A stretch of 64,000 nt of DNA from Desulfomonile tiedjei DSM 6799 (lineage in GTDB: Bacteria > Desulfobacterota > Desulfomonilia > Desulfomonilales > Desulfomonilaceae), in NCBI RefSeq assembly GCF_000266945.1, contig NC_018025.1, forward strand, positions 2,790,001 through 2,854,000, given 5' to 3'. The stretch's first letter is position 1. Each line of letters opens with the position of its first letter. Positions 1 through 64,000 of the stretch are shown one piece after another. The translations under genes were made by a program, and so were the position numbers. The notes below the pieces were generated by a model. It searched no databases and was not told the origin of the DNA. It saw only the letters and a program-made list of their open reading frames with translations.

Positions 1-1
1 C

Positions 2-985
2 ACAAGCGTGCTTTTCGAAGGAGTGCCCAATTACCCGGGATGGGACAGGTACTGGGAAATCGTGGCAAAACGTAAGGTAGACAAATTCTACACCGCACCG
101 ACAGTAATCAGGTCTCTTGCGCGAGAAGGTGCCGGCTGGGTAGAGAAACACGACCTGAGTTCCCTCAAACTGCTTGGGACCGTGGGAGAGCCCATCAACC
201 CCGAGGCCTGGAGATGGTATTATCACTACGTGGGACGCGATTGGTGCCCCATAGTCGACACTTGGTGGCAGACAGAGACCGGCGGCCAGATGATTACTCC
301 GTTGCCTGCAGTCGCACCCATAAAACCGGGTTCGTGCAGTTTTCCGTTCTTCGGGATCGATCCGGTGATTTTGGACCCTGATACAGGTGAAGAAGTCAAG
401 TACCCCGGACAGGAAGGAGCGCTCTTCATTCGTAAGCCGTGGCCGGGAATGGCCAGAACCGTTTTCGGCGATCATCAGAGGTTCATCGATACCTATTTCA
501 GCCGTATTCCGGGAATGTACTTTACCGGTGACGGAGCGAAACAGGACGAAGATGGTTATTTCTGGATAGCCGGTCGTATAGACGACGTTATCAACGTGTC
601 CGGTCACCGGCTGGGCACGGCGGAAGTCGAGTCCGCCCTTGTTCTTCATCCGGATGTCGCGGAAGCTGCAGTTGTCGGTTTTCCGCATCCCATCAAAGGC
701 CAGGGCATTTACGCTTTCGTGACCTTAAACCAGGGGGTAGCCAAGACTGACGAACTGAGGAAAGGTCTGGTGAACCTCGTGCGTCAACAGATCGGGCCTA
801 TCGCAACTCCGGATGCCATCCAGTGGGCTGATGCTTTGCCCAAAACGCGCAGCGGCAAGATCATGCGAAGGCTGCTGAGGAAGATAAGTGCCGGCCAGAT
901 AGACGATCTGGGCGACACCACAACAATTGCCGATCCCTCCGTGGTGGATACACTCGTCAAGGGACGCGTAGTTCTCAACGCTTAA
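2..985 (+). CDS. acs: Acetyl-CoA synthetase, C-terminal part (5' truncated by window edge)
   Basis: AMP-forming acetate:CoA ligase, which activates acetate to acetyl-AMP and then acetyl-CoA in the cytoplasm. The reading frame is open to the window edge, so only about the last 328 residues are present. The fragment carries the adenylate-binding WWQTETGG motif, the TGD hinge region ([16 protein letters not shown]), the [13 protein letters not shown] segment and the C-terminal [11 protein letters not shown] motif. The Lys of that last motif is the residue acetylated in characterised Acs enzymes (family knowledge). It is followed on the same strand by a GNAT acetyltransferase, an HDAC-like deacetylase and a second ligase, which suggests acetate activation under acetylation control. 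Identification is firm; whether the genes form one transcript is inferred. Confidence 0.95.
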
Positions 986-1054
986 TCACTACAAGACGGC
1001 ATCCGAGTCTTTCCAATCTTTTCGGGTGCCGTCATTGTCTCAAGACCCCTAAAT

Positions 1055-1543
1055 ATGGCTCAGGTACAGAGGCTGACGTACATCGACAAATTGGGTGATG
1101 CGTACGATATGGGACCCGCGCGGGACGAGGATCGGGCGCTGCTCATCCAAATGTACGAATGTTTCGTCCCGAAAGCTGTAACTCAGGGGCTACCTCCTGC
1201 CAACCCCGACACTCGCCTGGAATGGATCTTAGGTCTCTTGGCGGATGGAGAGAATTTCCTAGCGTGGCAGGAAGGCAAAGTAGTCGGTCACTGTTCGCTT
1301 ATTCTCGATGAATCTATGACGAATGGTGAATACCTGATCTTTGTAAGCAATACACATAGAAATCGAGGACTTGGAACCGGTTTGACGGCAATGGCTGTGG
1401 AAAGGGCGCGGGAACTGGGCCTGGACACCATCTGGCTCACAGTGGAAGCGCTGAATTTCAGAGCTATCAAGCTGTACAAGAAAATTGGTTTTGTCTTCTG
1501 CGACTCGGGAGAACGAGAGCGGATAATGATTCTGCGCTTGTGA
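1055..1543 (+). CDS. GNAT-family N-acetyltransferase, possible AcuA-like regulator of Acs
   Basis: A 162-residue single-domain GNAT protein. The acetyl-CoA pyrophosphate-binding loop is seen as RNRGLGTG at about residues 102-109, after the beta-strand segment GEYLIFVSNTHR, and the C-terminal NFRAIKLYKKIGF segment is typical of the fold. The family transfers an acetyl group from acetyl-CoA to an amine. Its position between an acetyl-CoA synthetase gene and an AcuC-like deacetylase gene (9 bp to the next start) suggests that it acetylates the Acs active-site lysine, as AcuA does in Bacillus; that role is inferred from context. It is shorter than Bacillus AcuA. The ribosome-binding site at the chosen ATG is weak, so the true start may lie slightly downstream. 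Confidence 0.8.
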   Translation: MAQVQRLTYIDKLGDAYDMGPARDEDRALLIQMYECFVPKAVTQGLPPANPDTRLEWILGLLADGENFLAWQEGKVVGHCSLILDESMTNGEYLIFVSNTHRNRGLGTGLTAMAVERARELGLDTIWLTVEALNFRAIKLYKKIGFVFCDSGERERIMILRL

Positions 1544-1552
1544 GCCGGACCT

Positions 1553-2593
1553 ATGATTCTGAAAGTCGGCGTGGTTCGAGATGATCGGTATTTGCTGCAT
1601 CAGACAGGGTTGGATCATCCTGAACGGGCAGCACGTCTGAAGACCGTGTATCGCATGCTGGACAAAGAATTCGCCGACGCCTTGATCACTATCGAGCCTG
1701 AACCAGCTACTCTCGAACATCTCGAACTGGTACATACTCCGGCATTTATTCGGAAAATCCTCAAGACCTCGGAGCACGATTTCATCAATCTGGCTCCGGA
1801 CACTCCAGTGAGCTCGCAGTCGTATATCTCTGCCTGGCTTGCTGCAGGGGGATGTATTCGGGGACTTCAGGCATTGCTGTCCGGTCGATGCGATGCCGTA
1901 TTTTGTCTGGTCCGTCCGCCCGGACATCACGCAACGCCCGATAAAGCAGGTGGATATTGCATTTTCAACAATATCGGAATTGCGGCCAAATATGCCATAG
2001 AGCGTCATGGCTTCAGGCGTATCCTGATACTGGACTTCGACATTCATCATGGTAACGGTATTCAGGATCTTTTTTACGAAGACGATTCGGTCCTTTATTT
2101 ATCGACCCATTCTTTAGGAAGGTATCCGCACACGGGGGAATGGAGTGAAACGGGGACAGGCAGGGGACTGGGATATTCGGTGAACATTCCCGTTCCCAAT
2201 GACATTTCGGACATGGATTTTCTCTATATGTATTGGAAATTGCTCGGACCGATCATGAGGTACTACAGACCAGAACTGATACTCGTTGCGGCAGGCTTCG
2301 ACGGCCATCATCGCGATCCCATCGGACGAACGCAACTCACTGAACAAGCTTTTCGTTGGATAACGGAAGCAATACTGGAATTGAGAGATGCTGTGAAAAG
2401 TCCTCCGCTGCTTTTTGCTCTGGAAGGCGGCCACGATGCGGCAGCTCTCGCTGATTGCGTTAAACAGGTTCTGGATGTCCTCACCTGGAAGGAACGTCGT
2501 CCTCGGATACCTCTGTTGCTGTCGCCGAAAGGCAAGAGTCTCGTGGAACGAGCAGAGGCAGTACATCGAAAATATGGCGTCTGGATTTCTTGA
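1553..2593 (+). CDS. acuC: HDAC-superfamily (AcuC-like) deacylase with Tyr-to-His active site change
   Basis: A 346-residue zinc-dependent arginase/deacetylase-fold protein. Visible catalytic features are the tandem histidines of RPPGHHATP (His125/126), the zinc ligands in DFDIHHGNG (Asp163, His165) and AAGFDGHH (Asp250), and the loop ALEGGHD. In most bacterial AcuC and class I/IIb HDACs this loop has Tyr (GGY) that stabilises the transition state; here it is His294 (codon CAC at 2432-2434), as in vertebrate class IIa enzymes that are weak on acetyl-lysine. The likely partner is an acetyl-CoA synthetase encoded on either side, with the GNAT gene just upstream. A role in deacetylating Acs is inferred from the neighbourhood. 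Substrate preference is uncertain because of the substitution. Confidence 0.85.
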   Translation: MILKVGVVRDDRYLLHQTGLDHPERAARLKTVYRMLDKEFADALITIEPEPATLEHLELVHTPAFIRKILKTSEHDFINLAPDTPVSSQSYISAWLAAGGCIRGLQALLSGRCDAVFCLVRPPGHHATPDKAGGYCIFNNIGIAAKYAIERHGFRRILILDFDIHHGNGIQDLFYEDDSVLYLSTHSLGRYPHTGEWSETGTGRGLGYSVNIPVPNDISDMDFLYMYWKLLGPIMRYYRPELILVAAGFDGHHRDPIGRTQLTEQAFRWITEAILELRDAVKSPPLLFALEGGHDAAALADCVKQVLDVLTWKERRPRIPLLLSPKGKSLVERAEAVHRKYGVWIS

Positions 2594-2659
2594 TTCCGTA
2601 CTGACCCATCACCTTGAATTCCTTTGCTTGCAGGATGCAATTCACTGGCAGGGTTGGAG

Positions 2660-4381
2660 ATGATCGAGACAGGAATACCGCCGGACAAAGAAGAAGCGAA
2701 TCTCGAGACGTATGCTGAGAAAGGTACAAGCTTCTCCTGGGCAGAGTTGGAACGGGAATTCACGTGGTATGAATCCGGCGAGTTGAACATTGTACAGGAA
2801 GCCTTGGACAGATGGGCTCGGCTGAGAGATGAAAAATCTCGTAAAGCGCTGATTTTTGAAAAAGCCGGTAAAACCTTGGTGTTCACCTATCAAGAATTAC
2901 GGGAATCATCGTGTCAGTGGGCAAACCTCCTCACAGAATATGGGTTGACTGTAGGAGATCGCGTTTTTATCTTTCTGCCGCCATGTCCCGAGATTTACTT
3001 CTTGATGCTTGCCTGTGCGCGTCTGGGTATCATTTTTTCACCACTCTTTCCCGATCTTTCGTTTGACGAACTTGCGTTTCGCCTGCAAAACGCAAGACCG
3101 CGGAGTATCGTCACTCATCCGGATCTTATCGAACGACTCCCGGACCATGCACTGTCCAGCGTCGAACGCATCTTTCTCACTGAAGGAGCCGGAGTCGGTC
3201 TCTTTCCTAACGAGTTGCCGATCAAAGACATCATCGGCACGCTCCCTAGGAAGAGCGCTATTAAATGGGTGAGGGGCACCACTCCGCTGTACTTGCTGTA
3301 CACGTCAGGTTCCACCGGCCCTCCTAAAGGTGTAGTGCACGCCCATATGGATATGATCGGCCATTTGATCACCGCTCGACATGTGCTGAATGTGAAGGAG
3401 GGGACGGTGATCTGGACCGACGGAGACCCTGGTTGGGTAACCGGTACCGTGTACGGAGCGTTCGCTCCCTGGCTCTGCGGAGCTACATCAGTGATCCAAG
3501 GAGATCGATTCTCGGCATCCACCTGGTACAGAACCTTGGAACGGCACAAGGTGGAGATCTGGTACACGACGCCGCGAACCTTGACGCGGCTCGCCGAAGC
3601 TGGAGACGATCTGCCCCGGCGATACGATTTTTCCCGCTTGCGCCACATTGCGACGGTAGGTGAGATGCTCAGGCCCGATCAATTTGCTTGGACCCGGGAA
3701 ACACTGAAGCTGCCGCCTCACGACACATGGTGGATGACCGAGACAGGAATGATATGCATAGCAAATTACCAGTCCATGAGTATCAAGCCGGGCAGCATGG
3801 GTAAGGTTATTCCGGGAATTGAGGCTGCAGTTCTGGACGAGAATGGCGAACCACTTCCCCCGATGACTCTCGGTGAACTTGCATTACGTCCGGATTGGCC
3901 GGCACTCATGACAGGAATCTGGCAGGATGCAGCCCGTTATCAAGATTACTTCCGGTTCCGAAATTGGTTTCTTACCGGTGACATGGTTACCATGGACGAA
4001 GACGGTTATTTCTTTCACTACGGCCGGAATGACGATCTCATTAAAATTGGCGAAAAGATTATAGGACCGTATGAAGTCGAGCAGGTCCTTGCGTTTCATC
4101 CGGCAGTTGCAGAAGCAGTAGCTATATCTGTCGGGTCTGCATCAGCAAAGACGTATGTGAAAGCGTTTGTCATGGTGAGCAAAGGCTTCACGGCCTCGGC
4201 AAGTCTGAATCATCAGATGAAAGCATTTCTGAAAGCGAATATCTCTCAGGACTTGCCGCTCGCTGATATCGAGTTTATGGAAGAATTGCCTAAAACACGA
4301 TCCGGAAAGTTGCTCCGAAGAGTCTTGCGTGCACGAGAAAAGGGATTGCCTTCCGGAGATCCTGCTCGATTAAAGGAATAG
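2660..4381 (+). CDS. AMP-dependent acetyl/acyl-CoA synthetase, AcsA-like
   Basis: ANL-superfamily acyl-CoA ligase of 573 residues, about the length of Bacillus AcsA and shorter than canonical Acs. It has the P-loop-like YTSGSTGPPKGVVH motif at about 213-226, the TPRTLTRL and WWMTETG adenylate motifs, the LTGDMVTMDEDGYFFHYGR hinge, and PKTRSGKLLRR with the catalytic Lys at about 550. The ATG at 2660 is chosen over an in-frame TTG at 2624 because an AGGGTTGG purine tract sits just before it and the length then fits the family. It probably activates acetate or another short acid and may be regulated by the GNAT/deacetylase pair upstream. The exact substrate cannot be read from sequence. Confidence 0.88.
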   Translation: MIETGIPPDKEEANLETYAEKGTSFSWAELEREFTWYESGELNIVQEALDRWARLRDEKSRKALIFEKAGKTLVFTYQELRESSCQWANLLTEYGLTVGDRVFIFLPPCPEIYFLMLACARLGIIFSPLFPDLSFDELAFRLQNARPRSIVTHPDLIERLPDHALSSVERIFLTEGAGVGLFPNELPIKDIIGTLPRKSAIKWVRGTTPLYLLYTSGSTGPPKGVVHAHMDMIGHLITARHVLNVKEGTVIWTDGDPGWVTGTVYGAFAPWLCGATSVIQGDRFSASTWYRTLERHKVEIWYTTPRTLTRLAEAGDDLPRRYDFSRLRHIATVGEMLRPDQFAWTRETLKLPPHDTWWMTETGMICIANYQSMSIKPGSMGKVIPGIEAAVLDENGEPLPPMTLGELALRPDWPALMTGIWQDAARYQDYFRFRNWFLTGDMVTMDEDGYFFHYGRNDDLIKIGEKIIGPYEVEQVLAFHPAVAEAVAISVGSASAKTYVKAFVMVSKGFTASASLNHQMKAFLKANISQDLPLADIEFMEELPKTRSGKLLRRVLRAREKGLPSGDPARLKE

Positions 4382-4429
4382 ATCCCTGAGATTACGATGC
4401 GCAGTGCCGTTGACGATTGCTTTGTCGGC

Positions 4430-5206
4430 TCAATCCGTGGTGGTAGGAACAATTTGCCTGATTAGGTCTATGGTAGGTTTCAATTCCGATTTGAGTACGT
4501 TCATGAGTGCCATGCTGAGACCTGCTCCGGCAAAAAGAGCGAGGCACGTCTCTTCTATTTTAATGGAATAACGCGTTTTCTGTCCGCTTCGCAGGTTCGA
4601 TAGGCCTATCATTGTTCGAACCGGTTCAGAGAATACGGCTCCGCTTGCCAGGAGGTTCACTGCCTTCAAGCCTTCGGAGATTCTCAGGTACGCGTCATCC
4701 CAACTCAAGCTCGGCAACACAGGATCGAACACCAGATCTTCGGTTCTCAATCCCGCATTCAAACAGTGTTCCCTCAGTTCCACCGCTATCGCGATCTTTT
4801 CCTCCATAGTCGGGGGAGTAAACGATTTCGCATCCATGATCAGAAGAATCAGGGGCGTTCCATGTTCCACAGCCAACGGGAGAATTTCATTTAGTTTTTG
4901 GGGCTCCAGGGAAAGAGCATTCAGGAAAGGAGTTGCTTTGCACACCGACAGCCCTCTGGCAAGAACTCCTGCATTTGGGCTATCCAGAATGAGACGCGCC
5001 GATACGACTTCCTGGACCGCTTCCACGAGAAATGCCATGCGATCTTCTTTTCGTCTCGAGAGATAGCCCGGATTGATGTCGATGAACTGCGTCCCTTTTT
5101 GAACACACGCTTTGGCAAGTTCCTGGATGGGTTCAGGATCGAGTGATTCCATTGCTCGTGAAACAATGGGGTTCATGGCATTGATATTATCTGCAACGAC
5201 AAGCAT
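4430..5206 (-). CDS. Pterin-binding methyltetrahydrofolate methyltransferase (AcsE/MtrH-like)
   Basis: A 258-residue TIM-barrel protein of the DHPS/pterin-binding family. The conserved DINPG (residues 43-47), a second segment with DPVLPS, and GLSN near residue 200 match the methyltetrahydrofolate:corrinoid iron-sulfur protein methyltransferases (AcsE). These move the methyl group of CH3-H4folate to the cobalt of a corrinoid protein in the Wood-Ljungdahl pathway. The corrinoid protein and CO dehydrogenase/acetyl-CoA synthase genes are not in this window. The neighbouring cyclodeaminase-like gene, plus folD and cooC-like genes elsewhere in the window, fit an organism using one-carbon folate chemistry. 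A methylcobalamin-dependent methyltransferase of other specificity is the alternative. Confidence 0.82.
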   Translation of the reverse strand: MLVVADNINAMNPIVSRAMESLDPEPIQELAKACVQKGTQFIDINPGYLSRRKEDRMAFLVEAVQEVVSARLILDSPNAGVLARGLSVCKATPFLNALSLEPQKLNEILPLAVEHGTPLILLIMDAKSFTPPTMEEKIAIAVELREHCLNAGLRTEDLVFDPVLPSLSWDDAYLRISEGLKAVNLLASGAVFSEPVRTMIGLSNLRSGQKTRYSIKIEETCLALFAGAGLSMALMNVLKSELKPTIDLIRQIVPTTTD

Positions 5207-5234
5207 CTCACTGTCTCTCTGTGCGTTCCTTCAG

Positions 5235-5444
5235 AGCATAGGCGCTAACTTACCGTGTTTTTGGTCGTTTGTTCCGGAGGAACAACTGACAATAGGCCGG
5301 CGATTCATCGCCGGTTAAGGAAAAATCTAATGATTTTCGAGTCCCGGAGGGACGGCTGATACACAAATTCCCGGTAATGAATTACCGGGCTATTTTCTTT
5401 AGTCCCTGCGGGACAAGGAATTGCAGAAAAGTTAGCGCCTATGC
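5235..5444. repeat. Repeat family A, copy 1: 210-bp element with 16-bp terminal inverted repeats
   Basis: The ends are perfect inverted repeats: GCATAGGCGCTAACTT at 5235-5250 and its complement at 5429-5444. Between them lie five short hairpins in a row: 5270-5282 (GTTCC/GGAAC), 5297-5314 (CCGGCGAT/ATCGCCGG), 5341-5353 (GTCCC/GGGAC), 5370-5389 (CCCGGTAAT/ATTACCGGG) and 5402-5414 (GTCCC/GGGAC). Related copies are at 9800-10012 (opposite orientation) and 57247-57669. There is no coding potential. It resembles a MITE or large REP-type element. The right end overlaps the stop codon of the adjacent minus-strand gene. Confidence 0.9.
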
Positions 5445-6023
5445 CCCCAGGGTAGACATTGTCTGGTTGAACTGAGTCTCCACTTGATCCAACAAAGTTT
5501 GAAACCGCTGCTCATACGAGGATACGTGTCCCCGTTCTCTCATGAGCAGCAGATTGGCCGAAGTTATGTGAGATGCGCCGTATATAGCTGCGCGAGCGAA
5601 TTCCGCAGCAACCTGCAAATCGGATATAAGATGTTTTCGGCACAAGGAACCCACATCCGCGATGCATTTCAGAATCCTCAACCCTGATTGCATGATGTTC
5701 AAAGGACATTCTACAGCCGATTCCATGCTCGAGATCAATTCCGAGCCGGTGATGCCTGCCTTCCGCACTCGTGCCAACTCAAGATATGCTTGCACGTCCT
5801 GTTCACACCATTGGGCACAGTCCTTTTGCAGTACGACAACGGTAGAGAGCATTCTCGTTAAGACAGATTCACTTCCTGAATTCTCGTTCCGCTGCAGCTC
5901 GATACGGACGATCTTCTCAACGATCGCCACGGAGAGGAGCGCACCGTAAGCCGATGCTGCGCCCCCACCCGGATCGGGTCTCGGCCGGGAAAGGGCTTCT
6001 AAGAATGCATCTTTCACAGACAT
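5439..6023 (-). CDS. Cyclodeaminase/methenyl-THF cyclohydrolase family protein (FchA-like)
   Basis: A 194-residue mostly helical protein of the formiminotransferase-cyclodeaminase C-terminal domain family. The signature PDPGGGAASAYGALL lies at residues 16-30. Stand-alone members (FchA) act as methenyltetrahydrofolate cyclohydrolase or formimino-THF cyclodeaminase, feeding folate-bound one-carbon units. It is transcribed towards the methyltransferase gene at 4430-5206, but repeat A1 separates them. The last two codons, GCA TAG, are inside the terminal inverted repeat of that element, so the insertion appears to have supplied the present stop codon and may have trimmed or extended the C-terminus. 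Confidence 0.8.
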   Translation of the reverse strand: MSVKDAFLEALSRPRPDPGGGAASAYGALLSVAIVEKIVRIELQRNENSGSESVLTRMLSTVVVLQKDCAQWCEQDVQAYLELARVRKAGITGSELISSMESAVECPLNIMQSGLRILKCIADVGSLCRKHLISDLQVAAEFARAAIYGASHITSANLLLMRERGHVSSYEQRFQTLLDQVETQFNQTMSTLGA

Positions 6024-6045
6024 TGCTCAGCAGAATGCGCGGTTA

Positions 6046-7107
6046 TCATGGCAATTTAGTCCCGCACTCCTGACAAAAGCGATCCGCTGCTGCGGCTGCC
6101 TTGCCGCACTGAGGACATGATTTCTGTTGTGGCTTGCCACATTCAGGACAAAACTTGGCATCAGGTGTAACAGGTTTTCCGCATTCGCTGCAAAACCGAT
6201 TGCCTGTACCTGGAGCCGAACTTGGAGCTTGCGACTGTTGCTGATTCTGAGCAACAGAACCTGCCATCTGGTTAGCCATTTGCTGGCCCATGGCAATCCC
6301 TGCTCCCATACCGACGAAATCACCCGCTCCACCTGACTTTGCCGCTTCAGGTATCGCCTGAGCAGTCTGAAATTGCGTCAGCCGATTGAGATCGCCGGCT
6401 ATACCCATTTGGGAGCGAGTATCGAGCATCTTCTCAACTTCAGGCGGCAAAGAGATGTTTTCGATGACGAATCGCGACAAAGAAATACCGTACTTCAGAA
6501 ACTCCGGATCCATTGACGCTCTAGCCTTTTCTCCCATACTGCGGTAATTGGACGCGAGATCCAGAGCAGCCGTATTGGAAGTCCCCAGTAGTTCGGTGAA
6601 ATTCGAGACGAGCAAACTTCGCAACTGACCCTGTATTTCGTCTGTTGTGAAATTTCCGTCCGTGCCGACGATTTCTCGAATCAGCAATTCCGGGTCGGTA
6701 ACACGAATTCCATACGTACCGAAGGCTCGAAGCCGTACGACTCCGAAATCGGGATCCCGCAGCATTACCGGATTCTGAGTGCCCCATTTGAGATCGAGGA
6801 AATTCCGTGTACTGACAAAATACACCTCTGCTTTGAAGGGAGATTCGAAACCGTGCCGCCACGATCTGAGGGTCGTCATAATCGGCATGTTCTGTGTCGT
6901 GAGACTGTACATACCGGGCGCAAAAATATCTGCTATTCTTCCCTCATTCACGAATACCGCAGTCTGGCCTTCTCGCACCGTAAGCTTGGCTCCCATTTTG
7001 ATCTCGTTGTCTTTATCCGGGAATCTCCAGACCAGGGTGTCCCCTGTATCGTCGAGCCATGCTATTACCTCTATGAGTTCGCCTTTGATGAAATCTAAAA
7101 TGCCCAT
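6046..7107 (-). CDS. SPFH-domain protein with two C-terminal zinc ribbons (YdjI-like)
   Basis: A 353-residue protein with an N-terminal SPFH/virion-core-like domain (about residues 20-270; EIKMGAKLTVREGQTAVFVNEGR is characteristic), then a Gly/Met/Gln-rich linker (about 270-300) and two zinc ribbons, CSECGKPVTPDAKFCPEC and CPQC...CQEC, at the extreme C-terminus. Bacillus YdjI and similar proteins have this architecture and are linked to membrane stress and PspA-like systems (family knowledge). There is no signal peptide or membrane span, so it is probably cytoplasmic and recruited to the membrane. It sits 22 bp upstream of the cyclodeaminase-like gene on the same strand, so co-transcription is possible although no functional link is obvious. 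Confidence 0.85.
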   Translation of the reverse strand: MGILDFIKGELIEVIAWLDDTGDTLVWRFPDKDNEIKMGAKLTVREGQTAVFVNEGRIADIFAPGMYSLTTQNMPIMTTLRSWRHGFESPFKAEVYFVSTRNFLDLKWGTQNPVMLRDPDFGVVRLRAFGTYGIRVTDPELLIREIVGTDGNFTTDEIQGQLRSLLVSNFTELLGTSNTAALDLASNYRSMGEKARASMDPEFLKYGISLSRFVIENISLPPEVEKMLDTRSQMGIAGDLNRLTQFQTAQAIPEAAKSGGAGDFVGMGAGIAMGQQMANQMAGSVAQNQQQSQAPSSAPGTGNRFCSECGKPVTPDAKFCPECGKPQQKSCPQCGKAAAAADRFCQECGTKLP

Positions 7108-7293
7108 TGTTCAATCCTCTCCCAGTTTCTCCTTACTGAACTATGAATGGCGGAAGATTCAGTTTCTTTGTCGTCATAATATACTACAACGAACAGTTGA
7201 AAATCCGATAGGAAAATCGAATTCTACGATACTCGGGGTGTGCTCGGATAATACTTTGAATTGGTGAGCGGAAGAGGCTTCGGAAGAAGAAAA

Positions 7294-7485
7294 GTCGGGC
7301 CGACGTAAGTGTTCAGTTATTCGGGGAAAAATGGGATTCCGAGCTCTGGAGGAGCGAACAAAGAGTAGCCACGGGTGAAACCCGTGGACAGAGCGTCCAT
7401 AATCCCTGATAAACAACCCTGGCGGGGTCGCCCCTCCGGGGCATTCATCGAACGCCGCATGTAAAGTGAATGCTTACGGGCCGAC
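7294..7485. repeat. Repeat family F: hairpin-rich element with imperfect terminal inverted repeats
   Basis: This occupies most of the gap between the rhodanese gene and the SPFH gene. The ends GTCGGGCCGACGTAAGTGTTCA (as 7294-7315) and 7467-7485 are imperfect complements. Inside are a strong hairpin, CCACGGGTGAAACCCGTGG, near 7372-7392 and a GC-rich segment. A further hairpin, CGGGCCGA/TCGGCCCG, overlaps the right end at about 7477-7501. Only one copy is visible here, so calling it mobile is tentative. The rest of the 7108-7515 gap shows nothing else recognisable. Confidence 0.45.
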
Positions 7486-7515
7486 CGAGATGATCGGCCC
7501 GACGAGGAGTAGTTG

Positions 7516-8898
7516 TTATTCTTCGATAGTGTATTTCTTGGGATCTTCTTTGTCGAAATCCACTTTGCATCTAAGATACTTACCATTCATTCCGGCTTTC
7601 TTGAGCACATTGTAGGCCATTTCTGCTCTCGCTCCGGTACCGCAATAGATATACACCGGTTTATCCTTGGGAAGTTCCCCCAAACGTTGTTCCAGTTCAT
7701 CGAGCGGGATATTGATTGAACTCTCAATTGCACCGGCTTTGGCTTCGGCTGCAGCTCGCACATCGAGGATCACGGCTTTCTTCTGGTTGTCTCCGATTGC
7801 TTCCTTGAATAGTGCCAGTTCCACTTCTCCGGGCATGAGCTTACGAACGTACTTTATGGTGGACTCCGCAGGGCCCTTTGCCACCTGTTTACCGGCTTTT
7901 TGCCACGCATCGAAGCCTCCGGCCAGGATGCTCGTCTGCTTGTATCCCAGGTCGGAAATGGCTTTGTACGCGTTCTGTGCCGAAGCTATGCTTCCGTCTT
8001 GATTGTAAAGTATGATGGCCGCGCTTTTGTACTTCGGAAGCTGACTCTCCAAAGTTTCGATTCCCGCTTCCGGAACCGCGACCGCTTTGGGGATATGACC
8101 TTGTTCGATCTGGGATTTGGGGCGCAGATCGAGAAGTATGTACGACGCGTCATTCTTGTCGTAATTCTCTATTGCCGCAACATTCGATACAACAGGGTGA
8201 CCTGCCTTTTTCCATGCGGGAAGTCCAGCATGAAATACCTTTACATTCTTGAATCCGAGCTTTTCCGCTTTCCTAGCGGCTAATGGGCTAAGAACTCAGG
8301 TGTATCCCGCACAGTAGTAGATTTGCAGGGTCTCTTTATCTTTCAGTAATTCATTGGCGAGCTTATCGAATGCAGAGAACGGCATGGAAACGGCCGTGGG
8401 TATATGACCTTCAGCATACATGTTTGGGGGCCGACTGTCTAAAAGGAGGTACTTTCCCTTTTCAGGTCCCATAGCTACCAGCTTTGCTATGTCGTCCACT
8501 TCCGCAAGCTGTTCTTTCGGGACCTCAATCCCTTTCTTTACTTCAACTTGTGTAGCTACGGTTTTTCCGTCTTTTATCGTGTACTTGATCCGCACGGATT
8601 CTTGCTTCGGAATTTCTTTGAAACTCGGAGCATTCTTGAGCACCGTAGCATCGTTAAAGTGGATGATCTCCATATCCTTGTTGATTTGAAGCTGAATGGT
8701 GTTTGCCTTGCTCGAGACATCGTAGATCTTGCCAGCGAACAGGTTGGGCGTCTTTGGGTAATCCGCATGGCAATTGATGCAACTGGCGTCGGCCTTTGAG
8801 GGGAGCTTGTCATCTTGAGCCGGCGCTGTGAGGGGGTAAGCCGCGCCGATCGCAAGAATTGCGCTCACGAGCACGGATGTGAGCACTATCCGCCACAT
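7516..8898 (-). CDS. Secreted triple-rhodanese protein with CxxCH motif and in-frame TGA (candidate selenoprotein)
   Basis: One reading frame of 460 codons, interrupted only by TGA at 8296-8298 (codon 201). The ATG at 8898 is chosen because GGAAAGGAG precedes it and it begins a good signal peptide (MWRIVLTSVL...). After the signal peptide come a single haem-c-type motif CINCH (Cys40-His44) and three rhodanese-like domains (about 135-235, 245-345 and 350-455). In domain 1 the active loop reads YYCAGYT-TGA-VLSPLAA; relatives as I recall them have Cys at the TGA position, so selenocysteine is the simple reading. Just after the TGA in the mRNA, CCGCT-AGGAA-AGCGG can form a bacterial SECIS-like hairpin about 17 nt downstream. 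Domain 3 keeps a catalytic Cys (YIYCGTGARA); domain 2 lacks one. The likely role is periplasmic sulfur or selenium transfer. The alternative is a genuine nonsense mutation. Confidence 0.8.
8258..8298 (-). promoter_or_regulatory. Candidate UGA (Sec) codon and SECIS-like hairpin
   Basis: On the minus strand the TGA at 8298-8296 is followed by 16 nt and then CCGCT, the loop AGGAA, and AGCGG. The neighbouring AGC and GCT could extend the stem through an internal loop. The distance and the G-containing apical loop match the loose bacterial SECIS pattern. The frame stays open for 259 further codons with rhodanese homology, which argues against a true stop. Confidence 0.55.
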
Positions 8899-8982
8899 GG
8901 GTACACTCCTTTCCTTCTTGCTTTGAGAAAATATTTGCCCCAAAGGGATATATCGCAATCAGACAATGGGGCTTCGCCTTGG

Positions 8983-9020
8983 ACTGACTGAGTCAGTATA
9001 TCATAATATATCAATAATCA
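8983..9020 (-). promoter_or_regulatory. Putative promoter and operator upstream of the rhodanese gene
   Basis: A perfect palindrome, ACTGACT-G-AGTCAGT (8983-8997), lies about 85-100 bp upstream of the rhodanese start codon. On the minus strand it directly follows the AT-rich hexamer TATACT and an upstream TTGATT-like element. This layout suggests a repressor site next to a -10 box. The regulator is unknown. Confidence 0.35.
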
Positions 9021-9140
9021 AAGATCCATTTTTTTCTATATGATGACTCTTTGCAAGATCCCGTGTACAGTCCGAAAACGCCACTAATAAAGCGAAATAG
9101 CGTATCGGCAAGGCCGGAATGAACCGAGTCGGAAAAGCGC

Positions 9141-9175
9141 AAAAAAAAAACCAGGATCCATTCGATCCTGGTTTT
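9141..9175 (-). terminator. Intrinsic terminator
   Basis: A 12-bp perfect stem (9147-9158 with 9164-9175, AAAACCAGGATC/GATCCTGGTTTT) with a 5-nt loop, followed on the minus strand by a run of about ten T. It is oriented to end transcription arriving from the sigma-54 promoter at 9414-9429. Confidence 0.85.
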
Positions 9176-9403
9176 CCGAAGTCAAAATTAGTTCGCCTGC
9201 AATGTGTCCAACAATTTCCACGTAAGGCGGCGCTACTAATTATCGTGTAACCGGCAACTCATTTCAAGGCGAACTCTCACCACTAATTCTTAGGATACCA
9301 ATGACTGGCTTTCGGGGGATGTAATAATTGTTTTTGAATTAATGAAAACCCCCGGTCCCCTTTTGAAGAGACGTATTCGGACGCTATCGCCGCCTCACTT
9401 GTG
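9141..9403 (-). ncRNA. Candidate sigma-54-dependent small structured RNA
   Basis: On the minus strand a near-consensus sigma-54 promoter (9414-9429) is followed about 230 nt later by a strong intrinsic terminator (9141-9175), with no convincing open reading frame between; the best is an 8-codon ORF without a clear Shine-Dalgarno. The predicted transcript is structured. A 9-bp complement (9190-9198 with 9267-9275, AGTTCGCCT/AGGCGAACT) can form a long-range helix, and 9313-9318 pairs with 9349-9354 (CGGGGG/CCCCCG). I do not recognise the family; it does not look like tmRNA, 6S or RNase P RNA. Confidence 0.55.
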
Positions 9404-9413
9404 GTCTCAATTA

Positions 9414-9429
9414 AGCAATATGCGTGCCA
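9414..9429 (-). promoter_or_regulatory. Sigma-54 (RpoN) -24/-12 promoter
   Basis: The minus strand reads TGGCACG-CATA-TTGCT, a full match to the consensus TGGCACG-N4-TTGCW. The expected start is near 9403. An imperfect inverted repeat (AAACGGG...CCCGTTT, 9481-9511) lies about 80-110 bp upstream, a usual enhancer-binding distance, although it could equally be a terminator. Confidence 0.7.
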
Positions 9430-9799
9430 AACTCTGAGCCGGGGAAATGCTTTATCCTGTGTACCACAAAAATTTGTCACAAACGGGTTTTTGAGTAAAA
9501 AAAGCCCGTTTGGTTTTGGTTAGATTCCGGAAGTGCGCGCCGAACCAACAGTACATGCAAGAAAAAGCGATGGATGTTCGGAGAAGCCTCATCACTTCAG
9601 TTGGGCGAAATTGACCCATGACATGCTGGGCGGGTAGAATGCGCTCGTTCGAGTAAGGTTAATCAAACCAGCTAGTTGCGCTTCTTTTGGTTTCTGTTAA
9701 GGGAGTGTTTTTCTTGCGTTCAGATTAGACAGAGGATTCACGTTCACGCAAATACCCGCAAAATAGAAAGGGAACATCCGAGTGGAGTTCCTTAATGGG

Positions 9800-10012
9800 G
9801 CATAGGCGCTAGCTCTGTTCCAATTCTTTGTCCCAAAGGGACTAAAGAGAATAGCCCGGTAATTCATTGCCGGGAATTTATGTATCAGTCGTCCCCCGTG
9901 GGACTCGAAAATCATTATGTTTTCCCTTAACCGGCGATGAATCGCCGGCCTATTCTCACAGTTGTTCCTCACGGAACAACCAACCAAAAACACTTTAAGT
10001 TAGCGCATATGC
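9800..10012. repeat. Repeat family A, copy 2 (inverted relative to copy 1)
   Basis: The ends are GCATAGGCGCTAGCTC (9800-9815) and AAGTTAGCGCATATGC (9997-10012), imperfect inverted repeats of the family A termini. The same series of hairpins appears in reverse order: GTCCC/GGGAC, CCCGGTAAT/ATTGCCGGG, GTCCC/GGGAC, CCGGCGAT/ATCGCCGG and GTTCC/GGAAC. Flanking stretches 9520-9800 and 10013-10150 show nothing recognisable. Confidence 0.88.
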
Positions 10013-10150
10013 CCTAAAGAGGTATCTGAAAAGTTTGGGGGAATTTTGGGGGTAAAAATATCTAAAAGGACAAAAATCATTACGTTTTTTAAACAAAGTC
10101 AATGTGAGTTTTGCCCCGAGATTACCTCTGAAAACCCCCCAGAACCAAAT

Positions 10151-10179
10151 AAAGGATTCGGTAATATGCCGAATCCTTT
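10151..10179 (-). terminator. Terminator downstream of tRNA-Leu
   Basis: An 11-bp stem, AAAGGATTCGG/CCGAATCCTTT, with a 7-nt loop, about 10 bp beyond the tRNA 3' end. The minus-strand tail is only TTTATTT, and the plus-strand tail is more T-rich, so it may act in both directions. Confidence 0.6.
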
Positions 10180-10189
10180 TTGTTTTTCT

Positions 10190-10276
10190 TGGTGCTCGGA
10201 GTGAGAGTCGAACTCACACGACCTTGCGATCGGTGGATTTTGAGTCCACTGCGTCTGCCTATTCCGCCATCCGAGC
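10190..10276 (-). tRNA. tRNA-Leu (anticodon CAA)
   Basis: The acceptor arms GCTCGGA (10270-10276) and TCCGAGC pair. The anticodon stem-loop GTGGA-CTCAAAA-TCCAC gives anticodon CAA, decoding UUG. A long variable arm and the T-loop GTTCGACTC are present, and CCA is encoded at the 3' end. The length, 84 nt without CCA, fits a class II leucine tRNA. Confidence 0.95.
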
Positions 10277-10564
10277 AAAACGAGCCATTTAGTTTTAAGA
10301 GTGTTATCATAAACTGATTCCGACAAATTTTCAATTCCCAATTTTGGGGAACGAGACTATTTGCTTCCAGGAGAATCGCTTCGTCGATGAAGCCGGAACG
10401 GCAAATCAAGCCAAAAGAACCGTGGTCTTCGGATTAGAAGATGGCAGAAAACTCCGGAATGCGTCGCGCACGAAGGATGGTCCACTCTTTAAAGGTACTG
10501 CAATTCAGAAATAAATGAGTTAATTTTTCATGGTAACAAAAATATAGGCGGAAAACAGAGCGGT

Positions 10565-13231
10565 ATGGATGTCATCACAACACATGTAAACGCGGATTTC
10601 GATGCTTTTGCGTCGATGGTAGCTGCGAAAAAGCTTTATCCCGACGCGGCGGTAGCATTCCCCGGGTCTCAAGAGAAAAACCTGCGGGATTTCTTCATGG
10701 AGTCCACTCTCTACATTTTGTCCATTGAACGCGCCAAAGACATCGATCTTGAAAACGTGCATCGTCTCATTCTGGTAGATACGCGTCAGAAAAGCCGGAT
10801 CGGGCGATTCTCCACCCTGGGAAACCGGGACAACGTGGAGATCCATATTTATGACCATCATCCTGATTCGGAAGACGATATGCATGGCCACAAAGAGACT
10901 ATCCGGGAAGTCGGAGCCACCGTAACCATTCTCATTGAGGAGATCCGGAAGCGCCGGATAGAGATAAATGCCGAAGAAGCTACCGTGCTTGCGCTGGGCA
11001 TTTATGAGGACACAGGCTCTTTCACGTTTTCTTCCACCACGAAAGAAGATTTTGAAGCTGCAGCGTGGCTTCTGCAAAAAGGCGCTAATCTCAACATCGT
11101 TTCCAACATGATGACGAGTGATTTGAGTCGCGATCAAATTGAGGTTTTGCATCAGTTAATCGAGGAATCGGAAATCGTAAATCTGGGAGGAATCGATGTC
11201 CTGGTGACTACTGCAGGTGCAGAAGGGTATGTGGGCGATCTGGCCATTCTGGTGCACAAATATAAAGATATGGAGAACCTGGATGCAATTTTTGCGGCAG
11301 TGCGGATGGAAGATCGTGTTCATCTCATTGCACGGAGCAGTTTGGAAGAAGTGAATGTAGGTGAAATCGTCGCAGAATTTGGCGGGGGCGGGCACCCCAC
11401 TGCAGCGAGTGCTTCCATCAGAAACATGACACTGTTTCAGGTGAAGGACAAGCTCATAGCAATCCTGAAAGAGAAGGTCCGTCCGAAGCAAAAAGCGCGT
11501 GAAATCATGAGCAGGCCGGCTATTGTCATTGAAGCCGATAAGACCATACTGCAGGCTTCGGAATACCTGAACCGTTATCAGATCAGCTCCCTTCCCGTGG
11601 TACAAAACGGGTCGGTGCTCGGAATTTTACATAGAAATTCAGTTGAAAAAGCGGTTCATCACGGATTATCCGCAGAGCCCGTCAATGTGTACATGAATCC
11701 GGGAGTGCTCTCCGTCACTCCGGATGATTCCATCGAAAACGTGCTGCAACTGACGGTGGAGGGACGCTTCAGGTTGGTTCCGGTGATTGAAGAAGGCAAA
11801 ATCGTCGGAGTGATCAGCAGAAGCGATCTCCTGGAGCATATGAAACTTCCGCGGAGAAGCGACTCTGCCAGTCCGGACGAATACCCTCAAACCAGGCTGC
11901 GGGGGAAGAGCGTGCGGAAGCTTTTAGAAGAGCGTCTCCCCAAAAAAGTGGTGGACATCCTTCGGAAAGCCGGTCAGGTCGGTTCCGCTCGAGGCGAAGA
12001 AGTGTACCTGGTCGGAGGTGCGGTGCGAGACCTTTTGCTCAGAAACCACAACTTGGACATCGATTTGGTTATTGAAGGGCAAGGCATCCCTTTTGCCAGA
12101 GAATTGGCTGCTCAGTTCCCGGGCTGCAGAATTCGCGGTCACGAGAAATTTGGTACAGCAGTGATCTTGTTTGAAGATAACTTCAAAATTGATGTGGCCA
12201 CCGCGCGACACGAGTATTATGCCCGGCCCGGAGCTCTCCCCACAGTAGAGACCAGTTCCATAAAGCGAGACCTATTCCGTAGGGATTTCACTATGAATAC
12301 CCTTGCAATCAGCCTCAATACGCGAACAATCGGCCATCTCATCGATTTCTTTGGTGGATCGCGTGATATCAAAGAACGTATCATACGGGTGCTCCACAAT
12401 CTCGCTTTTGTGGAAGATCCAACCAGAATTCTTCGAGCAGTCCGTTTCAGCAGCAGATTCGGCTTTGCCATAGGAAAACATACGCTCAACCTTATGAAAG
12501 CCGCAATTCGCATGAAGTTGTTCGACAAAGTCGAAGGAAAGCGGCTCTTGAATGAGTTGATCCATATGCTGGAAGAAAAGAACCCGCTTTCCCCTCTTAC
12601 ACTCATGGATGGATACGGGATTCCCCAGGCGCTCCATCCGGCTCTGAATTTCACCCCAAAGACTATGGAACTCGTGGAATCGACAATAGGAGTGCTGTCC
12701 TGGTGGAAGTATCTCTTTATGAAGGATCAAATAGACTCATGGTCAGTTTATTTTCTTGCTTTGACCGACAATCTCTCGGATGGTGACTTCAAAAGTGTTG
12801 TCGAACGCTTTTCCATAGTGGGAGATCTCGGACGGCACATGGCATCGGAACGAATTCTGGTGCGTCAGGCGCTCGCCCTGTTTGCACGGGGCATAATTGA
12901 AAAACCAAGTGAAATCTACTCAGTGCTGAGGAATCTTTCGCTGGAAACATTGCTCTTCATGATGGCCAAGACTATGCGCGAAGAGACGCGTATGGCAATT
13001 TCCGAATATATTATCAACTACCGGTATGTGAAACCGCTTCTGACCGGAAAAGATCTCATCCGTATGGGGTATGAACCCGGCCCCATTTTTGCTCCGATTC
13101 TGAGAACACTAAAGCAGGCTTCTTTGGACAGGGAGGTCCTTACTCGTTCAGAGGCTGAAGATCTCGTCCGTCGCATTTTTCCGATAAAGAAAAAAGAAGC
13201 CGACCGGGACACGATTTCTCTTGATTCTTGA
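10565..13231 (+). CDS. DHH-CBS-tRNA nucleotidyltransferase (PcnB-like) fusion protein
   Basis: An 888-residue three-module protein. First comes a DHH/DHHA1 phosphoesterase domain (about 1-310) with HVNADFDAFAS, the IYDHH motif at 95-99 and GGGGHPTAA. Then a CBS pair (about 315-430), then a class II nucleotidyltransferase/poly(A) polymerase head (about 470-650; LVGGAVRDLLL and DIDLVIEG with the metal-binding carboxylates) and a helical tail. This architecture belongs to A-adding tRNA nucleotidyltransferases of bacteria that split CC- and A-addition between two enzymes (family knowledge). A divergent tRNA-Leu gene sits about 290 bp upstream. Substrate specificity (A-adding, poly(A) or full CCA) cannot be settled from sequence. 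Confidence 0.88.
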   Translation: MDVITTHVNADFDAFASMVAAKKLYPDAAVAFPGSQEKNLRDFFMESTLYILSIERAKDIDLENVHRLILVDTRQKSRIGRFSTLGNRDNVEIHIYDHHPDSEDDMHGHKETIREVGATVTILIEEIRKRRIEINAEEATVLALGIYEDTGSFTFSSTTKEDFEAAAWLLQKGANLNIVSNMMTSDLSRDQIEVLHQLIEESEIVNLGGIDVLVTTAGAEGYVGDLAILVHKYKDMENLDAIFAAVRMEDRVHLIARSSLEEVNVGEIVAEFGGGGHPTAASASIRNMTLFQVKDKLIAILKEKVRPKQKAREIMSRPAIVIEADKTILQASEYLNRYQISSLPVVQNGSVLGILHRNSVEKAVHHGLSAEPVNVYMNPGVLSVTPDDSIENVLQLTVEGRFRLVPVIEEGKIVGVISRSDLLEHMKLPRRSDSASPDEYPQTRLRGKSVRKLLEERLPKKVVDILRKAGQVGSARGEEVYLVGGAVRDLLLRNHNLDIDLVIEGQGIPFARELAAQFPGCRIRGHEKFGTAVILFEDNFKIDVATARHEYYARPGALPTVETSSIKRDLFRRDFTMNTLAISLNTRTIGHLIDFFGGSRDIKERIIRVLHNLAFVEDPTRILRAVRFSSRFGFAIGKHTLNLMKAAIRMKLFDKVEGKRLLNELIHMLEEKNPLSPLTLMDGYGIPQALHPALNFTPKTMELVESTIGVLSWWKYLFMKDQIDSWSVYFLALTDNLSDGDFKSVVERFSIVGDLGRHMASERILVRQALALFARGIIEKPSEIYSVLRNLSLETLLFMMAKTMREETRMAISEYIINYRYVKPLLTGKDLIRMGYEPGPIFAPILRTLKQASLDREVLTRSEAEDLVRRIFPIKKKEADRDTISLDS

Positions 13232-13393
13232 TCGCAGCCCGTTGGCTGAGACAACATTTTGTGTGAAAATGCCTTTGCAAGTAAGTCCAACTTACTCACC
13301 TACACAAAATATGAAAAATGTGGCAAAGTAGACCGGCTATACGGCGACGCACTTATGCCCATTTTTGGGAAAAAAGGAAAACCGGAGGTTTGT

Positions 13394-14728
13394 ATGAAAC
13401 CGGAGAACCCAAGACGAGTAAAAATATTCGATATTACATTACGAGACGGGTCTCAGAGCAAAGTTGCCACGAGAATAAAGCTTGAAGATCTCCTGAAAGT
13501 GGCTAGTTTGCTTGCTGATAGTGGCATTTACGGCGCTGAAACATGGGGTGGTGCGACATTCGACGTATGTGTCCGATACTTGCGGGAAGATCCCTGGGAA
13601 AGGGCTCGCAGATTAAAGGCCGCCATGCCCAATGTGCAAAATATGATGTTGATCCGGGGACAGAATTTGGTCGCGTATTCCAATTTCCCGGATGATGTTG
13701 TCAATAAATTCGTGCATGTCGCAGCGCGCAACGGAATTGACGTATTCAGAATCTTTGATGCTCTGGACGACATGCGCAACCATGAAGCTGTCATCAGAGC
13801 AGTGAAAGAAGTAGGAAAGACCGCTGAAGGTGCTGTTTGCTACACCATCAGCCCAGTCCATACAATAGAGAAATTCGTTTCCAAGGCGCGGCAGTTGGAA
13901 GACAAAGGTGTCGACCAGATAGCAATCAAAGACATGGCCGGCCTTATCGACCCTGCAACGGCTTTTGAACTTGTATCGAGCCTCAAGAAAGCTGTGAGTG
14001 TTCCCATACACCTGCATACTCATGACAATTGCGGGCTCGGCATGATGTCGGTGCTAAAAGCCGTGGAAGCCGGGTGTGACATGGTGGACTCGGTGCTCAG
14101 CCCCTTCTCTGGCGGAACCGGACATCCGTGCACGGAATCGATTGTCTTTTCTCTCCATAAATTTGGCTATGAAACCGGCTGTGATCTTGCCAAGCTCACC
14201 AAGGCAGCCGAAGAGGCAAAGAACGTTCGAGCTTTATACAGTGAATTCGAAGCTCCGTACAGCGGAGTTGACTGTAAAATGCTGGTCACTCAGATTCCCG
14301 GGGGCGTTATGTCCAACCTCTCCAGCCAGCTCAGACAACAAAACGCGCTGGATCGGATGAGCGAAATAGTTGATGAAATTCCGCGTGTTAGAGAAGACCT
14401 CGGCTGGATTCCTCTGGTGACCCCCACATCGCAGATCGTGGTATCCCAGGCTACTTTCAACGTGCTGCTCGGCCGCTATAAAATCATTGCTAACCATACG
14501 GCAAATCTGCTCAAGGGGCTTTACGGCGAAACCCCCGCCCCTGTGAACAGTGAACTCCAGAGCAGAGTCCTCAAGACTGAAAAACCTGTCACCGTGCGGC
14601 CGGCAGAACTCTTGCCGCCCATGTGGCATGAGCTGGAGGAGAAGTTTCCAGGATTGACCGAAGAGGAAATTCTCATTCACGCGATCTTTCCCCATGAAGC
14701 TCCCGGTTACTTCGAGTCCAAGAAATAG
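13394..14728 (+). CDS. Carboxyltransferase subunit (PycB/OadA-like), without biotin domain
   Basis: A 444-residue TIM-barrel carboxyltransferase of the pyruvate carboxylase B / oxaloacetate decarboxylase alpha family. It shows FDITLRDGSQ (metal-binding Asp and substrate Arg/Gln), the carbamylated-lysine segment QIAIKDMAGL, the metal-site HLHTHD and a conserved PysGVDxK-like C-terminal region. The ATG at 13394 follows GGAGGTTTGT and is preferred to an in-frame upstream start at 13259. The protein stops near residue 444 with no AMKM biotin-attachment domain, so the carrier and biotin carboxylase must be encoded elsewhere. It moves a carboxyl group between biotin and pyruvate or a related acid; the direction is not determinable. 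Confidence 0.88.
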   Translation: MKPENPRRVKIFDITLRDGSQSKVATRIKLEDLLKVASLLADSGIYGAETWGGATFDVCVRYLREDPWERARRLKAAMPNVQNMMLIRGQNLVAYSNFPDDVVNKFVHVAARNGIDVFRIFDALDDMRNHEAVIRAVKEVGKTAEGAVCYTISPVHTIEKFVSKARQLEDKGVDQIAIKDMAGLIDPATAFELVSSLKKAVSVPIHLHTHDNCGLGMMSVLKAVEAGCDMVDSVLSPFSGGTGHPCTESIVFSLHKFGYETGCDLAKLTKAAEEAKNVRALYSEFEAPYSGVDCKMLVTQIPGGVMSNLSSQLRQQNALDRMSEIVDEIPRVREDLGWIPLVTPTSQIVVSQATFNVLLGRYKIIANHTANLLKGLYGETPAPVNSELQSRVLKTEKPVTVRPAELLPPMWHELEEKFPGLTEEEILIHAIFPHEAPGYFESKK

Positions 14729-14810
14729 GAATGTCTTATCAAGGGAAGGCTTTTCTCGCTGAAAGTCTTCCCGTCCTCTTTCAGATAATCAGAGAAGAGA
14801 GGTCCTGCTC

Positions 14811-15272
14811 ATGTCGGAAGGAATCCCCCTGCAGGATAGGCTGCATCTTGAAGCACCTATACGGCATTGCTATGGATGCGGCGCTGACAATCAGTTTGGT
14901 TTGCGCATCAAGAGCTTCCTGGAAGGAGACGAAGCTGTGGGAACATGGAAAGCCCAACCGCACCACTGCTCGTATCCGGGTTTTCTCAACGGCGGGGTTG
15001 CCTGCACTCTCATAGACTGTCACTCGGCCTGGACCGCCTTCGCGCTCGAATGCCGTTCTCAGGGTATCGAACTGTCTGCACATCCGGAAATCGCCTCGGG
15101 TTGGACGAGGGCCATGAATGTGGAATTCCTTAAGCCGACCCCTCTGGATAGTGAATTAACCCTGAGAAGTCGGGTAGTTAAGAAAGGCCGTACAAGCAGA
15201 ACAGTCAACTGTTCGCTTTTCGCTAACGGAGAGGAAACTGTTCGAGCGGAAGTGGTAATTATTATGAAATGA
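14811..15272 (+). CDS. Hotdog-fold thioesterase, PaaI-like
   Basis: A 153-residue hotdog-fold protein with the N-terminal CYGCG motif and a central helix region NGGVACTLIDCHSAWTA where PaaI-type thioesterases place their catalytic acidic/polar residues. The family hydrolyses acyl-CoA thioesters. It follows the carboxyltransferase gene on the same strand by about 80 bp and may share its transcript. The acyl substrate is unknown. Confidence 0.75.
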   Translation: MSEGIPLQDRLHLEAPIRHCYGCGADNQFGLRIKSFLEGDEAVGTWKAQPHHCSYPGFLNGGVACTLIDCHSAWTAFALECRSQGIELSAHPEIASGWTRAMNVEFLKPTPLDSELTLRSRVVKKGRTSRTVNCSLFANGEETVRAEVVIIMK

Positions 15273-15330
15273 GGCTGTCCGGCGCTTCAGCTCCCTTTAT
15301 ACCTGCCTGCTTTCATAATATCGCCCTATA

Positions 15331-16236
15331 TCACCCTGTCTCAGGCCTGTTTACCAGATAGATTCCTATTGCTACCAATGAAAGGCCCAGCAATAGCAAC
15401 GGAGAAAGGGATTCTCCGAGCATCAACCAGCTCAACAGTACGCCGAATAATGGCGCGAGAAACGTGAACGCTGCCAATCTGCTTACTTGATACCGGTGTA
15501 TCATCCAGAACCACAGGACATAGCTGATCGTTGCGATAATCACCACCTGGTAAAAGAGTGAAATCAAAACCTGTGATGGAAAATGCAAGGGTCTGCCCCA
15601 CTCGAGAAGCAAGGACCCTCCCACAAGCACGGGAATGGAGAAGAACAATTGAGCAAAAAGAGTCTGATAATGTGTAGCTTCCGTGCTTAAAACGAATCGT
15701 TTTATGTAAATCGTAGTGGCAGCCCACAATGCACCTGCACCGATCTCCATGAGATCGCCCACCCAGGCATTCGCGTTATATACATTCGGTCGAGAACCGA
15801 AGACCGATACAACTCCGAAAAACGCCAGTATCAGACCTGCTGTTTTCGCAAAAGTGAGCCGATCTTCAGGAATCAGAAGGTGAGCGCCAAGAGCCACCCA
15901 AAACGGATGAGTATACAAGATGATGATTGCACGAGACGCGTCCGTATATGCCGTCCCCCAGTAAAGCAGCAAGAATTCCAGACCGAACAGGGATCCTATG
16001 GCCACGCCATGCATGAGATGCCGGCGCGGAAAAAATGGATCTTCTCCCAGCAACCGCATAAACATCCACAAGAACAGGGAAGCAAACACCGACCGAACCG
16101 CGGCTGCCATGATAGGTGGTATCCCCTGATTACTTATTTTTATGGCTATCATGTTGCCGCCCCACAGAAAGCTCATGAGCACGAGGAGCAAGACGCCGCT
16201 GAGCGGAATGTGCCTGGTTTGGGTAAGTGATGACAT
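15331..16236 (-). CDS. EamA/RhaT-family drug/metabolite transporter
   Basis: A 301-residue integral membrane protein with about ten hydrophobic segments in two EamA repeats. The first begins near residue 14 (GVLLLVLMSFLWGGNMIAIK) and the second near residue 155 (GDLMEIGAGALWAATTIYIK). Members export amino acids, nucleobases or other small metabolites across the inner membrane. It is a monocistronic minus-strand gene, convergent with the thioesterase gene. The substrate cannot be assigned. Confidence 0.85.
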   Translation of the reverse strand: MSSLTQTRHIPLSGVLLLVLMSFLWGGNMIAIKISNQGIPPIMAAAVRSVFASLFLWMFMRLLGEDPFFPRRHLMHGVAIGSLFGLEFLLLYWGTAYTDASRAIIILYTHPFWVALGAHLLIPEDRLTFAKTAGLILAFFGVVSVFGSRPNVYNANAWVGDLMEIGAGALWAATTIYIKRFVLSTEATHYQTLFAQLFFSIPVLVGGSLLLEWGRPLHFPSQVLISLFYQVVIIATISYVLWFWMIHRYQVSRLAAFTFLAPLFGVLLSWLMLGESLSPLLLLGLSLVAIGIYLVNRPETG

Positions 16237-16328
16237 AATGCGGACCTACTTCATACCGATAGTTAGATGTCGGTCAAAAATCGCGAGAGATTACAATATA
16301 TTGAGCTTCAATTCAAAAATGCTGTGGA

Positions 16329-17252
16329 TTAATCAGTCTCGGCTCTCAAGAGCTTGGCCAAGGCAGAGTGTATATAACGCTCATAACGAAAAGCCAAGTA
16401 CGCCGCAATGGGAGTCACAACCGCAAGAATGAAAAAGAGCAGAGCAACCGATGAGAGCTTCCAATTCAGGAGATCTCTGGCTATGCGGACGAAGTCCATC
16501 TCCATGTGAGACCCTTTGGCGCCTGCATACGCTCCTCGCTCGTACCAGCTCGTCATGAGACGGTACGACATGGCAAGATTGGAGAATACCATGAAAAAAC
16601 CGATAACGGCATAAAGAGGTCTTTCGGCATAATGGATGATTGCTCGACCGCTCAACGATCTATAGATGAAAAGCCCGCCAATCAGCAGTTCAGTACCATG
16701 CCCCATGGCGACCATTATCAGTACATGGTACTTGGTGAGTGTGCAAAAGATGTGCACTGCCGCTATTACCGCAATGCAGATCACTGCCGCCGTATTGCGC
16801 CTGAAGAAGAATATCAGTCCTGCCAACAAAAAGTAGATGACAACGAGCAATATGGGCGAGCGGTCGACATGCACCGTTACTCCGCCTCCCCAGATGAGGT
16901 CGAAAGCGGGGAGTGAAGGATAGCCGAACGTCCAACCGAAGATGGCATGCCCCATTTCATGTACGAGCGTGCCGAACACGGAAAGTATCCACCGCGGCCA
17001 GAACAGGAGAAAAGCCAGAAGAGCGACTGTGGGCCCGACCAGGAGCATGATCCAACCGTCCCTATCGAGTGTACGCGGCTCCAGCAAATCTGGCTCGTCA
17101 GAATCCCATTCGTCATCCTCACAGTTGACCGCCGGAGGTTCATGCAGTTTGCCCTGAATTTTCGAAAACACTACGCCGCATCGTGGACATTCCGGTCCAG
17201 AAGGCTGTTCCCATCCACATTGCGGACATTGTACGGTTTGGGGTCTTCTCAT
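16329..17252 (-). CDS. Membrane zinc metalloprotease (M50-like) with N-terminal zinc ribbon
   Basis: A 307-residue protein. An N-terminal zinc ribbon (Cys9-x2-Cys12 ... Cys22-x2-Cys25) and an acidic linker (45-60) precede several membrane segments. The active-site motif HEMGH (98-102) sits at the end of the hydrophobic stretch LSVFGTLV, as expected for an intramembrane or membrane-bound gluzincin. Family assignment rests on this motif. Its ATG overlaps the stop of the upstream nuclease gene (ATGA, 17249-17252), so the two are translationally coupled. The substrate is unknown. Confidence 0.7.
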   Translation of the reverse strand: MRRPQTVQCPQCGWEQPSGPECPRCGVVFSKIQGKLHEPPAVNCEDDEWDSDEPDLLEPRTLDRDGWIMLLVGPTVALLAFLLFWPRWILSVFGTLVHEMGHAIFGWTFGYPSLPAFDLIWGGGVTVHVDRSPILLVVIYFLLAGLIFFFRRNTAAVICIAVIAAVHIFCTLTKYHVLIMVAMGHGTELLIGGLFIYRSLSGRAIIHYAERPLYAVIGFFMVFSNLAMSYRLMTSWYERGAYAGAKGSHMEMDFVRIARDLLNWKLSSVALLFFILAVVTPIAAYLAFRYERYIHSALAKLLRAETD

Positions 17253-18388
17253 TCGTGCGCCCCGGCTGAGAACCTCTCACATTGACATGCATTATAACGA
17301 TAGGTTAATCGAGACTCTTCCGATTCAAGAAGCACCTCTATTGTTGCACTCTTGCGTCCTACAATCGAGCATCTGAAACAAAGCACCAGGCCGGATTCTG
17401 TTGTACAGGTTTTGATCGCGGGACCAAGCGTCTGTTCCAATGTGGATCTGGTCTGCGTTTCTTTCTGAGCCGCCAAGCTTTTCAGATTCCCGAGCATCTT
17501 ATGACAGGGTGGATCAGGCTGTGTCCGGACCGGATCGGCCGGTGATTCAGGCATAGCTTTTGTTTCTGTAGGTTCCGAATGAGTTGCTCTTTGGGGAACA
17601 TTATCATTCTTTTGTTCGGTAGATGGAGCCAAAGGATGCTCCGGTTCCCGGGGCTCAGGTCCAGGAATCGGGGATGACTGCTCTGTCGAGCTCTGATCCT
17701 CCTTCCGGGAAAGTCCAGCAATTCCTTTTCGCTCATTGCCTTGGTTCATTCCGGCAATTGAACCGGACCTTGTCACCCATGGATGAACGGGTTCCCGGTC
17801 GCGGTCTGCCTTTTCAGTGATTGGCGTTTGCTGAAATTCCCAGGGTGGAACAGCATCTGCGTGTGCCCACAATCCTGTTTTGTTCTCTCTGGCAGTGTCT
17901 TCCAGGTGCTTGTACCCGCGCTCGAAAGGAACGAATGGTTTATACCACCATGCCATGCCTCGTTCGAGAAACTCTTCGCTCACGGATTTTCCATCCAGAT
18001 AAACCAATCCTATGACACGCGTGTATTTCACCGTGCCTCGCTCCCAGTGGAGATCGTCATACGCACGTATTGAGGGGTAATACCAGCTTCCCTCTACACG
18101 TCCGGGCAACGGCTGTACGGTGACTTCCTTGCCCTGAAGCAAGTCTGTTGCAAACTGCATCGCCTCTTTCGCAAAGGGTTGGCCGGATTCCAGAAGAGGG
18201 CAGTCGATTCCGTACAGGCGAACGTTTACCTCGTCTCCATTGGGTCTTTTGACTCTCACTTCATCCGGTCTCACGATCTTGATGACAGTCCCTTCCCAGG
18301 AAGCAAACTCCTCAGGGCTGACAAAGGTGAGAATCACAATGAGGAGCCACCTGGCTGCTGCGAGCAGGTATCCAAGAATATAATCCAA
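17249..18388 (-). CDS. Membrane-anchored thermonuclease-like (SNase) protein
   Basis: A 379-residue protein with an N-terminal hydrophobic anchor or signal (residues 3-25) and an SNase/OB-fold domain (about 30-185). The core motifs are VRLYGIDCPLLESGQPFAKEA (catalytic Asp/Arg region), a GLVYLDGKSVSEEFLERGMAW segment and ENKTGLW. A long Pro/Glu/Gln-rich low-complexity linker follows (about 190-300), then a Cys-containing C-terminal domain of unknown fold. It is probably an extracytoplasmic, Ca-dependent nuclease. It is coupled by a 4-bp overlap to the metalloprotease gene, suggesting one membrane-surface operon of unknown purpose. Confidence 0.78.
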   Translation of the reverse strand: MDYILGYLLAAARWLLIVILTFVSPEEFASWEGTVIKIVRPDEVRVKRPNGDEVNVRLYGIDCPLLESGQPFAKEAMQFATDLLQGKEVTVQPLPGRVEGSWYYPSIRAYDDLHWERGTVKYTRVIGLVYLDGKSVSEEFLERGMAWWYKPFVPFERGYKHLEDTARENKTGLWAHADAVPPWEFQQTPITEKADRDREPVHPWVTRSGSIAGMNQGNERKGIAGLSRKEDQSSTEQSSPIPGPEPREPEHPLAPSTEQKNDNVPQRATHSEPTETKAMPESPADPVRTQPDPPCHKMLGNLKSLAAQKETQTRSTLEQTLGPAIKTCTTESGLVLCFRCSIVGRKSATIEVLLESEESRLTYRYNACQCERFSAGAHE

Positions 18389-18788
18389 CAGCTCTTTCCT
18401 TCAACGATGCAACACTTCAACCATTTTGAACCGTCCTATGCCGGATCTTCGTTTCTGTCTTGTCGTGGAAACGAGAGCGGTCACAGGTAAGATTCGACGT
18501 TCGCTGCCAGATACTATTCAGCACTCTCCTTCGAGTCAATTGGATTATGGCGTTTCTCGGAACTCCTTCCGTAATCCGGAGAGACTCGGTTATTCATTGC
18601 ATCGAAAGAAAAAAAGAAAACTTTGCTTCTCTGCGTCATGCAACAGCGGCCATTCTTCATTGTCCTAAATAAAAGAAGTTCTCAGAGAAACGTAGTAAGA
18701 TCGCAGGCAGTATTACAAATTAACTGCATATTTCTCGTTACGCCTGACGATTTGAAATAAGGAAATTGAGCAAGAGTGGAGTAGGGAA

Positions 18789-19616
18789 ATGCCCAGAGCA
18801 ATGTGGAGCGGATCTATCAGCTTTGGATTGGTGAATATTCCGATAAAGATGGTTTCTGCGACGAAGAGTGTGGATATCCATTTTCATCAGATCCATGAGA
18901 AAACCCAGTGTCGAGTCAGGCAGAAACTGTACTGTCCTCAGACCGACAAAGAGGTTCCCCGGGACGAACTCGTTAAAGGATACGAGATTGCGCCCGACCA
19001 GTACGTAATCCTTTCCGACAAAGAGCTGGATGCAGCCGCGCCCAAAACCGGCAGAACCATAGAAATAAGCGAGTTCGTGGATCTCGTTTCCATAGATCCG
19101 ATCTATTATGACAAGCCCTACTATCTCTTGCCGGAAGAACGAGCAGCCAAGGCCTATCAACTTCTGGTGAATGCAATGGTGAAGGCCGGAAAAGTAGCCA
19201 TCGCAAAGTTCGTGATGCGAAACAAAGAGTATCTTGCCGCTCTGCGACCTCTGGGAAATGTCATCTGTCTGGAAACCATGCGGTTTACAAATGAGGTCAT
19301 TCTGGCCGAGCAATTGGAAGGCATGCCCAAACCGGTTCCCGTGGATGAGCGTGAACTGAAGATGGCTCAGCAGTTGATCGATTCGCTTTCCGAAAAGTTC
19401 GAACCGGGAAAATATTCCGATGAATATTCCGGACGTCTCCAGGAGCTCATACAGAAGAAGATCGAGGGAGAAGAGATCATAACCGAAGCTCCTCCAACCG
19501 AAGCCGAAGGTCGAGTCATCAATCTTATGGCAGCCCTGGAGGAAAGCCTGGCCAGGGCAGGCAAGAAAAAGAAGGAATTCAAACAGCCGAGAAAAAGACA
19601 GAGCAGGGCAAGTTAG
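18789..19616 (+). CDS. ku: Ku-family DNA end-binding protein
   Basis: A 275-residue bacterial Ku homolog. It has the typical N-terminus (MWSGSISFGLVNIPIKMVSA), the RVRQKLYCPQTDKEV region and the dimer core, followed by a Lys/Arg-rich C-terminal tail (about 255-275) like those that bind DNA or recruit LigD. It binds double-strand break ends in non-homologous end joining. The RBS-like tract TGGAGTAGGGA precedes the ATG. No ligase D gene is visible within the window. A very strong palindromic terminator follows. The 400-bp region before it (18389-18788) shows no recognisable feature. Confidence 0.95.
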   Translation: MPRAMWSGSISFGLVNIPIKMVSATKSVDIHFHQIHEKTQCRVRQKLYCPQTDKEVPRDELVKGYEIAPDQYVILSDKELDAAAPKTGRTIEISEFVDLVSIDPIYYDKPYYLLPEERAAKAYQLLVNAMVKAGKVAIAKFVMRNKEYLAALRPLGNVICLETMRFTNEVILAEQLEGMPKPVPVDERELKMAQQLIDSLSEKFEPGKYSDEYSGRLQELIQKKIEGEEIITEAPPTEAEGRVINLMAALEESLARAGKKKKEFKQPRKRQSRAS

Positions 19617-19662
19617 ATGCGAGCAGCCCGAGCGCGGCTGCCCGGAACAATCAAGGTAATAT

Positions 19663-19730
19663 TTCAAAGAGAGAAGATCTGGGAAACCCTTCTTATAAGA
19701 ACAGTGTTTCCCAGATCTTCTCTCTTTGAA
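19663..19730. terminator. Bidirectional hairpin: 25-bp perfect inverted repeat
   Basis: The arms at 19663-19687 and 19706-19730 are perfectly complementary over 25 bp. The 18-nt loop itself contains the palindrome TTCTTATAAGAA. It lies between the convergent ku gene and the DinB-like gene and is the likely terminator for both. Confidence 0.8.
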
Positions 19731-19754
19731 TGCAAATCCGCAACCAGTCTTCTG

Positions 19755-20248
19755 CTATTCCAACTTTGTCAGATAGGCATCTCTGGTCAGCCAAAGTTCC
19801 TCCATCCTGTACATGTGCCAGTAATCATGCATCAGGACGTGTCTCACCAGAATGTACAAAGAATAGCTCTCATATTCCGGGTGTATTGCTGTCTTCTGCC
19901 ATATTGAGTTATCGGCACCTTCAAGGAGATCGAGCTGTTTATGGCGGTACAGTGCGAACCGCTCCAATGCAGCATCCATATTCATGACCAGAGGGGTATT
20001 GGAAGCATCCTGGTCATCCTTGGGAATGTACGGGACAAACTCCGGGTGAGTTTCATCTATGAATCGCTGAAACCGCTCAAACAGCATTGCTTGGACTTCA
20101 GCCAGGTGGCTGACATGTTCGGCAATTGTCCAAAACCCATGACCTCTTCGCAAATGCAGTTTGCTTCCGGTATGGCTCTGACGAATTCAGATAGTATTGT
20201 CGGGGTTCGTCTCAGCCCATCCAACAGGTCTGGTATGTCATGCATCAT
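19755..20248 (-). pseudogene. DinB-family protein gene with a single frameshift
   Basis: The two halves of a DinB/YfiT-like four-helix-bundle protein lie in different frames. The N-terminal part starts at ATG 20248 (GGGAGAAG upstream) and reads MMHDIPDLLDGL...RAIPEA. The remainder (LHLRRGHGFWTIAEHVSHLAEVQ... to 19755) is in another frame. Adding one A to the AAA at about 20165-20170 would join them as ...PEAKLHLRRGHGF. It retains the metal-site-like His residues of the family (HVSHL, HDYWH). It could be a real pseudogene or a one-base sequence error in a homopolymer. Confidence 0.7.
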
Positions 20249-20330
20249 TCTTCTCCCGCGCCTGAATCGTATCGTGCCCGCCTGCAGGATGCAACAGGAG
20301 ATCGTTGCACAGGTTGTTGAGACGCGAAAA

Positions 20331-20350
20331 CGGCGGCTGAACAGCCGCCG
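20331..20350. repeat. Hairpin CGGCGGCT-GAAC-AGCCGCCG
   Basis: A perfect 8-bp stem with a 4-nt loop in the gap between the DinB-like gene and the sigma-factor gene. There is no adjacent T-run, so it is not an obvious terminator. Confidence 0.5.
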
Positions 20351-20399
20351 TAGAAAGAGAGTAGTAGATGGGCCTAAAAAATGACCCGATGATGGAAAG

Positions 20400-20462
20400 G
20401 ACCTCTGAGCCCTGGATGGGGGGGTTATGGGGGAGGGAGGGTGTCCATCCAGGTTAGAGGTC
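20400..20462. other. Stem enclosing a G-quadruplex motif
   Basis: The plus strand has four G-tracts with short loops (G7-TTAT-G5-A-G3-A-G3, 20418-20441). They are framed by CCTGGATGG/CCATCCAGG (20411-20419, 20445-20453) and an outer GACCTCT/AGAGGTC pair (20400-20406, 20456-20462). It lies between the divergent DinB-like gene and the ECF sigma-factor gene. The rest of 20463-20701 shows nothing clear. Confidence 0.5.
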
Positions 20463-20701
20463 AAAAGCTGCAAGGGCCATCGGCTCTCGCCGAATCACGC
20501 CCTCACAGCCCGGACTATAGGAGAAGCACCTTTAAAAGTCAAGAAAATACTTTAAGAAATAGATATAACATATCTAAATCACATCAGTTATATCTTGGTT
20601 AGCTGTAAAAAATACCCCGTAACGCTTCCGTCTGATTCGCGAAATATTATTTGAAATGCCTTGAATCTTTCTGGTGGCAACCCGGTCGGCTACCTCATAC
20701 A

Positions 20702-21346
20702 ATGAAAGGATTCAAGGCCTTGGAGAAATATGAAGTGAGCGGCGCCGGTTCGGATGTACGTGATCTCGTAAATGCCTGCAATCGCGGAGACAGGGACTCC
20801 TGGCAGGAGTTTTATTCGCGTTATTTGCCGCTTGTGCATTGCGCGGTCAGGCGTTTTGCCCCTTCGGACGAACTCGAAGATTTATCGCAAGAGGTATTCA
20901 TACAACTTTTCAAGGCGTTACGGAGTTTTGACGAAGAGAAGTCACTTGAAGCATTTATTATGGAAATAGCGCGCCGCGTCGCGATAAGCGGGTTTCGCCG
21001 GGCAACAGCCTTCAAACGAGGGGGACCAAACCGTAACCGGCACGTGGATATTTCTCAAAATGGAGACTTACACCACGGATTGTGTTCCTCAGCTTCCGCG
21101 GAGAATCAGGAGACGCTGCTCATTCGGGCCGAAGAGATGAAGTTCTTGAGATTCGCGTTGGACGCGATTTCCGAAGCATGCAAAAAACTCCTCGGCTTTC
21201 GCTACGATCAGGGGCTTTCGTATCAGGAGATTTCAGCATTGCTAGGGACCAAAGAAGCTACTTTACGCGTCCAGGTAGCCAGATGTTTGTCAGCGCTGTC
21301 CACACACTATGGAAAGGTCGCTTCCATGGAGGACCTCGAGAAATGA
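20702..21346 (+). CDS. ECF-type RNA polymerase sigma factor
   Basis: A 214-residue sigma-70-family regulator with region 2 (about 25-100; DSWQEFYSRYLPLVHCAVRRF and ELEDLSQEVFIQLFKAL) and region 4 helix-turn-helix (about 150-205; LSYQEISALLGTKEATLRVQVARCLSAL). The ATG at 20702 is preferred to an in-frame TTG at 20651. Its stop overlaps the start of the next gene (ATGA at 21343-21346), which encodes a zinc-finger membrane protein, the usual sigma/anti-sigma layout. The signal sensed is unknown. Confidence 0.9.
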   Translation: MKGFKALEKYEVSGAGSDVRDLVNACNRGDRDSWQEFYSRYLPLVHCAVRRFAPSDELEDLSQEVFIQLFKALRSFDEEKSLEAFIMEIARRVAISGFRRATAFKRGGPNRNRHVDISQNGDLHHGLCSSASAENQETLLIRAEEMKFLRFALDAISEACKKLLGFRYDQGLSYQEISALLGTKEATLRVQVARCLSALSTHYGKVASMEDLEK

Positions 21347-22635
21347 CCGAATCCGTAACATGCCCACAGGGATGGGAATCTTCTCAATTATTGGCTTACA
21401 TCGAAGGCGATCTGGATCCTGCTACTGAAGGGGAACTGCTGCGGCACATTGATACGTGTCCAGTTTGTATGCAGGAACTGCATGCAATCAAACGCGTGGA
21501 TGCACTGCTCAGAGAGTATCCCGAGAGTTTTCATCCTGGAGAAGAGGCGCTTTACAGATACGCCGTTAAGGGAAACGATCCGGAAGCAAGCATTTCCCGT
21601 CACGTCGATTCCTGCTCAGAATGCCGAAAAACTGTAGAAACTTACCGTCAAATGCACGGTTTGAAAAAGGCGGTGACGGAAACGGTTCCGTTGCCGCAGG
21701 CTCTCGAGGATGCAAGATTGAAACGAATCCCATCTGTGGGTGCAGAAGTCCCGAAGATCTGGAGCGAATCGGTCAGAGAGATCTTCTCACGCTTGTTTAC
21801 GATTCCTGCACTTGCGCTGGGTTCCGCTGCCGCGGCATTATTGCTGGCAGTTCTCATAATTCCTTTGTGGCAGCACCTTCACGAAAACACACTCAGGACT
21901 CTCGCGCCGCTTCAAGGACATCCGCCTGCTCCCGGCATCGGAGAATCGGCTCCGACACCACAAGCTTTGCCAGCCGCTCCTAAACCGGCTTCGAACCAAC
22001 TCCACGACGAGTCGCGTGCAGCACCGGAAAGCGCCGGGCCTGCAGTTCAGTCTCGGGAAGGTTCGCCTAAATCGTCAGTCGGGTTGAAATTACAGGGCGA
22101 GGGAAAGGCTGCCCGAGAAGCAACACCAGCCCAACAGCCTTATGGAGAGTTACATGCTCAAGCACCCCCGAAGGAAGCGCCCGCAACTGCAGAGGAACTG
22201 AAAGAAAGACTCCATCAGTTGGATACGAGGCGTTTTACGAAAAAAAGGGGGAGCGCCGATTTGATGAGCCGATCTCCTGAATTGCTCGAGAAAACGGACG
22301 GCGTCGTCGTGCGCATCGTGATTACCGATTCTGAGGGCAGGCAAATCCCTCTTTCACAGTTTCAATCACGGCAGGTACCGGAGCAAGAGAAGCAGACTGC
22401 GGTCGAAGGTGACGCTGTATCCACATCGGGCATCCCTCACTATCGAGTACATATTCGGCTTCTCGAGCGGGCAGAAGAATTTGACATCGATGCAAAGCTG
22501 TTCGATGAATCTGCGAATGAAAAAGATCCCTTGAAAACCGTCATGGAGTATCATGTAGGCAAAGAAGAACTTCCGAAGAGGATCTATATTGTTATCGATT
22601 CGCTTGTTCGGTTCTGCAAGGATCTACAAAAATAG
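21343..22635 (+). CDS. Membrane anti-sigma factor with two zinc-finger motifs
   Basis: A 430-residue protein. The cytoplasmic N-terminus has two HxxxCxxC anti-sigma zinc motifs, His35-Cys39-Cys42 and His87-Cys91-Cys94. One membrane helix lies at about 152-176 (IPALALGSAAAALLLAVLIIP). Then come a Pro/Ala-rich extracytoplasmic stretch (about 185-290) and a C-terminal domain of unknown fold. The start at 21343 is fixed by the ATGA overlap with the sigma gene. It should hold the ECF factor inactive at the membrane until a signal arrives. The duplicated zinc motif is unusual, since most relatives have one. Confidence 0.85.
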   Translation: MTESVTCPQGWESSQLLAYIEGDLDPATEGELLRHIDTCPVCMQELHAIKRVDALLREYPESFHPGEEALYRYAVKGNDPEASISRHVDSCSECRKTVETYRQMHGLKKAVTETVPLPQALEDARLKRIPSVGAEVPKIWSESVREIFSRLFTIPALALGSAAAALLLAVLIIPLWQHLHENTLRTLAPLQGHPPAPGIGESAPTPQALPAAPKPASNQLHDESRAAPESAGPAVQSREGSPKSSVGLKLQGEGKAAREATPAQQPYGELHAQAPPKEAPATAEELKERLHQLDTRRFTKKRGSADLMSRSPELLEKTDGVVVRIVITDSEGRQIPLSQFQSRQVPEQEKQTAVEGDAVSTSGIPHYRVHIRLLERAEEFDIDAKLFDESANEKDPLKTVMEYHVGKEELPKRIYIVIDSLVRFCKDLQK

Positions 22636-22664
22636 TGTCGTTTCCTCCGGAATTTGAAGGATCG

Positions 22665-22855
22665 ATTATGGGATTGCCAAAAATTCTGACGTTTATCCTA
22701 TACTCCAATACAAGCTACTAGTGGGGATCGGCGTCCCTGCCGGCCCATTTTATCGATATCATTGATCATATTGAAGATGTGCCGGCACGGAGGCACGGCA
22801 CCCACCAATATTCCTAATCTTCAATCGGACACTGATTTTGGCAATTCTTATAAAA
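22665..22855. repeat. Repeat family C, copy 1
   Basis: An element of about 190 bp bounded by imperfect inverted repeats (left TTATGGGATTGCCAAAAA; right TTTTGGCAATTCTTATAA). It has an internal hairpin, GTGCCGGCACGGAGGCACGGCAC, near 22780-22803. Other copies are at 39393-39573 and 42903-43334, with a related core at 38279-38360. The rest of the 22636-23219 gap shows nothing recognisable. Confidence 0.8.
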
Positions 22856-23219
22856 CGGGAACCTCTTGCCAGAACATGAAAACGGCCACATCCAAATGGT
22901 GACCGTCTTCGTCTCATGATCTTGCATGGCCAAATCTCCCGGGTTGGAGTAAACGGCCACACGCGGGTAAGACCGAGTAGCGATACAAGCGTAGTCGCAT
23001 CCGTTAAGTAACGGACTCTCACGGTCATTGTCTCTTGCTCCGAATAAAAATGGAGCAATCGATGAGAGGGAGTTGTCAGCATACCGCCACGAGCGCTCCA
23101 AGTCAATTGAAAAACGCCAATTTTACATGAGACAGATTAGCTAATTACTTGAATTAGATTATCTTTTTATGATTTCAAAGGGAAAAAGCTTTACCCTGCG
23201 GATCGGGAGACACGACTTT

Positions 23220-24680
23220 TCACCGGGTTGCATTAGCGGACGTATCTCCAGGTTTTTCTTGAACTGTCTGTATTTCTCCTCTGGCGAGTGACGCAAATAT
23301 TCCTGCCAAGCACAGGATTACGGAAATCACAAATGCAATTTCAATACTGGTCAGGAATTCTCTATGATAAGCATCGGTTATCTTTACTCTCCCGATAAAG
23401 ATCGAGAAGATCATAGTCGTGATGCCCATGCTCGTCATCTGCCCGAGCAGCCTCATGGAAGAGACAGCTCCAGACGCAAGTCCATAGAATCGCGGTTCCA
23501 CGGAGCTCATGATCGCGTTCATGTTAGGAGAGGAAAACAGCGCAAATCCCGAACCAAGCAATACGAGATTGGCGATAATGTATGCTATTGACGTTTGGTC
23601 TCCGAGAAAGATCATCCCGAAAAGCCCGGCAGCAGAAATGGCCATGCCAGAGGAAGCCACAATCCGGGGAGCCACCTTATCCGAGAGCCTCCCTGCAAAC
23701 GGCGAAAGCACTGCCATGGTGACCGGCTGAAAGATGAGGACGAATCCGGCCTGTCGCGGGTCAAGCCCTTTTATGTACTGAAGGTAAAGACTGAGAAGAA
23801 AAGTCACCATGAATGTTGCGCTATAATTAATGAGTGCTGCCAGACTGGAAAAGGCGAATCCTCTGTTATTCGTAAAGAGACTCAACTCAAAAACCGGCCA
23901 CCGTGAACGCTGTTCCCATCGAACAAACACAAAGAACAGAACGAGACCTGAGACAAGCTCGAGAACGCCTGTTACGTCCGGAATTGTGGAGAGCCCGAGC
24001 ATGAGCAAGGTCAGAGCTATGGCATAGAGTACCGATCCAAATACATCGAGTTTTTCCCCACGCGCTCCGTACCATTCTGTTTTCAATTTCCAGATTGAAA
24101 GATATACGCTCGGAACTCCGAGAATGCCTGCGAAAAAGAATACGCTTCTCCATGTGAGATACTGTGTCAGGAATCCTCCGATTACAGGTCCTACGGAGAG
24201 CCCTATGTAAACAGCAGCCACAGTCAGTCCGATCGCTTTTCCTCTTTCCTGAGGCCGTATTGCCGAAGTGAGAATTGCCATTCCCGTCGTGAATATCATG
24301 GATGTCCCAATTCCCTGGATAATCCTGAAGGCCAACAGAGTTGCAGGATTGGGAGCAAGTCCGCACAAGACCGAGAACAGTGTGAAAATCAACATACCGG
24401 ATATAAAAATGCGTTTTCTGCCGTAAATGTCCGCGATTTTGCCGAAGGGGACGAGAAACACGGCGCAGGAGAGTAGGTATGCCGTGGCAATCCATGCAAG
24501 CAGAACTGCGTCCATATGGAGATCGTTTTGTATGGCCGGAAGTGCCACCGTTATGGATGACGCCATGAATGGAGTTACAAACGAGCTGACTATAGTTACG
24601 AACAGGACTGAGTTTTTTAGTTTCGCGTCAGGGGCTTGGTCTGATGGGGCCGTCCCTTCACTTTTTGAATTATCTGTCAT
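23220..24680 (-). CDS. MFS efflux transporter, DHA2 (EmrB-like) family
   Basis: A 486-residue membrane protein with about 14 hydrophobic segments. It has the motif A-like loop PFGKIADIYGRKRIF (about 80-94) and the motif C region typical of drug:H+ antiporters (GLSVGPVIGGFL, about 178-189). The family exports drugs or toxic compounds across the inner membrane. On the minus strand it is preceded by a 27-codon ORF and a terminator hairpin within 310 bp, which may form a regulatory leader. No membrane-fusion or outer-membrane partner is adjacent. Confidence 0.88.
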   Translation of the reverse strand: MTDNSKSEGTAPSDQAPDAKLKNSVLFVTIVSSFVTPFMASSITVALPAIQNDLHMDAVLLAWIATAYLLSCAVFLVPFGKIADIYGRKRIFISGMLIFTLFSVLCGLAPNPATLLAFRIIQGIGTSMIFTTGMAILTSAIRPQERGKAIGLTVAAVYIGLSVGPVIGGFLTQYLTWRSVFFFAGILGVPSVYLSIWKLKTEWYGARGEKLDVFGSVLYAIALTLLMLGLSTIPDVTGVLELVSGLVLFFVFVRWEQRSRWPVFELSLFTNNRGFAFSSLAALINYSATFMVTFLLSLYLQYIKGLDPRQAGFVLIFQPVTMAVLSPFAGRLSDKVAPRIVASSGMAISAAGLFGMIFLGDQTSIAYIIANLVLLGSGFALFSSPNMNAIMSSVEPRFYGLASGAVSSMRLLGQMTSMGITTMIFSIFIGRVKITDAYHREFLTSIEIAFVISVILCLAGIFASLARGEIQTVQEKPGDTSANATR

Positions 24681-24840
24681 CTAATTCTCTTTCCTACCAA
24701 AATGTAATCTCCCGCGGCTGAACCTACATTCAGGATCTGGATTCCGGGAACCGGATCGGTCTGGAATCGTTACCGAAACATTGGTAGATTCCCATTCCCG
24801 GGATCGCTTTAAAGCGGGAGATTTCCTCTATAAGAAATGG

Positions 24841-24883
24841 AAAAGCCGGAAGAGATGTTAATCAACTCTTCCGGCCTTTTTTT
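24841..24883. terminator. Intrinsic terminator or attenuator upstream of the efflux gene
   Basis: A 10-bp stem, GCCGGAAGAG/CTCTTCCGGC (24845-24854, 24866-24875), with an 11-nt loop. It has eight pyrimidines including seven T on the plus strand and TTTT on the minus strand. On the minus strand it lies between a 27-codon ORF and the efflux pump start. Confidence 0.75.
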
Positions 24884-24902
24884 CGGAACTCGAGCAGTAG
24901 TC

Positions 24903-24986
24903 TTACATTCCGGACCAGTCTCTCTTGTCCCCGAAAGCGAGCCACAAAACGGCTGCTGTAATTGATACGGCAAATAATACTTCCAT
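24903..24986 (-). CDS. 27-residue hydrophobic small protein or leader peptide
   Basis: A short ORF with a strong Shine-Dalgarno (GGAGGTGAG, 5 nt before ATG). It encodes one membrane-spanning stretch (VLFAVSITAAVLWLAF) and a charged C-terminus (GDKRDWSGM). It is followed by a terminator hairpin at 24841-24883 and then, 160 bp on, the efflux pump gene in the same direction. It could be a stand-alone single-span membrane protein or a leader peptide whose translation controls read-through into the pump gene. I do not recognise a family. Confidence 0.5.
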   Translation of the reverse strand: MEVLFAVSITAAVLWLAFGDKRDWSGM

Positions 24987-25135
24987 GTAGTCTCACCTCC
25001 GCCGCATATCATCAGGTACATGAGTATTCTGTCCATGTCAATAGCTTTCTTACGTAAAAACTGGGTCCTCAAGCTGCTGAAACAACAATCTATTCTCGTT
25101 GTCATGTCTGTCAATGGGTATACAAAATTGTCATA

Positions 25136-26266
25136 CTATATTTTACTGCCGAGAGATCCCGCGTACCCGGTAAGCTCAACATATCCCTTTCCGGCAATTT
25201 CGCTTCCTTTCTTCGTTCCTTTCACCCGGACTGCACCTTCCCAGTAGACCACCCCGGTGGACCGAATTGCAGCGAGTTCCTGGTCCGGTATGAAGGGCTC
25301 TATTTCCAAATTCAGGCCCAGCTCCGGAATCTCGATGGACCAGCGCGCAGGGTACACTGCGCCTGTTCTGGGACTTTTCCAGGTGCTCGATGGCTTAATG
25401 ACAATCTGTTCACCGGACAAATGCATCGGCTCGCCCTGGACCGGAACAAAAGTGCCGAACGGCCGCTCTGTCGTTCCATCTGCTTTGCGCATATGAAACG
25501 CCATGAGTTCCGTGCCGTCATCCATTTGTATACTGAACCAATCCCATCCAGTCTGATCAGCGAGAAGAATACTCGAGCCGAATTCATGATCCATCCATGC
25601 GAGTCCGCTCACCTCATACGTTGAGCCCTTGAACGTAATGTGTCCCCCAGCCTTCAATCGTGTAAGAGAATAATAGTATGAAGCCTGGCTTTCTGAATCT
25701 CCTTTAAGACTGTACCCGTCTTTGCCGTGCAAGACAGTCGGCTTTTCTTGAGAAAGTAACAAGTCCAGGCGGTATTCGCCTTCTTCTGCGAACAACCGCA
25801 TTCCGGATGAATCGGCTTTGACGTTCCAATCGCGTACACGCACGTCCAAGTGGCTCTCGGATGCGCGGGCAAGTCCCGGTCCCTCACGTGAAATCAGCTC
25901 GCTATGGAAGAATTCTTTGGAATCCACTTTGGTGATGGCGAAATGTGCAGGGTAAACATCTGTAACAGCCCATTGAGATCGGCGCTTTGTTTCTGCTGTC
26001 AAACCGCGACGAAAAAAGGTGAGCTGAAATCCGAACTCTCTTTTATCGGCGGTTGCGAGGTTTCCCGTGAAATACCACCACTCGGTCTTGAATTCGGGAT
26101 GTTTTCCATGATCTTTCGGGAAGCTGAACACTCTATTGGGGACAGCGCTCTTGAAACCGGTATCACCAGCAGCAACAGCCAAGCTCCAAAACAGAGAAGC
26201 GACTATCAAGAATAATGCAGAAGTGCGAATCACGGCACAGGCCTTTCGAATACGTTCAATATTCAA
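25136..26266 (-). CDS. Secreted CrtC/lipocalin-like hydrolase-family protein (COG5621 type)
   Basis: About 376 residues, with a signal peptide (h-region SALFLIVASLFWSLAVAA) and then a double lipocalin-like beta-barrel protein of the CrtC/AttH family. Conserved segments include HPEFKTEWWYFTGNL, GLAWMDHEFGSS, DQTGWDWFSIQ and the C-terminal GKGYVELTGY. Family members include carotenoid 1,2-hydratase (CrtC) and uncharacterised secreted proteins often encoded with ABC transporters, which are absent here. The TTG at 26266 is chosen because it gives a normal signal peptide; an upstream TTG at 26332 is possible. Function is not assignable beyond binding or hydration of a lipophilic molecule. Confidence 0.75.
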   Translation of the reverse strand: MNIERIRKACAVIRTSALFLIVASLFWSLAVAAGDTGFKSAVPNRVFSFPKDHGKHPEFKTEWWYFTGNLATADKREFGFQLTFFRRGLTAETKRRSQWAVTDVYPAHFAITKVDSKEFFHSELISREGPGLARASESHLDVRVRDWNVKADSSGMRLFAEEGEYRLDLLLSQEKPTVLHGKDGYSLKGDSESQASYYYSLTRLKAGGHITFKGSTYEVSGLAWMDHEFGSSILLADQTGWDWFSIQMDDGTELMAFHMRKADGTTERPFGTFVPVQGEPMHLSGEQIVIKPSSTWKSPRTGAVYPARWSIEIPELGLNLEIEPFIPDQELAAIRSTGVVYWEGAVRVKGTKKGSEIAGKGYVELTGYAGSLGSKI

Positions 26267-26444
26267 TACCTCATGTTCATACGATTTGAAAATATACCGC
26301 CCGGATCGAATTGCGACTCCGCCGGAGTTCAACTGAATTTTCTCCCTGCAAAAGCCGCTCTGTGGTATAGAAGCCGTCGAATCGGGGAGTTCCTGTGCCG
26401 TGTTGCTTTCATGTGCATGAACTGTGAGATGCGTTATACCAAAG

Positions 26445-26564
26445 TGCTTTCATAGAAGGAATATTGAGAAACCCGTTATTTTGCCGGTCCGGCAAATCTC
26501 CTTCTGACTTCGCTTCGGAGACATGCCGGGACCGGATTTGCTAGACGTTACTTCTTTGAACGCA
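26445..26564. repeat. Repeat family D, copy 1
   Basis: A 120-bp element with imperfect terminal inverted repeats (TGCTTTCATAGAAGGAA at the left; TTACTTCTTTGAACGCA at the right). The interior contains CCGGTCCGGCAAATC and GACTTCGCTTCGGAGACATG. The second copy is at 59667-59815 in the opposite orientation. It sits 47 bp upstream of the exonuclease-like gene. Confidence 0.8.
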
Positions 26565-26611
26565 CATTTGTATTACGAGAGACTCCCGAAAACAGGGCCA
26601 ACGGTTTCGCA

Positions 26612-27862
26612 ATGAGATTCATCCATGCCGCAGACATTCATCTTGGGAGACAGTTTTACGGACTCACCAGATCCAGTCCCGAGTTGGGACAATTGTTCCT
26701 CCAGGCCGGTTACTCCGCGTGGAACAACATAATCGACCATGCAGTTAAACATAAGGCTGATTTTCTTACACTTGGGGGAGACATCTTTGACGCATCCAAT
26801 GCTTCACTTCGTCCTCGAGTGGCTTTTCGGCAAGGACTGGAGCGACTGAGAGACGCTGGAATCCCCGTTTATGCGGTTCTGGGAAATCATGATCCACTTC
26901 AGACTTTTCCCGAATCACTCAGATCTCTTCCGGGCTTGATTCTGTTCGGAGCCGATCCCGAGCAAAAGGAGATTGTCCCGGGAGCAGTAATATACGGGGC
27001 AAGTTTTCCGGTTCCAGCGGTTAAGGAGAATCTGGTCGCTGCAATTCGGAGAGATCCCGGCCAGGAACTGGCTGTCGGCCTATTGCATACGAATGTATCC
27101 GGCGCTTCCGATCACGATGACTACGCTCCGTGCTCACCGGGAGATTTAAGGGCTTCGGGTATGGACATGTGGTGTCTCGGCCATGTCCATACTCCTACGA
27201 CGGTCATGGAAAATCCCCTGGTCTTGTATTCGGGGTCGTCTCAAGGAGCACACAGGAATGAAAGCGGTCCCAGAGGATGCTTTCTCATTGACCTGGAAAG
27301 AGGGCACATAGAAACCGAATTTCTCCCCACAGCAGCAGTACGATGGGAGTATCTGAATGTGGATGTCAGCGACTGCTCGAATCCGGAAGACGTGCTTGAA
27401 GCCATTGAGCAGGGTTGCTCTGCACTGGTTTCAGACCGGAACACGCTCGAAGCCCTCGTAGCGGAAATCCGTTTCGTGGGCTCGATTCCGCAGCTTAATA
27501 TTCAAGGTCTGCTTCAAGACGAGGAGTTTCGCTATGTGGTTCGCGAGCGCGTCAGTGCCCTGCCTGTGCCTGCGTTTCCATCCCGATTCGTGGATAATAC
27601 ATACTCGCAAGCCGATTCGTTGACCCGGGCTGACGGACTTCCGAGAGATCTCCAAAACCAGGCAAAACGTATTCTGGACGACCCTGAAGAGACGCGGAAG
27701 TTCGTGCATCAGATTCGGAATGAACTGGTCAAAGTAAATCAGGAATACTACAGAGATCTGCTGCATCCGGAGCGTTGGAATCAGCATCCCGAGGTTGCAT
27801 CCGAGTTCATGAATCAGGCCGTTGCACTGGTGCTCACCATGATTTCCGAAACCGCGGATTAA
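26612..27862 (+). CDS. SbcD/YhaO-like metallophosphoesterase
   Basis: A 416-residue calcineurin-like phosphoesterase. The metal-binding motifs are present in order: DIHLGR (residues 8-13), GGDIFD, GNHD and the GHVHTP pair. The N-terminal two thirds match the DNA-repair exonuclease SbcD/Mre11 class and the C-terminal part is the extended YhaO type. It lies 28 bp upstream of a large SbcC-like coiled-coil ATPase gene, the usual nuclease/ATPase pair. The predicted role is DNA-end processing in the cytoplasm. Confidence 0.9.
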   Translation: MRFIHAADIHLGRQFYGLTRSSPELGQLFLQAGYSAWNNIIDHAVKHKADFLTLGGDIFDASNASLRPRVAFRQGLERLRDAGIPVYAVLGNHDPLQTFPESLRSLPGLILFGADPEQKEIVPGAVIYGASFPVPAVKENLVAAIRRDPGQELAVGLLHTNVSGASDHDDYAPCSPGDLRASGMDMWCLGHVHTPTTVMENPLVLYSGSSQGAHRNESGPRGCFLIDLERGHIETEFLPTAAVRWEYLNVDVSDCSNPEDVLEAIEQGCSALVSDRNTLEALVAEIRFVGSIPQLNIQGLLQDEEFRYVVRERVSALPVPAFPSRFVDNTYSQADSLTRADGLPRDLQNQAKRILDDPEETRKFVHQIRNELVKVNQEYYRDLLHPERWNQHPEVASEFMNQAVALVLTMISETAD

Positions 27863-27890
27863 CCGTTCGACTGTTTGATCGACCAAAACT

Positions 27891-30800
27891 ATGTGGATTC
27901 AAGAAATAGTAATCGAACATTTTGGAGCACTGTCCCGGATTCGCGTGTCAGACCTGAAACCTGGGCTCACGGTCATTGTAGGACGGAATGAAGCTGGGAA
28001 AACCACGCTCATGGAATTCGTTCAATCGGTATTTTTTGGATTTAGAAAAAGGAATTACCGAGGGAATCCATATGAAGCTATGAACAGCAATTTTCGGAGT
28101 GGATTCCTCGTTGTCAATGACCCACAGGCAGGTGTTCTGAGAATTTCCCGCAATGAGAAACATGGGCTGAAAGAGGGTGAGCTGTCTATAACGGACAGAA
28201 ACGGTGCTCATGTCGATCCTTTCATGGTGCCCTTCTCACCGAGCGGTTTTCGGAAATATGGATACGAAAATCTGTTTGCTTTCGACCTTGACCAAATGCG
28301 TCAACTCGATCGAGAGGCCTTACGGAGCAGAATTATCACTGCTGCCCTGGGGTCGCCACGGATCAACCCGTTGAGTATTCTGGAAAAACTCAATGAACGC
28401 TCCCGCGCGTTGTGGAAGAAGCCGACTGGCGGCAGGGATTCATTGTGGAAAAACCAATCGCGCGTAGGGGAGATCAACATCAGGCTCCGGCACCTGCAGG
28501 AACGTCCCGCAGAATGTGCAACATTGAACAGGGAACTGGAAGAAGCAGGACAAAGACGCCAGGAACTGGCAGAGGTCATCAGATGCGCGGAATCCCAAAT
28601 GTCCGAACTGGAGGATGTTTTACGTTTTGAATCTGACTGGGAGCAGCTCGTGTCTTTGGAACGCAAACGAGCGGAAGTTGAGGCCGCCCAACGTTTTCCG
28701 ATCGACGGGATACCGCGTTATGAAAGCGCTCTCCAGAAATACGAAGAAGCCGATCAGGAGCGCAGCGAAGGAGAAGCACAATTACAGCATCTCGAGAGAC
28801 AACTGGAAGCGATTGCAATAGATTCAAATATTCTCGAGCACGCAGACAAGATTCTCGCGTTGTCACGCAAGGCTGCAACTCTGGCCAATGTTCCGGATGA
28901 AATAGATCAGGGGCTCTTACTCGCGGAACGATCTCGTGCCCGACGTGCGCAGGAAATTAACGGTCTCGGGCATGGCTGGGATGCGGAACGCATCCGCGGA
29001 CTAAAGCTTCCTCTTTCGCTGGAGCAGGAAATTCAGTCCTTTGTCGATACGTATCAGGATCAGCGGGAACGTATCCGAGATTTCGAGAATCGGATTGCAT
29101 CCACTCAGGATATTTCGGAATCTCTGGAAGAAAAAATCTCTGCCAAGAAAAGCGAACTGCAATTGTTACTTGGTGAAAGCGCAGGGTACCTGACGCAGAA
29201 AGACCGTGCGAAGCTGTACCAGTGCAAGAATTATTTTCAGAAAATGAGCGAGCTTGCCCATAGATCCCAGGATGAACAACGCGTATTGGATGCGCTGATC
29301 CAGGAAAAAATCGAATTATCGCAAAACCTGCAAGGATTGGAGCTACAAAATCCTCGTTCCATATCTACGCCGGTTTTTTGGATGATCGCCGTCGCAACGC
29401 TCGCAATTAGCGGCGGAATTCTCCTGTCCTCAATTATGAACGGTTCCGGTTGGATGCATGGATTTGCCGGAACGGCGGCTCTTCTCATCGCTCCAATGCT
29501 CTTCGCCTGGCGTATGAAAGAAGAGAGAGCGAGAAACATGCGCATACAGAATCAACGTGAATTGCTCATTCGGAAATCGCACTTTGTCACTTCTCGTCTG
29601 ACGGACACTGAAAAAAGACGCCGCACCTATCTTCAGGAAATCGACTCGATCAAACGGAGAATCCGCGACACTGCCCGGGAGGTGCTCGACACACCGTCAG
29701 TGAGTCTCGAAGAAATCGAGAGGGCAGAGCAACGTTCCATTGCTTCAGAAAGTGCTTTCCTCAGGTCTCAATTCTTAAAGACTTCTCTTGGCAACGATCT
29801 TGCGGAATTGGAAATCCAGAACACGAGTCGCGCCAAATTGGAAGCGCTCTTATCGGAAGAATTGCAGGAATTGACAAAGCATGACGAGAATTGGAAAATC
29901 TTCATTGCAGAATGTGGATTAGGTCCCGAATTATCAGCGGAAATCGCCATTGACTTTGTGAGAAACCTCAGGAAGATCGGCGAAGCAAACGAGCAGGCTC
30001 ATCGAGAATCCGAGGATCTGGAACGCATACAAACGCGATGGCAGGCATTTCTTCAGGAGATCCTCGATTTGGCGAATTTGATGGGCAGGCACGTGAACGA
30101 AGATCCACTGCAGACTCTCGCCCTGTGGGAATCGGAAGAGCGCAGCGTGAGAGAACTACTCTTGCAGAAGAAAGGGTGGGAAGAAAAAGCACAGGATCTC
30201 AGGACCCGCATGGATGTATTAAACTCCCGGATCGCTCATTCCCGTCAAACTATGGAGCGACTATTTGCTGCTGCAGGAGTTGCTGACGAGGAAGCCTTCA
30301 GGAAACAACATCTTCACTTTGAACAGTTCGTCAAAATATCCGGTCAGTTGGACACCATCACGGATCGGCTGACAAAAAGCATGAAATTCGCCGACCGGGA
30401 GGCTATGCATAGTTTTTACTCTGTACTGGACTTTTCTTCTCGGAAGAAGCAGGCCGCACACTTGAGAGGTGAGATCGATAACGCCAGAATGGAATCGGAA
30501 GCGCTTCTGGAACGGATCGGTAGTATCGGCGCGAGAATAGCAGCACTTGAGGCCGAGAATGAAACAGATGTGCTTCTTGCCGAAAAACAAGAGTTGTCAG
30601 CGCGGATTCATGAAGACGTAAAGGCCTTGATAACGACCAGAATCGCACATACTCTTTTGGAAAGAAGTCTGCGCGTGTACGAATTGGAGAAGCAGCCGAA
30701 AATGCTCGAACGTGCATCAGAGATCTTAAGGAGTATTACCGGTAACAAGTTCCAACGAGTGATCATGCCACTGGAAGGAACTAAAATGAAGGTCGAACGT

Positions 30801-31100
30801 GAAAACGGAACCTGGATTGATGAGGAATTCCTCAGTCGGGGCACTCTGGAGCAGTTGTATCTGGCGTTGAGATTGTCAGATCTGGAACTCTACCGGAGCG
30901 ATAAATACGTTCTACCCCTGATCATGGACGATGTTCTCGTGAATTTCGATTTTTTTCGTGCCGGGCTGACTGCTATGGAACTCGCGAAGTTTTCGGAAGA
31001 CTCAGGAATACAGGTGCTGTTTTTCACCTGTCACCCGTCGGTTGCAGCACTTTTTCCCGAACGAGTCGCGCAGAAATCACTGGATAAGAAACTGGAGTAA
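27891..31100 (+). CDS. YhaN/SbcC-like AAA coiled-coil ATPase
   Basis: A 1069-residue SMC/Rad50-type ATPase. Walker A is GRNEAGKTT (31-39). Long coiled coils flank a central hydrophobic pair of possible membrane segments (about 494-513 and 520-540; MIAVATLAISGGILLSS and HGFAGTAALLIAPMLFAW). The ABC signature-like LSRGTLEQLYLALRLSDLEL and Walker B LPLIMDDVLVNFD lie near the C-terminus. The membrane pair in place of a zinc hook is typical of YhaN rather than SbcC. It pairs with the upstream phosphoesterase. It may tether DNA-end processing to the membrane, which is an inference. Confidence 0.88.
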   Translation: MWIQEIVIEHFGALSRIRVSDLKPGLTVIVGRNEAGKTTLMEFVQSVFFGFRKRNYRGNPYEAMNSNFRSGFLVVNDPQAGVLRISRNEKHGLKEGELSITDRNGAHVDPFMVPFSPSGFRKYGYENLFAFDLDQMRQLDREALRSRIITAALGSPRINPLSILEKLNERSRALWKKPTGGRDSLWKNQSRVGEINIRLRHLQERPAECATLNRELEEAGQRRQELAEVIRCAESQMSELEDVLRFESDWEQLVSLERKRAEVEAAQRFPIDGIPRYESALQKYEEADQERSEGEAQLQHLERQLEAIAIDSNILEHADKILALSRKAATLANVPDEIDQGLLLAERSRARRAQEINGLGHGWDAERIRGLKLPLSLEQEIQSFVDTYQDQRERIRDFENRIASTQDISESLEEKISAKKSELQLLLGESAGYLTQKDRAKLYQCKNYFQKMSELAHRSQDEQRVLDALIQEKIELSQNLQGLELQNPRSISTPVFWMIAVATLAISGGILLSSIMNGSGWMHGFAGTAALLIAPMLFAWRMKEERARNMRIQNQRELLIRKSHFVTSRLTDTEKRRRTYLQEIDSIKRRIRDTAREVLDTPSVSLEEIERAEQRSIASESAFLRSQFLKTSLGNDLAELEIQNTSRAKLEALLSEELQELTKHDENWKIFIAECGLGPELSAEIAIDFVRNLRKIGEANEQAHRESEDLERIQTRWQAFLQEILDLANLMGRHVNEDPLQTLALWESEERSVRELLLQKKGWEEKAQDLRTRMDVLNSRIAHSRQTMERLFAAAGVADEEAFRKQHLHFEQFVKISGQLDTITDRLTKSMKFADREAMHSFYSVLDFSSRKKQAAHLRGEIDNARMESEALLERIGSIGARIAALEAENETDVLLAEKQELSARIHEDVKALITTRIAHTLLERSLRVYELEKQPKMLERASEILRSITGNKFQRVIMPLEGTKMKVERENGTWIDEEFLSRGTLEQLYLALRLSDLELYRSDKYVLPLIMDDVLVNFDFFRAGLTAMELAKFSEDSGIQVLFFTCHPSVAALFPERVAQKSLDKKLE

Positions 31101-31110
31101 AGGATTCACT

Positions 31111-32121
31111 ATGCTCTCGAATACGCGCTCTTTTTTGACGCCCATAATGCTTCCGATCGTTATGGCTGTCGTATTCTTAATATTTTTACCATCGATCCAG
31201 CCGAAAGCAGGTGCTCAAACTGTCAACCGCAACGGACTGAGAGACCTTCAGGAAGCTTTCAGAACGGTGGTGAAAGCCGCAAAACCGGCAGTGGTTAACG
31301 TTTCCGCGGTACGAAACGTGGCGAGTAACCAATTGGATTCAAGTCTGGATCCCTTTTTTGAGAATCATCCTTTCCGCGATCTGTTCAAAGATGAGCTTTT
31401 CAGGAGATTCTTCGGAACACCGAATCCCGGAAAACAATATCGCCAGCAAGGGATGGCTTCAGGCTTCATTTTCGACCCGCGAGGGTACATTCTAACAAAC
31501 CGTCACGTAATCGGCTCTGCAGATCAGATTGTCGTGACCCTGGAATCGGACAAAAAGTACAAAGCGCGCGTAATCGGAGCCGACAGCAAGACGGACGTGG
31601 CAGTCATAAAGATCGATGGAAGAGGTTTTCCTTCCGCACAATTGGGTGATTCTCGGACTCTCCAGGTCGGCGATTGGGTCCTGGCTATAGGGAATCCTTT
31701 CGGACTCATGAAAACCGTTACATCCGGTATCGTGAGTGCCACGGGACGGAGAGAAATGGGCATCCTCGATTATGAGGACTTCATACAAACCGATGCAGCA
31801 ATCAATCCTGGCAATTCCGGAGGTCCTCTTGTGAACATAGAAGGTCAGGTCATTGGAATGAACACAGCCATACTTTCCCGCAGCGGCGGTAGCATGGGTA
31901 TCGGTTTTGCCATTCCAATCAACATCGTGAAGAGAATTCTTGAACCTTCTATGGCAGGTAAGCTCGATCCGGGAAAACAGAAAGGAACGAGACCGGCTCA
32001 ATTGGATTCCTCTGCGGACCATGTGGACTTCTTTGACAGGTTTCTCCGTTCGGGAAGTCTCAAGGGTGAACCTACAGAGAACGTATTGCGTGGTAACCGA
32101 GCTGAGCAGAGTCTTCCATGA
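31111..32121 (+). CDS. Secreted/membrane HtrA-type serine protease lacking a PDZ domain
   Basis: A 336-residue trypsin-fold protease with an N-terminal signal/anchor (LPIVMAVVFLIFL, 14-26). The catalytic triad is visible: His132 (TNRHVIG), Asp162 (KTDVAVIKI) and Ser236 (GNSGGP). The ATG at 31111 is preferred to an upstream in-frame start because the signal sequence begins there. After the protease domain only about 70 residues remain and they do not look like a PDZ domain, unlike DegP/DegS. It is probably a periplasmic quality-control or regulatory protease. The gene starts 10 bp after the YhaN-like gene and may be co-transcribed. Confidence 0.88.
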   Translation: MLSNTRSFLTPIMLPIVMAVVFLIFLPSIQPKAGAQTVNRNGLRDLQEAFRTVVKAAKPAVVNVSAVRNVASNQLDSSLDPFFENHPFRDLFKDELFRRFFGTPNPGKQYRQQGMASGFIFDPRGYILTNRHVIGSADQIVVTLESDKKYKARVIGADSKTDVAVIKIDGRGFPSAQLGDSRTLQVGDWVLAIGNPFGLMKTVTSGIVSATGRREMGILDYEDFIQTDAAINPGNSGGPLVNIEGQVIGMNTAILSRSGGSMGIGFAIPINIVKRILEPSMAGKLDPGKQKGTRPAQLDSSADHVDFFDRFLRSGSLKGEPTENVLRGNRAEQSLP

Positions 32122-32248
32122 CCCGCTTCTTTAGGAGAAGATTTGGGCGTGCTCCGGACTGAAGTTTTGAGGCCGAGAGTAAATTTCCCTTTTCTATTTT
32201 GAATTAAAATAGTATTATTAGGCAATTGTTCCCCAATCGGAGGTTTTT

Positions 32249-32704
32249 ATGAACAAGAAGACGGCCTGTTTGGCCGCGGCTATGGTCGTATGCTTTGCGA
32301 TGATGGTCGGCGTGGCTCATTCAGAAGCCAAAGTTCCCGATTCGTTCAGGGACATTAAACTCGGTATGAACAAAGCTCAGGTTGTCGAGTTACTGCGGAA
32401 GAATCCTACCCATTTCTCCTTCGAAGATATGGGAGATGAGGTTGGAGAAATTATCCGCGGACATGATTTGTTCCGCTACGCCACATACCGTTTCGACAAG
32501 GCCGGCGTGCTCGTCGAAATCGGTTTGCAGATGCGGGAAATTATAGGCAGGGATAAATGCATCGAGACATTTAATCAGCAACACGGTCTCCAGTTGACCC
32601 CGCTGTCCAAAACCGTGGATTCGAATCATATAGTAGAGGTTCGCGACAACACTGTCATTCTGCGATTGGCAGCAGAGAAAGACATGCGGTCGGCTGCAAA
32701 ATGA
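32249..32704 (+). CDS. Small secreted protein of unknown function (BamE/SmpA-like pattern)
   Basis: A 151-residue protein with a signal peptide ending near AHSEA and the segment FRDIKLGMNKAQVVELL, reminiscent of the start of BamE/SmpA-like folds (D-x-x-x-G-M-x-x-x-x-V-x-x-x-L). No lipobox Cys is present. The RBS GGAGGTTTTT precedes the ATG. It follows the protease gene and ends at a clear terminator. The function is not recognised. Confidence 0.65.
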   Translation: MNKKTACLAAAMVVCFAMMVGVAHSEAKVPDSFRDIKLGMNKAQVVELLRKNPTHFSFEDMGDEVGEIIRGHDLFRYATYRFDKAGVLVEIGLQMREIIGRDKCIETFNQQHGLQLTPLSKTVDSNHIVEVRDNTVILRLAAEKDMRSAAK

Positions 32705-32716
32705 CGGTATTGCGAA

Positions 32717-32757
32717 CGGGTCCGGAGAAAGGTTTTCTCCGACCCGGCGCATTTTTT
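32717..32757 (+). terminator. Intrinsic terminator
   Basis: The stem CGGGTC-C-GGAGAAA pairs with TTTCTCC-GACCCG (32717-32730, 32733-32745) and is followed by ATTTTTT. It ends the plus-strand transcript carrying the small secreted protein. Confidence 0.8.
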
Positions 32758-32776
32758 GTCGATTTCGATGCAGATA

Positions 32777-33343
32777 TCAGAAATCTATTCCCTTCTGCGG
32801 CTCAATTCCCTCCCGATACGCATGTTTTATCTCTCTCACTTCGGACACTGTATTGCTGCGCTGCAGCACTTCAGGATGAGCGTCTCTTCCGGTAAGAACC
32901 AGGTGAAGAGATGGCGGTTTGCTCTCAATCAAGTCGAGAACCTGATCCAGATCCACCAGCTTGAGTTTTAAAGCATTATTTATTTCATCACATATGAGAA
33001 CATCGAACAGACCTGAGAGCATCCTCTCTTTAGCTAATGAAATCGCATATTGCGCATTCTCGCGATGTTCCGCATGAGGATACGGATTACCTTGAATCCC
33101 GCAAAAACCTTTTCCGGTCAGATGATGTTCAACCTGTGGTGCCAGGCGTTTCAAGGCTTCAATTTCTCCGGCAAATATATCGCCTTTCATGAACTGAATC
33201 ACACAGACTCTAAGTCCATGTCCTACTGACCTCAGAACGATTCCCAGGGCTGATGTTGTTTTTCCTTTGCCGTATCCGGTTATCACGACGATCAAACCAA
33301 CGTGTACTTTCGGTTCCAGCTTTTGTAGCTCGGGTGTGACCAT
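32777..33343 (-). CDS. cobO: Cob(I)alamin adenosyltransferase, CobA/BtuR type
   Basis: A 188-residue P-loop protein. The motif TGYGKGKTT (22-30), the CVIQFMKG segment, ICDEINNAL and LVLTGRDAHPEVL are diagnostic of CobA/CobO/BtuR. It transfers adenosyl from ATP to reduced corrinoids to make adenosylcobalamin. The ATG at 33343 is favoured over one at 33367 because TGGAGGGG lies just before it. Adenosyl- and methyl-corrinoid use fits the B12-radical SAM and AcsE-like genes in the window. It is convergent with the secreted-protein gene, with a terminator between them. Confidence 0.92.
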   Translation of the reverse strand: MVTPELQKLEPKVHVGLIVVITGYGKGKTTSALGIVLRSVGHGLRVCVIQFMKGDIFAGEIEALKRLAPQVEHHLTGKGFCGIQGNPYPHAEHRENAQYAISLAKERMLSGLFDVLICDEINNALKLKLVDLDQVLDLIESKPPSLHLVLTGRDAHPEVLQRSNTVSEVREIKHAYREGIEPQKGIDF

Positions 33344-33598
33344 TTGCCCCTCCATTTCATCTATCATAGTAAATGTATTGTTGCCGGTTCAAAGGAGCAA
33401 AAAATGGAAAGAGGCGAGACTCGCTTCTTTGGAGTTGAAGGAGATCGAATCGACTCATGCCATTTCGCAATTATGCACATAAGATAGCGAAGGATACCTC
33501 CAGTCTCTCAGATAATGAAAAGAAAAGCGAATCTGTATCAGATGAAATATTGAGACGATTTTTCAACAACTCGGCAACAGGAACTCCAAAAAATTCAA

Positions 33599-33964
33599 TT
33601 AGTCGTCACGAGATTCGGAAGCCTGATCTATTACGGTCTCTATTGCTTCCACCAGATAGCGAACGCCGGTATTCCCGGTGAGTATACGTTTCACTTCACG
33701 ATGCTGGTACACGGTGCCCATAACCACTACGTCCGTAATGACCCCTTCTTCCTGCCGGTACGCTGCATGACTTATTGCCGCTTCGGCTCCGATGTCGTTG
33801 TATGTCGTTTTCAAGACCCATGCTTCTTTGCCAGGAACCTCTTTGAGCAGCACATTCAGGTGTATGGCACGTTCTGCCATTACCCGGCTGTTACTCGATC
33901 CCACGCGATCCAGTTCTTTTACTGCTTCTGAAATGGAACGAAATGTCAGTTTGTGAGCCTCCAT
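33599..33964 (-). CDS. Conserved-looking cytoplasmic protein of unknown function
   Basis: A 121-residue protein with a strong ribosome-binding site (AAGGAGGATCC before ATG 33964), no signal peptide and no membrane span. The alternation of charged helices (ISEAVKELDRVGSSNSRVMAERAIHLNVLLKEV) and beta-prone stretches (ITDVVVMGTVYQHREV) looks like a small alpha/beta protein. No family is recognised. The 230-bp gap before the adenosyltransferase gene shows nothing. Confidence 0.65.
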   Translation of the reverse strand: MEAHKLTFRSISEAVKELDRVGSSNSRVMAERAIHLNVLLKEVPGKEAWVLKTTYNDIGAEAAISHAAYRQEEGVITDVVVMGTVYQHREVKRILTGNTGVRYLVEAIETVIDQASESRDD

Positions 33965-34251
33965 TGGATCCTCCTTATGTCGTGCCGCCCCAAAGGGAAT
34001 AATCCGTGGAAACGATCGGGCTCTATTCGGTATCGTGAGATACAGAGTCAAGATTGCTGAATACACAGCTCTTGTGGGCTCTTGCAGCTCTGTCTATGCC
34101 CGATGCGACCAAAATTTTGGTTGACTTTCGCGCCTTCGAGGGGGAAAATTTTTCAGACCATTCTGAATAGAATCGATTCCGAATTGAAGAGGCATTCTAA
34201 CATATGAGATTGACACTTACTATGCCATTGCTTAAGATTCAGACTGGCGCG

Positions 34252-34273
34252 GATGCATTCCCTGGAATGCATC
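34252..34273. promoter_or_regulatory. Perfect 10-bp inverted repeat, operator-like
   Basis: GATGCATTCC-CT-GGAATGCATC, a 22-bp near-palindrome 109 bp upstream of the HD-GYP gene. It has no T-run and its size suits a dimeric repressor or activator. Nothing else is evident in 33965-34381. Confidence 0.4.
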
Positions 34274-34381
34274 GTTTTACGAAAGAAGTTCAGACCTGTG
34301 CCTAGGTCGGGGAACTCATACGGATTGCAGCTTTTCATGATCCTTGAATGTAATTCATTTTGAGAGGGAGTATCTCCTCAT

Positions 34382-35947
34382 TTGAAATCAACTTCCGTAC
34401 AAGAATCTTTGGGGACCGATTCAGCGGATGAGAGCCTTCTTTCCACGGGATCTATTCTTGCCATAGATGATGACGGGGTGACTGTAGGCATACTGAAAGA
34501 TCTTCTGGAGATGAGCGGGTATACTGTATTCACGGCCAATGAGGGACGTGAAGGGATAAACGTTTTCGGGCATACCCGGCCGGACCTTGTCATTACCGAC
34601 ATTCAGATGCCTCATATGGACGGCCTTGAGGTCTTGGCAAAGGTCAGAGAGATCGACAACACGGTTTCTGTAGTGCTTCTTACCGGACACGGCGACCTTG
34701 ACAATGCGCTCCGTGCACTCCGAAGGGGTGCTCATGATTTCCTTCTCAAACCGGTCAATACGGACATCCTCTTAAATACGGTACGGCGAGGAATCGACCA
34801 CTGTCGGCTTAAGCGATTTGAGCGGAATTATAAAAGACTTCTGGAAGAAGAAGTCAAAGCTCGGACTCAAGAGCTTGCCAGGACCAACGATTTCCTCAAG
34901 AGCATCCTTGATAGTTCAACAGGCGTATCGATTGTTCTGACAGGGTTCGATGAGCAAGTCCTTTTCTGGAATCGCGGAGCGGAACGAATCTTCGGCTATA
35001 CCGAAGAAGAAATGATCGGAAATTCCATAACTAAACTTTATCCGGATGAGACAGTCGATCCTGAGACTATTGCACGCCTGAACAACATCATGCAAAACGT
35101 TCAAGGCACCGCTCATGCGAATGTCAGACATATTGCAAAAGACGGCCGCACACTGACGATTTCTTTGACAGTCACGCCGGTAGTCGATTCAAACGGAGAT
35201 CTGCGAGGAATCCTCGGCCTGGGACAGGACGTCACCGAACAGGTTAGACTCCACGAGGAACTGCTCAAATCATTTCAGCGGATAAAGAAAATACAGGGCG
35301 CATCCATTTTTTCATTGGCCAAACTTGCAGAATCACGCGATGGAGAAACCGGTTTTCACCTCAAGAGAATACAGGCGTATTGTGACGCTCTCTGCCGGAG
35401 ACTGAGCAAACGTGAACGCTATAAAGAAGTATTGACCCCCGAATTTATCGAAGACCTCGTGCAGTGTTCAGTGCTTCACGATATCGGAAAAGTGGCCATT
35501 CCGGATGCAATCTTGTTCAATCCGAAAAAATTCGGCATTGATGAATACGAACTCATGAAACAACATGCGATGTATGGCGGAAAAGCTCTCGAAGAAGCTG
35601 CCGCGGAAGCAGACGAACCTGACGGCTATCTGTCTCTCGCAAAAGACGTCGCCTATTATCATCATGAGCGATGGGACGGCAGCGGGTACCCGTTCGGTCT
35701 GAAGGGGGAGGAAATCCCTCTGGCTGCTCGTATTGTAGCGGTCATCGACGTATACGATGCACTGATCACTGAACGACGGTACAAGCGGTCCTACACCCAT
35801 GAAGAAGCACGCACGGTAATAGTTCAGGGAAAGGGTACGCAGTTCGATCCCGAACTGGTTGAAGTGTTTCTTGAAATCGAGGACGAATTTCAGCGCATCA
35901 GGGATAAGGTCTCCGGCCAAGACTCTGCGCTCGAACTTGCCGGCTGA
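34382..35947 (+). CDS. Response regulator-PAS-HD-GYP protein (c-di-GMP phosphodiesterase)
   Basis: A 521-residue signalling protein. The receiver domain (about 24-140) has phospho-acceptor Asp73 in DLVITDIQMPHMDG. A coiled linker and PAS domain (about 175-290) carry a PAC motif. The HD-GYP domain (about 305-505) has LHDIGKVAIPD (HD near 365) and HHERWDGSGYPFGLKGEEIP (GYP near 435). Such proteins hydrolyse cyclic di-GMP. The start is TTG at 34382, with a GAGGGAG tract upstream. Two PilT-like ATPases follow, suggesting motility or adhesion control. No cognate histidine kinase is adjacent. Confidence 0.92.
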   Translation: MKSTSVQESLGTDSADESLLSTGSILAIDDDGVTVGILKDLLEMSGYTVFTANEGREGINVFGHTRPDLVITDIQMPHMDGLEVLAKVREIDNTVSVVLLTGHGDLDNALRALRRGAHDFLLKPVNTDILLNTVRRGIDHCRLKRFERNYKRLLEEEVKARTQELARTNDFLKSILDSSTGVSIVLTGFDEQVLFWNRGAERIFGYTEEEMIGNSITKLYPDETVDPETIARLNNIMQNVQGTAHANVRHIAKDGRTLTISLTVTPVVDSNGDLRGILGLGQDVTEQVRLHEELLKSFQRIKKIQGASIFSLAKLAESRDGETGFHLKRIQAYCDALCRRLSKRERYKEVLTPEFIEDLVQCSVLHDIGKVAIPDAILFNPKKFGIDEYELMKQHAMYGGKALEEAAAEADEPDGYLSLAKDVAYYHHERWDGSGYPFGLKGEEIPLAARIVAVIDVYDALITERRYKRSYTHEEARTVIVQGKGTQFDPELVEVFLEIEDEFQRIRDKVSGQDSALELAG

Positions 35948-36080
35948 TTTCGACTAGCCTTCCGTCCCCCAGTGTCCTCTCAATCATCGATCAATCTCGC
36001 GTCTGGGTGCAGAGCGGCAACCGGCCGGCGGATTGGCAGCTCACAAAGCTGTTTTTTGTGGATCCTTCGGAGGAAAAACA

Positions 36081-37124
36081 TTGGCTCAATTAGATTCTAT
36101 ACTTCAGACAGCGGTTCAAGCCAAAGCTTCCGATGTGCACGTGGCAACCGGCAGTCCATATCTTGTGAGACAGTTCGGACAGTTAAGGAAACTGAAGTCT
36201 CCAAATCTTACTTCAGAAGCGGCTCGGAAGATCATCTACGAGGTTCTCACGCCTGCGCAGCAGAACATGCTGGAAAAGCAGCTTCAGATTGACTTTGCCT
36301 ACGATCTAAAGGGCATCGGACGGTTTAGAGGAAATGTTATCCTGCAGCGCAAAGGTCTGAACGCGACCTTTCGCATAATTCCTTCAAAAATTCCATCTCT
36401 TTCCGAATTAGGGCTGCCTCCGGTGGTGGCCAAGTTTTGTGACTATCATCAAGGTTTGCTTGTGGTTACAGGAGCAACAGGGCAGGGGAAATCCACCACT
36501 TTGGCTGCAATGATAGATCTCATAAATTCCTCACGGCCTGTGCACATTCTCACGATAGAAGATCCTATAGAATTTATCCATCCCATAAAAAAAGGATTAG
36601 TGAATCAGCGTCAACTGGGGTTGCACACGAAATCCTTCGAGAACGCTTTACGTGCCGCTTTGAGGGAAGACCCGGATGTGATCATGGTGGGAGAATTGAG
36701 GGATCTGGAGTCCATCAGGCTCGCGATTACCGCTGCTGAAACAGGTCACTTGGTTATAGGAACCCTATCCACTTCGAGTGGCCCCAAGACCGTGGACAGA
36801 TTGATAGATTCCTTCCCCCCTGACGAACAGAATCAAATACGCGCTATGCTTTCGGAAAGCCTTCGAGCAGTCATCACTCAGAAGCTGCTTCCCAATATCG
36901 ACCGGAACGGGCAGGTGCTCGCAGCGGAAATCATGATAGGGACTGTTCCGTTGGCGAATCTCATACGATCCGAAAAGACGTATCAACTGCCATCCATTAT
37001 GCAAACCGGCCGATCTCAGGGCATGCAATCGATGGACGACGCAATCATGCAACTGCTTCAGGCAAAGAAGATTTCACCACAGGTGGCTCTAGAGTACGCC
37101 GAGACCAAAAAACGTTTTATGTAG
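36081..37124 (+). CDS. PilT-like twitching/secretion ATPase (first of tandem pair)
   Basis: A 347-residue hexameric ATPase of the PilT/GspE superfamily. It shows the N-terminal PilT domain (AKASDVHVATGSPYLVRQFG), Walker A GATGQGKST, the Asp-box EDPIEFIH, Walker B VGELRDLESI and the His-box region TGHLVIGTL. Walker A departs from the usual GPTGSGKST. The TTG at 36081 follows CGGAGGAAAAA. It normally retracts type IV pili, but pilin genes are absent from the window. It is followed 9 bp later by a second, similar ATPase. Confidence 0.88.
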   Translation: MAQLDSILQTAVQAKASDVHVATGSPYLVRQFGQLRKLKSPNLTSEAARKIIYEVLTPAQQNMLEKQLQIDFAYDLKGIGRFRGNVILQRKGLNATFRIIPSKIPSLSELGLPPVVAKFCDYHQGLLVVTGATGQGKSTTLAAMIDLINSSRPVHILTIEDPIEFIHPIKKGLVNQRQLGLHTKSFENALRAALREDPDVIMVGELRDLESIRLAITAAETGHLVIGTLSTSSGPKTVDRLIDSFPPDEQNQIRAMLSESLRAVITQKLLPNIDRNGQVLAAEIMIGTVPLANLIRSEKTYQLPSIMQTGRSQGMQSMDDAIMQLLQAKKISPQVALEYAETKKRFM

Positions 37125-37133
37125 AGGCGCATT

Positions 37134-38204
37134 TTGCCCAAAATAGACAGTCTACTCACTGAGATGATTCAATCCGGGGCCTCGGACCTGCACATGGTCC
37201 CTGGAATGCCTCCTCTGTTGCGACTCAAAGGGGATTTAGTTCCTACCAAACACAAGCCGCTCTCGCACAAACTGAATGAGGCCCTCTTTTTTGAGATGAT
37301 GACCAGCCAGCAGCAGAAGGTTCTGCAGACAACCCTTGAACTTGACCTTGCGCATGAAATCGTCGGCTTGGCTCGTTTCAGATGCAATTATTTCTACCAA
37401 CGCAGGGGTATATCCGCGGTATTTCGCCAAATCCCCACCAGGATCAAGTCGCTTGAAGAACTTGGCATGCCGGCTGGGGTTCACAATATTCTTGGAATCA
37501 AGAAGGGATTGGTCCTGGTGACCGGTCCGACAGGATCTGGCAAGTCCACCACGCTTGCTGCCATGATTGACTACATAAACAGAAACGAAGAAAAACACAT
37601 CATTACCATCGAAGATCCGCTTGAATTCGTTCACGAGAACCAAAAGTCCCTCATCACCCAGCGTGAGATAGGTGCCCACGCGAAAAGCTTTGCCGATGCT
37701 CTTCGAGTAGCGTCAAGGGAAGATCCGAACATCATTCTTGTAGGTGAGATGCGGGACCTGGAAACCATTGCGCTTGCCCTCAGCAGCGCAGAATTGGGAA
37801 TTCTGGTCTTCGGCACGGTCCACACCAACTCGGCCGTAAAGACCATCGACCGGGTTATAAATGCTTTCCCTGCAAGCCAGCAGAATCAGGTTCGCACCAT
37901 GTTGAGCGATTCCCTCAAGGCGGTGCTTGCTCAACAGCTTCTCAAGACTGCAGACGGCAAAGGAAGGTGTGCTGCTGTAGAAATACTGATCAGCAATTCC
38001 GCTGTGGGAAATCTCATCCGGGAAGGAAAGCTTGCTCAAATAGCTTCGATCATCCAGACAGGAAGCTTGGAAGGCATGCAGACAATGGATCAGGCGCTGC
38101 AACAGCTTGTGGATCAGAAGCGCATTACCCCCGAAGCGGCTTATTGGAAAGCAATCGATAAATCGATTTTTGCCGCCCAATGTCCAGCCGGATTCGTAGA
38201 ATAA
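37134..38204 (+). CDS. PilT-like twitching/secretion ATPase (second of tandem pair)
   Basis: A 356-residue PilT paralogue with canonical Walker A GPTGSGKST, the Asp-box EDPLEFVH, Walker B VGEMRDLETI and His-box GILVFGTVHT. It begins with TTG 9 bp after the first ATPase, so the two are surely co-transcribed. Tandem PilT-type ATPases with differing Walker A loops suggest division of labour, for instance PilT and PilU-like roles; this is inference from the family. Confidence 0.88.
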   Translation: MPKIDSLLTEMIQSGASDLHMVPGMPPLLRLKGDLVPTKHKPLSHKLNEALFFEMMTSQQQKVLQTTLELDLAHEIVGLARFRCNYFYQRRGISAVFRQIPTRIKSLEELGMPAGVHNILGIKKGLVLVTGPTGSGKSTTLAAMIDYINRNEEKHIITIEDPLEFVHENQKSLITQREIGAHAKSFADALRVASREDPNIILVGEMRDLETIALALSSAELGILVFGTVHTNSAVKTIDRVINAFPASQQNQVRTMLSDSLKAVLAQQLLKTADGKGRCAAVEILISNSAVGNLIREGKLAQIASIIQTGSLEGMQTMDQALQQLVDQKRITPEAAYWKAIDKSIFAAQCPAGFVE

Positions 38205-38278
38205 GAAGAGCCGTGCTGCCGACTATAGCAAGTGTATAAAACAGTGTTCAATTTGCGAAAAGCACTTCTCGGCAATTG

Positions 38279-38360
38279 GTAGGTGCCGTGCCTCCGTGCC
38301 GGCACATTTTTCAAATACAAATCAACCGGTGGGGCCGGCAGCGAAGCCGACCCCTACCGT
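38279..38360. repeat. Repeat family C-related core (inverted)
   Basis: GGTAGGTGCCGTGCC... through ...GACCCCTACCG. The hairpin core GTGCCG/CGGCAC and the flanking CATTTTTCAAAT match the complement of the family C core, but the terminal repeats are missing. It lies between the second PilT-like gene and the convergent activase gene. Confidence 0.6.
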
Positions 38361-38443
38361 TCATTTAGAGCACAATGTGTTCAAAAGCTCAGAAATTATG
38401 TCATTATGCTATAAAATGGGTTTTGACTCTTCAAAGACTGTGG

Positions 38444-39388
38444 CTACTCCTGCGTGACAGATCCGTGTAATTTGGCTTCCCGCCCGAGACATTGTCTGAA
38501 AAACTCCACGATTCTAACCTCTTCATCTCTCGTCATGAAATGTTCCGGTAAGGTTGGGGGCTCAAGATCGAGTCTCCGGAATTTGGCCAGACCTGTGGGA
38601 TTGTACGGCAGGAGGACCACATGAGGTGCTCTCATATGATGCAAAAGCTCGGCGATACGCTTGAGATTCTCCGTCGTTGCCGTAGTCTCCGGGATCAAAG
38701 GTATTCTCGGAATGACTGCATCTCGTCTGTGCCGGAGAAGTTGGCGCAGATTCGAGATAATCGTCTCGTTTCCCTTCCCCGTGTATTCCCGATGCAGTCT
38801 TGAATCACCAAACTTCACATCGAAATACATGAGATCCACATGCTGCAAAAGACTGTCTGCGAATGATGAATAATCAAAGAAACCGGAGGTTTGTATTGCA
38901 ACATGAATGCCCTGATCTTTCAATGCACGTGCGAGCTTTGTCAGAAATCCCATGTGCATGGTGCATTCACCACCGGAAAAGGTAACGCCTCCACCGGAAG
39001 CTGCATAATAGTTCTCGTCACGCAGAAGAATCTCCAGCAGCTCATCCACCGTATATGCATCGCCCACCTTGCGGATACCGAAGCCGGGGCACACTTCAGC
39101 GCACAAACCGCAATTATTACAGCGTTCACGGTGAATCCTGAACGGAGCAGAGAAGTCGATGGCCTCTTGCGGGCAAACCCGTCCACATTGCCCACACTGA
39201 ATACAGTCCTCTTCATGGAAGGCTATACTGGGGCCTGTAGTCCAGCACTCGGGGTTGTGGCAAAAAACGCACCTGAGCGGACATCCTTTAAAGAAGACTA
39301 CAGTCCTTATGCCCGGCCCGTCCTCGCGACTGCATCGTTTTATATCCGTTATGAGGGGAACGGAAATCAAATCGTTTGCTCTCTCCAA
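38444..39388 (-). CDS. Glycyl-radical enzyme activase (radical SAM)
   Basis: A 314-residue radical SAM activase. The SAM [4Fe-4S] motif is C36-x3-C40-x2-C43 (GCPLRCVFCHNPE). A ferredoxin-like insert with two CxxCxxCxxxC sets (CIQCGQCGRVCP and CNNCGLCAEVCP) and the GGVTFSGGE glycine motif are as in PflA/CutD/BssD-type activases. It should install the glycyl radical on the enzyme at 40267-42825. It is transcribed in the same direction, with an SCP2-like gene and a repeat C copy between them. Confidence 0.93.
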   Translation of the reverse strand: MERANDLISVPLITDIKRCSREDGPGIRTVVFFKGCPLRCVFCHNPECWTTGPSIAFHEEDCIQCGQCGRVCPQEAIDFSAPFRIHRERCNNCGLCAEVCPGFGIRKVGDAYTVDELLEILLRDENYYAASGGGVTFSGGECTMHMGFLTKLARALKDQGIHVAIQTSGFFDYSSFADSLLQHVDLMYFDVKFGDSRLHREYTGKGNETIISNLRQLLRHRRDAVIPRIPLIPETTATTENLKRIAELLHHMRAPHVVLLPYNPTGLAKFRRLDLEPPTLPEHFMTRDEEVRIVEFFRQCLGREAKLHGSVTQE

Positions 39389-39392
39389 AGTC

Positions 39393-39573
39393 TTATAGCG
39401 ATGGTCAAAGATTCTGGCATTTATCTGACACTCAAATGCAACCTATTGGTAGGGACCGGCGTCTCTGCCGGTCAATTCTATTATCCATCGTTTGGAAGAT
39501 GTGCCGGCACGGAGGCCGGCACCCACCACCATTCTTATCTTTAATCGGGCATTAATTATTGCAATTCCCATAA
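39393..39573. repeat. Repeat family C, copy 2
   Basis: TTATAGCGATGGTCAAAG at the left and GCAATTCCCATAATA at the right are degenerate ends of the family C element. The core hairpin GTGCCGGCACGGAGGCCGGCAC is intact. It sits inside the glycyl-radical gene cluster, directly upstream of the activase start codon. The remaining 39574-39772 gap shows only a weak hairpin (CCTGTTCA/TGGACAGG). Confidence 0.7.
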
Positions 39574-39772
39574 TATCTGTGAAGGGATTCCAAAAAGTCT
39601 AAGGATTATTAGCCTGTTCATTTGAGTGGACAGGCAAAGATTCCGGTATGGCAACTTCTGTCCTGCTGATCGCGGCCGATGCGGATTCTCTTGTAGGTGC
39701 CACGAAGCGTCCGACCTACGTGCCGATCAATAGGGAAGGGCAGGCACGAGACCAGCCCCTCCATCGTCTTCG

Positions 39773-40219
39773 CTAAGCCAAGCTGCTCACACCGAGCCTC
39801 TGGCATAGGTCGCGAACCATAAATCCGAACTTGAACAGATAGTTCAGATTCCCTTCCGTCTCCACGTCATTCTTGAATATGGCATCCATTGCATCGTGTT
39901 TCACACTCAGGAGAAATTTCCACAATGCCTGATTATCTTTGAATGTCACTTTGAGATCCCAATCATTGATGGGATCGTCAAGGACATCCATTTGGCCTCT
40001 GTGGAAAATGACTGATGTTGCAACTCCTTCCTGCGCCTGAAACAAGTACCTGCCGTTAAACGTTTCGATATGCTTTTGATATCCATCCAAAGCCGGAACG
40101 GGGTTCAACGGGCTGTTAGACATAGTAAATCCAAATCCCATGATTTTGAGGAGGAGTTCCAGGAATTCATCGGTTGCCCCGGAAAAGACCCTATCCAATA
40201 TGTCGTCAAGCAGGTTCAT
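39773..40219 (-). CDS. SCP2-like small protein between a glycyl-radical enzyme and its activase
   Basis: A 148-residue protein without signal or membrane segment. The second half (FNGRYLFQ..., DWDLKVTFKDNQALWKFLLS, DAMDAIFKNDVETEGNLNYLFKFGFM) follows the pattern of SCP2 sterol-carrier domains, which bind hydrophobic ligands or acyl-CoA; this is a pattern-based call. The ATG at 40219 follows GGAAGGAA. It lies 47 bp downstream of the glycyl-radical enzyme gene. A role in delivering or binding that enzyme's substrate is speculative. Confidence 0.6.
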   Translation of the reverse strand: MNLLDDILDRVFSGATDEFLELLLKIMGFGFTMSNSPLNPVPALDGYQKHIETFNGRYLFQAQEGVATSVIFHRGQMDVLDDPINDWDLKVTFKDNQALWKFLLSVKHDAMDAIFKNDVETEGNLNYLFKFGFMVRDLCQRLGVSSLA

Positions 40220-40266
40220 GCTGAAATTCCTTCCAGTCGAATTGTATTCTCTCAGGCCATCTCGTC

Positions 40267-42825
40267 TCATGCTTCCGTATCGATATGATACGAATGCGAT
40301 GTTCCTGAGGAGAGGTCGTATTCGGTACGCTCCATAATTTCTTTCTGCATCTGAGGATTCAGGTCGCGGAAGTATGCGGTATATCCGGAGACCCGTACGA
40401 GCAAATAAGGATAATTCTCGGGATGCGCCATGGCATCAAGGAAGGTCTCGTGATCCATAACGTTGAACTGGATTTCTATGCCACCCGGATCCGGCTTCTC
40501 TCCGGCAAAATACCCCTTGATCAACGGGGCAAAATGGTCGAGCATTGCCTCCTTATCCTGTTCCGGGGCGAATTTGATGTTCAATGCAACACCGCTCGAT
40601 AATGCGCGGGAAGGCAGCATCGCTGCTGAATTCAATGCAGAGGTTAAGTGGGGCGCAACTCCGGATACGGGAGTTATTCCGCTGGCAAAATTTTCACCAT
40701 CTTTCCGACCGTTCGGGAGTGCGCCTGTCACTTCTGACAACCCTGCATGTATGGTCATTGTCCAGTATCCGACCCGATACTTGCCGCCCCTGTAGTTGTC
40801 TTTCCCTCTGAATGCTTCATCCAACGTCGTAACAAGCCACTGAGCATTTTCATTCGCACCCGGATCGTCGTTACCGTACTTCGGCACTTTTTGGGTCGCT
40901 GCATAGAGATCTTCGAAACCCTCGAAATTAGCGCTAATCGCTTCCATCATTGTGGAAAGGGGAACCCTTCTGTGCGGAGTTGCATTAAAGCAAAGCTCTT
41001 CGATGACATTCAAGGAATCCGCAGTGTCTGCCAAAGCGATTATAGAGACTCCGGAAGAATTGATCCTGGCGCCTCCCTGTATGACGTCCAGTCCTTTATC
41101 CATCGGTCCCTCGAAAAGAGAAGACAGGATCGGAGTCGGATAGAAATCCTGATGCACCTCGCCCAACAAATTGTTGAGCCGCACAGCCCTGTCTGCAACC
41201 CATTCCAGTTGTGCCCTGTACGCATCCCGGAATTGTTCGAACGTTTGAAAACCACCTTGAGGATCGGTTTCTATGGTGAGCAGGCGAGATCCCGTGTGTC
41301 TCATGCGACCGTTGTACAACGCAAGCTCGAGGACCGCGGCAACGTTCACCAGCACAGCCGCGCAATGAGCATAAGTCCTGCCGGCGCTTACGGGTTCCAC
41401 GCAGCCGACGATGCCATAATCTCTCGCGTGCTCAAGGCTGTCACCCTTGTCCTGAAGGGCGAGAATGACGGCTTTATCGTTGTGAATGGCCGGAGTCGCT
41501 CCGGTGTTGATATTCACTTCACAAAGTCTACGCAAATAGTCTTCTGAATTTATCCCCGGAAAATATCTCGCGTTCAGATTCGGATCGCGAAGCTTCATCA
41601 ATTCCGTGGCTCTTAGAATGAGGTATGTGACATCGTTTACGGAATCGTTCCCCTGGCTGTCGATACCCCCTATAGTAATAGCCTGGTTTGCTCCGGTACC
41701 GCCGAAAAGCTGTTCTGCAGCCTCGGGCATCATGGGAACGTGGTCACCTATTTTCAGCCAGAAGAAGCAGAGTAATTCCAAAGCATCAGCCGGATGCAAG
41801 CGCCCCCTGTCCACATCCTGACGGTACAGGGGATACAAGACTTGATCCAGACGTCCCAGACTGAAGCCGACATTGGGATTCTCCAGATTCAACGCGGTCC
41901 AGCATACCCAGATGGTCGTCAGGGCATCTTTGAACCCGATAGCGGGATGTTCGGGAACTCTTCGGTATCTTTCGGCGATCTCAAGAAGCCGACGTTTCTT
42001 CTCTGAAATTGTTTGCAGTGGTGCCAGCAATTCCGCCGTATTCGCAAGATTTCTGGAGTAGGCGATAATGCCTTCGAGGACTTCGACTATAGCCGCGTAA
42101 AAGTCCCGTTTCGCCGGGGTATCGGCGGAAGCCATTTTCTGTTCCGCCTCATTGATGACTCCTCTGAGACCGTACTTGATCGCCCGGGAAAAATCAGGAA
42201 TCGTATGGGATATGCACAGCGGTTTACTGGTCAGGAAAAGCACCAGGAGCTGCATAAGCTTCAACTCTTCAGATGATTGATGATAAGCCTCGGAATGCTG
42301 TGCGTACGATCTGACGCGAGCAATTTCCAGTATGCTCCGATCCATCCAGTGTGGAAATATTTCTAAATTGAGCTTTTCAATGTCCGGAGCGGTTATCTGG
42401 TACGGATTGTGTGCTCGTTTCGGCAGACCATGCAGTTCCGGCCATAACATAAGACCGACCAGTTCGGGGTACAACAGTACTCCTTTGAACTTGCTCGTAG
42501 TAGAACCAGCGAAAGGTGACCAATCGTCGAAGAAGAACGGGCGCGGGTCGGGATAAGGATCTGTTCCCCTCTGGTACGCCTGATTGTGCCAAACAACCGG
42601 TTTTCGATTCTCCAGGACTTTGCGGTAGACTCTTGCTTTATCCAGGATTGAAATTCTCTCCTGTTTCAAGAGATTGCTTTCCATATGAAATCTGGTTACC
42701 AGATCAGGTCGTTCGATGCAGACTTCGGGGATGGCTCTGAAATAAGCCTCCCTCAGGAGCATGAGCGGGCTGCCCTCAGGAAAACCGTATTTCTTGAGAT
42801 CCAGAATCTTTGGTGATACTCCCAT
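40267..42825 (-). CDS. Glycyl-radical enzyme of unassigned specificity (PFL-like family)
   Basis: An 852-residue glycyl-radical enzyme. The radical-bearing motif is RVSGYTAYF with Gly814. The thiyl cysteine is Cys475 in GIVGCVEP, with Glu477 two residues on. The C-x-E-P form is shared by lyases and dehydratases (choline, glycerol, propanediol, isethionate types), not by pyruvate formate-lyase (CC pair) or benzylsuccinate synthase. Residues beyond that motif (VSAGRTYAHC) do not match a subtype I can name. AGGGGG precedes the ATG. Partners are the SCP2-like gene and the activase. The likely reaction is anaerobic C-O, C-N, C-S or C-C cleavage of an unidentified substrate. Confidence 0.9.
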   Translation of the reverse strand: MGVSPKILDLKKYGFPEGSPLMLLREAYFRAIPEVCIERPDLVTRFHMESNLLKQERISILDKARVYRKVLENRKPVVWHNQAYQRGTDPYPDPRPFFFDDWSPFAGSTTSKFKGVLLYPELVGLMLWPELHGLPKRAHNPYQITAPDIEKLNLEIFPHWMDRSILEIARVRSYAQHSEAYHQSSEELKLMQLLVLFLTSKPLCISHTIPDFSRAIKYGLRGVINEAEQKMASADTPAKRDFYAAIVEVLEGIIAYSRNLANTAELLAPLQTISEKKRRLLEIAERYRRVPEHPAIGFKDALTTIWVCWTALNLENPNVGFSLGRLDQVLYPLYRQDVDRGRLHPADALELLCFFWLKIGDHVPMMPEAAEQLFGGTGANQAITIGGIDSQGNDSVNDVTYLILRATELMKLRDPNLNARYFPGINSEDYLRRLCEVNINTGATPAIHNDKAVILALQDKGDSLEHARDYGIVGCVEPVSAGRTYAHCAAVLVNVAAVLELALYNGRMRHTGSRLLTIETDPQGGFQTFEQFRDAYRAQLEWVADRAVRLNNLLGEVHQDFYPTPILSSLFEGPMDKGLDVIQGGARINSSGVSIIALADTADSLNVIEELCFNATPHRRVPLSTMMEAISANFEGFEDLYAATQKVPKYGNDDPGANENAQWLVTTLDEAFRGKDNYRGGKYRVGYWTMTIHAGLSEVTGALPNGRKDGENFASGITPVSGVAPHLTSALNSAAMLPSRALSSGVALNIKFAPEQDKEAMLDHFAPLIKGYFAGEKPDPGGIEIQFNVMDHETFLDAMAHPENYPYLLVRVSGYTAYFRDLNPQMQKEIMERTEYDLSSGTSHSYHIDTEA

Positions 42826-42974
42826 ATTTGCCCCCTCTTGTGGTATGCATTAAGCTGACTGATGAACGGAGACTCGCAATTATAACCTCTTGCACGTCAA
42901 CGTTATAGCGATGGCCAAAATTCTGACGATTATCCCATGCTCCGATACAAGATACTAGTGGTGACCGACGTCCC

Positions 42975-43217
42975 GAGACTGTCTCAAAAGTTAGAATTGA
43001 ATCACTGATCGTAGCACGGTTTTCTCATGATCCGCTCGGCCTGGTTGTAGCTCACGTAGGATGTGGTGAGCGAAGCGAATCGCATCGATCGCGAAAGACC
43101 TCGACGGATGCTATTCCCGCTGGTCATCGCATCCTACATTGGCCACCTTGTCTGCTCTACAAGGATGGAGAATCGTGGCACGATCTGTTGTGCATCCAAG
43201 GCTTTTAAGACAGGCTC
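42975..43217. repeat. Repeat family B, copy 1 (nested in family C)
   Basis: The ends GAGACTGTCTCAAAA and TTTTAAGACAGGCTC are imperfect inverted repeats, and subterminal segments contain ATCGTGGCACGAT-like palindromes at both ends. The flanks TCCC/CCCC suggest a 4-bp target duplication with one change. The central part carries a family E unit. The closest relative is at 57392-57602. Confidence 0.8.
43059..43134. repeat. Repeat family E, copy 1
   Basis: A 76-bp unit starting GGATGTGGTGAGCGAAGCGA and ending GGTCATCGCATCC. Its ends are partly complementary. It is about 85% identical by eye to 51116-51190. Confidence 0.75.
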
Positions 43218-43377
43218 CCCCTGCCGGTCCATTCTATCGATATCATTAATCATATTGAAGATGTGCCGGCACGGAGGCACGGCACCCACCAATATTCCTA
43301 TTTTCAATCGGACACTAATTTTGGCAATTGCTACAGAATAGCAATGCCTTGGAATTAGATTAAGTGGAAGAAGTTGT

Positions 43378-43398
43378 GAGGGCCTTTGAACGGCCCTC
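43378..43398. terminator. Hairpin after folD (weak terminator)
   Basis: GAGGGCC-TTTGAAC-GGCCCTC, a 7-bp stem just beyond the folD stop codon. There is no T-run on the minus strand, so termination strength is doubtful. Confidence 0.4.
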
Positions 43399-43410
43399 GT
43401 CGAAAGAAAA

Positions 43411-44289
43411 TTATGCCTTCATGGTCTCTTTTGCGGCAGTAAGGGTATTCTTCATCAGCATGGCGATGGTCATCGGGCCCACACCACCGGGTACGGGGGT
43501 GATGGCTGCAGCCTTTTCCTTTACTGCGTCGTATTCGACATCACCAACCAACTTCCAGCCCTTTTCCGTTCCGGGAGCATCCACACGATTGATGCCGACA
43601 TCGATAACAACCGCCCCTTCTTTCACCATGTCACCTTTGAGGAATTCGGGCACGCCGATTGCTGCGATGATAATGTCGGCTTCCAGGCATCTTTGTTTGA
43701 GGTTCTTCGTTTTCGTGTGGCACATGGTCACCGTGGCATTCATATCACGCTGGTCGAGCATGTTCGAGAGAGGCCGACCTACGATGTTGCTCCGTCCCAG
43801 GATTATCACGTCCTGACCCGCAGTCTGGAAGCCGCCGCGTTTGATAAGCTCGATAACGCCCGCAGGGGTGCACGGGAGGAAGCGCACTTCTCCGATGCTT
43901 ATCAATCCCACGTTAAAGGGGTGGAAGCAATCCACATCCTTCTCCGGGAGAATGGATCGAAGAATCTTGGTCTCGGGAATATGTTTCGGAAGCGGAAGCT
44001 GGCAAAGTATTCCGTGAACGGATTTATCTTTGTTGTATCCATCGATCACTTCCAGGAGCTGCTCGGTTGTCGTATCCGCGGGGAGTTTGGTTTCAAGGGA
44101 TCTGATGCCGATGTACTCGCAGGCTTTCTTCTTGTTCAAGACGTACACTTTGGAAGCAGGATCGTCACCCACGAGGATAACTGCGAGGCTGGGTTCAAGT
44201 CCCTGAGCCTTCAACTGCACGACTTCTTCCTTCATTTCGTCCTTGAGCTGTTGGGATACTTCGTTTCCGCTTATAACTTTAGCCGACAT
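43411..44289 (-). CDS. folD: Bifunctional methylene-THF dehydrogenase/methenyl-THF cyclohydrolase FolD
   Basis: A 292-residue FolD. It has the catalytic Tyr-Lys pair (Y49VLNK53), GILCQLPLPKH, DVDCFHPFNVG, the PCTPAGVIELI signature, the NADP-binding GRSNIVGRPL and the C-terminal PVPGGVGPMTIAML. It interconverts methylene- and methenyl-/formyl-tetrahydrofolate in the folate branch of one-carbon metabolism and the Wood-Ljungdahl methyl branch. AAGGAGG precedes the ATG. It is the last gene of the run serA, DUF3786 gene, cooC-like gene, folD. Confidence 0.97.
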   Translation of the reverse strand: MSAKVISGNEVSQQLKDEMKEEVVQLKAQGLEPSLAVILVGDDPASKVYVLNKKKACEYIGIRSLETKLPADTTTEQLLEVIDGYNKDKSVHGILCQLPLPKHIPETKILRSILPEKDVDCFHPFNVGLISIGEVRFLPCTPAGVIELIKRGGFQTAGQDVIILGRSNIVGRPLSNMLDQRDMNATVTMCHTKTKNLKQRCLEADIIIAAIGVPEFLKGDMVKEGAVVIDVGINRVDAPGTEKGWKLVGDVEYDAVKEKAAAITPVPGGVGPMTIAMLMKNTLTAAKETMKA

Positions 44290-44403
44290 AAAGACCTCCT
44301 TATCGATAGAAAATTGACTTTGAGTGAAGACTTCGCCCGCGCAAGACGAAAGCCCGATTACGAAACTGCAATCGCACCCGGTGATTGAGTGCGGAGAATC
44401 AAA

Positions 44404-45171
44404 CTAACTCGCCTCGGATTCCAGAGCCGCGGCGATTTCTGCTATGGCTTTGTGGATTTGTGGGTCGTCCAAAGAAGGCGGTCGACTTTCCAGATCCGCC
44501 CTGGCTATTTCTTCCGAAAACGGCAGAATCCCAATGAGCGGAATGCCATCAAGGCTCCTGTGCAAAAATGCCTCTTCTTCGGAGTTTCGCACTTTACTGC
44601 CTACGGCTGCCACTTTGTGCAGTCCGATATCTTTCGTCAGTTCTCGGACCTTCGCAGCGGTTTCAATGCTTCTCCGACCCGGTTCCACAACAATCAGCAG
44701 GCGATTGACCCCCTGGGCCGTACCCCGCCCGAGGTGCTCGATGCCCGCTTCCATATCCATGATCACGAGATCTTTTTCATACAGAACGAGGTGCGATACC
44801 AGAGCTTTCAGCAAGACGCTTTCAGGACATATGCACCCGCCGCCTCCTTTTTTCACCGTCCCCATGATGAGAAGGCGGACTCCATCTTTTTCGCGACCGA
44901 GAGCTTCCGGGAGATCGTCGACTTTGGGATTCATTTTGAAGAATCCACCAACCGTGCCGGGACGAAGTCCTGTTCGCTCGGTAATAAGATCCTCCATTTT
45001 TGCCACGGGCACAATGCCTGCGGTTTCGATTCCCAGTGCAGATCCCAGGTTTGCATCCGGGTCCGCATCCACTGCCAGAACTCTGTACCCGTTCCGAGCC
45101 CAGTACCTGGCCAGTAGGCTGCTCAGGGTTGTCTTTCCTACTCCACCTTTACCGGATACTGCTATTTTCAT
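44404..45171 (-). CDS. CooC/AcsF-type nickel-insertion ATPase (MinD/ParA family)
   Basis: A 255-residue deviant-Walker ATPase. The P-loop is GKGGVGKTT (7-15), followed by AVDADPDANLG (34-44) and the CxC pair in GGCICPES (Cys113/Cys115) that binds nickel between subunits in CooC (family knowledge). It matures carbon monoxide dehydrogenase or acetyl-CoA synthase. Neighbouring DUF3786 and folD genes point to the Wood-Ljungdahl pathway, although the CODH/ACS structural genes lie outside the window. Confidence 0.88.
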   Translation of the reverse strand: MKIAVSGKGGVGKTTLSSLLARYWARNGYRVLAVDADPDANLGSALGIETAGIVPVAKMEDLITERTGLRPGTVGGFFKMNPKVDDLPEALGREKDGVRLLIMGTVKKGGGGCICPESVLLKALVSHLVLYEKDLVIMDMEAGIEHLGRGTAQGVNRLLIVVEPGRRSIETAAKVRELTKDIGLHKVAAVGSKVRNSEEEAFLHRSLDGIPLIGILPFSEEIARADLESRPPSLDDPQIHKAIAEIAAALESEAS

Positions 45172-45243
45172 TGTAATCCTCGCTTTGCTCCGCCGAGAAT
45201 GTCATGTAGAAAAAGAATGTGCATCGGCACCTTCAGGCGGAAG

Positions 45244-45888
45244 CTATCCACGGGACGCTCTTACCAGATCGAGAACCGACATTTCACCTGCGACGGCCAT
45301 ATCTTCGGCACTAAAGAAAATATCGGCAGTCTCATCAAAGAGTACTGTCGCCTCGGCCGGGAATTCCTCGTCTTCTTTCCACAAAATGCACGTAATCGGC
45401 ATACAGGGAAAATAGGACAATTCAACTGCAGCATCACCGGTTTCAAGGATTTTTCCATGCAATTTTTTCCCCGCGTTTACCAGAGCAGCGGGGTCCGAAC
45501 CGAAAATACTGACCAGCACGTCTTTTGTCTGGCGGTTAAATGCAGGCTCGTAGAAGTGCCCTTCTTTGAACTCTCGAAAATGTTTGAGCTTTCCGGTCGG
45601 CTGGCGGCCGTCCGCATTATTGAGGTAATGAATCGCCAAAATGGCGAGCCAAATGGGAGCTTCCTCATCAGTCTCTTTTATGGAAAAACGGTGAGTATCG
45701 GCATTCAGGATAATTTCTTTATCCAGATGGGGAATTATGACGGATCGTCCCACAAATCGGGCGGCTGCTTTCTCCGCGACTCGTCCGGGATCTCTTCGAT
45801 CGAAAATCTCCAGACCGATCTTCAGGGCCTGTTCATAATTCTCCTGCTTAGGAAGCTCCAGATTTGACAAGTCTTTGATATTGAGCAT
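45244..45888 (-). CDS. DUF3786-like protein in a CO/acetyl-CoA gene neighbourhood
   Basis: A 214-residue cytoplasmic protein whose pattern (NYEQALKIGLEIFDRRDPGRVAEKAAA..., LAILAIHYLNNADGRQPTGKL, ELSYFPCMPITCILWKEDEEFPAEATVLFD) fits the DUF3786 family as I recall it. That family is often found beside CODH/acetyl-CoA synthase and corrinoid genes in anaerobes. No enzymatic role is known to me. The ATG at 45888 is chosen over a TTG at 45903. It is 21 bp downstream of serA and upstream of the cooC-like gene. Confidence 0.7.
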   Translation of the reverse strand: MLNIKDLSNLELPKQENYEQALKIGLEIFDRRDPGRVAEKAAARFVGRSVIIPHLDKEIILNADTHRFSIKETDEEAPIWLAILAIHYLNNADGRQPTGKLKHFREFKEGHFYEPAFNRQTKDVLVSIFGSDPAALVNAGKKLHGKILETGDAAVELSYFPCMPITCILWKEDEEFPAEATVLFDETADIFFSAEDMAVAGEMSVLDLVRASRG

Positions 45889-45909
45889 AGTCCAGATCCA
45901 CAAGTCAGA

Positions 45910-47490
45910 TCAAATCGTCAACCGTCGAGCAGATTCCACGTAGTCGAGCGACCGGAGCTCATCCAGCGCAGCGTCTTCCACCCGGGAATCCGTATTCAGA
46001 AAGAGCAGCGCTTCTCCACCCGGGATTTTTCGGGCAAATTGAAAATGGGAAATGTTGACTCCTTTCGCTCCCAGAGCCGTGCCAACTTTCCCGATGACTC
46101 CGGGTTTATCATAACCCTGGAGCAGCACCAGATTGCCGGAAAGATCGAATTCGCCGCGGAAAGGTCCATACCGAACCATCCGAGGCTCGGATTTACCAAA
46201 CAGCGTCCCTTCCACAAGGTGTTCTCTCCGTTCGGTAACCACGGTGAAACGAAGCAAAGACAAGAAATCCTCTCCCCTGCTGACCTTGGTCTCGGACATC
46301 AGGATTCCTCGCTCTTTGGCAACCATGGGAGCGTTTACCTGATTGACTTCATCCGCAACGATTGGGGTGAGAAGGCCCGTGAGAAAGGAGGTAGTTATGG
46401 GCTTCAACTCCATATCGGTCACAACGCCTGAATACTGGGCTTCCACGCTCTTTATTCCTGTTTGGATCGTTTGGCCGAGGAACGATCCCAATCTTCTTGC
46501 CAGATCCAGGTACGGCTTGAGGTTCTCGAGAGCTTCTCCTGCGACTGCCGGAGCATTAACCGCATTGCGGATGGTTCCATCGAGAAGATAGTCACGGATC
46601 TGAGTTGCAACGGCAACGGCAACGTTGTCCTGAGCTTCTTGCGTGGATGCTCCCAGATGCGGCGTGCAAATTACTTTGTCGTTGGAGACGAGACGGGTCA
46701 GTCCCGGCGGCTCGACAGCGTACACGTCCACTGCTGCACCGGCAACTTTGCCTGACTCAATTGCGGCTGCGAGGTCGTCTTCGTTGATCACCGGGCCTCG
46801 TGAACAATTGACGATACGAACTCCATCTTTCATGATAGAAATGTTCTTCTCACAAATCAAGTTTCTCGTCTCATCAGTGAGGGGCACGTGCAGAGTGAGG
46901 AAATCGGCTTCCTTGAAGACTTCCTGTAGCGTGCAGAGTCGGATTCCCATTTGCTTGGCCTGTTCTTCCGAGAGAAACGGGTCATACGCCACCACTCTCA
47001 TGCCAAGCCCCATGGTGCGGTCGGCTACAACGGAACCAATCTTACCGAGTCCTACTATGCCGAGGGTTTTGTTGAACAGCTCTGTCCCCGAAAATTTCTT
47101 CTTTTCCCACTTTCCCTGTTTCATGGAAGATGTCGCCTGCGGAATGTTCCGTGCCAAGGCCATCATCATGGAGATCGTGTGCTCGGCTGTTGTAACGGTA
47201 TTCCCTCCGGGGGTGTTCATAACGACAATACCCCGTTTTGACGCTGCAGGGATATCGACATTATCAAGTCCGGTACCGGCACGTCCGACCACTTTCAGAT
47301 TGTCCGCTGCGGCAATTATGTCTGCGGTGACCTTTGTGGCACCTCGGATTGCCAAACCGTGGTATTGACCGATGATCTGCTTTAGATCGTCAGGGCTGAG
47401 TCCGACTTTGACATCAACTTCGATTCCCTCTGCCTCTCGAAAGATTTGCACTCCCAACTCGGATAGGTTATCCGAAACAAGGACCTTCAC
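45910..47490 (-). CDS. serA: D-3-phosphoglycerate dehydrogenase
   Basis: A 526-residue long-form SerA. It has a D-2-hydroxyacid dehydrogenase substrate domain, the NAD-binding GLGKIGSVVADR (about 148-159), the catalytic Arg in NCSRGPVINE, and Glu and His in the region ending with CTPHLGAST. An intervening ASB domain and a C-terminal ACT domain (GYDKPGVIGKVGTAL, last about 75 residues) follow, the latter giving serine feedback control in the family. It starts serine biosynthesis and so supplies methylene-THF through serine hydroxymethyltransferase, which links it to folD downstream. The GTG start follows AGGAGG. The 260 bp upstream (47491-47750) show nothing recognisable. Confidence 0.96.
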   Translation of the reverse strand: MKVLVSDNLSELGVQIFREAEGIEVDVKVGLSPDDLKQIIGQYHGLAIRGATKVTADIIAAADNLKVVGRAGTGLDNVDIPAASKRGIVVMNTPGGNTVTTAEHTISMMMALARNIPQATSSMKQGKWEKKKFSGTELFNKTLGIVGLGKIGSVVADRTMGLGMRVVAYDPFLSEEQAKQMGIRLCTLQEVFKEADFLTLHVPLTDETRNLICEKNISIMKDGVRIVNCSRGPVINEDDLAAAIESGKVAGAAVDVYAVEPPGLTRLVSNDKVICTPHLGASTQEAQDNVAVAVATQIRDYLLDGTIRNAVNAPAVAGEALENLKPYLDLARRLGSFLGQTIQTGIKSVEAQYSGVVTDMELKPITTSFLTGLLTPIVADEVNQVNAPMVAKERGILMSETKVSRGEDFLSLLRFTVVTERREHLVEGTLFGKSEPRMVRYGPFRGEFDLSGNLVLLQGYDKPGVIGKVGTALGAKGVNISHFQFARKIPGGEALLFLNTDSRVEDAALDELRSLDYVESARRLTI

Positions 47491-47750
47491 AGCCCATACC
47501 TCCTTTTTTGTGAGATTTTTGACACAAGATTTATCACTTTGAGCCCGGAACGCGACATGCCCTCATCACGAGGGCCCAGGCATACTCGTCTTTTCAAGCA
47601 ATGGTGAGGGTTATGAAACAGCATTCGAATGAACAGATGAATTACGCACGAGATCCTGAAGCTTTTATCAGGAACACGAAAAAGTGTCAAGAATCGATGC
47701 AATTATCATCATTGTCGGACGGCAAAATCAGATTATAAGGCCGACGCAAT

Positions 47751-48050
47751 TCATGAATTCCAGCAAAGTAGGAGGATCATACCCAACAAAGCAATTGCCA
47801 TGAGTGCAATAGGAGGCTCTTGATGCAAGATTCGAGGGATCGGCGCCGTATTGCGCACATTCGATATCAGGGGAGCTTCCACAGAATCGAAAATTATCTC
47901 AGCCCAAGGAATATCTTCTTCTTTCAGAACGGTGACTTTCCGAACCGAGCTACTACTGGCATAGCTTCCTTCGGAAGGGCTGAATGACAGCGGGGCGGGT
48001 CTCTTTATGAATTTCTTGTAATCCGGCTTCTTCTTTTCTGGGGCTTTCAA
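47751..48050 (-). CDS. Small tail-anchored protein, partner of MerR-ParA fusion
   Basis: A 99-residue protein with a Lys/Pro-rich N-terminus (KAPEKKKPDYKKFIKRPAP), a Ser-rich linker and one hydrophobic helix at the extreme C-terminus (IALMAIALLGMILLLCW), so it should be membrane-inserted by its tail. It begins 6 bp after the stop of the ParA-like gene. No family is recognised. Such a pairing suggests that it anchors or activates the ParA-type ATPase at the membrane (inference). Confidence 0.65.
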   Translation of the reverse strand: MKAPEKKKPDYKKFIKRPAPLSFSPSEGSYASSSSVRKVTVLKEEDIPWAEIIFDSVEAPLISNVRNTAPIPRILHQEPPIALMAIALLGMILLLCWNS

Positions 48051-48056
48051 GTCGGA

Positions 48057-49040
48057 TCATTCCTTTCCTTTGATGATTTCTGTGAGCTCGTGCATCAAGT
48101 TTTCGAGATCGCGGCTTCCTTTGCAGGAAGGAGACAGGAGAAATACCGGCTGCCGCAGGGCATTAGCCTTGTCGAAACTCACGTCCTGGCGAATGACCGT
48201 CCGAGTTATATACTCTCCATAGCTTTCCGTCAAACCCTCCAGAATCTGTCGGCTCACAGAGTAGCTGCTATTATAGTTATTTGGAATTATGAGTATTTTT
48301 GGGATTATGTGCCTGTATGTTCCTGAGATGTCACGAATTGAATCGAAGAGATACTGTAGTCCGTAAAAGGAATTGCCATCGAGTTTCACCGGAGCAAGGA
48401 GAATGTCACAGGCCAGAAGAATATTGAGGCTGGTCAAATCGTACGATGGCGGGGAATCTATGACCATTACATCGTATTCAGCCGATTCGCGGACGGACTC
48501 CAATGCGCGGCGAAGCCTATATTCTCTCTCGGGTTGCTGGAACAGGTAGAGATTCATGGAGCACATGGACAAGTTCGCAGGAACAAGGTGCAGATTCGGC
48601 GAGAGTTTGCAGGCGACCTCGCTCAACCGGGCGATGCTCTTCTTGCCGTCGGGAACCAGCATTTGCATGAGCGTGAGGTTGAATGCTGAAGGTTCTTCTC
48701 CGAGGGAAGTCGTCATATGACCTTGAGGGTCAGCATCCATAGCGAGTGTCCGATACCCGGATTCGGCCAGTTTCCACGCGAGGTTCGAAGAAACCGTGCT
48801 CTTTCCGACCCCACCTTTCATGTTGAAGACGGCAATACAAATCGGGCGGCTTGACAGCACCGGCCTCAGATTGAATAGATCTCGGATGTTCTCAAGATCT
48901 TGAAACGTATAAATCCGATTTCCATTTTCATCCCGCTCTGTTTCAGGGATTCTTCCCTCGCGCTCGTACGAAAGCAGCGTTTCTTTTGAAATGCCGAGAA
49001 TTCGAGCAGCTTCGATGGGCCTGTAACGTTTCGTTTCCAA
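48057..49040 (-). CDS. ParA-family ATPase with N-terminal MerR-type DNA-binding domain
   Basis: A 327-residue protein. An N-terminal MerR-like winged helix (RPIEAARILGISKETLLSYEREGRIP) is joined to a ParA/Soj ATPase with Walker A KGGVGKST (75-82), the A'-motif AMDADPQGH and the Walker B-like VIDSPPSYD. TTG 49040 with upstream AGGGGA is preferred to a TTG at 49100. No ParB or centromere-like array is seen nearby. The HTH may substitute for ParB by binding DNA directly, and the co-transcribed tail-anchored protein may be the partner. This could be a cargo-positioning or partition module rather than chromosome segregation. Confidence 0.8.
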   Translation of the reverse strand: METKRYRPIEAARILGISKETLLSYEREGRIPETERDENGNRIYTFQDLENIRDLFNLRPVLSSRPICIAVFNMKGGVGKSTVSSNLAWKLAESGYRTLAMDADPQGHMTTSLGEEPSAFNLTLMQMLVPDGKKSIARLSEVACKLSPNLHLVPANLSMCSMNLYLFQQPEREYRLRRALESVRESAEYDVMVIDSPPSYDLTSLNILLACDILLAPVKLDGNSFYGLQYLFDSIRDISGTYRHIIPKILIIPNNYNSSYSVSRQILEGLTESYGEYITRTVIRQDVSFDKANALRQPVFLLSPSCKGSRDLENLMHELTEIIKGKE

Positions 49041-49126
49041 GAGATTTCCCCTATGTTGGAGGGCTTTTCTCCAATGAGAAGCGATGATAGATCGCTTCAA
49101 CTCGCGGGGCTAATATAATTGCTTGA

Positions 49127-49138
49127 TTATACGTATAA
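49127..49138. promoter_or_regulatory. Palindrome TTATACGTATAA upstream of MerR-ParA gene
   Basis: A perfect 12-bp palindrome 87 bp upstream of the MerR-ParA start. On the minus strand it overlaps a TATAAT-like -10 hexamer. It is a candidate autoregulatory site for the MerR-type domain. Confidence 0.35.
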
Positions 49139-49266
49139 ACCAGTATTTTAACTGTAATCGCGATTTGGAGTCGCTTGTATGTTAACTCAATGGATAAGTC
49201 AAGAGCTTTTGTTGGAGTGCATTTGTCCTTCCCACTCGAACACCTGAGATTCGGCTGCAACTCACG

Positions 49267-49295
49267 TTGACACGTAAAAAAGCCCCACGTACTAT
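49267..49295 (+). promoter_or_regulatory. Sigma-70-type promoter for the PRTase-kinase gene
   Basis: TTGACA (49267-49272), a 17-bp spacer and TACTAT (49290-49295), about 84 bp upstream of the ATG at 49379. The -35 box is perfect and the -10 box matches 4 of 6. Confidence 0.5.
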
Positions 49296-49378
49296 GAACA
49301 TATGTTGGTGTCCGAGTTGATGGATGGCCGACCTAATTGTTGACATTCCGGCTACCGAATTGCATGTGAGGCCGAAAC

Positions 49379-51115
49379 ATGATTGTGTACGGGGATTTGT
49401 GTGAGGACAAGAATACCGTTCAGTGCATAGATGGCCTGATGCACCTTGCTTCAACGTTCGACGCAACCCGTGAACATGAACTTGCTACGGATTTGCTTAT
49501 CCAGTACGGGGAATTCGAGACTGGGGTAACCGATCGTCTGTGCAAAGATTTCGATACGCTCAATTCAGTGATCCGGCAACTCAGGAGTGGTGGAGTCATG
49601 ACGGGCCGCTTGTTCGCCGGCTCATGGAGACGAAACAGGCGAATTTCAGTAGTGGATCTGGTGGACCTGCTCGATCGGTTGCGCTGTATTCCCTTGCCCG
49701 AATCAATCACGGTCAAGGTGCCGGAAGGATACGCCTTTTACGGTCTTTATCCTGAATTCTACTATGAATCTGCACTCAAATTCGTCCGCGATGTGCAGTT
49801 AACGCATGCCGTATGCATCGGAATCCGCAGTATAGGAACGAGTCTTGCTTCGGTTATTGTTGCTGCACTGGAATCGGCGGGTTGCCCGGCTACCAGTTTC
49901 ACCGTGAGACCCAGAGGCGATTTTTTCGATCGGGAGATACATCTATCAGATGAACTCGCGATGGAAATAGATGGTAACGCAGGTGCATGGTTTCTCATCG
50001 CCGATGAAGGGCCGGGATTGAGCGGTTCGTCTTTTGCCTCTGTGGCCGGAGAACTTTCGCGACGAGGAATCCCTGATGAACGCATCATACTGTTCCCGAG
50101 CTGGAATCCCGATGGAAACGGATTCATCTCCCGAAAAGCGACGGAACAATGGCAAAGGCATCGGAAATTTCTGACCGAATTCGAGGAATTGTGGCTCGAT
50201 TCAGGGTTATTCCGGCAATCCTGGGCTTACGACTCGGTCAGTGATATTTCGGCCGGGAAATGGAGACCGATCTTCCTTGAAGATGAATCCGAATACCCTC
50301 CCGTGTACCCTCAGAATGAACGGCGCAAGTACCTGGTTTCATCGAATGGATTTTCAGGAAACAAGAAGATCCTGATCAAGTTTGCGGGTCTGGGGCATTA
50401 TGGACGAGCCACATACTCACGAGCTTTACTCCTGGCGGAACGTGGGTTCTCTCCACGAGTCTTGGGCCTGAAAAACGGATTTATCGGATATGAACTCGTT
50501 TCAGGTAAACCTCTGACGAAGGAAAACGTGTGCCGGTCATTTATGCAAACTGCAGCACGTTACCTGGCTTTTCTCAAGAGACAGTTTCCTGCCCGTGCAA
50601 CGAGAACTCCGGAACAGATCAGAGAGATGATCGTTCACAATCTCACTGAAACCGCCGGCCGATATTGGGTAGAAAAGTTTGTCGAAACGTTTCCGGACAT
50701 ATCGGCATTGAAAGACGTCCAGGCTGTTGCCGTCGACGGTAGACTATTGCCGCACAAATGGATAAAGACCGAAGCCGGATATCTCAAAACTGACGTGACG
50801 GATCACCACGCGGACCATTTTTTCCCCTGCTGTCAGGACATAGCGTGGGATGTGGCAGGCTTATGTGTCGAGTTCGGACTCGATGACGATTCACGATCGG
50901 AATTTGTGGAGATGTACTCGAAATTATCTGAAGATTCGGATATCAGGTATCGTCTTCCGTTCTATACCATTGCTTACATCGTATACCGTTTGGGATACAG
51001 CGTTTTGTCCGGAGATATTATGCGGAACTCTCCGGAAGGATTACGCTTTAACAGAGCTATACAGTATTATTCTGTGTTATTCCAAAAAGAGATGTACAAA
51101 CAGATGACTCAATAA
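49379..51115 (+). CDS. Phosphoribosyltransferase-like/kinase-like fusion protein of unknown function
   Basis: A 578-residue protein. The N-terminal half holds a PRTase-like Rossmann segment: CIGIRSIGTSLASV, then the PRPP-loop-like ADEGPGLSGSSF at about 209-220 and RIILFPSW. The C-terminal half resembles an aminoglycoside-phosphotransferase/choline-kinase lobe. Features there are KFAGLGHYGRATYSRALLLAERGFSP..., LPHKWIKTEAGYLKTDVTDHHADHFFP and QDIAWDVAGLCVEFGL, the last like the D-x-A-W-D-x-A motif of such kinases. Its own promoter is visible. It converges on the minus-strand sugar-modification cluster. It may build or phosphorylate a ribosylated small molecule. No precise family is recognised. 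Confidence 0.65.
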   Translation: MIVYGDLCEDKNTVQCIDGLMHLASTFDATREHELATDLLIQYGEFETGVTDRLCKDFDTLNSVIRQLRSGGVMTGRLFAGSWRRNRRISVVDLVDLLDRLRCIPLPESITVKVPEGYAFYGLYPEFYYESALKFVRDVQLTHAVCIGIRSIGTSLASVIVAALESAGCPATSFTVRPRGDFFDREIHLSDELAMEIDGNAGAWFLIADEGPGLSGSSFASVAGELSRRGIPDERIILFPSWNPDGNGFISRKATEQWQRHRKFLTEFEELWLDSGLFRQSWAYDSVSDISAGKWRPIFLEDESEYPPVYPQNERRKYLVSSNGFSGNKKILIKFAGLGHYGRATYSRALLLAERGFSPRVLGLKNGFIGYELVSGKPLTKENVCRSFMQTAARYLAFLKRQFPARATRTPEQIREMIVHNLTETAGRYWVEKFVETFPDISALKDVQAVAVDGRLLPHKWIKTEAGYLKTDVTDHHADHFFPCCQDIAWDVAGLCVEFGLDDDSRSEFVEMYSKLSEDSDIRYRLPFYTIAYIVYRLGYSVLSGDIMRNSPEGLRFNRAIQYYSVLFQKEMYKQMTQ

Positions 51116-51190
51116 GGATGTGGTGAGCGAAGCGAACCGCATCGGTCGCGAAAGGCCTCGACTGATGGGATTCCCGCCGGTCACCGCATC
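51116..51190. repeat. Repeat family E, copy 2
   Basis: GGATGTGGTGAGCGAAGCGA ... GGTCACCGCATC, immediately after the stop codon of the PRTase-kinase gene and touching the stop codon of the convergent hydrolase-like gene. It is homologous to 43059-43134. Confidence 0.75.
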
Positions 51191-52130
51191 ACTTCTTTGC
51201 ACCCACGGCCGTGAAGATAGGCCTTTCCTGAGAATACCCGGATTCGCTGTGTACATAGCGTCTGACCACTTGTACGGCAAAATCGGCAAATTCATGAGGA
51301 TCGACCGGTGGACTTGTGTGATGAGGTCGTTTTCCCTTCGATTCAGGGGTAAAGCACAGGGTAATCGTTGTATCGAATTCCCGGAGAGCCTCCATCTGGC
51401 GATCAAACCAGTCCAGTGCATGGGGACGCAGCCAATCTGCCCAACTGATCCCGGTCCTGAGCTTTTTCACGTTTAATTTCCTGAGCCAATGAATGATAGA
51501 ATCGAACCGAGGGTCCTGGAAGTGAATCCATTGGCAGATGCCCATTTCAGGATTGAACTGCTGAAACGCCGGTTTCGGCGTGTTGTCCGAGCGAATCAAC
51601 CCCATGTAAAAGTGACGGTAGTAAGAGCTGCCTTCACTTTCTTTGTGGCGAGTCGTGGCATCCCACGTAGGAGGTAAATCAAGCAGGCTGTACCAATACA
51701 CCCGTTCGAGACGGTCAGAGAGAAGCTGGGTAGTCCGCTCGATCCCGAATACTTGAACTTCTTCTGCGCCAAATGAGGATGCTCCGACTTCGGTAATCCA
51801 GACCGGAAGATTCGCGACTTCTTCGATTTCAGAAATTTTGTCCGGCCAATCGTGAATTCTCCAGTGATTCCAATCCAAGGGAAATCCGTGGACAGCCACG
51901 GCGTCGACATATTCCAGCAAACCATATCTCTTGAGAAGATCGATGAATTTGGGGTCAATAGGAGAAATTCCCCCAAGAACTAAGGTGAGTTCCGGGGATA
52001 GACTCCGTACGGCCTGTGCCGCCAGCATCGTCATTCGAGTGTATTCTTTCCATTCAGGGTCCATCTCGAAATCCCAGTGCGAGAGATTATTCGGCTCGTT
52101 CCAGAATTTGATCGCTTCTATCATAAACAT
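51189..52130 (-). CDS. GH-A clan (GH39/beta-xylosidase-like) protein with permuted order
   Basis: A 313-residue protein. The N-terminus opens directly with the acid/base motif FWNEPNN (Glu12), then HGFPLDWNHW and the nucleophile-strand motif WITEVGASS (Glu114), WYSLLDLP and PKPAFQQF. After this comes a segment that would normally form the first strands of the barrel (MGICQWIHFQDPRF..., RTGISWADW, FDTTITLCFTPESKG). The order is therefore circularly permuted relative to the usual GH39 layout. RBS-like TGATGGAG precedes the ATG. It is the last gene of the minus-strand cluster and its stop touches repeat E2. It may act on a sugar built by the neighbouring enzymes, or be a binding protein. Confidence 0.65.
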   Translation of the reverse strand: MFMIEAIKFWNEPNNLSHWDFEMDPEWKEYTRMTMLAAQAVRSLSPELTLVLGGISPIDPKFIDLLKRYGLLEYVDAVAVHGFPLDWNHWRIHDWPDKISEIEEVANLPVWITEVGASSFGAEEVQVFGIERTTQLLSDRLERVYWYSLLDLPPTWDATTRHKESEGSSYYRHFYMGLIRSDNTPKPAFQQFNPEMGICQWIHFQDPRFDSIIHWLRKLNVKKLRTGISWADWLRPHALDWFDRQMEALREFDTTITLCFTPESKGKRPHHTSPPVDPHEFADFAVQVVRRYVHSESGYSQERPIFTAVGAKK

Positions 52131-52154
52131 GCTCCATCAAATAATTGGATGCAG

Positions 52155-52979
52155 TTATTTCGTTTTCATTGAAGGACTGTTGAGCTGTGCCACGCTTTTT
52201 GCTGCAATTGAGAGCTCTTCCCGGTTCACATCCGTTTTGCACTGCTCGTCTCGACGGCAGAAATAAATTTCGTGACCCGGATTCTTTAAAGGACGGAGGC
52301 CGCACGAACGAAGCATTGCGAGAACCGCTGCATGATTGGGAGCCCACCAATTGGTGGGATCGCCTGCAAGAGATTTTTCGATAAAAGCCATTTTCGGCCA
52401 TGCGGGATGCAGGAGGAGCAATCTGTCATCTATCGTCAGATCATCTTCAAAAACAAACACTTGCTCTCCAGGCATTGTCAGCGTCTGAAACACCAGAAGT
52501 TTCTCGAATTTCTCCGACACGATATCAAGAGCAAGCAATGGATGTCGCAAATGATAAAACACACCCATGAACAGTATCAGATCATAGGAGTCTTCCGTGA
52601 AAGCTAGTTCGTACACCTGCTTATGTAAGAATTGGATACGGGAACCCAATGCGAACTGCTCGGCAGCCCATCTGGCCTGATTCAAGTAGTGATCGTTAAT
52701 ATCTATTCCGGTAACATCGGCCCCTCGGGCTGCCAGTTGGAGCGAGTAGAATCCGGCATTGCATCCTATATCCAAAGCAGTCCAGCCGGTCATGTCCTCC
52801 GGTAGATTGGGAGATATTACACGCCATTTGTAGGTCGGAAAATCCCCGAGCGGATGTCCGGGGGCTGTCTGCGTGCCGTCCGGCAAGTGGATATTGTGAA
52901 ACCACGGTCCCAGTTCGGCTATTTCATGCTCCAGAGGAGTTCGGGGTTCGGATAGGTCCGTTTGTAACGTAGTAGGCAT
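52155..52979 (-). CDS. SAM-dependent methyltransferase (possibly Rta_06860 family)
   Basis: A 274-residue class I methyltransferase. The SAM-binding motif is ALDIGCNAGFYSLQLA (about residues 56-71), followed by VTGIDIN and LILFMGVFYHLRHPLLAL. The ATG at 52979 with upstream AGGGGGTG is preferred to a GTG at 52985. It resembles the set of methyltransferases named after Ramlibacter Rta_06860, which I recall as occurring in a conserved cluster with a B12-radical SAM protein; both are present here. It lies 24 bp upstream of the hydrolase-like gene. The substrate is unknown. Confidence 0.8.
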   Translation of the reverse strand: MPTTLQTDLSEPRTPLEHEIAELGPWFHNIHLPDGTQTAPGHPLGDFPTYKWRVISPNLPEDMTGWTALDIGCNAGFYSLQLAARGADVTGIDINDHYLNQARWAAEQFALGSRIQFLHKQVYELAFTEDSYDLILFMGVFYHLRHPLLALDIVSEKFEKLLVFQTLTMPGEQVFVFEDDLTIDDRLLLLHPAWPKMAFIEKSLAGDPTNWWAPNHAAVLAMLRSCGLRPLKNPGHEIYFCRRDEQCKTDVNREELSIAAKSVAQLNSPSMKTK

Positions 52980-53100
52980 GAGCACCCCCTGGTTTCAACG
53001 TTGCCGATCGTGTCATCAACTAATTATCAGCCACAGCATGCACTAATTGCCCAAGGAAGCCACGCACGATCACATGCTCGACAGGACGAATAGACTCCTG

Positions 53101-54228
53101 TTAAGGTTTTCGCCATACGGCACGTCCCCTGGAATATGCAGATTTCGACAAGGCCGGCTTCTTCAAAGCCTCTCGAGCATATTCCTCCAATTCTGCAGCT
53201 CTATGAGCGGAGGTGTGAGCACTGAGAATCTTTTTACGCGCAGCATACCCGATGGATTTGCGCTCGCTTTCCGAAGTATTGTGAAGATACACAAGAATGT
53301 CTTCCGTCGATTGAGCCACCAGGATCTCTTCACCAGGAACGAAAAAGTGATCCAACCCTTGCCACCAGTCGCTCACAATAGGTATCCCGCAAGCAGCGGC
53401 TTCGAAAAGCCTGATACTGGGAGACCAGCCGGCTCTGATCATGTCACTGCGGGTGACGTTCAGCGTGAATCGTTGTGAATTATAAAAGCTTCTATGATCC
53501 CCGGGAGGAACATGATCGATTCTGTGCACATTTTGAGACCAGACTACGGAAGAGGGGTACTGAGGACCTGCCACGACGAACTTACCATTTTCCCATTGAG
53601 ATGCCGGCACATTCAAAAACTGCTCTACTTTGGGTTGTCTATCAGGGCTGTACGTTCCGAGGTATCCCAAATCCCATTTTGCAGCTCTCGTTTCCGGCCT
53701 GTAAATTGAAGGGTCTACCGAACAGTACAAAGTTCTTGCACAAGGAGAACCCATTTCATCTTCAAGGATTTTGAGCACAGGCCCGCCGGTGAATGAAAGA
53801 TAAAGATCGTATTCGGGAATGAGATCTGCAGTGAGATACTGACAGGCTCCTCTGGCGATAGCCGCAAGAGTCACGGGGGTATCGATGTCGTAGAAAGCTA
53901 CTACACCAGGAGAATTCTGCAGAATCCAATTGCCGATCTCTATTCCTGCGGACACGTAAGACCCGATAATAACCATGTCGGCAGATCGGATCCGCGCTAA
54001 ATGGAATCTCTGTACGTCCGAGAATCGTTTGTACAGTATTATTTTGCAGCCTTGAGGATAGGGCATGTCCCGATGGGAAGCGTACCATTCCGCATCCTGT
54101 TCCAGAAAGGTCACCTTGTGCCCCAAGCGGGCGAGTTCCGCCACAAGTCCTCTGTATGTCACTGCATGCCCATTGCCCCAGGAAGAGGTAATGGACAGAC
54201 CGAAAATCACAATGTTTAGTTGACTCAT
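53101..54228 (-). CDS. CgeB-like glycosyltransferase
   Basis: A 375-residue protein with a GT-B-like fold. The N-terminus is IVIFGLSITSSWGNGHAVTYRGL, followed by HKVTFLEQDAEWY. The C-terminal donor-binding segment is FTLNVTRSDMIRAGWSPSIRLFEAAACGIPIVSDWW. The family (CgeB/DUF3880-type, glycosyltransferase 1_2) includes spore-crust and surface-glycan enzymes. The ATG at 54228 follows TTGGAGAG. It is clearly paralogous to the plus-strand gene at 58540-59601, which shares motif order and wording. Confidence 0.82.
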   Translation of the reverse strand: MSQLNIVIFGLSITSSWGNGHAVTYRGLVAELARLGHKVTFLEQDAEWYASHRDMPYPQGCKIILYKRFSDVQRFHLARIRSADMVIIGSYVSAGIEIGNWILQNSPGVVAFYDIDTPVTLAAIARGACQYLTADLIPEYDLYLSFTGGPVLKILEDEMGSPCARTLYCSVDPSIYRPETRAAKWDLGYLGTYSPDRQPKVEQFLNVPASQWENGKFVVAGPQYPSSVVWSQNVHRIDHVPPGDHRSFYNSQRFTLNVTRSDMIRAGWSPSIRLFEAAACGIPIVSDWWQGLDHFFVPGEEILVAQSTEDILVYLHNTSESERKSIGYAARKKILSAHTSAHRAAELEEYAREALKKPALSKSAYSRGRAVWRKP

Positions 54229-54404
54229 CTCTCCAATTTTCCGGATCCCGTTTGCCGGCACCTTCTAAAGTAACCGAGATTCATATTGCGTAGAGGTTCC
54301 CTCGTCATTCGGATTTCCAGCATCAGAGTACCCGTATGACATACGTCGCAGCAGTATTGTTCGCCATAAGCACATTTCTCGACACACATGATTAAATTCA
54401 ACTG

Positions 54405-55736
54405 TTATTTCAGGCTAGAAAGAACATCAGATGAACAAAACATTTCGGGGCTTTTCTCAGTGACTTCATCATTGGACAACTCCACCTCTTCAAGAGACAT
54501 AGGCTGTTGATTCTGAATGTCGCTGAAATGCGAATGCTCGGCCAGGTAGTATCTGTGGGCACGCTCCCAGGAACAGGAATCCGGCGATCCCCACAACTGC
54601 CGGTATGCCGGTGAACCAGGGTACGGGAACATCGGCACAGGATCGTTCGCCCAAATACCTTGCTTCTGCAAAGTTTCTCGCCACTCACGTATGTCTGCCA
54701 GATTGTCGCCGGGTACTCGAATCAGGTTGGCCTGGACAAACGGAACAAATTGTCGGGTAGTCACGAGCAAGTCAGTGATTTGTTTGGTGCTTTTTCGGCA
54801 ATCTTTCTGCAGGCTATTTCGCCCATCATCGGTAATACTTTCGACACCAGCTTCGATAGAGACGCATCCGGCTTTGCCCAACAACGCAAGGGTTTCTCTG
54901 TTCCATAAATCGATTCGCGTTTGAATGCCGAATTTTATGTCCCTCAGAGCGAGTTCGTTCAACAACTCCCTTCGGGGAAAGAATGTTTCGTCAATAAAGT
55001 ACAGGTACTTCACCCCCTGCGACTGCAGGCGGTCGATTTCGTCGAAGAGAATCTTCAGAGGTCGTCTTCTATACTTCGTGCGAAAGTATTCCTTCGCACA
55101 GAAGATGCACCTGAAAGGGCACCCTCTGGACGATTCCACTTCAGCCCCCGGTCCTTCCGGAACAGTCTCGAAACGATGGTGATGATGCGCGTGTCGCGCG
55201 ACCCACTCATCCGGCCAGATAAGCGCAGGTATCCGGTTCAAATCCACTTCATTGGGTTGTGCTGAGTATGTGCGTCCTGGAAAATGCAGTGAAGGAATTT
55301 CTTCCCATGCCATGAAAAGCCGCGACACAACGTCTTCGCATTCTCCCCTGATCACAGCATCTATTCCGAGCTTTTCCCGTGTGCATTCAGGAGTTATCGA
55401 TCCATGCGGTCCGGCCGCAATGAGCCGGCCGCCTGTTTTGCGAAGTGCACGGGCTACGATCTGCGGTTCGCGCAGTTCCGGAGGTGGACACCGCCAGAAC
55501 AGGTAAGTCGGTGCCGTAAGAAGTATCGTAAAATTCGGAGCAAATTTGGAGACTGTCCTATGAAGATCGCTCAGAGCCAGGTCGAACAAGTGAGCATCGA
55601 TGATTATGGCCTCATGACCCTCAGACTCCAGAATGGCCTTTGCATAGCCCAATTCGAGAGGAAAGTGAGCAGATCGACAACCAAAGTAAACGCTGGAATG
55701 AAATGTCCAGTTGGGGTTGACCAGCGCAAATTTCAT
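54405..55736 (-). CDS. B12-binding radical SAM enzyme
   Basis: A 443-residue protein with an N-terminal cobalamin-binding-like Rossmann domain (1-150; ELGYAKAILESEGHEAIIIDAHL). The radical SAM core carries RGCPFRCIFC (about 203-212), FIDETFFPRR and the GVESITDDGR region. Such enzymes methylate unreactive carbons or rearrange intermediates. The architecture and neighbours match what I recall as the 'rhizo-twelve' B12-radical SAM family. Its ATG overlaps the epimerase stop (ATGA, 55733-55736), so the two are translationally coupled. Confidence 0.88.
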   Translation of the reverse strand: MKFALVNPNWTFHSSVYFGCRSAHFPLELGYAKAILESEGHEAIIIDAHLFDLALSDLHRTVSKFAPNFTILLTAPTYLFWRCPPPELREPQIVARALRKTGGRLIAAGPHGSITPECTREKLGIDAVIRGECEDVVSRLFMAWEEIPSLHFPGRTYSAQPNEVDLNRIPALIWPDEWVARHAHHHHRFETVPEGPGAEVESSRGCPFRCIFCAKEYFRTKYRRRPLKILFDEIDRLQSQGVKYLYFIDETFFPRRELLNELALRDIKFGIQTRIDLWNRETLALLGKAGCVSIEAGVESITDDGRNSLQKDCRKSTKQITDLLVTTRQFVPFVQANLIRVPGDNLADIREWRETLQKQGIWANDPVPMFPYPGSPAYRQLWGSPDSCSWERAHRYYLAEHSHFSDIQNQQPMSLEEVELSNDEVTEKSPEMFCSSDVLSSLK

Positions 55737-56899
55737 CGGATTCGGATCCGCTCCATACGTGGAGTCCTAACGAGAGCAGTCTCGTGAATAAGTCCTCTAC
55801 ACTGAAGCTCGTAACCTGCCTGTTCACAGCGATCTACTGCTGTCTGACCGGCAACCCATTCGGCAAGCTCAGTGAGACCGTCTTCGAGTCTAACACGCGG
55901 TTCGTATCCCAGTACTCGCCTTGCAAGGGAAATATCAGCAAAACAATGGCGTATATCGCCGAATCGAAAACGTCCCGTGATCTCGGGGATCAAATGTTCT
56001 TTGCCGAGGATTTCAGCGAGACGGTATCCTATCTCCAAAATGGTGTACCTGTTTCCGCTTCCAATATTGAATATCTGACCTGCGGCTGAAGAGACTTCCA
56101 GCGCGAGACGACACGCTCTTGCCACATCGCTGACATGTACGAAATCCCTTTGCTGAAGGCCGTCTTCGTAAATCAGAGGGGATCGGTTATTGAGAATCCG
56201 ACTCGCAAAAATGGCCAAAACACCAGTGTAAGGATTTGAAAGAGCCTGACGAGTGCCATACACGTTGAAAAGCCTTAGAGCCACAACCGGAATCTTGTAT
56301 GCTTTACCCACGATGAAACTCATCTGTTCCTGACTGTACTTGGATAGTGCATATACGGACGAGAGGTGAGGGGGTTTGGATTCCGGGGTATAGACCGGCG
56401 TCAAATATCGCCCGAAATGATCGCTCAGCTCCCATTCGCCTTTCTCCAGATCCCGTAAGACTCTATTATGGGGAAAAGTCGGCCTGCCATCCATGTCCCT
56501 GTAGAGACCCTCACCGTAGATGCTCATAGAAGAAGCGACTATAAGCCTTCGGACCGGTCTTTCCACGAGAGCCTGCAGTAGGGTCGCCGTCCCGACGTCA
56601 TTCACATCCGTGTAATCGCGAATAGCGTACATGCTTTGGCCGACACCGACCATGGCTGCCAGATGGTACACGTCATCGACATTCTTCAGAGCAGCCTTTA
56701 CAGTCTCAAGGCAACAGACGTCCCCAACAATCAGCTCTGCGTCTCCGGACAGATACTGAGGGCGCTTGCAGCCGGGCCCATGCACCTGAGCGCACAGATT
56801 GTCAAGAACGCGAACCCTATATCCTGTGTGAAGCAATTCGTCAGTAAGATGTGAACCAATGAAACCTGCTCCTCCAATAATTAAGACATGACGAGCCAT
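55733..56899 (-). CDS. NAD-dependent sugar epimerase/dehydratase (extended SDR)
   Basis: A 388-residue extended short-chain dehydrogenase. It has the NAD-binding GGAGFIGSH (9-17), the catalytic Ser region ASSMSIYGEG, YALSK (Tyr-x3-Lys) and the NVYGTRQ and IGSGNRYTI segments of nucleotide-sugar epimerases. It converts a nucleotide-linked sugar, supplying a donor for the CgeB-like glycosyltransferases. It is the first gene of the minus-strand operon leading to the B12-radical SAM gene. Confidence 0.88.
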   Translation of the reverse strand: MARHVLIIGGAGFIGSHLTDELLHTGYRVRVLDNLCAQVHGPGCKRPQYLSGDAELIVGDVCCLETVKAALKNVDDVYHLAAMVGVGQSMYAIRDYTDVNDVGTATLLQALVERPVRRLIVASSMSIYGEGLYRDMDGRPTFPHNRVLRDLEKGEWELSDHFGRYLTPVYTPESKPPHLSSVYALSKYSQEQMSFIVGKAYKIPVVALRLFNVYGTRQALSNPYTGVLAIFASRILNNRSPLIYEDGLQQRDFVHVSDVARACRLALEVSSAAGQIFNIGSGNRYTILEIGYRLAEILGKEHLIPEITGRFRFGDIRHCFADISLARRVLGYEPRVRLEDGLTELAEWVAGQTAVDRCEQAGYELQCRGLIHETALVRTPRMERIRIR

Positions 56900-57246
56900 A
56901 CTAATTCACCTCAGCCTTACAAAAGAATAATTGCCATCAAAGTGTGAATTATGGGACCAAAAACTCAGAATATGACGGACCTTAAGTTGCTGCGAGCCAC
57001 ATGTGCAACTTAGATGCCATTCAGCTTCTCACCTCGGTCCGAGAACGCAGAAGATTCTAATCGGTAGGGATTTGTTGAAGCCATTGCCCTGACGACTGAA
57101 ACGCGTGAATCACAATCTTTAACCATATGCGCACAAAACACCCAAAGATATTTTCCTGTGGGCACAATGCGCACTGCACAGTGAAGGACGTAATACAAAT
57201 TTGCATTCAAAATCCCCCCATTCCCCTTTTATAGAGGGGGTAGAGG

Positions 57247-57669
57247 GCATATGCGCTAACCCAGAGTGTTTTTAGTTGGTTGTTCTGGAGGAACAACTGA
57301 GAATAGGCTGGCGATTCATCGCCGGTTAAGGAAAAACATAATGATTTTCGAGTCTCGGAGGGACGACTGATACACGATTCCCGGCAATGAAGAAAGTGTC
57401 TCAAAATTCTCGAATGCGCAAAAATCGTGCCACGATTCATCATTCCTGTAGGGGCAGGTCTCGTGCCTGCCCTTCTGCAATGACCGGCACGGAGGCCGGT
57501 CACTACCGGGCACCCACGAGGGGCGCCCCTACAATAGGGCCGGGACATGATGAGAAAGTCGTGCCACGATCCAGAATAAAATCTGACTTTTGAGACAGTT
57601 TCTGAATTACCGGGCTATTTTCTTTAGTCCCTTTGGGACAAAGGATTGGAACAAAGTTAGCGCCTATGG
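57247..57669. repeat. Repeat family A, copy 3, interrupted by a family B element
   Basis: The ends GCATATGCGCTAACCC (57247-57262) and AAGTTAGCGCCTATG (57654-57668) match the family A termini, and the hairpins appear in the same order as in copy 1. The hairpin CCCGGCAATGA/ATTACCGGG is split by a 211-bp insertion. The surrounding stretches 56900-57246 and 57670-58013 show nothing recognisable. Confidence 0.88.
57392..57602. repeat. Repeat family B, copy 2 (nested in family A with 4-bp duplication)
   Basis: The termini GAAAGTGTCTCAAAA and TTTTGAGACAGTTTC are 15-bp inverted repeats with one mismatch. They are flanked by direct TGAA (57388-57391 and 57603-57606) exactly where the uninterrupted family A copies have a single TGAA. 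Subterminal ATCGTGCCACGAT-type palindromes occur on both sides, and the centre holds GC-rich hairpins (GACCGGCACGGAGGCCGGTC). Confidence 0.9.
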
Positions 57670-58013
57670 GAGCAGGGGATTTTCGTCTAACTTTGAAAGC
57701 AAATTGGCGTTATCCGGTATCCTTTGAAGAGTGAGCAAACCGACTACATTTCTTCTCTTGTGATTAGATGAAATCGCAGAACAGGGCCTGTTGCGGGCGG
57801 GCACCAGTGTACCATAGAGCTTATCCAGGAATTTGAAAGATAATTAGTAGCGATGCCGTTTTCTTTTCTGTGCAAGCCAGGATTCGGATTTGGAGGAAGA
57901 ATTGGAATTTGCGTTTACCTTAAGATTACGCCTACTGTTTTATTGCAGGGTTTTGATTCGACGGTTCTCGAACTCGTCTTGTTCGCTCGATTTTCTCGAT
58001 GAGCCGGCAATTC

Positions 58014-58217
58014 TTACTGGATCTGACTCACACCTTTGGCAACATCCGTCGGACGCTTATACTCACTGTCCGGGAGGTTCTTGAGAACTGCCATAATGTC
58101 CTCAGGAGCGTTCTGGCCTTTCGCATGCTGGACGAGATCCTTTTTCTGAGCGGGATAGTTCATCCCTTTCAGATATTTTTGAATCTGGATCGGATTTGTT
58201 TTTTTCTGCGATGCCAT
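58014..58217 (-). CDS. DUF2795-like small protein
   Basis: A 67-residue basic protein: IQKYLKGMNYPAQKKDLV, then HAKGQNAPEDIMAVLKNLPD and a conserved tail ending in DVAKGVSQ. It fits the DUF2795 pattern (KGxxYPA.K.dL...A...gA...vl..L..lp...y..p.dV..a). Such proteins are small, cytoplasmic and of unknown function. It is flanked by gene-poor DNA on both sides, and the stretch 58218-58539 shows nothing else. Confidence 0.75.
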   Translation of the reverse strand: MASQKKTNPIQIQKYLKGMNYPAQKKDLVQHAKGQNAPEDIMAVLKNLPDSEYKRPTDVAKGVSQIQ

Positions 58218-58539
58218 GGTGTTGTACCTTATTATTTGAAATCATACCCGTATGCTGGGCTTTGTCTTTTTATGCAAACTACGTGCCAAACAAAAGACCT
58301 ATCGATTTTTCCCTATGCCGAGCACAATGACGAGAATGTTCAAATGATCTGTATAAGCCATTGGTTGACAGAATTACGAAGATCAACTAACATGAACTAC
58401 AAAGATGTGCTCGAATTGTTTCCGTGTATTTTGTCTGGTAGGCGGGCAGTTGAAATCCGGTGTTCTCTTAAGGGCCGATTGACTTATAACGGATTTTCGC
58501 CTGTGCATGAGTAAGATCCGCATCAAAGCGGGTGCAGAC

Positions 58540-59601
58540 ATGAAATTGACTATTTTCGGACTTACCATCAGTTCGTCATGGGGTAACGGCCATGCTACGA
58601 TCTGGCGAGGCTTATGTCGCTCTTTTGCTCGTCGCGGCCATGAAGTGACATTTTTCGAACAAGACGTATCTTACTATTCTCAACATCGTGATCTGACTGA
58701 AATGCCAGGGGTGACTATTTGTTTGTACTCGGATTGGGATTCCGTCGAACCCCTGGCACGAGAGACGTTATCTCAGTCAGATGTGGCGGTGGTTACCTCT
58801 TACTGTCCGGATGGAGCTGCTGCGTCGAATGTCATGCTCGAATATCCATCCCTTATCCGAGTCTTCTACGATATGGATACCCCTGTCACTCTTCAAGCTC
58901 TGGAGCGCGGAGAAAAAGTACCTTACCTCAGTCCGCGAAGATTCAGGGATTTCGATCTAGTGCTCAGTTATACGGGTGGAGCCGTGCTCGACAGATTGAA
59001 GCGTCGTTTCGGAGCAAAACGGGTATCACCGTTGTATGGCTGCGCAGATCCTGAAGTCCATGTACCGGTACCGGCTGCGGAAGCTTATCGAGCGGATCTC
59101 TCCTATCTTGGCACGTACGCTGAAGATCGTCAGTCCATTCTGAATCAACTGCTCATCCAGGCCTCAAACGAGCTTCCGCGAAAGAAATTTCTTGTCGGCG
59201 GTGCCCTGTATCCTGCGGATTTTCCATGGAAAGAGAACATTTGGTTTATTCGTCATGTACCTCCTCCCGAGCATCCTCAGTTCTATTGTTCGTCTTTTTT
59301 TACCCTCAATATCACGAGAAGGATCATGTCCACCTGCGGGTACTGTCCTTCCGGTCGGCTGTTCGAAGCTGCGGCCTGCGGAGTTCCCGTTATAACTGAT
59401 TGGTGGGAAGGCTTGGACAGCTTTTTCGATCCTGCTTCAGAGATCATAGTTGCAAAGGATACTCGTGCGGTTGTGTTCGCATTGACTATGTCCCGGGAAG
59501 AGAGAGAAGAAATAGCGCGAGCGGCCCGGAAACGTATTCTGTCCGATCATACGGCAGACCGGAGAGTCCAGGAATTGGAACGCATTCTCATGTCCTGCTG
59601 A
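58540..59601 (+). CDS. CgeB-like glycosyltransferase (paralogue of 53101-54228)
   Basis: A 353-residue GT-B-like protein: KLTIFGLTISSSWGNGHATI, then HEVTFFEQDVSYY, DMDTPVTLQALERGE and the donor-site segment CPSGRLFEAAACGVPVITDWWEG. It shares this layout almost line for line with the minus-strand glycosyltransferase 4 kb to the left, so the two arose by duplication and probably add sequential sugars. The ATG at 58540 is chosen because it aligns with the paralogue's start; an in-frame ATG at 58507 is possible. Confidence 0.82.
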   Translation: MKLTIFGLTISSSWGNGHATIWRGLCRSFARRGHEVTFFEQDVSYYSQHRDLTEMPGVTICLYSDWDSVEPLARETLSQSDVAVVTSYCPDGAAASNVMLEYPSLIRVFYDMDTPVTLQALERGEKVPYLSPRRFRDFDLVLSYTGGAVLDRLKRRFGAKRVSPLYGCADPEVHVPVPAAEAYRADLSYLGTYAEDRQSILNQLLIQASNELPRKKFLVGGALYPADFPWKENIWFIRHVPPPEHPQFYCSSFFTLNITRRIMSTCGYCPSGRLFEAAACGVPVITDWWEGLDSFFDPASEIIVAKDTRAVVFALTMSREEREEIARAARKRILSDHTADRRVQELERILMSC

Positions 59602-59666
59602 ACAAATGAAAATTGAGAACAAGAAGCGAGTGCGGCACTTGAGGAAAACGATCAGTCATACGAATG

Positions 59667-59815
59667 TGCGTTCAAAGAAGTAATCCCGCCACCGGCGGGA
59701 GCAAATTCGGTCCCGGCATGTCTCCGAAGCGAAGTCAGGCCGTGCCGTTCGTAGCGAAGGAGATTTGGCGGGACCGGCCAAAAACAGATCTCTCAATATT
59801 CCCTCTATGAAAGCA
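59667..59815. repeat. Repeat family D, copy 2
   Basis: TGCGTTCAAAGAAGTAA at the left and CCCTCTATGAAAGCA at the right. The interior GGTCCCGGCATGTCTCCGAA matches the complement of copy 1 (26445-26564), with an added hairpin CCCGCCACCGGCGGG. Its right end is 20 bp before the start codon of the phosphatase gene and just upstream of its ribosome-binding site. Confidence 0.8.
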
Positions 59816-59835
59816 TATTGATATCAGGGGGCTTG

Positions 59836-60444
59836 ATGACAACTTTTCTCTTGGTACGTCACGGTAACAGCACTGCAGGAGAGAGTATTCCGGGAAGACT
59901 GAAAGGCGTGCATCTCAGCGATTCAGGCAAAGAACAGGTGAACCTTTTGGCCGAACGTCTCGCCTGTATCAACTGCGATGCAATCGTGGCCAGCCCGCTC
60001 GAACGCACGAGCGAGACTGCGGAAAAGATTGCCGAACGCATGGGCAAAACGGTGAAATACAGCGATGCTCTCCTGGAAATCGATTTTGGCGAATGGGTTG
60101 GTATGCGCTTTGACGAGTTGGAAGGGACGTCGGCTTGGCACCTTTGGCATGCGTTTCGGTCCGGTACCCGCATTCCCGGCGGAGAAATCATCGGAGAAGT
60201 TCAGGCCAGAATGGTGTCTCAGGTGGAACAATTGTGCAGACAGTACCCTGACGGAACAGTGCTTGTTGTGAGCCACGGAGATCCCATCCGATCTCTCATT
60301 GCGTATTACATTGGATTGCCGCTGGACCAAATGCTTCGCATACGCATTGACACTGCTTCCGTGAGCACTCTGATAGTCACTCATTATGGAGCAGAATTGG
60401 TCGGTCTGAACGCAAGAGGAAACGGAGTTGTGGCGTTCCCGTGA
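59836..60444 (+). CDS. Histidine phosphatase/phosphoglycerate mutase-family protein
   Basis: A 202-residue member with the catalytic LVRHGNS motif (His near residue 9), ASPLERTSETAE, the acidic LLEIDFGEWVG and the second catalytic VVSHGDPIRSL. Members remove phosphate from sugars, nucleotides or cobalamin precursors (CobC type). The ATG at 59836 follows CAGGGGGC and is preferred to an in-frame TTG at 59818. Whether it serves cobalamin synthesis or the nearby sugar cluster is open. Confidence 0.85.
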   Translation: MTTFLLVRHGNSTAGESIPGRLKGVHLSDSGKEQVNLLAERLACINCDAIVASPLERTSETAEKIAERMGKTVKYSDALLEIDFGEWVGMRFDELEGTSAWHLWHAFRSGTRIPGGEIIGEVQARMVSQVEQLCRQYPDGTVLVVSHGDPIRSLIAYYIGLPLDQMLRIRIDTASVSTLIVTHYGAELVGLNARGNGVVAFP

Positions 60445-60530
60445 TGCCTTTTCTCCTATTTGAAGCTCAATGTGCCGGATAGAGCACGTTCCGGCACATT
60501 TGAATGTGAAAATATCGACCCGAAAGACTG

Positions 60531-61010
60531 CTAAACAGGAATTCGTTCGCTAGCTTCAGGAGCCTTCTTTCTCTCGCGATGCATTTGGGCCCGTCCAGCT
60601 TCGGTGATGCTCTTGAATACATCAAGAAACATGTCGCTGTCTTCGGTCTTGACGGCGAGATCTCCAAGGGAGACTATCCCCACTGCTTTTTGGGAGCGGT
60701 CTGTAACGATCACTCTCCTGATCTTGTGATTTGAGAACAGTTGTGCGAGTTTCTCAACAGTGTCTTCCTTGTCGCAGGTCACCGGATTCTGCGACATGAT
60801 ATCCCGCACCTTCGTTTTGTTCAGATCTTTCTTCTCTGCAATACCCCGGACAACAATGTCTCGATCTGTCAGGAGACCGGAAATGGAATCTCTCGCAGTT
60901 ACAACCAGAAAGCCTACATCCAATTTCTTCATTTTCTGTGCGGCTTCGGTCAGCGAAGCATTGTCATCGAGAACCAGAACTGTGGGCGTCATAATTTCCG
61001 AAATTTTCAT
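60531..61010 (-). CDS. CBS-domain pair protein
   Basis: A 159-residue protein made of two CBS motifs: KISEIMTP...GLLTDRDIVVRGIA and VRDIMSQNPVTC...GIVSLGDLAVK. A charged C-terminal helix follows. CBS pairs bind adenosyl nucleotides and regulate partners. The ATG at 61010 follows GGAGGAATTGG. No partner domain is fused. The 580-bp gap to the right (61017-61595) shows only a hairpin near the next gene. Confidence 0.88.
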   Translation of the reverse strand: MKISEIMTPTVLVLDDNASLTEAAQKMKKLDVGFLVVTARDSISGLLTDRDIVVRGIAEKKDLNKTKVRDIMSQNPVTCDKEDTVEKLAQLFSNHKIRRVIVTDRSQKAVGIVSLGDLAVKTEDSDMFLDVFKSITEAGRAQMHRERKKAPEASERIPV

Positions 61011-61502
61011 TACCAATTCCTCCCCTGCGGTGTTAAGTCAATTGTGTCCATGCTTCAAGAATCATTAATTGAAAAGACCACAACACTTCGAGAATGTTCC
61101 GATTACGCTCATAACGGCATTGTACGGACAAGATTCTGTCTTCTGTCCGTTCCCTGTATCGATCCGATCGAGCGTTCGAGCCACGGCAATCAATGCGATA
61201 ACTGCTCGCAATGGCTGCTTTCTGTAAAACCATCACTCAAAAAACAATGAAAGAATTCGGAAAGCTGGCAGTCCTTACAAACCATGCAGCGGAACAGCAT
61301 CCGGTAGCACGGGTTTCGGTTGCTCATACCGATTCGCTTTTGTTTTTGTAATCTGGCAGGCTTGAGGTATCCTTCGCTTCGGACGACGCAAGGCCGTCTA
61401 ATCACTCCGCTCAGAACACCTCAGCCTTCGCCATCTTATATGCATAATTGCGAAATGGTATCAGCACGTATTTTCATAGTCTTCAGGAGCAGAAGTGGGC
61501 GG

Positions 61503-61538
61503 GGTCCGGGTGATGTTTAAATCCGAATCACCCGGACC
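61503..61538. terminator. 12-bp perfect inverted repeat after the molybdenum hydroxylase gene
   Basis: GGTCCGGGTGAT (61503-61514) and its complement (61527-61538) with a 12-nt loop, 58 bp beyond the stop codon. It lacks a T-run, so it is a structured 3' end or a weak terminator. Confidence 0.5.
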
Positions 61539-61595
61539 TGTTTCGAAAATTAATGGCTGTACAAAAAAGGCATTTCCTCAAGCGTGCCAGTCCGA

Positions 61596-64000
61596 TCAAG
61601 CTTTGCGGATCAGTTCGTAAACGCGTTCGGCCGTCATCGGCAATTCATTGACCTTTGCGCCCAGCGCATCGGCCACGGCATTGGCAATGGCGGATGCCGG
61701 ACAAACGAGGCCGCACTCACCGACGCCCTTGGCGCCATAAGGACCTGAAGGATCATTGCCTGCCACAATTATGGCATCTATCTCGGGAATATCCTCGGCC
61801 GTCGGCAGCATATAGGCGGAGAAGCTGGTGTGTGCCTGATGTCCATTGGGTTTATACAGGATCTCTTCATTCAGTGCAAAGCCGATCCCCTGGACGACGC
61901 CTCCTTCAATCTGTCCTTCTACAATCTTCGGGTTGATGGCTGTGCCGACATCATGCGCCGCAGCCATTTTGATCACCTGAACCGTCCCCAGTTCCATATC
62001 CACTTCCACTTCGGCCGCGCAGCAGTGCCAGGGAGGAGCGTTGAACGGGATAGTCCTGCCAATCCCGAGAAATTGCTTATTTCGTATGTGGGCATAATAG
62101 CTCAAGCCTTCCAGGGATATCCCTTGCTGGGCACCTGTAGTGTTCACGGGGCTGATCATTTCATGATCCACTGGCGGAGGAACAGGTGCGGCCTGGGCCT
62201 CTTCGATGGCGCCGGGCAGAGTGGCTGGATCGACTACGGTTACGTCCTCGCCTGAGGAGGTCAGCTTTTTGATGATTGAGTCTTCGATCGTCAACTCTCC
62301 AGGGGACACTTTGAATAGGGGTGCCGCATATTCCAAAATCTGCTTTCTGGCATCTTCAGCAGCCGCCTTGACCGTAATTCCCTGGGCATAAGCGCCTCGG
62401 CTCGCATGGTTGCCGATGGTGAATGGGGTGGATGCCGTATCCCCGAAAGTAAATGTCAAGTCTTCGAATTTTATCCCCAGTGTCTCAGCGCATACCTGGG
62501 GCAGACAGGTGCTGGTACCGGTGCCCATGTCACAACAGCCCACCGACAGGTTTACGGAACCGTCCTGCTGCACGGCCACATAAGCATTGTCATAATCGAC
62601 GCAGAAAGGCCAAGCATTGGAAACATGAGTCCCCACCGCCATACCAAGTCCGCGTCTAATGGTACCAGAATTGTTCTTGAATTTGCCGCGGCGTTCCCAG
62701 CCGATGCTCTCTGCGCAACGTTTGATACATTCAGCCAGTTCGGAACTGCTGCATGGGTAAGGCAGGAACCAAGGCTCGCCGGCTTTCATGATATTCTTTT
62801 CGCGGAGGTCCTTGGCATCAATGTTGAGCTTCTCAGCCATCATGTCTACTACCCGTTCCAATGGAAAGTTGCCCTGGGGATTGCCAAAACCCCGCATCGC
62901 TCCTGCATGGGTGCAGTTCGTGTACACGCTGTGGCCATAATACCGAATGGCGGGAATGTTATAGATGGCTAGTGTCATAGCGCCCAGAACGCCCGGAAGC
63001 TCCGCGCCGAAAGTACAGTATGCGCCTGTGTTCGTATAACCTTTCAGATCGAGGGCAACAAAAGTACCGTCTTTCATGGCGCCCAATTTCACACGTACGA
63101 TGGCACCATGCCTGGTGTCTGTGGCCAAAAAGTCTTCTTCTCTGGTGTATACGACTTTCACAGGCTTCTTGGCGGCCAGGGACAGCGCTACGGCCATAAT
63201 TTCCGCTTTGGCACTCAGACCGATACGAACGCCGAAACCACCCCCGACAAAAGGCGGGTTGCTCACCCTGATCTTGCTCGCCGGAACACCGAAAACCTTT
63301 GCCAGGATTGCTCTGGCAGGATGAGGTGTCTGGGTGGTTGAAATCACATTGATTTTGCCATCAGGCTCCACCACGGCCAAGGCAGCCATAGTCTCCATCT
63401 GGCATTGCTTCACAATATTGATGTTGAACTCTTCCTCTATGATGACGTCAGCCTTCTCAAATGCTTTTTCGACGTCGTCGCTTGGCGGGCCGGGAGGTAG
63501 ACGGATGATCTCCGCAACGATGTTCTTCCCTTCCGGGGTAATCTTGGGATCGTGGATCTCCGGCGCATCCTCAGCCAGTGCCTCTTGAATGTCAAATACT
63601 GCTGGTAGCACTTCATACTCGACTTTGATCAGCCTGCACGCCTCTGCAGCGATTTTTTCAGATATGGCGGCCACAGCGGCCACTTCATCTCCCACAAAGC
63701 GAACCTTCTCGGAAAATATCTGTTGATCCAACACCGGTTTCAGGTAAGGAACCGTCAGGTACATAGGGGCGGCAGTATTGAAAGGATTGTTCGGCACGTT
63801 TCCACGATGGATGACCGCCTTGACACCTGGAAGTTTCTCAGCTTCGCTGGCGTCGACTTTGAGTACTCTGGCATGAGGATGGGGGCTTCTCAGGATTTTG
63901 CCAAAAAGCATACCTGGCGCAATCATGTCACTGGCAAACGTTGCCGATCCCGTAACCTTTTGCACTCCGTCCAGTCTGTTGATGCTTTTTCCGACATATT
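61596..64000 (-). CDS. Xanthine dehydrogenase-family molybdopterin-binding subunit (5' end beyond window)
   Basis: The frame is open to the window edge (YVGKSINRLDGVQKVTG before the first internal start), so a few N-terminal residues are missing. It is the large Mo-cofactor subunit of the xanthine oxidase family. It has the a/b hammerhead domain (first about 130 residues), the VGGGFGVRIGLSAKAE substrate/cofactor region, AMRGFGNPQ, and the catalytic glutamate in GAKGVGECGL near the C-terminus. Homologues hydroxylate purines, nicotinate, 4-hydroxybenzoyl-CoA or aldehydes. FeS and FAD subunits are expected outside the window. The substrate cannot be assigned. Confidence 0.93.
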   Translation of the reverse strand, partial: YVGKSINRLDGVQKVTGSATFASDMIAPGMLFGKILRSPHPHARVLKVDASEAEKLPGVKAVIHRGNVPNNPFNTAAPMYLTVPYLKPVLDQQIFSEKVRFVGDEVAAVAAISEKIAAEACRLIKVEYEVLPAVFDIQEALAEDAPEIHDPKITPEGKNIVAEIIRLPPGPPSDDVEKAFEKADVIIEEEFNINIVKQCQMETMAALAVVEPDGKINVISTTQTPHPARAILAKVFGVPASKIRVSNPPFVGGGFGVRIGLSAKAEIMAVALSLAAKKPVKVVYTREEDFLATDTRHGAIVRVKLGAMKDGTFVALDLKGYTNTGAYCTFGAELPGVLGAMTLAIYNIPAIRYYGHSVYTNCTHAGAMRGFGNPQGNFPLERVVDMMAEKLNIDAKDLREKNIMKAGEPWFLPYPCSSSELAECIKRCAESIGWERRGKFKNNSGTIRRGLGMAVGTHVSNAWPFCVDYDNAYVAVQQDGSVNLSVGCCDMGTGTSTCLPQVCAETLGIKFEDLTFTFGDTASTPFTIGNHASRGAYAQGITVKAAAEDARKQILEYAAPLFKVSPGELTIEDSIIKKLTSSGEDVTVVDPATLPGAIEEAQAAPVPPPVDHEMISPVNTTGAQQGISLEGLSYYAHIRNKQFLGIGRTIPFNAPPWHCCAAEVEVDMELGTVQVIKMAAAHDVGTAINPKIVEGQIEGGVVQGIGFALNEEILYKPNGHQAHTSFSAYMLPTAEDIPEIDAIIVAGNDPSGPYGAKGVGECGLVCPASAIANAVADALGAKVNELPMTAERVYELIRKA

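Follow-up and report, generated by a model that had tools for sequence, protein, structure and literature searches.

We report a gene of Desulfomonile tiedjei encoding what we judge, with a probability of roughly 80%, to be a genuine selenoprotein that is exported and carries three rhodanese domains as well as a single haem-c motif; selenocysteine (Sec) may serve in it to make a sulfur-transfer loop reductive. The gene lies on the minus strand of the window, by which we mean the whole stretch of 64,000 nucleotides that was analysed. Its codon 201 is UGA, which almost certainly specifies Sec: a bSECIS hairpin downstream directs the decoding, and the canonical SelA/B/C/D machinery carries it out. 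Standard gene callers would label such a gene a truncated protein or a pseudogene; Sec read-through turns the apparent fragment into a conserved protein of 460 residues.

The reading frame and its TGA codon

The gene, its putative ribosome-binding site and the codon in question are placed as follows.

7516..8898, minus strand: selenoprotein gene, 460 codons and TAA, with TGA at codon 201 for Sec
8906..8912, minus strand: Shine-Dalgarno-like AAAGGAG, 7 nt upstream of the ATG
8296..8298, minus strand: TGA codon 201, decoded as selenocysteine

The frame runs from the ATG at 8898..8896 through the TGA at 8298..8296 to the TAA at 7518..7516. As the preliminary description had stated, it is open on both sides of a single internal TGA, by our count for 200 codons before and 259 after, and the loop surrounding that codon reads YYCAGYT-U-VLSPLAA, letter for letter as given there. 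A search of the genomes of 60 relatives yielded ten further full-length homologues, all of the same family, so that the family comprises 11 members with the present gene included; in ten of them the aligned frames were checked, and these hold no further stop. The TGA and both of its flanking frames are present again in relatives with just 52-63% identity, and purifying selection acts alike on either side of the codon, with a pN/pS of 0.30 upstream and 0.34 downstream. By this recurrence, taken together with pN/pS, the TGA-containing frame is not due to chance.

The preliminary description had also asked whether close relatives carry Cys or TGA at codon 201, and had held that homologues with any other residue there would count against Sec. 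TGA is found in 9 of the 11 family members and TGT in the other 2, and no third residue appears among 64 wider homologues, which divide into 32 with TGA and 32 with TGT or TGC. On a tree of 63 rows, from which the Sec column was masked, parsimony requires nine changes between Sec and Cys, at least six of which are forced by well-supported branches. With Sec and Cys versions occurring amongst close relatives, nature offers an experiment on the reason for using selenium.

Signals and machinery for selenocysteine

Downstream of the TGA lies the element that is expected to direct its decoding.

8265..8279, minus strand: bSECIS-type hairpin CCGCU-AGGAA-AGCGG, with G at loop position 2 in each of 26 Sec forms

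The claim of a hairpin at a SECIS-like distance is borne out: CCGCT-AGGAA-AGCGG occupies 8279..8265, starting 16 nt past the TGA, and its apical loop starts at 21 nt. On its own the hairpin in the window is modestly better than shuffled sequences (z -1.9, with 8 of 200 shuffles as good) and Rfam, applied at its gathering thresholds, reported no SECIS; it is the comparison across genomes that is convincing. In every one of the 32 TGA forms the stem measures 5 bp or more and the loop begins at +21 or +22, whereas a stem that long, of any kind, is seen in 13 of the 32 Cys forms. Across 26 distinct Sec forms, 97.7% of the cells are paired, two base pairs are changed on both sides, and the covariation score beats 500 of 500 shuffles as well as every slid version. 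The bSECIS search recommended in the preliminary description gives a hairpin that the Sec forms conserve, with covarying pairs, and that the close Cys forms have lost, the stem being broken in both same-family Cys homologues, where GCCGCAAGAAAAGCCG and GCCGCAAAAAAGGCGA replace GCCGCCAGGAAGGCGG. Folding energy alone separates the Sec and Cys forms weakly (p = 0.008), because the stretch with the hairpin also encodes conserved amino acids and stems can persist in Cys genes of high GC content; stem position and covariation are the better tests.

Also recommended was a search for selA, selB, selC and selD, all of which are in the D. tiedjei genome; with this, each computational check put forward in the preliminary description favours Sec. 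The selC gene has the anticodon UCA and scores 69.5 bits, and the protein matches reach 599 bits for selA, 404 bits for selB and 367 bits for selD, the last of which has an internal TGA of its own. In the wider sample, selB is present in 40 of the 41 genomes that carry the triple-rhodanese family, the exception being a bin that is 76% complete.

Domain architecture and the rhodanese loops

From the N-terminus onwards, the encoded protein has the following parts.

8818..8898, minus strand: likely signal peptide, about residues 1-27, with n-region, hydrophobic core and A-x-A, assigned by eye
8767..8781, minus strand: CINCH (C40-H44), a haem-c-type motif; CXXCH kept in 11 of 11 family homologues
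8524..8751, minus strand: small beta domain, about residues 50-125, from the AlphaFold2 model
8185..8502, minus strand: rhodanese domain 1, with the loop C196-A-G-Y-T-U201
8311..8313, minus strand: codon 196, the Cys at the catalytic position of domain 1
7885..8181, minus strand: rhodanese domain 2, without a catalytic Cys
7576..7827, minus strand: rhodanese domain 3, with the canonical loop C419-G-T-G-A-R

The signal-peptide pattern at the N-terminus, as judged by eye, suggests that the selenoprotein is likely exported, and the N-termini are hydrophobic in all 11 family homologues. Possession of a CXXCH in an exported protein, one criterion for a c-type cytochrome, can be recognised in CINCH at residues 40-44, with export here predicted by eye. 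The CXXCH is missing from some other Sec-containing relatives (L100-L102, L106), and the Sec chemistry therefore cannot depend on a haem. Three homologues belonging to one family with small genomes of 1.8 Mb (L092, L094 and L096) have C-x4-C-H in place of CXXCH.

That the protein contains three rhodanese stretches, as first described, is confirmed by Pfam PF00581, at 156 bits against a cut-off of 22.2; the small beta domain at about residues 50-125 has no Pfam match. The AlphaFold2 model, which was made from an alignment of 19 sequences and has a mean pLDDT of 87, gives both Cys-bearing sites as strand-loop-helix: in domain 1 a strand at 191-195, a loop from C196 and a helix from 203, and in domain 3 a strand at 415-418, a loop from C419 and a helix from 423. 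The best 50 matches of a whole-chain fold search are exclusively of the rhodanese type, with a TM-score of about 0.2 for the multi-domain chain, and the N-terminal domain found no match in this search.

The position of Sec within the first loop is not the one originally proposed. Sec had been thought to take the place of the catalytic Cys; in fact C196 is retained and Sec comes sixth and last in the six-residue loop, beside the catalytic Cys and not replacing it. The counterpart of Sec201 in domain 3 is an Arg (C419-G-T-G-A-R424), and the loop of domain 2 (YNQDGS) is without Cys, which leaves at most two active rhodanese sites. Invariant in 19 diverse homologues are C196, G198, Sec/Cys201 and S204, along with C419-x-T-G, and the C-x-T-G-x-R loop of domain 3 is kept by almost all homologues.

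Some variation in the loops is seen further afield. Two shorter triple-rhodanese proteins, from Desulfobacterales and an Olavius symbiont (L054 4991-6139 and L057 1038-2240), have the C-x-G-x-x-U loop twice, in domain 1 and again in domain 2, each time with a TGA codon. In two other homologues (L099 and L105) the first loop is shortened, to YCVGGCLSP and YDIGGCLSP respectively, with a Cys spacing that differs from C-x4-C, and each of these genomes carries a second copy with TGA. A remote triple-rhodanese homologue (L161 968-10562), with neither Cys nor Sec in loop 1, directly follows two very large multihaem cytochromes, of 16 and 13 CXXCH motifs.

Proposed chemistry and comparison with known systems

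It is plausible, although we would put it at somewhat below even odds, that Cys196 and Sec201 form a periplasmic redox pair that accepts sulfane sulfur (or selenium) and reductively releases it, as we infer from the loops and from the company that the gene keeps in relatives. C419 of domain 3 and C196 of domain 1 would take the sulfane sulfur (or selenium) as a Cys-persulfide, from thiosulfate, polysulfide or persulfides, and Sec201, at the end of its loop, would attack the persulfide with release of HS- (or HSe-). The Cys196-Sec201 selenenyl-sulfide bond left behind would then be reduced by a periplasmic donor, which might be a partner of the DsbD kind, TsoB for instance, or else a c-type haem. 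Attack by Sec and subsequent re-reduction would make a reductive loop of a sulfur-transfer loop, and the TsoB of the same genome, in which a UAGLTU rhodanese is fused to a DsbD-type electron relay, is a precedent for the supply of electrons to this loop. Should the mechanism be true, selenium chemistry would have a part in the sulfur or selenium metabolism of the periplasm. The triple-rhodanese family occurs in many sulfur-cycling anaerobes.

The selenoprotein gene is apparently alone in the window, its neighbours being an SPFH gene and a tRNA-Leu, and the neighbourhood evidence comes from relatives, chiefly from the Cys forms. Two features of the window are recorded here.

6046-7107, minus strand: gene for an SPFH/Band 7 protein with C-terminal zinc ribbons, downstream and co-directional
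5370-5415, plus strand: Acido-Lenti-1 RNA (an Rfam sRNA family), above the gathering score

An SPFH gene also lies downstream of the selenoprotein gene in two relatives (L119 and L120). In genomes with Geobacter-like cytochromes, tentatively assigned with a Geobacter PpcA cytochrome probe, the Cys form adjoins a PhsA-like molybdopterin enzyme, to which the thiosulfate reductase PhsA model is the closest (552 bits, below its cut-off of 694); the same loci encode membrane subunits of the NrfD type and often also a protein with DUF3373. One Cys homologue adjoins extM of the selenite/tellurite operon, and a shorter Cys relative, from Desulfosarcina, adjoins an octaheme cytochrome of the tetrathionate reductase family.

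These neighbours bear on two other roles for a protein in which Sec is correctly assigned. The first, which we consider possible but rather unlikely, is the reduction of selenite, tellurite or other oxyanions, as proposed for the ext cluster of Geobacter. Loss of ExtI impairs selenite/tellurite reduction by G. sulfurreducens (PMC5877670), and ExtH (GSU2940) of this periplasmic/outer-membrane redox cluster is an exported, rhodanese-like protein of a similar size, 49 kDa (PMC5877670, PMC6148476); furthermore, extM adjoins the one Cys homologue and DUF3373 proteins are found near several. However, there are no ext or DUF3373 genes near the selenoprotein gene in the window, the extIJKL neighbours that accompany extH being likewise absent from beside it, and ExtH, compared by description alone, differs in being a lipoprotein, with no Sec reported for it there. 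A DUF3373 search of the D. tiedjei genome gave no match, nor did it give one in any control.

The second role, which is less probable again, would give Cys196 and Sec201 a general thiol/selenol oxidoreductase function in the periplasm, or one in peroxide defence, without sulfur transfer. A Cys/Sec pair within one loop does resemble known selenoprotein redox motifs, and selenoproteins are mostly thought to be redox enzymes (PMC9312934), but such a role sits poorly with the near-universal retention of the canonical rhodanese loop in domain 3 and with neighbour genes in relatives that encode sulfur-respiration enzymes.

Readings of the UGA as anything other than Sec fare far worse. A system known from deltaproteobacteria, in which a selC*-type tRNA-Cys works with SelB*, would translate the UGA as Cys. 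This reading draws on the D. tiedjei genome having another selC-like tRNA, with another selB-like gene after it, and on the UCA anticodons of some such tRNAs in Desulfobacterales (PMC7609411). We reject it as very improbable, since the selC*-like tRNA here has the anticodon GCA, for Cys codons, and the tRNA with UCA is the canonical tRNA-Sec. The GCA-bearing, tRNA-Sec-like gene and the selB-like gene 130 bp further on lie at C1:3562734-3564838 (L002, L011), and the two fit a selC*/selB* tRNA-Cys system (PMC7609411). The face-value reading of an internal TGA, in which the protein is truncated and the codon is a genuine stop, a sequencing error or the lesion of a pseudogene, can be dismissed on the recurrence of the codon, always with the hairpin, and on the equal selection to either side of it. 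Translation as Trp was likewise rejected.

With Sec as the preferred reading, we turn to how far the protein differs from those already described. Amongst solved structures the best match, in both sequence and fold, is 1yt8, a multi-domain rhodanese (thiosulfate sulfurtransferase) of Pseudomonas aeruginosa, which differs in having no Sec and another arrangement of domains (whole-chain TM-score of about 0.2). Reviews list five rhodanese selenoprotein forms, UxxS, UxxG, CxU, UxxG and UxxxxU, the first of which (UxxS, PF00581) is cited as WP_010941598.1 (PMC13188914, PMC9312934). LYCAU (NF041203), the CxU form, resembles the present protein in having a rhodanese domain with the catalytic Cys retained and a Sec in the loop, but it is a single domain with Sec at loop position 3; against this model our protein, with the loop C-A-G-Y-T-U, scores 66.3 for a cut-off of 115. 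TsoB (NF045694), of which D. tiedjei has a copy, comes closer, in that Sec occupies loop position 6 (UAGLTU in TsoB and CAGYTU here). It differs in having Sec at both ends of the loop (UxxxxU), in its single rhodanese domain, and in a membrane part of the DsbD type that comes with thioredoxin; our protein, with C at position 1 and no membrane part, scores 82.2 against a cut-off of 805. The other family members tested also fall below the cut-offs of the NCBIfam models for the CxU and UxxxxU forms, and the triple-rhodanese family is without an NCBIfam model of its own. Elsewhere in the D. tiedjei genome (L129 8023-10800), three likely selenoproteins stand in a row, with the motifs of tsoA (LULATC), tsoB (UAGLTU) and tsoC (NEPNGKPU); next to them are a TauE-like gene and a regulator of the ArsR type.

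Of the original claim of a new selenoprotein, the presence of Sec stands and the novelty was overstated, given that TsoB has Sec at the same position and that form 1 may be the same family. It is doubtful, though conceivable, that we are dealing with an undescribed family, in the Desulfobacterota and Nitrospirota, of exported CXXCH and triple-rhodanese proteins, periplasmic sulfane-sulfur reductases with a Cys/Sec redox pair (C-x-G-x-x-U) in the first loop and repeated switching between Sec and Cys. The protein has the UxxS motif, as U201-V-L-S204, and the same full architecture, with U-A-L-S, occurs in genomes from the order of the Geobacter-like relatives; WP_010941598.1 presumably falls in the G. 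sulfurreducens accession series. Matched in this way by its motif description, the listed form 1 is probably the triple-rhodanese family reported here.
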